A stretch of 34,598 bases of DNA from an uncultured Acholeplasmatales bacterium (GTDB lineage Bacteria > Bacillota_I > Bacilli_A > Acholeplasmatales > UBA5453). Positions 1 to 34,598 of the stretch are shown here, one piece after another (the stretch's first letter is position 1; each line of letters begins with the position of its first letter). The translations under genes were made by a program, and so were the position numbers. The stretch is taken from positions 1 through 34,598 of the forward strand of contig CAKMJY010000013.1 in assembly GCA_927433595.1 (NCBI GenBank). Direction: 5' to 3'. Under the pieces are notes generated by a model. It was given only the letters and a program-made list of their open reading frames with translations. It was not told the DNA's origin and did not search any database.

Positions 1-159
1 ATTACCGCCACCAACAACGATACCGATATCGATACCTAAGTCTTTGACGTCTTTGATTTCTTTGGCTAATTTCATCACAGTTTGTGGGTCAATCCCATGT
101 TCTGTGTGTCCTTTTAAAGCTTCACCACTCATTTTCAGTAATACGCGTTTATAGCTCAT
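1..159 (-). CDS. pyrH: UMP kinase, N-terminal part (truncated by window edge)
   Basis: Minus-strand translation [53 protein letters not shown] matches the UMP kinase N-terminus; adjacent to tsf as usual. Confidence 0.93.
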
Positions 160-205
160 GAATACCACCTCGACTGATAGATTTTTTTTAATTAATTTAG
201 TTGAA

Positions 206-1099
206 TTACGCTCTAACTTGTTCCATAACTTCTTTAGCGAAGTCAGTTTCTTTCTTCTCAATACCTTCGCCAATTTCTAGACGGATGAATGATACGACTT
301 CAGATTTTGAATTCTTAACGTATTGTTCAACGGTTTCGTCTGGATTTTTAACGAATGGTTGGTTTAGTAAGCAAATTTCTTTTAATTGCTTGTTTAAGCG
401 GCCTTCAACCATCTTTTCTAAGATGTTTTGTGGTTTTGGTTTAGCTTCTTTTGAGTTTTCTTCAATTGCTTGGTGAAGTAAAATGTCTTTTTCTTTCGCA
501 ATGAAGTCAGCTGAGATTTGTGTTTGGTCTAGGTATAAAGGTTTTTGTGCAGCGACATGCATGGCAATGTCTTTTGCTACAGCGTCATCGCCACCATTTA
601 ATAATGCTAATGATACGATTCTACCACCCATATGTCTATAAGCACCAAATAATTGGCTTGCTTGTTTAGTGACTCTAGTGACACGTCTTAATGTGATTTT
701 TTCACCGATGGTTGCAGTTGCTTCTGATAATAAAACTTCAACAGTTTTACCATCAACGGTTGCTGCTAGGGCTTCTTCAGTTGAAGTTGCACCACTTAAT
801 AAGATGGTTTGACCAACTTTATCTAATAAACTTAAGAACTTGTCGTTTTTTGCAACGAAGTCTGTTTCTGAGTTTAATTCATATAAAACTGCTACATCAC
901 CGTCTACGACAAAGTTACATAGACCTTCTGCTGCAATTCTATCCGCTTTTTTAGCTGCTTTTGCAATCCCTTTTTCTCTTAAATAGGTAACTGCTGCTTC
1001 CATATCGCCATTGGTTTGTTCTAATGCTTTTTTGCAATCAAGCATACCCGCGCCAGTAGCTTCTCTTAATTCTTTTACTTGTTGTGCAGTAACTGCCAT
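206..1099 (-). CDS. tsf: Elongation factor Ts
   Basis: [44 protein letters not shown] is the classic EF-Ts N-terminus. Confidence 0.98.
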
Positions 1100-1193
1100 G
1101 TTTGTATCCTCCTAATGTCAATTATATTATATACTATTTTCTATCATTTTTATGAAATAAAAGGGATGAATTAACATCCCTAAAATTTACCTT

Positions 1194-2150
1194 TTACTTT
1201 AAAGCTTCTAGTAAATCCGCTTTCTTCATGGTTTCATATCCAGGAACATTCTTTTCTTTTGCAAGATCACGTAATTCACTTGTTTTTTTAGCAGCTAAGT
1301 CAGAAGAACCTGCAGCTGGTGCTTGTTGGTCTCTTCTTACATAAGGTTTTCTATCTGAGTTATTGTTGTTGTATTCTTTTTTAGGACGTCTTGGACGTTC
1401 TTTGTTTTCAACATTTCTTGAAGCTTCTTGCATGTTGACTTCTTCAGAATCTTCAAACTTTTCAACAACACCACCTTGAGCTTCGATAACAGCGTTACCC
1501 ATAACCCAAGTGATTAATTTAACCGCTCTAATAGCGTCATCATTTGCTGGAATTACATAGTCAACGTCATCTGGATCACAGTTTGTATCAACGATACCGA
1601 ATACTGGGATATTTAAGATGCGTGCTTCTAAGATTGCATTTCTTTCTTTACGTGGGTCAACAACGAAAATTGCCTCAGGCACTTTTTGCATGTCTTTAAT
1701 ACCACCTAAGAATTTTTCTAATCTTTCTCTTTCCTTCTTAAGACCGATAACTTCTTTTTTAGGTAACACTTCAAATGTACCTGCAGTTTCCATTTCGTAT
1801 AAGTCTTTTAGACGTTTGATTCTACGACGGATGGTCTTGAAGTTTGTTAAAGTACCACCTAACCATCTTTGATCAACATAATAGTGACCAGTTCTAGCGG
1901 CTTCCTCTTTTACAGCTTCTTGAGCTTGTTTTTTAGTACCTACGAATAGTACTTTACCACCATTTGACGCGATTGCAAATAGTGCTTGGTATGCCTTTTC
2001 GATAGACTCAGCGGTCTTCTTAAGGTCGATGATGTAAATGCCGTTACGTGCTGTGTAGATGTAACGTGACATTTTAGGGTTCCATCTTCTAGTCGCATGA
2101 CCGAAGTGTACGCCTGATTCAAGTAATTGTTTCATTGAAACGACTGACAT
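1194..2150 (-). CDS. rpsB: 30S ribosomal protein S2 with a C-terminal Rho_N/SAP-like extension
   Basis: [46 protein letters not shown]; start chosen at the internal ATG after AGGAAAG rather than the ORF-track start. Confidence 0.97.
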
Positions 2151-2270
2151 TTTTCTTTCCTCCATTTGTTATTTTTTTTCCTCTGCCTGACATACATCAT
2201 TTCAACCACCCTTTAGGGCACCTGGTAAATGACTGTTCAAGCATGTGTATTTTAATGCCTTATTAACTAT
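2151..2270 (-). promoter_or_regulatory. Structured 5' leader of rpsB (candidate S2 autoregulatory leader)
   Basis: Minus strand TCATTTaCCAggtgCCCTaaAGGGtGGttgAAATGA forms a long hairpin between a likely promoter and the rpsB start. Confidence 0.45.
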
Positions 2271-2327
2271 ATCATATTTTATATGGGATTACAACCATTT
2301 TTAACCTGAACTGATGTTTTTTTAAGA

Positions 2328-4301
2328 TTAATCTTGATACTTTTCAAACCAGTTTGTGATTTCATTCAAACGTTTGAGCCTTGCTTGTGGTTTTCCACCT
2401 CTAGATAAATCGTGGTTTTCACCTTTAAACCAAACGAGTTTTGTGTCCACTTGATTGGTTTTTAAGACACTATAAAACTGCATCGCTTGTTCGATTGGAC
2501 AGCGATAATCTTCATCTGAATGGATGAATAATAATGGTGTTTTAACGTTCATCGCGTATTTCAGTGGGGATTGTGCCCATAGTTTGTCTGTATCAAGTAA
2601 TGGGTGACCATCTGTTTGGTCTTTAGCAAAGTAAAAACCAATGTCAGATGTACCGTAAAATGAAATCCAGTTGGATATACTTCTTTGTGTGGCAGCTGCT
2701 TTAAAACGGTCTGTATGGGATACAATCCAGTTTGTCATAAACCCACCATATGACCCACCTGTTACAAACACTTGTTTTTGATCGATTTGTGGGAATCTCT
2801 TTAACACCAAATCGGTAAAGTCCATGATGTCTTCATAATCGATGGTGCCATATTTACCTCTGATATCGGCAAATGCATCCCCTTTGCCATCTGAACCTCT
2901 TGGGTTACAAAAAAACACCACATAACCCATGTTAGCCCATACTTGCATTTCATGGTAATAAACCTTGCCATAAATGGTTTTTGGTCCACCATGAATATCT
3001 AAAATTGCCGGGTAGGTTTTAGATTTGTCAAAATCCTCAGGTAATAAGACAAAGCCTTTAACGGTATGTGTCTTTTTATCTAGTTCAATGGTCTTCGGTT
3101 TAGCCACGTAATAATTAGCCATTGCCTTACGATTGAATGAGGTAAAAGGCATCAGTTTGAACCTATTTAAATCCAGTACATAAAGTTCTTGAAGCTTTTG
3201 TCTATAAAGCCCTGCTAACAACAATTTATCATTCACGAATGTAAACCCATCGATTGATCCATCCATTTTGTATAAAGGCTCTAATACGCGATTTTTCGTT
3301 AATTTATTTAAGGTGATATGGTCATCTGTGGTTGTTAAGAAATAAAGGGCATCTTTAGAAAAACCACTTTGATTCCCACCCAATCTAACATCACTACCTA
3401 AGGCATTACCAATTGAATCAAACATCTCATAAAACAATTCAAAATCATTGTCTTTTAGTGTATAAAAACTAGGGTTTTGATTAAGCCCGAAAGTCTTCAT
3501 ATCGGTTGCTGCTATTAGTAGTAAATCGTCTAATTCATATAAATCAGAGATTTCGAAAGCTTTGCCATTATAGAGTGTGGTTGTAACCCCATTTATTAAA
3601 TCATATGCATATAAATCTGAGGATAACGAACGTGCATTTTCAAACTCAAATCCAAAGTAATAAAGCGTTGTTTTATCTCGACTTACTAAGAAACCATCGA
3701 CTGTAAAGTTACCCGATACCAAAGGTTTAATGGACCCATCCACAGTTGAATAAATGAACAAGTGGTCTCTTTCATTTGCTGTAAAACCTGCACCGTTAAA
3801 ATAAAATGGTAAGTCTGTAATATCTTCATAAAGACTTGATTTTTTCATGTCTTTAATTAAGTCTTTTCGTTCGCCATCTTCAAGCTGATATAGCTTGCTG
3901 GTTTGTGGTGTAAAAGACCCTTGAAGTAAGAGTTTATCCCCCAGGACTTTAACAATCGAAAATGGTGCATTAAACTGATACGCCTTCTCTAACTTTTCGG
4001 TTGAAAATGTATATCTATAATAGATGGATTTAAAGTCTTTTTTATCTTTTTCTTCTTGTTTAGTTTTGGTATAAGGCATTAAAATAGTATCATCTGTTTC
4101 AAATATAAAAGAAGATGTGTCTTTTAATTTTAAAGCACGTTTTTTCATCAAACCATCTGTATAGAATAACTCATAGTCATACTTGTTTTTTTCTAAATTA
4201 GGTTTGCTTGCTAAAAAGGCCGCAAGACGCCCTGATTCATTGGATTTAAGTTGTGAAATGAACTTATATTCTAAGAATCGTTCATGTGTGATTTTTTTCA
4301 T
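2328..4301 (-). CDS. S9 family peptidase (prolyl oligopeptidase/acylaminoacyl-peptidase-like)
   Basis: C-terminal alpha/beta hydrolase with HGGPKTIYG, GGSYGGFMTNW (nucleophile Ser), DEDYRCPIEQ and GENHDLSRGG; start set at MKKITHERFLEYKF after a good RBS. Confidence 0.9.
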   Translation of the reverse strand: MKKITHERFLEYKFISQLKSNESGRLAAFLASKPNLEKNKYDYELFYTDGLMKKRALKLKDTSSFIFETDDTILMPYTKTKQEEKDKKDFKSIYYRYTFSTEKLEKAYQFNAPFSIVKVLGDKLLLQGSFTPQTSKLYQLEDGERKDLIKDMKKSSLYEDITDLPFYFNGAGFTANERDHLFIYSTVDGSIKPLVSGNFTVDGFLVSRDKTTLYYFGFEFENARSLSSDLYAYDLINGVTTTLYNGKAFEISDLYELDDLLLIAATDMKTFGLNQNPSFYTLKDNDFELFYEMFDSIGNALGSDVRLGGNQSGFSKDALYFLTTTDDHITLNKLTKNRVLEPLYKMDGSIDGFTFVNDKLLLAGLYRQKLQELYVLDLNRFKLMPFTSFNRKAMANYYVAKPKTIELDKKTHTVKGFVLLPEDFDKSKTYPAILDIHGGPKTIYGKVYYHEMQVWANMGYVVFFCNPRGSDGKGDAFADIRGKYGTIDYEDIMDFTDLVLKRFPQIDQKQVFVTGGSYGGFMTNWIVSHTDRFKAAATQRSISNWISFYGTSDIGFYFAKDQTDGHPLLDTDKLWAQSPLKYAMNVKTPLLFIHSDEDYRCPIEQAMQFYSVLKTNQVDTKLVWFKGENHDLSRGGKPQARLKRLNEITNWFEKYQD

Positions 4302-4356
4302 ATAAAGCCCTCCATTTTTGTTATATTTTACCACAAAACACCCATTATATATAAAA

Positions 4357-4384
4357 ATAAAACGCTTAATCGCGTTTTACCTTT
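4357..4384 (-). terminator. Rho-independent terminator downstream of the ECF S-component
   Basis: Minus strand AAAACGCgattaaGCGTTTT followed by ATTTTTATAT. Confidence 0.75.
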
Positions 4385-4390
4385 AGATAC

Positions 4391-4927
4391 TTATATACTT
4401 GAATAACGTTTATCTCCTAATAATTGATAGTAACTCAATTCTTTGTTTAATATGATGTAGATGGGTTGATAAAGCACCCCAACCGACAATGCCCCAGAGA
4501 TTGCCATCATAAATTCAAATGGTAAGTCATTTAAGAAATAAAGCCATATTGGATAACCAAATGTATAGCTTGCAAACGGTATAAAAATGATGCCATATAT
4601 AAAGCCAAATAAGAATGCAAATGAGGCAAGTGATATTGCCGATTCAAACTTCTTGAAAATAGTCGATAAAAGTATTGGTATTAAACTCCAGCCCATCATC
4701 ATAGGTATCACCATATGAACCATCAGTGTCCCATTATAGATATTATCCATTAACGTATGTAAGACCGCAATAAAAAGCGTCTTTTTAAAGCCTAATACTC
4801 TAGTATACAGGATCATCAAAAATACGGTTAATTGAATATTTGGGATAAAGGCTAATACTTGTTCGACACTAAATATGATGCCCGTAAATATGGCAATGAT
4901 AGATAGGTCAAAAATACTTTTTTTCAA
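4391..4927 (-). CDS. ECF transporter S component (probably cobalamin-related)
   Basis: Six-TM small membrane protein; two-gene operon with a DUF4430 lipoprotein downstream of a cobalamin riboswitch. Confidence 0.75.
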   Translation of the reverse strand: MKKSIFDLSIIAIFTGIIFSVEQVLAFIPNIQLTVFLMILYTRVLGFKKTLFIAVLHTLMDNIYNGTLMVHMVIPMMMGWSLIPILLSTIFKKFESAISLASFAFLFGFIYGIIFIPFASYTFGYPIWLYFLNDLPFEFMMAISGALSVGVLYQPIYIILNKELSYYQLLGDKRYSSI

Positions 4928-4928
4928 T

Positions 4929-5321
4929 CTAAGACCAGCTTTCTAATTTAAACGCTAATACGTCATCCGCCTGAACTAAGTAATCACTCACACCAACCAT
5001 AGAAGACTCACCATTGACATAAAATGAAATGTATTCTTGTCCTTCTGGGGTTAGGGTATGTGTTTGATAACTTAACGCGGTTAACATCTTACCGAATGAA
5101 TATGTTTCAAAGGTTGGTTCAAAATATTCAACCAACAGTGCTTCTGCACTTGAGTTTAAGGCAATTTCGAATGTGCCTTCATAAAGTAATGTACCATCAT
5201 ACAGTTCCACTGTTACGGATATTTCATCACCCTTTTCAGGTGTTGGTTGGCAACCCATTAGACCAACGACAACCATTAGCGTCAATAATAAGACACTCAA
5301 ACGTTTTAATACTTTTGACAT
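4929..5321 (-). CDS. DUF4430 (transcobalamin C-terminal-like) lipoprotein
   Basis: MSKVLKRLSVLLLTLMVVVGLMGCQP lipobox signal peptide, then a small beta-rich domain ending YLVQADDVLAFKLESWS typical of DUF4430; start at ATG 5321. Confidence 0.75.
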   Translation of the reverse strand: MSKVLKRLSVLLLTLMVVVGLMGCQPTPEKGDEISVTVELYDGTLLYEGTFEIALNSSAEALLVEYFEPTFETYSFGKMLTALSYQTHTLTPEGQEYISFYVNGESSMVGVSDYLVQADDVLAFKLESWS

Positions 5322-5352
5322 TGTTTTCTCCTCCAGCCTACAGTCAATTAAA

Positions 5353-5388
5353 TAAAAAAAATCTATACCTGGTATAAGGGTATAGATA
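5353..5388 (-). terminator. Terminator / expression platform of the cobalamin riboswitch
   Basis: Minus strand ATCTATACCcttataccAGGTATAGAT followed by TTTTTTTAT, between aptamer and lipoprotein start. Confidence 0.8.
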
Positions 5389-5409
5389 AATATCTTTAAA
5401 AAAAAATAT

Positions 5410-5600
5410 TTGTCATACACGCATCACCCAGGCGGTACTTATATCAGTATAGGTAGGTCTACCGGCTCGACTTCATCCTTTTCACACCTTCCCGCTATGT
5501 TGCAGTGGTATACTCGTGAATTGTCCATCTTACGGTTGCTGGGGCAGCGAAAGCTTTTACTTTCTTCCCTGTTATGTGCTAGGCACACCTAATACCTCAT
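5410..5600 (-). promoter_or_regulatory. Cobalamin (B12) riboswitch
   Basis: Minus strand has GCTGCCCCAGCAACCGTAA, ACCACTGCAACATAGCGGGAAGGTG, GGATGAAGTCGAGCCGGTAGACCTACCT, the conserved B12-box/core elements. Confidence 0.92.
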
Positions 5601-5702
5601 TTAGTATACTTTCATTATAGGTTAAAAAAACCAATCTGACAACAGAATTATACAAAATTATTACAATTAGTGTTAAAATGCCTTGGTTAAGCCAAATAAA
5701 TA

Positions 5703-6146
5703 TTACTTATCGGTACTACCAAACCCGCTTATACGCTTTTCATCGACCGTTTCATCGTCATCGGTCTTCAAATACGTGATGAAAATACCTTGAGCAATAC
5801 GTTCGTATTTCTCGATTGTTTGTGGGTTGTTACCAAAGTTATATATAGGGATCATAATGTGACCTTCATTGCCTGGACTATTGTAATAGTCTTGGTCAAT
5901 GACCCCAACATTATTAGCAAGCATGAGTTGTTTTTTTAACCCTAGACTGCTTCTTGGGAACACCAACATCACTTCGTTATCCTGCATCGATACTTTTAAT
6001 CCAGTTGGTACTTTTTTGATTTCACCAGGTTGGATTAAAACTTCTTCAACAGAAGCTAGATCGTACCCAGCTGAATGCGATGTGCTTCTTTTCGGTAAAT
6101 CAAATGATTCTTGTTGATAGGCTGTGATTTTTTCAAATTTTCTCAT
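5703..6146 (-). CDS. dut: dUTP diphosphatase (deoxyuridine 5'-triphosphate nucleotidohydrolase)
   Basis: HSAGYDLAS, FPRSSLGLK, NNVGVIDQDYYN, ERIAQGIF and C-terminal RISGFGSTDK motifs of trimeric dUTPases. Confidence 0.93.
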   Translation of the reverse strand: MRKFEKITAYQQESFDLPKRSTSHSAGYDLASVEEVLIQPGEIKKVPTGLKVSMQDNEVMLVFPRSSLGLKKQLMLANNVGVIDQDYYNSPGNEGHIMIPIYNFGNNPQTIEKYERIAQGIFITYLKTDDDETVDEKRISGFGSTDK

Positions 6147-6666
6147 GTAGATACTCCCTTAAAATGTATTTTAGGACTTCGTTTTCTCGTCTTAATGTCG
6201 AAAACGGGTGCACACCTCTTATGCCATTGATGATTCTATTTTCAATGATTTTATCGTTATGTTGGATGACCTCTTTTATGTTTACCCAAGCTGGTTCTAA
6301 TCCAAAGGCTTGTTCATAATCTTCTAATTGTTTAGGTACTTGTTGATCGATACTGGCAAAAAAGTAATGGCTTTTTTGGTAGAGTACAGACCCATTTTCA
6401 TTGAGTCTTAACTCTTCTATATAACCAATAGGCTTTATCTCTTTGATGGACAAACCCATTTCTTCTCTCAGTTCTCTATCCAAAGCGACTTCAAAGTCTT
6501 CATCATCGATGCCACCACCAGGTGTCATATAGTCATCAAACTTTCTTGAGTAAGCCATTAAGATATTAAACCCATCGAGAATGATGGCTCTTGCCGTCAT
6601 TCTTTCTTGGGTAATGGGTAAGTCTTTTGTTCTTTCATCTAGGATGATATCTGCAATTTTGTTCAT
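6133..6666 (-). CDS. NUDIX hydrolase
   Basis: NUDIX box GGGIDDEDFEVALDRELREEMGLSI. Confidence 0.88.
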   Translation of the reverse strand: MNKIADIILDERTKDLPITQERMTARAIILDGFNILMAYSRKFDDYMTPGGGIDDEDFEVALDRELREEMGLSIKEIKPIGYIEELRLNENGSVLYQKSHYFFASIDQQVPKQLEDYEQAFGLEPAWVNIKEVIQHNDKIIENRIINGIRGVHPFSTLRRENEVLKYILREYLHEKI

Positions 6667-7577
6667 TTTTTCGCTCTAGGGTGACTTTCTTTATAAAGTT
6701 GTCTCACTTTTTCTGTGGTGAGATGGGTGTAGATTTGTGTGGTCTTTAGATGTTCATGACCTAAAAGTTCTTGAACCACTCTTAAGTCTGCTCCATGATT
6801 TAATAATGTGCTGGCAAACGAATGCCTTAACATGTGTGGTGAGATTTTTATATATTCACCGGCATCATTGAATAACTGATTTAAGATGACCCTTAACCCA
6901 CGTGGGGTTAGATTACCACCTTTATAGTTAATGAATAGTAATTTAGAGGATAATGTATCGCCTTTAGCAAGGAGTATTGGTCTCGTATAAGTGATATAAC
7001 TTCTCAGTTGATCGACCAATTTATCGTGGAGGATCACATAGCGATCTTTTGAGCCTTTACCGTGAATTAGTAATCTCTTTGACCCTAGTTCAACCGATTG
7101 AATGTCAATATTACATAACTCACTGGCACGAATGCCTGTTGAATAGAGTAAATCAAAAATTAGGTAGTTTCTAATGCCTAACGGTTTTTTCGTATCAATC
7201 GATTGATATATCAAATCGATTTCTTTATCCGATACCACCTTAGGTAGTCTTTTTTCTACCTTAGGTGCTTTTAGAGCTAAAGTGATATTGATATCAATAT
7301 GACCAACTCTATAGTGGTACTTATAAAATGCTTTTAAAGCCGATAATTTTCTCGCAATCGATTTATTGGCATATTTTTTACCACTTAAGTGGTTAAAGTA
7401 GTGCCCAAATATACGTTCTCTTTTAATGTCTAATAGGTTATCACCGAAGCCTTCATTTTGGACAAAGGAAAGAAAGTCAGTAATATCGGTTAGATAGCTT
7501 CTAACCGTTAATGCTGAATATTGTTTTTCGTTTTCAATGTAGTCCTTAAATTGTTGTAAGGCGGCTTCGTTTGTCAT
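6663..7577 (-). CDS. Tyrosine recombinase XerC/XerD family
   Basis: Catalytic residues in TGIRASELCN, HMLRHSFAST, LGHEHLKTTQIYTHL. Confidence 0.9.
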   Translation of the reverse strand: MTNEAALQQFKDYIENEKQYSALTVRSYLTDITDFLSFVQNEGFGDNLLDIKRERIFGHYFNHLSGKKYANKSIARKLSALKAFYKYHYRVGHIDINITLALKAPKVEKRLPKVVSDKEIDLIYQSIDTKKPLGIRNYLIFDLLYSTGIRASELCNIDIQSVELGSKRLLIHGKGSKDRYVILHDKLVDQLRSYITYTRPILLAKGDTLSSKLLFINYKGGNLTPRGLRVILNQLFNDAGEYIKISPHMLRHSFASTLLNHGADLRVVQELLGHEHLKTTQIYTHLTTEKVRQLYKESHPRAKK

Positions 7578-7580
7578 AAA

Positions 7581-8855
7581 CTACCCCAGATACGTTTTTA
7601 GTGATTGTTCGGATCTTTCTTTATATAGACGTTTCCTGTCAATTTTCTTATGTTTTGGTAATTCTGGTAAAATGCCTAAGTTGGCATTGATTGGATTAAA
7701 GCTTTTATTTTTTGTTGAAATGTATCTGGCCATCGCACCAATCATCGTATCGGTTGGGAATGGGGTTAATTCAAGGCCATTAATGAGTCTATCCAAATGG
7801 AATGCAGCAGATAAACCGGATGCGGCAGACTCTACATATCCCTCAACCCCTGAGATTTGGCCAGCAACAAACAGATTTGGATATTGCTTAGATTGATAAC
7901 AAGCATTTAAGATATCTGGTGATTCCAAATAGGTATTCATGTGCATGACACCATATCTGATGATCTCAGCATGTTCTAAGCCTGGAATCAATTGAATCAC
8001 TCTTTTTTGTTCGCCCCATTTTAGATTGGTTTGGAAACCAACGATATTAAATAAGCTTTTAGCGGCGTCATCTTGTCTCAGTTGAACAACCGCATAAGGT
8101 TTATTGCCTTCATGTTCTAATCCAACTGGTTTAAGTGGGCCAAACAATAACGTTTCTCTGCCACGCGAAGCCATAATCTCAACTGGCATACAGCCTTCAA
8201 AGACATTGACTTCAAAGTCTTTTAAGCCTGCACGCTCTGCCGACATTAATGCATCATAAAACGTATCATATTGTTCTTTTGTCATCGGACAGTTGATATA
8301 ATCTGAGTCACCTTTATCGTATCGAGATTTAAAATAAGCAATATCATAATTGATGGTGCTTGCGTCAATGATTGGCGCAACCGCATCAAAGAAATGTAGT
8401 CGTTTCGCATCAAATAGTTGTTGAATTTTACCTGATAAGGTATCACTTGTGAGTGGGCCTGAGGCAATAATGGTATAGGCTTCTGTATCAATGTCGGTTA
8501 CTTCATCGTATACCACTTCAATATTGGGGTGACTCGTAATTTTATTCGTCACATACTCACTAAATCCAATACGGTCTACCGCTAAGCTTGAACCAGCTGG
8601 GACTTCTTTTGATAAAGCTGCCTCTAAAATGAGTGACCCAATTTCGATCATCTCTCTTTTAAGCATCCCAACTGCATTAAGTGGGTCATTTGACCTTAAC
8701 GAATTGGAACAGACCAATTCTGCAAACCCGCCTGTTTGGTGGGCAGGTGTCATTTTCTTCGGTCTCATTTCAAATAATCTTACTTTATGTCCTTTGTTTG
8801 CTAGATAATAAGCAGCTTCACTGCCTGCTAAACCAGCACCAATAATATTAATCAT
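7581..8855 (-). CDS. trmFO: Methylenetetrahydrofolate--tRNA-(uracil-5-)-methyltransferase
   Basis: [75 protein letters not shown]. Confidence 0.97.
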
Positions 8856-9005
8856 ATATCCACGTAATACTCAATCAAGTTGAGTAAATCCTTTCATATA
8901 AAAGTTGTCAATTTAGGCTACAATCATCTCAAAAGATAGTTACTAACTAATAGCTCTCTTTTAATACAGAGTCAACCGCATAAAATCATTATAATTCTTT
9001 TAACC

Positions 9006-9074
9006 AATGTGGGTTTTGTTGTTTTTATAATGTGGGTTTTGTTGTATTTATAATGTGGGTTTTGTTGTTTTTAC
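9006..9074. repeat. Three tandem 23-bp repeats, consensus AATGTGGGTTTTGTTGTTTTTAT
   Basis: Copies at 9006-9028, 9029-9051, 9052-9074; one internal difference in copy 2 and one terminal difference in copy 3. Confidence 0.97.
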
Positions 9075-9188
9075 TTATCCCAACCATTTTCTCGTTATAT
9101 AGATTAGATTTCAAGTGTCTAAACCTATATTCTATTGTTCTTTCTTAAAAACTATTATTATTATATAATATTTACGAGGTGATTATCT

Positions 9189-10157
9189 ATGGCAACCATA
9201 AAAGATGTCGCAAAAAAAGCAAATGTTAGTGTTGCAACCGTATCACGCGTTATTAATCAAAAAGGCTATGTCAACGAAGAAACTAGAGCGCTCGTTGAAA
9301 ATGCCATCAAAGACTTGAACTATATTCCAAATGAATTAGCTCGAAGCCTATTTAACAAACACTCTAAACTGATTGGCGTATTGGTGCCGCATTTCGACAC
9401 CCAATTTTACGCAGAACTCATCGAGGGCATTGAAAATGCGGCGATGAAACTTGGCTATAAAATCATGTTATCTAATACACAAGATAATGCGAAACGTGAA
9501 AAAGATTATATTCACATCTATTCCCAGTATAACATTGATGGCATCATTGTGGCTTCAAATGCGCACAATGTCGAACAATTAATCAAATCTGATTTACCGA
9601 TTGTCACGGTCGACCATATTTTATCTGAAAATATCCCTTCCATTACATCTAACAATATCTTAGGCGGCATCATTGCTGCACAAAGATTAATTTCAGGTGG
9701 TGCAAGGTATATATTAGAACTAAGAGGACCTTCATTCCTTTTAACCGTTTCAGAACGGTCATTAGGCTTTAGACAAGTTTTAGTTCAAAATAACATTCCA
9801 TATATTTCTTATGATGGTGACTTAATCAACCCAGATATTGATGCAATTACGAAAATCATCCAAGACCATCCTGAGATTGACGGTGTATTCGCAACCTCAG
9901 ACTTCTTAGCTATCCATGCTCAAACCATCCTACAAAGAATGGGCAAACAAGTCCCTAAGGATGTTCAGATTGTCGGATTTGATAATATCGTCTATACGAC
10001 TTTAGTATCACCAACCATCACAACCATTGAACAACCAATTAGACGTATGGGTGAGCTTGCTTTAGAATCCTTGGTAAAACTTTTAAACGATGAACCTATT
10101 ACAGATTTCCATAGCGTATTAGACGTTAAATTAATTGAAAGAGAATCGACAAAGTAA
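9189..10157 (+). CDS. LacI family transcriptional regulator (probable sugar-utilisation repressor)
   Basis: MATIKDVAKKANVSVATVSRVINQKGYVNEETRALVENAI is a LacI HTH; periplasmic-binding-like effector domain follows. Confidence 0.93.
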   Translation: MATIKDVAKKANVSVATVSRVINQKGYVNEETRALVENAIKDLNYIPNELARSLFNKHSKLIGVLVPHFDTQFYAELIEGIENAAMKLGYKIMLSNTQDNAKREKDYIHIYSQYNIDGIIVASNAHNVEQLIKSDLPIVTVDHILSENIPSITSNNILGGIIAAQRLISGGARYILELRGPSFLLTVSERSLGFRQVLVQNNIPYISYDGDLINPDIDAITKIIQDHPEIDGVFATSDFLAIHAQTILQRMGKQVPKDVQIVGFDNIVYTTLVSPTITTIEQPIRRMGELALESLVKLLNDEPITDFHSVLDVKLIERESTK

Positions 10158-10183
10158 AAGATGACCGAAGTCATCTTTTTTCT
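10155..10183 (+). terminator. Rho-independent terminator between the convergent LacI and ABC permease genes (possibly bidirectional)
   Basis: AAAAGATGAccgaagTCATCTTTTTTC. Confidence 0.8.
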
Positions 10184-11776
10184 TTAAAATTTGAGAAATT
10201 GCTTTCTTGAGGTTGGTTTTAGTAAGACGTATAACCCAATTGATATGGCATACAATAATATGCCAATTATGAATAGACTCATATTCGATGATAATACCTT
10301 ATCGAGTAGTGAATAAAGGAACCCAAATGTGACCAATAAGGCAAAACCACCAAATACAGCTAGCAATGAGGCAATGCTTTGTTTGATGACTTCTACTTCG
10401 TTTGAAAATTCAAACTTTGGTACCGTTAGATTAATAAATGAACCCATCAATGATGATAATGTAGATAGCCCTGTCACTAATAGTAGTAACAAGAAAATCT
10501 CAACCGGTGTTAAGGCTAATGCGAAACTGATCAAGGTAATCCCTAGGATCGATGCCGGGATAACCAATAACATATTGAATAATACTTTTGACAACATAAT
10601 GTCATGTGGATCAATTGGCAAACTCTTTAACAGTGAAAAGTGTTTGCCTTCTAACGATAAACTCACAGCGGATGTATAAGTCATCACAATTGAAAACCCA
10701 AAAACAATTAATATCAATGGTAATAATGGGACGTTTAAGGCGGTTGTTTCTATTAAGAATGCTTCTATGTCTTGTTTAAAGAACAGACTTGCAACAGATA
10801 TCGCAATGATGATCACAACCCCTAAACCCGTGTTTAAGACGTATATTGGGACTGAAAAATAAGTTTTAAACTCTTTTTTTACCAGTGTCATAATCACATG
10901 AGATGATTGGAATGTCACAGCCTTATTACGGTTGAAATAAGCTGTTCTCTTCGACTGATTTGTTTTCTTTACTAGGTTTGTAATCAGTAATACATATAGC
11001 ATAAATACCCCTATGGATATCCCTGCATATAGTAAGAATGCGACATGATCTTGATGATGAACGCTATTGATAAACATTTCAATCATTGGATAATAAGTCG
11101 CTAAGCCTTTGACCATATTGATTTGGCCTGTTAACGGATTCACTTCTGTTTCATTGACTGAAAACGTTAAGGCAAATATCCCTAAGAAAAAGGCAAACAT
11201 GAAGATGATATTAAAAATCTTAGCCCCTGGTAATTTAGACGTTATGGTTGTGATCAATAATGAAACAAAGGATAATACCACAATTGGCACTAGTGGTGCC
11301 AATAAGAACCCAAGGATAAAGTATATCACGGTGAAAAATGTGATATCACCAAAATAGAAATACCCAAATGCAATCGGTGCGATGAAGATAATGGATGTGA
11401 TATAAATCATTAAGATCATTACCGTTAATTTCGCCAATAAAACCGTTTGATCTTTAATCGGTAACGGTGCTAATATGTCATAATCCTTATAATGAAAGAT
11501 ATACCCACTTGATCTAAATAAGGCCATCATGACAGATAAACCTAATGTATAAGTGGCTAAAAAGGATAAGACGACTTCTAGTTGGTTTTGTTCGGATAAT
11601 AGTTTAGCCAAATCAAAGAATAGAAATCCAAATCCACCTAAGAATGCCACCAAAGCATAAAGGATAGCAAATCCAATTAAAACCGTCTTTAGTTTGTTTT
11701 CTTTTAGATTAAACCCAAATAATCGTTTTAATGAAAATGACTCTTTAAAAAAGACTTTTACAAGATGTAGATACAT
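10184..11776 (-). CDS. ABC exporter permease (multi-TM)
   Basis: 530-aa polytopic membrane protein adjacent to and translationally coupled with an ABC ATPase. Confidence 0.8.
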   Translation of the reverse strand: MYLHLVKVFFKESFSLKRLFGFNLKENKLKTVLIGFAILYALVAFLGGFGFLFFDLAKLLSEQNQLEVVLSFLATYTLGLSVMMALFRSSGYIFHYKDYDILAPLPIKDQTVLLAKLTVMILMIYITSIIFIAPIAFGYFYFGDITFFTVIYFILGFLLAPLVPIVVLSFVSLLITTITSKLPGAKIFNIIFMFAFFLGIFALTFSVNETEVNPLTGQINMVKGLATYYPMIEMFINSVHHQDHVAFLLYAGISIGVFMLYVLLITNLVKKTNQSKRTAYFNRNKAVTFQSSHVIMTLVKKEFKTYFSVPIYVLNTGLGVVIIIAISVASLFFKQDIEAFLIETTALNVPLLPLILIVFGFSIVMTYTSAVSLSLEGKHFSLLKSLPIDPHDIMLSKVLFNMLLVIPASILGITLISFALALTPVEIFLLLLLVTGLSTLSSLMGSFINLTVPKFEFSNEVEVIKQSIASLLAVFGGFALLVTFGFLYSLLDKVLSSNMSLFIIGILLYAISIGLYVLLKPTSRKQFLKF

Positions 11777-12486
11777 TAGACTTCACTCGCGATTTCCATA
11801 AATAAGTGTTCTAACGATTGGTCTTTGATGACATCCTGGGTTAAACCTTGAGCAACTATCTTCCCTTGTTTGATGATGGCTACCTTATTACATAGCTTTT
11901 CAACGACTTCTAAGACGTGCGTTGAAAAGAAAATACTAGAACCTTGTTCACATAACCCTTTAAACGTTTCTTTTAATAAGAAACTAGCTTTAGGGTCAAG
12001 ACCTACAAATGGCTCGTCTAATAATAATACTTTTGGTTTATGAATGAGAGCAGATATAATCACTAGCTTTTGTTTCATCCCATGTGAATAAGATGAGATT
12101 GGGTGTGATAATACGGATGTTAACTCAAACATGTTGGCATATTGTTCAATCAAGTCTTTTCTTTCAAGACTGGATACTTTAAAGACATCGCCTATAAAGT
12201 TCAAATACTCAATGCCTGTTAATGACTCATAGATATCTGGATTATCTGGAATATAGGCAATGAGTTTTTTAACTTCAAGCGGTTCATCTTTGATGGACTT
12301 ACCAAGTACTAAAATATCGCCTTTTTCGAAATTAATGATACCTGCAATCGACTTCAAAAGAGTCGTTTTGCCTGCACCATTATGCCCAACAAACCCATAT
12401 AGGTCGCCTGGTTCAATGGTTAATGTAATTTGATTATTGGCAAGTTTATTGCCATAAGACTTACTGACGTTTTTAATTTCCAACAT
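11776..12486 (-). CDS. ABC transporter ATP-binding protein
   Basis: Walker A GHNGAGKTT, signature YSHGMKQK, Walker B VLLLDEPFVGLD. Confidence 0.95.
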   Translation of the reverse strand: MLEIKNVSKSYGNKLANNQITLTIEPGDLYGFVGHNGAGKTTLLKSIAGIINFEKGDILVLGKSIKDEPLEVKKLIAYIPDNPDIYESLTGIEYLNFIGDVFKVSSLERKDLIEQYANMFELTSVLSHPISSYSHGMKQKLVIISALIHKPKVLLLDEPFVGLDPKASFLLKETFKGLCEQGSSIFFSTHVLEVVEKLCNKVAIIKQGKIVAQGLTQDVIKDQSLEHLFMEIASEV

Positions 12487-12582
12487 AAAAACACCTCCAC
12501 AAGACTATTATACGCCTAAATAATATAAAAATAAATAGATATTGAATTTTTTTGAATTTATTTAAATTTTGAATCACTTATA

Positions 12583-12613
12583 AAAAAGATGCCTTGGGAT
12601 TAGGCATCTTTGG
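12583..12613 (-). terminator. Terminator downstream of folT
   Basis: AAGATGCCTtgggattAGGCATCTT with A-tract on + strand (U-tract on minus). Confidence 0.8.
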
Positions 12614-12614
12614 T

Positions 12615-13130
12615 TTATTTCTCTAACAAAAAATCTTCGTAAACTGGCATTAGTCGTTTGTTTAAGATTACTGTGACAATACTTAAGATTGCGATATTCA
12701 CTGGTATCATAGGTAATCTTAAGGATAAGCTACCGATTGCATAATCTAGGTTTACCACCATGAATAACGCAAACGTATTTAACAGTGATGCTAAGATATG
12801 GGTAATGGTTAATACAATACCTATTCTCAAATGACTACTTTTCTTATTGAGTAGTAATCCGGGTAAGAACCCCCATATAATGGCACTTAAACTAAAGAGT
12901 GGATTATAGCCACCTCTGACAAAGAGGATAAACCCAACATTATCGCTGACTAAACCCATTAAAGCGCCGTAGATTGGACCTAATACGATACCACCAATAA
13001 TGAGTGGGATGGCATAGTAGGGTAACCCAAAATCAGCTGCTGGAATGACTTGTTTAACTAACACATCTAGGGCAATTGACAATGCCGTCAATATCCCTGC
13101 TAAACTTAAAAACCTTAATTGCTTCGTCAA
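12615..13130 (-). CDS. folT: Folate-specific ECF transporter S component
   Basis: FolT/ThiT-like S component (YYAIPLIIGGIVLGPIYGALMGLVSDNVGFI) directly downstream of a THF riboswitch. Confidence 0.85.
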   Translation of the reverse strand: MTKQLRFLSLAGILTALSIALDVLVKQVIPAADFGLPYYAIPLIIGGIVLGPIYGALMGLVSDNVGFILFVRGGYNPLFSLSAIIWGFLPGLLLNKKSSHLRIGIVLTITHILASLLNTFALFMVVNLDYAIGSLSLRLPMIPVNIAILSIVTVILNKRLMPVYEDFLLEK

Positions 13131-13154
13131 AATAAAAGACCTCCTATATTGAGA

Positions 13155-13280
13155 GATCCACTATAAAAAAAACCTTACAGCGGACGCATAAGAAAACCGC
13201 CACTATCACTAGTGTTCGTACCAACCCGACATCCCATGGTTAGTCACTTAACGCTTCCTTATTACTCTGTTAAGGTTATT
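13155..13280 (-). promoter_or_regulatory. Tetrahydrofolate (THF) riboswitch
   Basis: Minus strand AACAGAGTAATAAGGAAGCGTTAAGTGACTAACCATGGGATGTCGGG...GCGGTTTTCTTATGCGTCCGCTGTAAGG matches the THF aptamer conserved elements. Confidence 0.9.
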
Positions 13281-13290
13281 GTATCACAAG

Positions 13291-13944
13291 TTATTTTAAT
13301 TGCCAATCGATTGGACTAACATCTAAACTTATTAAGTAATCATTACACTTCTTAAATACATTTGAGCCAATAAATCCTTTATAGGCTGAAAGCGGTGAAG
13401 GATGAACGGTCTCTAAAATCATATGATTTGGATTGGTTAAGTAATGTCTGTACTTCTTAGCATTACTGCCAAAGAGCATAAAACAAATCGGTTGATCTAA
13501 TAAGTTTAAGTGTTTAATCACCTCAAGTGTAAATACTTCCCAGCCTTTGTTTTGATGGGATAGCGGTTGATGGGCTTCAACCGTTAAAATGGTATTTAAC
13601 AGTAATACCCCTTGTTTTGCCCAATCGGTTAGGTCACCATGTCTTGGCATGGAAATATAAAACGAGGATTCAATCTCTTTATATATATTGATCAAAGAAG
13701 GCGGTAAAGCAATGCCTTTTTGAACAGAGAAGGCTAAACCGTTCGCTTGATTGAGATTATGATATGGGTCTTGACCTAAAATGACAACTTTAACCGCTTC
13801 AAAAGGGGTTAAATCAAATGCCTTAAATAGGTCTTTTTTCTCTGGAAAGATGGTTTTAGTCATTCGTGCTTGTGTGATAAATGCCTTTAAGTCTTTAAAG
13901 TATGGTTTCTTTGATTCAACCTCATAAAAATCCTTAAATGTCAT
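13291..13944 (-). CDS. ung: Uracil-DNA glycosylase
   Basis: VVILGQDPYHNLNQANGLAFSV, LLLNTILTVEAHQPLSHQNKGWE, HPSPLSAYKGFIGSNVFKKCNDYL. Confidence 0.97.
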   Translation of the reverse strand: MTFKDFYEVESKKPYFKDLKAFITQARMTKTIFPEKKDLFKAFDLTPFEAVKVVILGQDPYHNLNQANGLAFSVQKGIALPPSLINIYKEIESSFYISMPRHGDLTDWAKQGVLLLNTILTVEAHQPLSHQNKGWEVFTLEVIKHLNLLDQPICFMLFGSNAKKYRHYLTNPNHMILETVHPSPLSAYKGFIGSNVFKKCNDYLISLDVSPIDWQLK

Positions 13945-14404
13945 GTGAAAACTCCATCACGTAATCATCCATCACATAAGATTGTCCAATTTCTGTAACG
14001 ATGCTATCCTTGATGACAAACCCGAGTGACTCATAGGCTTTAATCGCGTCTTTGTTATACTTATTAACCGTTAGATAGATAGGTTTGTTATAATCCTTTA
14101 GTTTATCGATAAAAGCCCTTAAAAGGCCTTTTTTACGATAATCCTTAAGGACATATATCTTGCTTAAGAATACCTTATCATCGACTCTAATGGACGCAAA
14201 CCCACATGGTTTGTCATCCTTGATAATGAAATACTGGTAGCCTGCATTGATTTGGTCTTTGATTGCCTCTTTGGATAGATACTTATCGAGCATATAATCG
14301 ATTTGTTTTTCATCTAAAATCGCTTGATACGCTTCATGCCAAATCGTTTTTGACATCTTCGCAATCTTTTTAATATTTTCTTTTGTCTCTACCAATATGA
14401 ACAT
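13934..14404 (-). CDS. GNAT family N-acetyltransferase
   Basis: GNAT fold with DYRKKGLLRAFI acetyl-CoA loop and NKYNKDAIKAYESLGFVI. Confidence 0.88.
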   Translation of the reverse strand: MFILVETKENIKKIAKMSKTIWHEAYQAILDEKQIDYMLDKYLSKEAIKDQINAGYQYFIIKDDKPCGFASIRVDDKVFLSKIYVLKDYRKKGLLRAFIDKLKDYNKPIYLTVNKYNKDAIKAYESLGFVIKDSIVTEIGQSYVMDDYVMEFSHDI

Positions 14405-14412
14405 AGGTCCTC

Positions 14413-15582
14413 CTATAATATCTGCATCGATTTTGCCGTATGATAAAGAATATCAACCGCTTGGTCTAAATCCTTTTTCTCATGCAAAGCAGATACCATG
14501 ATTCTTATTCTACCATATCCTTTTGGGACAGTAGGGAAGACAATGCCTGATACATACACACCATGTTGAAGTAAGGCTTTTGAGAATGCCATGGTTTTTG
14601 ATTCATCACCAATCATCACTGGGGTGATTGGGGTTTCTGAATGACCAATGTCAAAGCCTTTTTCTTTTAACTTAGCTTTTAGATATCGTGAGTTATCCCA
14701 TAGCTTTTCGGTATAACTGGTACTTTCTTCTAGCATGGTAAATGCTTCGATGATGGCAGCTGCTGCAGATGGCATCAGTGAGGTTGAAAATAATAAGGGT
14801 CTTCCGCGATGTAACAAATACTGTTTCATAGCAAGACTACCAGCCACATACCCACCGACGACACCAATCGCTTTTGACAGTGTCCCAATGATAAAGTCTA
14901 CTTGACCATGTAAATGGAAGTGGTCTACGGTGCCTCTACCAGATTCACCCAATACACCTGACCCATGGGCATCATCCACATAGGTTAAGGCTTTATATTG
15001 TTTCGCTAATCTGACAATCTCAGGTAACTTCGCGATATCGCCATCCATTGAGAATACCCCATCTGTGATGATCAATACTTGATGATATAAGTGTCTTTTT
15101 TCTTTTAAGATGCGTTCTAGATCTGCCATATCGCTGTGTTTATAGATTGCTTTATCGGCTTTGGATAACTTCACGCCATCGATGATTGATGCGTGGTTTA
15201 AGGCATCAGATATGATCAAATCCCCTTTATCCGTGACCGCTTGAATGACACCGACGTTACACATGAACCCACTTTGGAAGACCAGTGCCGCTTCTTCTTT
15301 TTTGAACTGTGCAATCTTTCGATCTAATTTTTCATGGATATCCATATTACCAACAATCGTTCTTACCGCACCAGCCCCAACCCCATAGTGGTTGATGGCT
15401 TCAATGGCTTTTTCTTTTAATCGTGGATGATTAGCGAACCCTAAATAGTTATTTGAGGAAAGGTTAATGACCCTTTTACCATTTAGTGTAATGATTGCCT
15501 CACATGGTGTTTCGCTAACAGGTAGTTCGCGGTAAACACCATCTGTTTTTAGTTGTTGTACCTTACTTTCTAAAAAATCCAT
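14413..15582 (-). CDS. kbl: Glycine C-acetyltransferase (2-amino-3-ketobutyrate CoA ligase) / AONS family
   Basis: [76 protein letters not shown]; adjacent to tdh. Confidence 0.93.
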
Positions 15583-15591
15583 AAATCCTCC

Positions 15592-16632
15592 TTAAGGAAT
15601 CATGACCACTTTCCCCGAATTACCGGATGCCATAATTTTAAATGCTTCTTCAAAGTTTTCCATTTTGATGACGTGTGTCACAATCTTATCAAACTGGATG
15701 CGTTTGGCTTCAATGAATGCCGATACTTGATTCCAGTTTTCATACATCTTTCTGCCTGTAACCCCATAAATGGTTATCCCTTTAAAGACAATGTCGTTGG
15801 ATAGATCGACTTCAATCTTATCAGGGGTAATCCCAAGCAGTGCCATATGGCCACCTTTTTTAATGTATTTAAATGATTGTTCGATGGCGGTTTTGTGTCC
15901 TGAGAACTCAGTCACGACATCTACACCTAATCCGTTTGTTTCTTCTAAGACACGTTTAATGACGTCCTCTTCTTTTGGATTAATCACAACATCAGCACCG
16001 ATTTCTTTGGCTAATTTCATTCTAAATGGGTTGACTTCGATCGCGATGATTTTCTTCGCACCGACGATTTTAGCCACATTTACCCCCATTAATCCGATTG
16101 GTCCACAACCAATGACGGCAACTGTTTTACCAATGATGTCAAAGTGTAACATCGTATGAACGGCATTACCGAGTGGTTCTAAAACGGATAGGTATTTTGG
16201 GTCTGTGCCACTTTTATCAATGATTAGGTTTGCCTCAGGCATCTTAATCATCTCTGCGAAACACCCATCGGTATCAACACCAATGATCTTCGTGTTTTGA
16301 CAAATATGGCCTCTACCTGTACGGCAGAACTCACATTGCCCACAAACGATGTGTGTTTCTGATGACACGATGTCGCCTACTTTAACACGGTCTACACCTT
16401 TACCTACTTTAGTCACTCTACCTGAGAATTCATGGCCAACGGTGAGTGGTGGGTTCATTCTATTAGCCGCCCAAGCGTCCCAATTATAAATATGGACGTC
16501 TGTTCCGCATAAAGATGCCGATAATACTTCAATTAGGACTTCATGGTCCAATAGCGTATTATCGATGTCTTTTTGTACAACTTCTAAGCCTTTTTCTCGT
16601 TTTGTTTTGGATAGTGTAAACACATCATTCAC
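15592..16632 (-). CDS. tdh: L-threonine 3-dehydrogenase
   Basis: Zn-ADH family: SASLCGTDVHIYNWDAWA, GHEFSGRV, CGQCEFCRTGRGHIC; adjacent kbl. Confidence 0.95.
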   Translation of the reverse strand: MNDVFTLSKTKREKGLEVVQKDIDNTLLDHEVLIEVLSASLCGTDVHIYNWDAWAANRMNPPLTVGHEFSGRVTKVGKGVDRVKVGDIVSSETHIVCGQCEFCRTGRGHICQNTKIIGVDTDGCFAEMIKMPEANLIIDKSGTDPKYLSVLEPLGNAVHTMLHFDIIGKTVAVIGCGPIGLMGVNVAKIVGAKKIIAIEVNPFRMKLAKEIGADVVINPKEEDVIKRVLEETNGLGVDVVTEFSGHKTAIEQSFKYIKKGGHMALLGITPDKIEVDLSNDIVFKGITIYGVTGRKMYENWNQVSAFIEAKRIQFDKIVTHVIKMENFEEAFKIMASGNSGKVVMIP

Positions 16633-18415
16633 CTAGTTTGTTTAGCCTTTCTCTTTCTTGATAGAGTTCTTCATATAATGCTTTAGGAATGTCTCCTAAT
16701 GATTTGTAGTAATCTTCTAAATCCAATAATTCATCCAACCAAGCTTTTTTATCCACTTCGAATAAAGTATCTAAGTCTTTATCTGTGATATTTAAGCCGG
16801 TTAAATCTAAATCCTGTTTATCTGGCATAATCCCAATTGGTGTTTCAATGCCTTTTGCCTTATGTTCACATCGTTCGAAAATCCATTTTAACACCCTTGA
16901 GTTTTCTCCAAAACCTGGCCAAATGAAATTGCCTTGTTCATCTTTTCTGAACCAGTTCACATAATAGATTTTTGGTAAGAGAGCCTCACTTGTTTGGCCT
17001 TTCATATTAAACCAATGATTAAAGTAATCTTTGATGTGGTACCCAATGAATGGCAACATCGCAAATGGGTCTCGTCTGACTTTACCGATTGAATCTGATA
17101 TCGCAGCCGCAGTGATTTCTGAACCCATCATTGAGCCCATAAAGATGCCGTGGTTATAGCTAAACGCTTCTATTACAAGTGGTATGGTATTTGCACGTCT
17201 ACCACCGACTAGGATAGCAGAGATTAACACCCCATCTTTATCGTCATATTCTTTGGCTAAATTTGGTGCTTGTTCGATTGGGACTGTAAATCTTGAGTTG
17301 GGATGCGCAGCAGGTTCTTTATCGCCTTTATGCCAGATGTCTTTTTTCCAACTGATTAATTTATCAGGCGCATCTTTCATGCCTTCCCAATAAACATCTA
17401 AGTCTTCTGTTAAAGCGACATTTGTAAAAATCGTGTTTTTTTCAATCGCCTTCATGGCGTTATAGTTGGTTTCATAAGAGGTACCTTTCGCCACCCCAAA
17501 GAAGCCTTTTTCTGGATTAATGGCGTAAAACTTACCGTCTTTTTTCTTGAATATCCAAGCGATATCATCGCCAACGGTTTCAACTGTCCAGCCCTTTAAA
17601 GTTGGGATTAACATCGATAAATTGGTTTTCCCGCAGGCACTTGGGAACGCACCTAAGATAAACTTAGATATGCCTTCTGGATTGGTCAGTTTCAAGATGA
17701 GCATATGTTCTGCTTGAAAACCTTCTTCTTGTCCAATCTTAGAAGCGATTCTTAAGGCTAAGCATTTCTTACCCAATAAGGCGTTTCCGCCATACCCAGA
17801 CCCATAAGACCAAATCAGTCTTTCTTCTGGGAAATGGGCGATATATTTTTCTTCAATTGGTGCACTTGGCCAGTCTAAGTCAGGCCTATTGACTAATGGA
17901 TACCCAACACTATGTAGGCATGGGATGAAATCTTTTCCACCTTCAATGATATCTAGGATATGTTCACCCATTCTTGTCATTAATCTCATATTACAAACCA
18001 CATATGGTGAATCGGTTAACTGTATCCCATATTGTGCAATATCAGCACCAATTGGCCCCATCACAAATGGGATGACATACATGGTTCTACCACGCATTGA
18101 CCCATCAAATAGTTTGGTCATTTTAGGTTTGAGTATGAGTGGGTCAATCCAGTTATTGGTTGGCCCTGCATCCGATTCTTTCATAGATGCTATAAAGGTT
18201 CTATTTTCAACTCTGGCAACGTCACTTGGATCTGAGAAAAAAGCATAGCTATTCGGTCTTTTCTCTGGATTCAATTTAACTGCTTTTTTCTCGTTGACCA
18301 GCTTTTTTAGCATGTCTTGGTACTCAGCTTCTGAGCCATCACAAAAATAGATGTTGTCTGGTTTGCATAAAGAAGCCATCTCATCTATCCAACTATGTAG
18401 TGCTTTATAATTCAT
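16625..18415 (-). CDS. pckG: Phosphoenolpyruvate carboxykinase (GTP)
   Basis: FPSACGKTNLSMLIP, RTMYVIPFVMGPIG, GDDIAWI, EGFFGVAKGTS are GTP-PEPCK motifs. Confidence 0.97.
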   Translation of the reverse strand: MNYKALHSWIDEMASLCKPDNIYFCDGSEAEYQDMLKKLVNEKKAVKLNPEKRPNSYAFFSDPSDVARVENRTFIASMKESDAGPTNNWIDPLILKPKMTKLFDGSMRGRTMYVIPFVMGPIGADIAQYGIQLTDSPYVVCNMRLMTRMGEHILDIIEGGKDFIPCLHSVGYPLVNRPDLDWPSAPIEEKYIAHFPEERLIWSYGSGYGGNALLGKKCLALRIASKIGQEEGFQAEHMLILKLTNPEGISKFILGAFPSACGKTNLSMLIPTLKGWTVETVGDDIAWIFKKKDGKFYAINPEKGFFGVAKGTSYETNYNAMKAIEKNTIFTNVALTEDLDVYWEGMKDAPDKLISWKKDIWHKGDKEPAAHPNSRFTVPIEQAPNLAKEYDDKDGVLISAILVGGRRANTIPLVIEAFSYNHGIFMGSMMGSEITAAAISDSIGKVRRDPFAMLPFIGYHIKDYFNHWFNMKGQTSEALLPKIYYVNWFRKDEQGNFIWPGFGENSRVLKWIFERCEHKAKGIETPIGIMPDKQDLDLTGLNITDKDLDTLFEVDKKAWLDELLDLEDYYKSLGDIPKALYEELYQERERLNKLGE

Positions 18416-18441
18416 CCTTATACCTCACTTTGTCTTTATCA

Positions 18442-18455
18442 TAAAAGCGTTTTCA
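18442..18455 (-). promoter_or_regulatory. Candidate cre (CcpA) site upstream of pckG
   Basis: Minus strand TGAAAACGCTTTTA, 13/14 to TGWAANCGNTNWCA, just downstream of an extended -10 (TGTTATAAT). Confidence 0.5.
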
Positions 18456-18502
18456 AACTCTACTCAAATTATAACATTTTAAACCATAAATGAAAATGAA
18501 AA

Positions 18503-18533
18503 AAGGCACCTTTCTTAAAAAGTGCCTTTTGAT
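18503..18533 (-). terminator. Terminator downstream of gap
   Basis: AAAAGGCACctttcttaaaaaGTGCCTTTT with U-tract on the minus strand. Confidence 0.8.
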
Positions 18534-18543
18534 TTAGTCTAAA

Positions 18544-19554
18544 TTATTTGATTAATGAAGCGAAATATTTTAGGGTTCTGATTAATTGGGTTGTGTATGT
18601 CATTTCATTGTCATACCAAGCCATAACTTTAACCACTTGTTTGTCGCCTGCAGTTAGAATTTGAGTTGTGTTTGCATCAAATACTGAAGAACCTGAACCG
18701 ACGATATCTGCTGATACGATAGGGTCTTCTGTATAGAATAAAGTTTCGTTAGATGCTTTTTGGAACACAGCGTTTACTTCTTCTACTGTAACATGTTTCT
18801 TAAGTTCTACGGATAAGTCTACGATTGAACCTGTGATTGTAGGTACACGTAATGCAGTACCGTCTAATTTACCGTTTAAGTGAGGTAATACTTTACCTAC
18901 TGCTTTAGCGGCACCTGTTGTTGAAGGAATGATTGAAGCTGCTGCAGCTCTACCGCGGCGAGTCATATAACCCTTCTTGTGAGGTTGGTCCATTAATGAT
19001 TGGTCGTTTGTGTAAGCATGAACTGTTGTCATGAATCCCCATTCAACGCCAAATTCTTTGTCTAATACGTCTACCATTGGTGCTAAGCAGTTTGTTGTAC
19101 ATGATGCACCTGAAATGATGGTTTCTGAACCGTCAAGGACATTGTGGTTTACGTTATAAACGATTGTTTTGATACCTTTTGAGCTTGCTGGCGCAGAAAG
19201 TACAACTTTCTTAGCACCTGCTACTAAGTGTGCTGACGCTTTTTCTTCATCTAAGAATAAACCAGTACATTCTAGTACAACGTCAATACCTAGGGCACCC
19301 CAAGGTAATTCTTTTGGATCTCTAACTGCTAAAATTTGTGACTTCTTACCGTCAACGACTAGGTAATCACCTTCAACTGATACTTCACCTGAAAATCTAC
19401 CTTGTGCAGTATCATACTTTAATAGATATGCAAGTTCATCTGCATTGGATAAGTCATTTAATGCAACGACTTCAAAAGCGTCGCTTTGGTGCATTAAACG
19501 GAATGCTAAACGGCCGATACGACCAAATCCATTGATTGCTACTTTAATAGCCAT
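18544..19554 (-). CDS. gap: Glyceraldehyde-3-phosphate dehydrogenase, type I
   Basis: [19 protein letters not shown] and [17 protein letters not shown] active site. Confidence 0.98.
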
Positions 19555-19668
19555 GAAAAAACCCTCCTTATATAATTGGTTTTTGTTTCCATTGTTATTT
19601 TATCACTTAATCTTCAAAATTCAAGGTATTTCACACTGAATACCATTTAATATGAGGATGTAAACGTT

Positions 19669-20430
19669 TTAATCTCGACCGATAAATGTATCTTTGATAC
19701 GTTTAGCAAAAACATTGTGTTCGTTTTTTAAGAACCTTGCTGTTTTAGTAGATATCTTGACTCTAATTTCTCTGACATTATGTAAATTGATATGCAATCT
19801 GTCTGCCGATAATTCACAGTCATAATTCTTAGGTTTTATGATAAATTCATGTTTCTCTGATAATACGATTGGGTAAGCCATACGGTGCTTTATGGTGTCA
19901 AATGGTGCCGCTAGTGTTAATTGGACAGCCTTGATATCATGGTCGATGATGGCCCCACCTAAAGCGTAATTATAAGCAGTTGAACCGGTTGGTGTTGAGA
20001 TACATATGCCATTGCCTCTGGTGTTCATGACGAGTGTCTGATCAATATAAACATCAGCTTCTAACATTTTAAATTTACCACTGACGAACACTTCATTCAT
20101 CGCTAGTCCTTCATAGGTACCAGCTTTATAACTCAATAATGAAAATTCATTGATTTGATAGTCTGTTTTAAGAAGTGCTAGGATATCATCTAGGCCTTTA
20201 GGTAAAAACTCAGTATAAAATCCTAAATTGCCTGTATGGATGGCAACGATTAATATTCTATCTAGAATGTGGGCATATTTTGAAACGGCATTTAAAACTG
20301 TCCCATCGCCACCGATGGAAAATACGACTTCAGGGTCGATTTCATCATAGGTAGCGTCAATCTTGCCCATGAGCGTTTCTCTTAAACTAATCGATTCTTT
20401 ATTTTTTTTATTCAATACCGCATATCTCAT
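19669..20430 (-). CDS. nadK: NAD kinase
   Basis: VFSIGGDGTVLNAV, TGNLGFYTEF, NTRGNGICISTPTGSTAYNYALGGAI; start moved to MRYAVLNKK after a purine-rich RBS. Confidence 0.93.
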   Translation of the reverse strand: MRYAVLNKKNKESISLRETLMGKIDATYDEIDPEVVFSIGGDGTVLNAVSKYAHILDRILIVAIHTGNLGFYTEFLPKGLDDILALLKTDYQINEFSLLSYKAGTYEGLAMNEVFVSGKFKMLEADVYIDQTLVMNTRGNGICISTPTGSTAYNYALGGAIIDHDIKAVQLTLAAPFDTIKHRMAYPIVLSEKHEFIIKPKNYDCELSADRLHINLHNVREIRVKISTKTARFLKNEHNVFAKRIKDTFIGRD

Positions 20431-20512
20431 AACATCCACTCCTCTATTTAAATATATCATAGTTCTTGATATTTTTGGGTAAATAATAGATAATAGATAC
20501 GGGTGATGCTTA

Positions 20513-21061
20513 ATGAAGACTAACATTGAAATCGAATTCAAGACGCCTTTAGAAGAAAAACAATATTATGACCTTTTAAACTTGTTAGAGTTAGAGAATA
20601 ATATTTTTAAACAAACCAACTTCTATTTTGATTCCGAAGATTTATACTTTAGAAAAAACAAAATCGTTTTAAGAATTCGTAAAAAAGGCGAACATTTCTA
20701 TAAGATTACATCAAAATCTCATAGCGATCAAGGCGCGTATGAACAACACGTTTTACTAGATGAACAAGAAGCTTTAGAGATGATTGCAAACGGATTTAAC
20801 ACAAAAGCATTTTTCGATATTGACAAAGATGTTAAATTATTAGGGTCACTAGATAACTACCGTGTATCCACACCTTATAAAGACGGTGAACTCTTCTTAG
20901 ACAAGTGCGTCTATTATGGGATTACGGATTATGAATTAGAATATGAAGTCGACAACTATGAAGTGGGTAAAAAATGTTTTGAAGAGTTTTTAAAACACCA
21001 CAACATTGAACTAAGACCTTCTGTTCGCAAAAGTGAAAGAATTTATACCAAGAAGAAATAA
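20513..21061 (+). CDS. CYTH domain protein (YjbK-like triphosphatase family)
   Basis: N-terminal NIEIEFKTPL (ExExK-type motif), FYFDSEDLYFRKNKIVLRIRKKGEHFYKITSKS, YELEYEVDNY. Confidence 0.88.
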   Translation: MKTNIEIEFKTPLEEKQYYDLLNLLELENNIFKQTNFYFDSEDLYFRKNKIVLRIRKKGEHFYKITSKSHSDQGAYEQHVLLDEQEALEMIANGFNTKAFFDIDKDVKLLGSLDNYRVSTPYKDGELFLDKCVYYGITDYELEYEVDNYEVGKKCFEEFLKHHNIELRPSVRKSERIYTKKK

Positions 21062-21082
21062 GACCGTTTGGTCTTTTTTTTC
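21059..21082 (+). terminator. Terminator downstream of the CYTH gene
   Basis: AAGACCgtttGGTCTTTTTTTT. Confidence 0.8.
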
Positions 21083-21085
21083 GCC

Positions 21086-21098
21086 TGAAAACGTTTCA
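21086..21098 (+). promoter_or_regulatory. cre-like operator upstream of guaC
   Basis: TGAAAACGTTTCA; the same 13-mer occurs inverted at 27247-27259. Confidence 0.45.
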
Positions 21099-21166
21099 AA
21101 GAAAATACTTATAGGCTTTTATTGGGTTTTATATTATACTAGATATGGATTTAATAGGAGGACATT

Positions 21167-22249
21167 ATGCGCATTGAATTTGATGAAAAGTTAGATTTTC
21201 AAGATGTTTTAATTAGACCAAAGCGTTCAACGCTATCTAGTCGTAAGGAAGTGGATTTACAACGTACTTACACGTTCAAACATTCAAAACAAACATGGAC
21301 TGGTATTCCAATTATGGCTGCTAACATGGATGGTGTTGGTACACTTGATATGGCCAAAGCCCTACAAGAACGCCAATTATTCACTTGCTTAGTTAAGAGT
21401 TATTCAGAAGCACATATTTCAAACGTGATGAACGATTTGAATCCTGAGTTTTTTGCCTTATCCACTGGGACATCACAAGATGATTATAATAACCTAGTGA
21501 GTACGATTGCACAAAACCCATCCATTAAGTTTATTTGTATCGATGTTGCAAATGGTTACTCAGAAGCCTTTGGACAGTTCGTGTCTAAAGTGAGAGCTGC
21601 TTATCCAAATCAAGTCATCATTGCTGGTAATGTGGTCACGGCTGATATGACTCAAGAACTCATCTTGCGTGGGGTTGATATCGTTAAAGTCGGCATCGGA
21701 CCAGGTAGTGTTTGTACAACCCGTATTCAAACAGGGGTTGGTTATCCACAATTATCTGCGATCATCGAATGCGCCGATGCAGCACATGGTTTAGGTGCGC
21801 ACATCATTTCTGATGGTGGTTGTACATGTCCAGGTGATGTTGCAAAAGCATTTGGTGCTGGTGCAGATTTCGTGATGCTAGGCGGGATGTTTGCAGGCCA
21901 TTTAGAAGGTGGCGGTAAAGTAATCACTGAATTCCACGACACCTTACAAAAAGATATGAAATCCTTTGAGCCTATTTATAAAGAAAAGAAATTCGTTGAA
22001 TTCTATGGCATGAGTAGTTCTACTGCCATGATCAAACATAAAGGCGAAGTCGCTGATTATAGAAGTAGTGAAGGTAGAACCGTTAAAATCCCATTTAAAG
22101 GTCATGTCGATGACACCATCAAAGATATTTTAGGTGGCATTCGCTCTACTTGTACCTATGTTGGTGCTAAAACATTAAAAGACTTATCAAAATGCACGAC
22201 ATTTATCAGAGTATATAGACAATATAACGACGTTTATACGAGACACTAA
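21167..22249 (+). CDS. guaC: GMP reductase
   Basis: IMPDH/GMPR fold with [69 protein letters not shown]. Confidence 0.93.
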
Positions 22250-22256
22250 AAACAAT

Positions 22257-22290
22257 AAAACCTGCATAATTTGCAGGTTTATTTTTTTAA
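22257..22290 (+). terminator. Terminator downstream of guaC, possibly bidirectional
   Basis: AAACCTGCataattTGCAGGTTTATTTTTTT; minus strand ...GCAGGTTTTATTGTTTTT is also U-rich. Confidence 0.8.
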
Positions 22291-22304
22291 TGTTTTACTT
22301 TTTA

Positions 22305-22522
22305 CATGCTTTAACCCCAATAAAACCACAGTCCATTTTAGAACACTGCTTGGCGGCACTTATGTTATAATTTGGTACCAAAGGGGTTTATGAGGGCTCC
22401 CCAATGGTACTTTAAGCAACTAAACACATAAATCTGTGCTCTAAAACGTATTTAACTAAACAGATTTAAATCTGTCGTAGCTAAAGCATTTTAGTCATTG
22501 GTTTTATTGGTGTCAAAGCATG
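22305..22522. mobile_element. MITE-like element with ~24-25 bp terminal inverted repeats and no ORF
   Basis: Left end ACATGCTTTAACCCCAATAAAACCA (22304-22328) and reverse complement of right end ACATGCTTTGACACCAATAAAACCA (22499-22523), 23/25 identical; TTTA direct repeats at 22301-22304 and 22523-22526. Confidence 0.6.
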
Positions 22523-22561
22523 TTTACAAGCCATCCTTGTAAACTTGACATATATTCATAT

Positions 22562-22588
22562 AAAAAGCCAGCATTTTCATGTGCTGGC
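22562..22588 (-). terminator. Terminator / expression platform downstream of the c-di-GMP riboswitch
   Basis: Minus strand GCCAGCAcatgaaaaTGCTGGC followed by TTTTTAT. Confidence 0.8.
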
Positions 22589-22620
22589 ATTCATTTAAAT
22601 GTTGCCATACCAGAAAAAAC

Positions 22621-22694
22621 GTTACCGGTAACTGGCTGTCTTAGTAAGACCCTGTAGCTTTGCGTCCTTAGATTGCTCTAAGTTTGCCTATAAC
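22621..22694 (-). promoter_or_regulatory. Cyclic di-GMP-I (GEMM-I) riboswitch aptamer
   Basis: Minus strand GTTATAGGCAAACTTAGAGCAATCTAAGGACGCAAAGCTACAGGGTCTTACTAAGACAGCCAGTTACCGGTAAC: conserved GGCAAAC, GNRA-capped P2, GGACGCAAAGC, GCCAGTTACCG and pairing P1. Confidence 0.9.
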
Positions 22695-22714
22695 TTCTTA
22701 ATTACTTCAAATCA

Positions 22715-22743
22715 ATTTTACTATAGTAGTTAAGGGATGTCAA
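22715..22743 (-). promoter_or_regulatory. Sigma-A-type promoter for the c-di-GMP riboswitch transcript
   Basis: Minus strand TTGACA - 17 nt - TAAAAT. Confidence 0.75.
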
Positions 22744-22774
22744 TAAATGACATGAAAATAACATAATTATACTT

Positions 22775-22802
22775 GAAAAAAAACATGCCAATCGGCATGT
22801 CT
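22775..22802 (-). terminator. Terminator downstream of spx
   Basis: Minus strand ACATGCCgattGGCATGTTTTTTTTC. Confidence 0.85.
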
Positions 22803-23262
22803 ATAAAGCTTTTTGTTCTTGCTTGATTTCTTCAAAATATTTCTTGATTGCTTGTTGGTAATCACATGTTTCACCAGCAGGACAATCTTGACACATGACA
22901 AGCTGTCTTAAGCGTCTTGGAATAAAGACTCTGATTTCTTCATCATTATAACCAACTTGCATTTTTTGATCATCAATGATAATTGGGCGTTTTAATACGC
23001 TTGGGTTATCGATGATAAAGTCTTTCAGTTGATTAACTGACATAGCATCTACATCTAAGTCTTGTTCCTTAAAAATCTTTGAACGAGTTGAGATGATATC
23101 CTCAAATCCATTTTCCGCATTTTTAAGCATTAACGAAATATCATTTGCTGTAATTCTATTAGAGAATAAATTCTTCTCTTCGTACGGTAAATGATGTTCT
23201 TCTAACCACTTTTTCGCTTTTCGACATGAAGAACAACTTGGTGTTGTGTAAATTGTAATCAT
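22801..23262 (-). CDS. spx: Spx/MgsR-type regulator (ArsC-like fold)
   Basis: MITIYTTPSCSSCRKAKKWLEEHHLPYEEKNLFSNRIT with CxxC, and VLKRPIIIDDQKMQVGYNDEEIRVFIPR; start at M8 of the track ORF. Confidence 0.9.
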   Translation of the reverse strand: MITIYTTPSCSSCRKAKKWLEEHHLPYEEKNLFSNRITANDISLMLKNAENGFEDIISTRSKIFKEQDLDVDAMSVNQLKDFIIDNPSVLKRPIIIDDQKMQVGYNDEEIRVFIPRRLRQLVMCQDCPAGETCDYQQAIKKYFEEIKQEQKAL

Positions 23263-23340
23263 AGTCTTCCCCTTTCTGGGCACAGGTTTTAGCCTGTAGC
23301 ACTTTCGTGATCAATCTCTTGATTGCTTTCTAATTATATA
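23263..23340 (-). promoter_or_regulatory. Promoter and multi-hairpin leader of spx
   Basis: Minus strand TTGCTA-17-TATAAT, then ATCAAgagaTTGAT, CACgaaaGTG, ACAGGctaaaaCCTGT, CCCagaaaGGG hairpins before the ATG. Confidence 0.5.
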
Positions 23341-23500
23341 CGTTTTTAATATAAATAGCAATAATCGAAAACGGTTTCAATGTAAACATCACATAATTTA
23401 ATATGATTCTGAATCGTGTTTTTTCTATTATCGTGAAAATATTTTGTATTATGTGGTGGTTGCGATATAATATAAACTAATTATGAAAGGAATTGATACT

Positions 23501-25267
23501 ATGAATCAATGGAATCTATCGGTATTTTATCCTAATTTTGATGAATGGGCTAAAGATGTAGAACTATTCGAATCTAAAATTGCGCAATTTGCACAATATA
23601 AAGGTAAGTTAAATACATTTGAAGGCTTTAGAGATTATCTTTTATTAGAAGAAGACATCATCCATGTGCTTTATAAGGTTTATGCTTATGCACATTTGGC
23701 TGCTGACTTAAACTTAAAAGACAACGAATTAGGCTCAAAATATCAAACTGTTTTATTAAAACTAGCAAAAATGAATCAAGCAACTTCTTTCTTTTCACCT
23801 GAAGTCATTTCAGTTGGTAAAGAAACGATTATGTCATTTCTAACACGTGATGAAAGATTACAGCCATACAAATTTGTGATGGAAAAGCTCTTCTTCCAAC
23901 AAAAACATGTGTTATCAGATGAAAATGAAAGAATCTTAGCATTACACCAACCAATCGGCAGTGTCCCAAGTGCCATGTATAACGCACTAGCCGTTGGTGA
24001 TAGAACAGATGAACTGGTCACCTTATCAAACGGTGAACAAGTAAAAGTAACCACATCTAATTATCGTTCTATATTACCAAACCTAAAAGAAGCTAGTGAC
24101 AGAAAACTCGTCTTTGAGGCTGTGTTCAAACGCTACAAAGACAATAAGAATGCTTTCGCAAACTTATACAACTTGGTGTTACAAAACTTAGCAGCCAGCT
24201 ACAAATCTAGAGGCTACAATTCAGCATTAGAATCTAGATTAGATGGCAATAATATTCCTTTATCTGTATTCCATAACTTAAAAGACGTTGCTTATCAAAA
24301 CGTTGGACCAATCAAACGCTATATTAAACTACGTCAAAAATACCTTGGCCTAGATACATACCATACCTATGACCGTTTCTTAAAATTAGCGAATAGCGAT
24401 AAAAAATATAGCTATGAAGAAGCTAGAAGTATGTTCTTTGAATCCATCAAAGACTTAGCACCTGAATTCGTTAAGAATGAAAAGGCTGCTTTAGATGAGG
24501 GCTATGTCGATGTATTACCTAAAGATGGTAAACGTACAGGGGCATACTCCAGTGGGTTTTATGGCTGGCATCCGTTCATCTTGTTAAATCACGATGAAAC
24601 CTTAGATTCAGTCTTTACGCTTGCCCATGAAGCAGGACACTCCGCACATACGATTTTCTCAAATGAAGCACAGCCGATGGCCGTTGCTGATTACACCATT
24701 TTCGTCGCTGAGATTGCCTCTACCTTCAATGAACATGTGCTATCTGATTACTTATTTAAGAAAGCAACCTCAAAAGCAGAAAAAATTGTTATCTTAGAAA
24801 ATGCCATTGATGGTATCATGGCAACATTCTTTAGACAAACCTTATTCGCTACTTATGAATATGAAGCGAATAAATTAGTTGAAGCAGGAACACCGATTAC
24901 AGAAGCGTCATTATCGAAGATCATGGTGGATTTATACAAACACTATTACGATATCGACATTCGTGAAGAAGACGGTAAACAATATGTGTGGGCTTATATT
25001 CCTCATTTATTCCATACCCCATTCTATGTTTATCAATACGCAACATCCTATAGTGCATCACTTAAAGTGTATGACAACGTGAAAAAAGGCGTGCCTAATG
25101 CGATGGAAAACTATATGGCTATGTTAAAAGCTGGTGGGTCAGATTACCCAGTTAATATCGCAAAAATTGCCGGTGCAGACTTAACCGATAAAACGACATT
25201 TGAAGCAGTCATCAGCCGTTTTGTTGATTTAATTGATAGACTTGAAGACGTTTTAAAATCAGAATAA
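23501..25267 (+). CDS. pepF: Oligoendopeptidase F (M3 family)
   Basis: HEAGHSAHTIFS zinc motif; MNQWNLSVFYPNFDEW start; SGFYGWHPFILLNHDETLDSVFTLAHEAGHS. Confidence 0.95.
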   Translation: MNQWNLSVFYPNFDEWAKDVELFESKIAQFAQYKGKLNTFEGFRDYLLLEEDIIHVLYKVYAYAHLAADLNLKDNELGSKYQTVLLKLAKMNQATSFFSPEVISVGKETIMSFLTRDERLQPYKFVMEKLFFQQKHVLSDENERILALHQPIGSVPSAMYNALAVGDRTDELVTLSNGEQVKVTTSNYRSILPNLKEASDRKLVFEAVFKRYKDNKNAFANLYNLVLQNLAASYKSRGYNSALESRLDGNNIPLSVFHNLKDVAYQNVGPIKRYIKLRQKYLGLDTYHTYDRFLKLANSDKKYSYEEARSMFFESIKDLAPEFVKNEKAALDEGYVDVLPKDGKRTGAYSSGFYGWHPFILLNHDETLDSVFTLAHEAGHSAHTIFSNEAQPMAVADYTIFVAEIASTFNEHVLSDYLFKKATSKAEKIVILENAIDGIMATFFRQTLFATYEYEANKLVEAGTPITEASLSKIMVDLYKHYYDIDIREEDGKQYVWAYIPHLFHTPFYVYQYATSYSASLKVYDNVKKGVPNAMENYMAMLKAGGSDYPVNIAKIAGADLTDKTTFEAVISRFVDLIDRLEDVLKSE

Positions 25268-25283
25268 TCATTATAATAATGAC

Positions 25284-25316
25284 AAAACCAGTTCGCAATG
25301 AACTGGTTTTAACTTT
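25284..25316 (+). terminator. Terminator downstream of pepF
   Basis: AAAACCAGTTCgcaatGAACTGGTTTTAACTTT. Confidence 0.75.
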
Positions 25317-25318
25317 AA

Positions 25319-25343
25319 AAAAAGAGGCGTTGGCCTCTTTTTA
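25319..25343 (-). terminator. Terminator downstream of the PII-like gene
   Basis: AAAAAGAGGCgttgGCCTCTTTTT. Confidence 0.75.
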
Positions 25344-25700
25344 CTGTTCGATACGTTTTGGTTTCATTGGATAAATACCTGATACAGGTACTGTAAACAT
25401 AAACCCAATGACTTGTTTTTTAGAGTCTTCAACAATCTTTCTAACGGCATCGACTACTTCTTCTGTCTTCTTGCCTTCTGGAATGACTGTGAAAATGGTT
25501 TTTGACATTTTTTGTTCCTGGTCTAGTGAATGTAAGAATGGGCCTGATAGTAAGAAGTTTAACCCTTCACTATCCATGATGGCTCTAGCCATACCGGTAG
25601 AATCTAACATGGTTGCCCCTCTAACTTTAAGTTCTACAAATTTCTCTAAGATTTTATCTAGGTATGATAAGTCGTTTAATACAATAAATAGTACTTCCAT
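25341..25700 (-). CDS. PII-like small regulatory protein (nitrogen regulatory protein P-II-like fold)
   Basis: ~119 aa, MEVLFIVLNDLSYLDKILEKFVELKVRGATMLDSTGMARAI... GFMFTVPVSGIYPM; pattern resembles PII-like proteins; directly downstream of a CPA2 antiporter. Confidence 0.65.
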   Translation of the reverse strand: MEVLFIVLNDLSYLDKILEKFVELKVRGATMLDSTGMARAIMDSEGLNFLLSGPFLHSLDQEQKMSKTIFTVIPEGKKTEEVVDAVRKIVEDSKKQVIGFMFTVPVSGIYPMKPKRIEQ

Positions 25701-25701
25701 A

Positions 25702-27039
25702 TTAGTGCCCTCCTTGTGTGTCTAAGCCTTCAATGCCTGACAATTCTTCTAGACGATCAAGACCATTGATTTCGCCTGCTTTTGAAATCGCGTATTTAGC
25801 AAATAGTGGTCCGAATGTTTCGTAAACTAAAATCGATAACATGATAATGGTTGAAATGACTGGATAGAATCCCTTCATTTGTGCAGAAACAATGACAAGC
25901 AAGCCAATCGATACCCCACCTTGAGGTAATAAAGCAATCCCCAGGTATTTTCTAATGGTCATAGACGATTTGGCAACATAAGAACCTGTCACTATACCCA
26001 ATATTTTACCACTTCCTCTAGCTAAAATATAGACTAGTGACATCCAAAGTACCAATGTGTCTGCTTTTAAGATGTGTAAATCTAGACTTGCACCAGCTAA
26101 AGTGAAGAACATAATATAAAATGGTGTTGAGAAATCATTGATTGCAGTGAAGGTTTTATTTGGCGTTTTTGCCATATTGGCAATCATTGAACCAATCATG
26201 ATGTTCATTAGTAGTTGCGAGAACGCAATCCCGTATTCATGTAAATAATGATTCATAATAGAGGTTAATCCAATTGCAAAGAACACGGCAATCAACGCCA
26301 AGACTTGCATGTCGTCTCTGGTTTTATCGTATTTGTTCGCTAGCTTAGATAAAGAATACCCAATGATACCCCCCAAAATAATCGAGCCAAATACTTCAAT
26401 AAATGGCTTAGAGAACATCAACCAAACCGGTTGATCTGCGCCTTGTGGGACTAAAATCTGTGCAATTGAAATGAAAAATCCAAACGTAATGATCCCGTAG
26501 ATATCATCCAAAGCTGTAATTGGTAAAATGGTCTTTGTTACAGGACCATATGCACGGTATTGACGAATGACCATGATGGTTGCTGCTGGTGCAGTAGCGG
26601 CTGACATACTCGCTAATATTAAACCAAAGGCAATGTTTGGATTCGCAAACGGATTATAACCTGTCATGATGCTATCTGGTTTAGGTAAGAAAAGCATCGC
26701 TAAAAATACAATTAATACCGCGCCAATGACTTCAAAAGTCGTCAAAATCATGACTTCTTTCCCCATTTTTTTAATGGTTTTTATGGCGAATTCACTACCG
26801 ATAGAAAAGGCAATGAATGCGAGTGCAATTTCACTGATAAAGGATAATGATTCATTTTCACCAATCGTGATGAACCCTTCATAACCCTTAAAGATTAAAC
26901 CCATCGATGGGCCTAAAATTAACCCTAACACCAAATACCCTGATACGTTAGGTAACTTAAACTTTCTTGCCAATAATGCGCCAATAAAACCCACGGCAAG
27001 CACGATTGACATCTTAAATAGTAATACGTAAATATCCAA
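25702..27039 (-). CDS. CPA2 family cation:proton antiporter (Kef/Nap-type membrane domain)
   Basis: Polytopic protein with VSGYLVLGLILGPSMGL, ALAFIAFSIGSEFAIKTIKK, LPQGGVSIGLLVI; probable TTG start after AGGAGGG at 27039. Confidence 0.87.
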   Translation of the reverse strand: MDIYVLLFKMSIVLAVGFIGALLARKFKLPNVSGYLVLGLILGPSMGLIFKGYEGFITIGENESLSFISEIALAFIAFSIGSEFAIKTIKKMGKEVMILTTFEVIGAVLIVFLAMLFLPKPDSIMTGYNPFANPNIAFGLILASMSAATAPAATIMVIRQYRAYGPVTKTILPITALDDIYGIITFGFFISIAQILVPQGADQPVWLMFSKPFIEVFGSIILGGIIGYSLSKLANKYDKTRDDMQVLALIAVFFAIGLTSIMNHYLHEYGIAFSQLLMNIMIGSMIANMAKTPNKTFTAINDFSTPFYIMFFTLAGASLDLHILKADTLVLWMSLVYILARGSGKILGIVTGSYVAKSSMTIRKYLGIALLPQGGVSIGLLVIVSAQMKGFYPVISTIIMLSILVYETFGPLFAKYAISKAGEINGLDRLEELSGIEGLDTQGGH

Positions 27040-27066
27040 TAAAATCCCTCCTAGAATGATGATATA

Positions 27067-27098
27067 CAAAAAAAACGCATAAATACTTATACGCTTAA
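27067..27098 (-). terminator. Terminator / expression platform of the c-di-AMP riboswitch
   Basis: Minus strand AAGCGTATAAGTATTTATGCGTTTTTTTTG. Confidence 0.8.
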
Positions 27099-27215
27099 TC
27101 ACTCCTATGAGGTTAGCTGACGGGTTCAGGACATTAAGTATCCTTACAATGATTGATTCACCCCAAAAGTTGGTTCCCCCACTTAGTATTGGTAATTCGG
27201 AGATATCACATGCAT
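27098..27215 (-). promoter_or_regulatory. Cyclic di-AMP (ydaO/yuaA) riboswitch
   Basis: Minus strand CCGAATTACC...GTGGGGGAACCAACTTTTGGGGTGAATCAATC...GAACCCGTCAGCTAACCTCATAGGAG matches ydaO conserved elements. Confidence 0.92.
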
Positions 27216-27246
27216 TATAGCATAATAGAATATATTGTCAATCTTA

Positions 27247-27259
27247 TGAAACGTTTTCA
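27247..27259 (-). promoter_or_regulatory. cre-like operator upstream of the trpS promoter
   Basis: Minus strand TGAAAACGTTTCA, abutting TTGACA-17-TAAAAT. Confidence 0.45.
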
Positions 27260-27266
27260 TCATTTC

Positions 27267-27297
27267 TTTGACAAAATCGATTATTTCTAGTAAAATA
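27267..27297 (+). promoter_or_regulatory. Promoter for the trpS T-box transcript
   Basis: TTGACA AAATCGATTATTTCTAG TAAAAT. Confidence 0.7.
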
Positions 27298-27304
27298 GCG
27301 ATAT

Positions 27305-28524
<1,220 letters not shown>

Positions 28525-28532
28525 ATCAAATG

Positions 28533-28566
28533 ACAAAGAGATTGGATGACATCCAGTCTTTTTTTA
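28533..28566 (+). terminator. Terminator downstream of trpS
   Basis: AGAtTGGATGacatCCAgTCTTTTTTT. Confidence 0.75.
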
Positions 28567-28597
28567 TGAAAAAACTGGTCAAAAATGACCAGTTTAT
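28567..28597 (-). terminator. Terminator downstream of the lipid kinase gene
   Basis: AAACTGGTCaaaaatGACCAGTTT, U-tract on minus strand. Confidence 0.65.
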
Positions 28598-29430
28598 CTC
28601 GTGATTTCCATGATTGTTACATCATCAAGCGATTCACCATCCATTTGAAGATAGGCACTTCTGCCATATTCGACTTTAAAGGATTTTCCTTGGACGACTT
28701 TCACATAACGTCTGAATTTGACATGCCAACCAAAATAGATGGTTGGGAATATCAAGAATAATAATAATCTAGGTATACGGTGAATGATGAGCATTTCTAA
28801 TAGGTCATCGTCTCTAACCGATTTAGGTGAGAATTTCATCCCGCCACCCATATAAATACTGTTGGCTGCTAAAACGAACCAAACTTTCTTATAGGCTGTT
28901 GATACACCATCTACTGTAACAACCGCTGTACTTGGTTTATAGGTTAAGAATGCTTTTAATGCATTTTTAAAGTAGTTGAATGCGGTTTTCTTCTTTGGAC
29001 TGGTATTGACTAAGTGACAAACATAAGCATCCACACCAATGCCGGTCCCATTTAAGAATAGTGATTCCTTGTTGTTGACCAAGACTTTTGGTAAGTCTTT
29101 GATGTATGGGGTAATATCAATGATATCTTCTTTGTTGTTTAGGCTTCTAATAAAATCATTGCCTGTCCCCGCTTTTGAGACATAAAGTGGTTGCTTGATA
29201 TCATACCCTCTAATTGAATTCACCAAATGATGCAAGGTACCATCACCACCAACGATGATGACTCTATCCTCTATATTCACGGACTCGATGAATGATTTGA
29301 TGGAGACAACTTCAAAAATACTTTGAACCGACACATCATTGCCAAGTGATACCAGCTTTTCTTTTAATTGGTTAACCGTTTCTTTACTTTTACCATTTCT
29401 GGACAAAGGATTATAAAGGATGATATCCAT
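28594..29430 (-). CDS. Diacylglycerol/lipid kinase family protein (DagK/YegS-like)
   Basis: VIIVGGDGTLHHLVN, KAGTGNDFIRSL, NGTGIGVDAYV motifs. Confidence 0.9.
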   Translation of the reverse strand: MDIILYNPLSRNGKSKETVNQLKEKLVSLGNDVSVQSIFEVVSIKSFIESVNIEDRVIIVGGDGTLHHLVNSIRGYDIKQPLYVSKAGTGNDFIRSLNNKEDIIDITPYIKDLPKVLVNNKESLFLNGTGIGVDAYVCHLVNTSPKKKTAFNYFKNALKAFLTYKPSTAVVTVDGVSTAYKKVWFVLAANSIYMGGGMKFSPKSVRDDDLLEMLIIHRIPRLLLFLIFPTIYFGWHVKFRRYVKVVQGKSFKVEYGRSAYLQMDGESLDDVTIMEITR

Positions 29431-29438
29431 AGTGCCTC

Positions 29439-30674
29439 CTAAAGGATGATAGCCAATGCAAACTTCTTCTTTCCTCTTTTTATAATAACATATTTATCGA
29501 AATATGCTTGCTGTTTGGTAATCAAAAACTCAAAATCAGTGACCTTGGTTTCATTCACCATGACTGCACCATTTTTAACAAATTCTCTGGCTTCACGTTT
29601 TGATTGGGCTAGTTTTGTTTCAACCAGTGCATCTAAAATGTTGATCTCACCAGTTTCAATGGATTCTAATCCACGTTTTGCCATGTCTAATTCTTCTAGT
29701 GACAGTTTCGAAAACTCACCACTAAATAGTGATTCAGTCACGTTTAAGGCATTTTGAAGTTTGACTGCACCATGGACCAATTCTACTACTTCAGCTGCGA
29801 GTCTTTTTTGTGCGACCCTTAGTTCAGGGGCTTTAGATTGTTCTACCATCAAGGCTTCAATGTCATCTTTTGATAATAACGTTAGCATCTTTAGGTAAGT
29901 TAAAATATCATCATCAGATGTATTTAAGAAATATTGGTATAGCTCATATGGACTGGTTAATGCTTCATCTAGCCATAATGCGCCAGACTCACTTTTCCCA
30001 AATTTGGTGCCATCTGCTTTTAATAGTAATGGTGAAGACATGGCAACCGCATTATGCTGATCACCAACAGTCTTTCTAATCAATTCTAGACCGGTTGTAA
30101 TATTGCCCCATTGGTCAGACCCACCAAATTGAATCTTGCAATCGTGGTGTTGATATAAGTGTAACCAGTCAATGGCTTGAATTAACATATAAGAAAACTC
30201 TGTAAAAGAAATACCCGTTTCTAATCTCGCTTGAACCGTTTCTTTTGCGAGCATATAGTTAATGTTAAAGCTTTTACCGAAATCTCTTAAGAATGAAATC
30301 ATATCAATCTTTGAAATCCAATCGTAGTTATTCACAAATACCGCATCTTTTTGGAAGTGGGATAATTGTGTTTTAATCCTTTCAGCATTGGCTAAGGATT
30401 CTTCTAGTGTCAACAGTTTTCTTTCTGAGGTTTGTCTTGGGTCACCAATTAAGCCGGTTGCCCCACCGACTAATACAACCGGTTTGTGTCCGTGTTGTGC
30501 TAGTAACATGATTCTAACGATTTGGACTAAGTGACCAACGGTTAAACTCAAACCTGTTGGGTCAAAGCCGCAGTAAAAACTGGTGCTACCTGCATTTAAA
30601 AGTGCCATTGCTTTTTCTTCATTTGAGACGTCTTTAATAAAACCACGCCATTTTAATTCTTCGTATAATGTCAT
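29439..30674 (-). CDS. tyrS: Tyrosyl-tRNA synthetase
   Basis: [36 protein letters not shown]. Confidence 0.97.
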
Positions 30675-30699
30675 TTTCTTGTTCTCCTTGTGTTAAAAA

Positions 30700-30887
30700 A
30701 TAAAAAAACGTCCTTAAAAAATATTCTAAGGACGAATAATCGCGGTACCACCTTAGTTCTATGTTGCCATAGCCCTCGTTAAGTTTTTGGTCTCCAAAAG
30801 TGTAATTCAGTAATGACCTGCTTCATTTTCACCAACCATGAAGTCTCTTTATTCAAGTGATATTACCTTAAGTCTTCTTTTTTCAAC
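30700..30887 (-). promoter_or_regulatory. T-box leader of tyrS
   Basis: Minus strand AAGGTGGTACCGCG (30741-30754) and terminator CGTCCTTAgaatatttttTAAGGACG TTTTTTT; likely TAC (Tyr) specifier at 30802-30804. Confidence 0.94.
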
Positions 30888-30890
30888 GAC

Positions 30891-31886
30891 CTATAATGAT
30901 TCTCTTCTGACGATGTAGTGAGGCAACACGACTTGAAGTGAATCTAATTTTTCTTTGTTCATTAATTTGGTTAATAGACGCATCGCAACCGCACCGATAT
31001 CATAAACTGGGATATCAATTGAGGTTAAGGTTGGTCTAGATAAAATACCATATTTTGTGTTTTGGAAACCTGCAACAGCGACCATTTCTGGTACTCTTCT
31101 ACCGGTTTCACTTGAAATATTCATAAATGATACAGCAATTGAGTCTCTCACACCAATCGCACCATCGACTGCTTTATCACTAAAGAAGTTGGCGAAGTGT
31201 TGTCTATTGACAGATGTGTTCCCAGATGTTCTAAATACTTTTGGTTGTAAACCGGCTTCGTTCATCGCATTGGTATAACCCAATTCTTTTTGATCATTGA
31301 CAGAATATTTTCTAACAGTAGATAACATATAAATGTCTTTTCTGCCATTTTCAATCATTAGTTTTGTGATTTCATAACCAGCTTTTGCATAATCGATGGA
31401 TACCGATGGCACAGTTTGATCATCATAAATCACATTCGCTAAAACGAATGGGATGTCGTTATCATCAAATGTTTCTTTGATGGTTTTCATTTGGTTTAAG
31501 TCTAATTCATCATTTAATAGTAAGACGCCATCGACTTGTTCAGCAACGATGTCATTTAACAAATCAGAGATGTTGATATTTTCATGAGCTGAGAATAGTT
31601 TAATTGAATAACTATACTTCATCGCAATATCAGATATACCACCTAACATTTCTGCAACGCTCGCTCTTGTGATATCAGAGATTAAAACCCCGACGGTGGT
31701 CGTTTTTCTACTTGCTAAACCTCTAGCAATCGCATTTGGGCGATAACCCAATTCTTTGATGACTTTAAGGACACGTTCTCTCGTATCTGGTTTAACCTTC
31801 TCTGGATTGTTTAAGACACGTGATACAGTTGCCAATGATACTCTTGCGGCTAATGCAACTTCATAAATTGTTACTTTTGTACTCAT
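30891..31886 (-). CDS. ccpA: LacI family catabolite control protein A-like regulator
   Basis: VTIYEVALAARVSLATVSRVLNNPEKVKPDTRERVLKVIKELGYRPNAIARGLASRKTTTVGVLI is strongly CcpA-like. Confidence 0.85.
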   Translation of the reverse strand: MSTKVTIYEVALAARVSLATVSRVLNNPEKVKPDTRERVLKVIKELGYRPNAIARGLASRKTTTVGVLISDITRASVAEMLGGISDIAMKYSYSIKLFSAHENINISDLLNDIVAEQVDGVLLLNDELDLNQMKTIKETFDDNDIPFVLANVIYDDQTVPSVSIDYAKAGYEITKLMIENGRKDIYMLSTVRKYSVNDQKELGYTNAMNEAGLQPKVFRTSGNTSVNRQHFANFFSDKAVDGAIGVRDSIAVSFMNISSETGRRVPEMVAVAGFQNTKYGILSRPTLTSIDIPVYDIGAVAMRLLTKLMNKEKLDSLQVVLPHYIVRRESL

Positions 31887-31925
31887 AATCTCAACTCCTT
31901 ATAACAAGAAAATTATACCATTTAG

Positions 31926-31961
31926 TGTAAAGGCTTTCAACTGATTTGTGAAAAATTTTCA
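31926..31961. promoter_or_regulatory. Two cre-like palindromes upstream of ccpA (possible autoregulation)
   Basis: TGTAAAGGCTTTCA (31926-31939) and TGAAAAATTTTCA (31949-31961). Confidence 0.35.
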
Positions 31962-32003
31962 TAAATCGATTTCTTTGTGTGATTTTTACCGCATCAATCA
32001 AAG

Positions 32004-32034
32004 AAAAAACCGATACAAACGTATCGGTTTCAAC
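32004..32034 (-). terminator. Terminator downstream of rplS
   Basis: AAACCGATACaaacGTATCGGTTT with U-tract on minus strand. Confidence 0.85.
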
Positions 32035-32037
32035 TCA

Positions 32038-32400
32038 TTAAACTGTTCTTTTTTCTTTGATACGTGCAGCTTTAGTTGAAAGCGTGCGGATGTAGTTAAG
32101 TTTAGCTCTACGAACTTTACCACTACGAGCAACTTCTAGACGATCGATCGCTGGACTGTTCACTGGGAACGTTCTTTCGACGCCGACGCCATAAGATATC
32201 TTACGAACTGTAAAGGTTTCACTAATACCGCCACCTTGACGTTTGATGACCAATCCTTCAAATAATTGGATACGTTCGCGGTTACCTTCTTTAATTTTTA
32301 CATACACTTTTACTGTATCACCAGGATAGAAAGTTGGTACTTCCTTCATGTATGCGCTCGTAAGCTCTTGGATCAATTGTTGACCTTTAGCTCTTGCCAT
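32038..32400 (-). CDS. rplS: 50S ribosomal protein L19
   Basis: [60 protein letters not shown]; start at MARAKGQQ. Confidence 0.97.
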
Positions 32401-32475
32401 GTTATTCACTCCTACTCTTCCAGTGTTCATAAAGGATTCTTTAGCGGACCACTGTGCTTTACCGATTACGGCATT
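32401..32475 (-). promoter_or_regulatory. Candidate L19 leader RNA upstream of rplS
   Basis: Conserved-looking structured leader GGTAAAGCACAGTGGTCCGCTAAAGAATCC...GAACACTGGAAGAGTAGGAGTG just before rplS; L19 leaders are known in Firmicutes. Confidence 0.45.
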
Positions 32476-32532
32476 TTGTATTATATCATAGATATAGAAA
32501 CGCATCAAGTGTTTTTGATGCTTATTTCAAAA

Positions 32533-32997
32533 TTAACAACCCGGTTGTGGTTCAATCGGACAGGTTTCACCATTTTCATCGATTGACATCAAACGATTAG
32601 AGAAATGACTGAATAATGCTTCTGATGTTGCGTCAATGACTTTGATGTTATAAAACCCCAATGAATCTAGGTAGCCGAACGCTTCTGACGCTGTTTCACT
32701 GTTGCCTGAGAATATAACAATCATGGCATATTTTTCGACATCGTTGAAATAGTCATCGAACTCTGTTCTTAATACGTGTCTGAAGCCAGTAACAAATGTC
32801 GCTTGATAGGCACTTTCTTCCCTAATATCTACGAAATAGAAATCTTTAAAGAATGCATCTTCTGCTTGATTAATCGCTAGGGATACTTCATTTAAATCTG
32901 TCCACGTTTCATTTTCCGCGTCTTTGATTAAAGGTGAGGTTTTCTCACACCCTGCTAAACTTAGGACCAATAAGGCCATGATTAATAGTTTCTTCAT
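32533..32997 (-). CDS. Lipoprotein with rhodanese-like domain lacking the catalytic Cys
   Basis: MKKLLIMALLVLSLAGCEK lipobox; YFVDIREESAYQATFVTGFRH ... AMIVIFSGNSETASEAFGYLDSLGFYNIKVID rhodanese pattern with Ser at the Cys position. Confidence 0.7.
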   Translation of the reverse strand: MKKLLIMALLVLSLAGCEKTSPLIKDAENETWTDLNEVSLAINQAEDAFFKDFYFVDIREESAYQATFVTGFRHVLRTEFDDYFNDVEKYAMIVIFSGNSETASEAFGYLDSLGFYNIKVIDATSEALFSHFSNRLMSIDENGETCPIEPQPGC

Positions 32998-33725
32998 TTT
33001 GTTTCACCTAATTCTTTTTTGATCTGTTCAAGCCATTTTAGATCTTGTTTGGTTAGTGGATAATCCTTTAATAAATCTGGACGTTTCATGTAAGTTTGTT
33101 TTAACGCTTCATAATGACGCCACTGGTCAATCTCTTTATGATTACCATTTTTAAGTACTTCAGGCACATCAAACCCTTGATAGGTTGCTGGTTTTGTATA
33201 ATGTGGGTGTTCTAATAGGCCATTTGAGAATGAATCATTTTCGTGAGATTCTTTCTTAATTACGTCATCCAGTAATCTAACGACTGCATCCGTGATCAGT
33301 AACGCTGGTATCTCACCACCCGTTAAAACGAAGTCTCCAACCGATACTTCTTCATCGACAAAATGATAGATGCGTTCATCAAAACCTTCGTAATGACCGG
33401 CTAATATGACGATATGTTCAAGTTGTGAAAGTGATTCAGCCATCTGTTGATTGAATGTTTTTCCCCTAGGTGATGTGATCAACACTTTGGTGTTTGCTTG
33501 TTTAATTGCTTGTAAGGCTTCATAAAGTGGTGGAAACTGTAATAACATCCCTGCGCCACCACCATAAGGTGTGTCATCGACTTTCTTGTGTTTAGATAAA
33601 CTATAATCTCTTAAATCGATGATATTAACTTCAACTAGACCCAAACCGATTGCACGACGCATGATTGACTCATCTAGTGTGTTTTTTAACATGTCAGGGA
33701 AGATTGTAATGATATCTATTCTCAC
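32994..33725 (-). CDS. trmD: tRNA (guanine-N1)-methyltransferase
   Basis: MRIDIITIFPDMLKNTLDESIMRRA, DDTPYGGGAGMLLQFPPLYEAL, DFVLTGGEIPALLITDAVVRL. Confidence 0.98.
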   Translation of the reverse strand: MRIDIITIFPDMLKNTLDESIMRRAIGLGLVEVNIIDLRDYSLSKHKKVDDTPYGGGAGMLLQFPPLYEALQAIKQANTKVLITSPRGKTFNQQMAESLSQLEHIVILAGHYEGFDERIYHFVDEEVSVGDFVLTGGEIPALLITDAVVRLLDDVIKKESHENDSFSNGLLEHPHYTKPATYQGFDVPEVLKNGNHKEIDQWRHYEALKQTYMKRPDLLKDYPLTKQDLKWLEQIKKELGETK

Positions 33726-34201
33726 AATAAGCCCTCGATTTCTTCAATCTTTATCACGTCATCAATGGTTTTCACAAATGCGTCTACAAAAGGGATTAAC
33801 GCTAGTTTTTCACCTGTGTCTACTTGTAATAAATGGCCTTGTGGGACTTCTAATACATCTTTGACGGTGCCTACTTGCTTATCATGTTGGTTAAATACTT
33901 TTTTACCGATTAAATCACTAAAATGATATTCGCCTTTATTGAGTTTTGGCTTTTCAGTTGTATAAAGGATCGACCCTTTTAAATGCTCGATTTGATTGAT
34001 ATGGTCATAACCTTCAAAACTCACGATCAAGTGGTCTTTGGCTGCTCTGACGGTTTTTATTTTAAATTTTAATTCACCTGACTCAGTCGTTGTATAGACC
34101 GTTTTACCCTTAACAAAGCGATCAAAATCAGTGTCTGTCTTTATTTTAACTTCACCACGAATCCCGTGTGTATTCGCTATTTTACCTATTTCATATGTCA
34201 T
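33722..34201 (-). CDS. rimM: Ribosome maturation factor RimM
   Basis: MTYEIGKIANTHGIRGEVKIKTDTD; position between khpA and trmD. Confidence 0.95.
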   Translation of the reverse strand: MTYEIGKIANTHGIRGEVKIKTDTDFDRFVKGKTVYTTTESGELKFKIKTVRAAKDHLIVSFEGYDHINQIEHLKGSILYTTEKPKLNKGEYHFSDLIGKKVFNQHDKQVGTVKDVLEVPQGHLLQVDTGEKLALIPFVDAFVKTIDDVIKIEEIEGLL

Positions 34202-34238
34202 CTTTATCACCTCTTTCATTATACATTGAACCAAACAA

Positions 34239-34263
34239 TAAAAAAAGAGATATCATCTCTTCT
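34239..34263 (-). terminator. Internal terminator/attenuator between khpA and rimM
   Basis: Minus strand AAGAGATgATATCTCTT TTTTTT. Confidence 0.65.
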
Positions 34264-34512
34264 TTAAAATGCATCAATGTCAATTTTAACGTGCTTGCCT
34301 TCTTTAGAAGCACCAGCATAAACAATAGTACGAATGGCTGAGGCAATCTTACCGCCCTTGCCAATGACACGGCCTAGATCTTCTTGATTTACCAAAACCT
34401 GGATAGCAAGGTCTGTCCCATCATCCGCAAGTGTTTTAACAAGTACATCCTCAGGGTGAAGCACTAATGGCGTAACGATATTTTTAACGAGTAAATCATA
34501 ATTAATAGCCAT
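34264..34512 (-). CDS. khpA: KH domain RNA-binding protein
   Basis: NQEDLGRVIGKGGKIASAIRTIVYAG KH motif; between rpsP and rimM. Confidence 0.92.
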   Translation of the reverse strand: MAINYDLLVKNIVTPLVLHPEDVLVKTLADDGTDLAIQVLVNQEDLGRVIGKGGKIASAIRTIVYAGASKEGKHVKIDIDAF

Positions 34513-34534
34513 TTCAGTAATCCCCCCTTTGGTA

Positions 34535-34598
34535 TTATTTGTCTAAAACTGAATATTTTTTGAATAAGCTTTTTACGGTTTCAGTTGGTTTAGCACCA
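34535..34598 (-). CDS. rpsP: 30S ribosomal protein S16, C-terminal fragment (truncated by window edge)
   Basis: Minus strand GAKPTETVKSLFKKYSVLDK*, typical S16 C-terminus, followed by khpA. Confidence 0.85.
   Translation of the reverse strand, partial: GAKPTETVKSLFKKYSVLDK

Follow-up and report, generated by a model that had tools for sequence, protein, structure and literature searches.

Organization of the spx-guaC intergenic region

The window analyzed here, the whole 34,598-nt stretch of DNA, makes up a single contig of a draft genome (1.59 Mb, ∼86% complete) from a Paracholeplasma-like mollicute; judged by the spx protein, its closest named relative is Paracholeplasma vituli (94% identity). 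Between spx and guaC, the minus strand from 22743 to 22258 carries, 5' to 3', a promoter, an aptamer, a terminator, and a hairpin, followed by an inverted repeat of 220 nt, in which a further consensus promoter lies, and by a bidirectional terminator. The first promoter (TTGACA-17-TAAAAT, 22743–22715) is present as an earlier sequence-only reading had described it, and transcription of the riboswitch RNA was estimated to start near 22708. When a perfect −35 box, a spacing of 16 to 18 nt, and at most one mismatch in the −10 box were demanded, the whole 34.6 kb contained four promoters, including this one and that inside the element (TTGACA-17-TAAAAT, 22516–22488, minus strand).

An Rfam cmscan search matched the c-di-GMP-I riboswitch family (RF01051) at 22698–22624 on the minus strand with 64.1 bits (E = 1.7e-10; gathering score, 35 bits) over the full length of the model (1–87), in agreement with the earlier claim of a complete aptamer. 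P2 is capped by a GCAA loop, which confirms the proposed GNRA cap. In the RF01051 alignment, G occupies 22687 and C occupies 22628, the positions equivalent to G20 and C92 of Vc2; the earlier assignment of G at the G20 equivalent thus holds. G and C at these positions go with recognition of c-di-GMP rather than cGAMP, and the aptamer, having both, is predicted to bind c-di-GMP. The aptamer is an ordinary member of RF01051, and its arrangement is a rare variant. It is followed by the intrinsic terminator reported earlier (stem 22588–22567, then TTTTT at 22566–22562). The terminated RNA that had been proposed is likewise predicted here, at a length of ∼145 nt rather than ∼130 nt. The bidirectional terminator (22258–22280), found on both strands, is common to the riboswitch transcript and to the convergent guaC gene, which ends at 22249.

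The genome search for GGDEF domains yielded 19 matches, of which 18 were above the cut-off, and the genome holds three c-di-GMP-I riboswitches including the spx-guaC one. The other two are ordinary: one separates a GGDEF-EAL gene from surface-type proteins, and the other precedes a GGDEF gene. Because of these 18 matches and two additional riboswitches, c-di-GMP is expected to be made by this organism.

Absence of a downstream protein gene

No minus-strand ORF of at least 60 aa was found between the aptamer and guaC, which bears out the sequence-only reading, and no ORF of at least 100 aa occurs within 1400 nt of the riboswitch in the window or in two sister species (G004 and G005). The downstream coding gene of a cis-acting riboswitch is therefore absent. 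Among 42 distinct c-di-GMP-I loci of the order, drawn from the best-scoring matches and the family rather than as a random sample, 37 are closely followed by an ORF that reaches at least 100 aa (36 starting within 250 nt and one at 252 nt), two lie near contig ends, and three have no ORF within 1400 nt, all of them copies of the spx-guaC unit. The spx-guaC unit resembles the surface-protein riboswitches of the Acholeplasmatales in aptamer family and score; it differs in having no ORF, whereas the others examined precede one, except for the two near contig ends. The proteins behind the other riboswitches of the order mostly possess an N-terminal hydrophobic stretch. As a separate observation, tandem pairs of c-di-GMP-I aptamers precede surface-type genes in relatives (G003:C1:1034516-1034706 and G001:C75:5698-5856).

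Conservation in related genomes

The unit of promoter, aptamer, and terminator also occupies the spx-guaC intergenic region of G004 and G005, in both without an ORF, and G004, G005, and P. vituli each have a consensus promoter at the equivalent position. The 165 bases that run from the −10 box to the end of the terminator T-run are all identical in G004 and G005, compared with 78% identity at the four-fold sites of guaC; the chance of 165 unchanged bases is ∼2e-18 at the guaC four-fold rate and ∼1e-7 at the slower spx rate. The window and G004 share a matching 61-nt stretch that is 87% identical, versus 38% at guaC four-fold sites. These comparisons support strong purifying selection on the unit. 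In P. vituli (L035:565-960 and L117:1121-1515; G008 has the intergenic sequence of L035), the promoter, transcript start, post-terminator segment, and final terminator are kept, and a long A+T-rich hairpin replaces any recognizable aptamer. At least one lineage can thus do without the switch. The spx-guaC site of G006 holds different sequence, and in G003 guaC is absent beside spx.

Many genomes of a neighboring family carry a c-di-GMP-I riboswitch in the same neighborhood (spx, CYTH, gapA), located after gapA and before small surface-type proteins; descent of the spx-guaC switch from a surface-gene riboswitch is plausible on this basis. In loci L040-L070 of that family (e.g., L041:6972-7045), the proteins beyond gapA and the riboswitch are small, secreted-looking, and marked by the motif TSTAAFAYW; neither of the two tested had a Pfam match.

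The inverted-repeat element

The 220-nt inverted repeat (22304–22523, minus strand) is present in a single copy and is absent from the relatives. The segment 22285–22560 folds with z = −7.4. No copy of the element was found elsewhere in the genome, where its ends were matched only at three mismatches, at or near the chance level. A search of 161 genomes of the order, plasmids, and phages gave no convincing relative; four matches (26–50 bases, E ∼1e-3) were treated as chance. A permissive Rfam scan returned chance-level matches alone, and inspection by eye revealed no clear target-site duplication. The element had been called MITE-like, a designation that presupposes several copies with terminal inverted repeats in common; being single, with ends found nowhere else in the genome, it is not a MITE. 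It may be inserted mobile DNA or part of the RNA gene.

Predicted switching mechanism

Folding of growing transcripts indicated a three-way competition among aptamer, antiterminator, and terminator segments. The proposed antiterminator (22585–22607), derived from thermodynamic folding, pairs UGGCA (22607–22603) with UGCCA (22589–22585). With the aptamer imposed, it was favored at 127 to 142 nt made, with values of 0.61–0.97 for the aptamer alone and 0.30–0.98 when P1 was added. When the aptamer was not imposed, its GCCA segment (22636–22633) paired with UGGC (22607–22604) at 0.61–0.96, leaving the terminator free. In the full-length fold the terminator wins with or without the aptamer, so any control would be kinetic. 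The G004 sequence has an equal topology built from different sequence (GUUGCCA / UGUGUGG / CUACACA), and there the antiterminator prevails at late stages also when the aptamer is not imposed. The aptamer pairs were strictly enforced in the G004 run and not in the window run. These models weakly suggest, with low confidence, that the ligand favors read-through (ON), opposite to the OFF behavior reported for class I switches of C. difficile (PMC11477304).

According to this model, transcription would begin near the estimated start and yield the aptamer. When c-di-GMP is lacking, the 5' arm of the antiterminator would be captured by pairing with the aptamer's 3' side, the terminator would form, and the short RNA would be released. 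With c-di-GMP, the aptamer would retain its own 3' segment and the antiterminator could form; polymerase would then read through as far as 22258, where the bidirectional terminator would end a structured RNA of ∼450 nt. The corresponding RNA in the sister species would be ∼260–270 nt.

A probable non-coding RNA output

The observation was confirmed, and the locus is conserved; it probably yields a non-coding RNA, and any function is a prediction. On balance, we favor the view that this is a genuine c-di-GMP-I riboswitch, maintained by selection, that controls a non-coding RNA and not a protein. Since the protein-less unit has been kept in two sister species, a small non-coding RNA is the most likely object of control; among the roles that had been suggested earlier, this one fits best with the conserved lack of an ORF and the strong purifying selection. 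The longer or the shorter RNA would presumably act in trans. A more specific version, which we advance tentatively, is that in this genus of wall-less bacteria the spx-guaC interval encodes a trans-acting small RNA that c-di-GMP turns on by antitermination, a case in which the second messenger would act through RNA alone; in this genome the structured inverted-repeat element, with its own promoter, would have been added to that RNA.

Sequence and folding place a hairpin (GTTTACAAG-GATGG-CTTGTAAAC) at 22522–22544 on the minus strand. The window, G004, G005, and P. vituli all have a hairpin shortly past the terminator; the stem sequences differ, and taken one by one the hairpins of the four genomes fold only modestly better than shuffled sequences (p = 0.064, 0.028, 0.050, and 0.009). 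These features are suggestive of a conserved structured RNA, and in P. vituli the post-terminator segment is kept despite the lack of a recognizable aptamer. Two smaller points, both from inspection by eye, concern the loop. At 22535–22531 it reads GGATGG both here and in P. vituli (GGATGGCTT is common to the two) on stems that differ. A CATCC in the transcript leader of P. vituli and of G004 could pair with the hairpin loop.

Alternative explanations

The sequence-only reading had also offered a relic whose target was lost. Deletion of a gene in this strain alone is refuted by G004 and G005, which likewise have no ORF. In a broader form, the switch would once have preceded a surface-protein gene, as nearly all those of the relatives do; the ancestor of the genus would have lost or relocated that gene, and the switch would now be decaying. 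This account is favored by the surface-type proteins behind the neighboring-family riboswitch, which keep the proposed origin plausible, by the loss of the aptamer in P. vituli, and by the other sequence in G006. Drift, however, would be expected to have separated G004 from G005, and it has not; between the window and G004 the aptamer is conserved far above neutral sites; and promoter and terminators are intact in three species. Conservation of the ORF-less state in two other species together with strong purifying selection thus disfavors a simple relic. The unit is probably not a relic, and we regard its present decay as unlikely.

By analogy, the short terminated RNA might itself be the product, serving as a c-di-GMP reservoir or sponge or as a trans-acting aptamer RNA. 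A strong consensus promoter, a strong terminator, and the missing target gene would suit this role, for which the proposal made for Bdellovibrio merRNA (PMC3627812) provides a precedent. The G004–G005 identity nevertheless extends beyond the aptamer across the whole expression platform, and P. vituli, though it lacks the aptamer, conserves a part of the sequence past the terminator. We consider this alternative distinctly unlikely.

Antisense interference of read-through with guaC (GMP reductase), which would tie c-di-GMP to guanine nucleotide pools, had been raised as well. The guaC gene is convergent and close in the source genome, G004, and G005, and c-di-GMP riboswitches are, in a survey of antisense-acting riboswitches, the family most enriched in that arrangement (PMC9943018); the calls there, as far as described, are based on orientation and on a distance of up to 500 nt. 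The spx-guaC transcript is like those in being convergent with a nearby gene. It differs in that read-through would meet the bidirectional terminator before the guaC stop codon; by sequence, an equivalent stem-loop lies between the unit and guaC in the relatives. This second terminator, which the sequence-only reading had not weighed, disfavors antisense control of guaC, which we view as very improbable.

That the switch governs a very short peptide whose frame follows the terminator, another earlier suggestion, is scarcely credible: short frames lie past the terminator in G004 (21 codons) and G005 (18 codons), and a 25-aa frame in the window starts inside the terminator, but frame and sequence are unconserved even between G004 and G005 (indels) and the short frames of the window (20–29 aa) have no recognizable ribosome-binding site, so that, with no short frame conserved, such a target is unsupported.

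Relation to known systems

The riboswitch with a non-coding RNA output, our preferred reading, has partial counterparts. In Bdellovibrio bacteriovorus, merRNA contains a c-di-GMP riboswitch inside a non-coding RNA with no conserved downstream ORF; it is ∼445 nt long, massively expressed, and known only from Bdellovibrio (PMC3627812). The spx-guaC unit, known from its sequence, likewise combines a c-di-GMP riboswitch with the lack of a downstream ORF, and differs in having a terminator directly after the aptamer and in its conservation between species. Clostridioides difficile RCd11 and RCd12 are prophage-borne type I antitoxin RNAs linked to class I riboswitches that are each followed by an additional, stronger promoter, and an orphan riboswitch lies between CD2517 and CD2517.1 in the same organism (PMC11477304). 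The spx-guaC unit shares with RCd11/RCd12 a class I riboswitch before a non-coding RNA, here a predicted one, and a second promoter downstream. Unlike them it has no recognized toxin gene, and the class I switches of C. difficile are reported as OFF (PMC11477304). A type I toxin-antitoxin arrangement of this kind was considered for the locus and rejected, the small plus-strand frames (26, 40, and 45 aa) being without support.

Riboswitches that govern non-coding RNAs have rarely been described, and conservation across species has been documented for few of them. If it is borne out, the present case would represent an RNA output of c-di-GMP signaling preserved within a genus of mollicutes, a group in which c-di-GMP appears to have received little study. 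Being small, the system lends itself to testing, and P. vituli supplies a natural variant without the aptamer.

Other riboswitches in the window

Three further riboswitches were recorded, all on the minus strand. A c-di-AMP (ydaO/yuaA) riboswitch at 27212–27087 (91.8 bits) stands in an ordinary arrangement before a membrane antiporter-like gene (25702–27102). A cobalamin riboswitch at 5607–5435 (78.3 bits) lies upstream of two genes, one small and lipoprotein-like and the other a membrane gene. Finally, a THF riboswitch at 13271–13176 (69.7 bits) is located upstream of a membrane gene (12615–13130) that resembles a transporter component.
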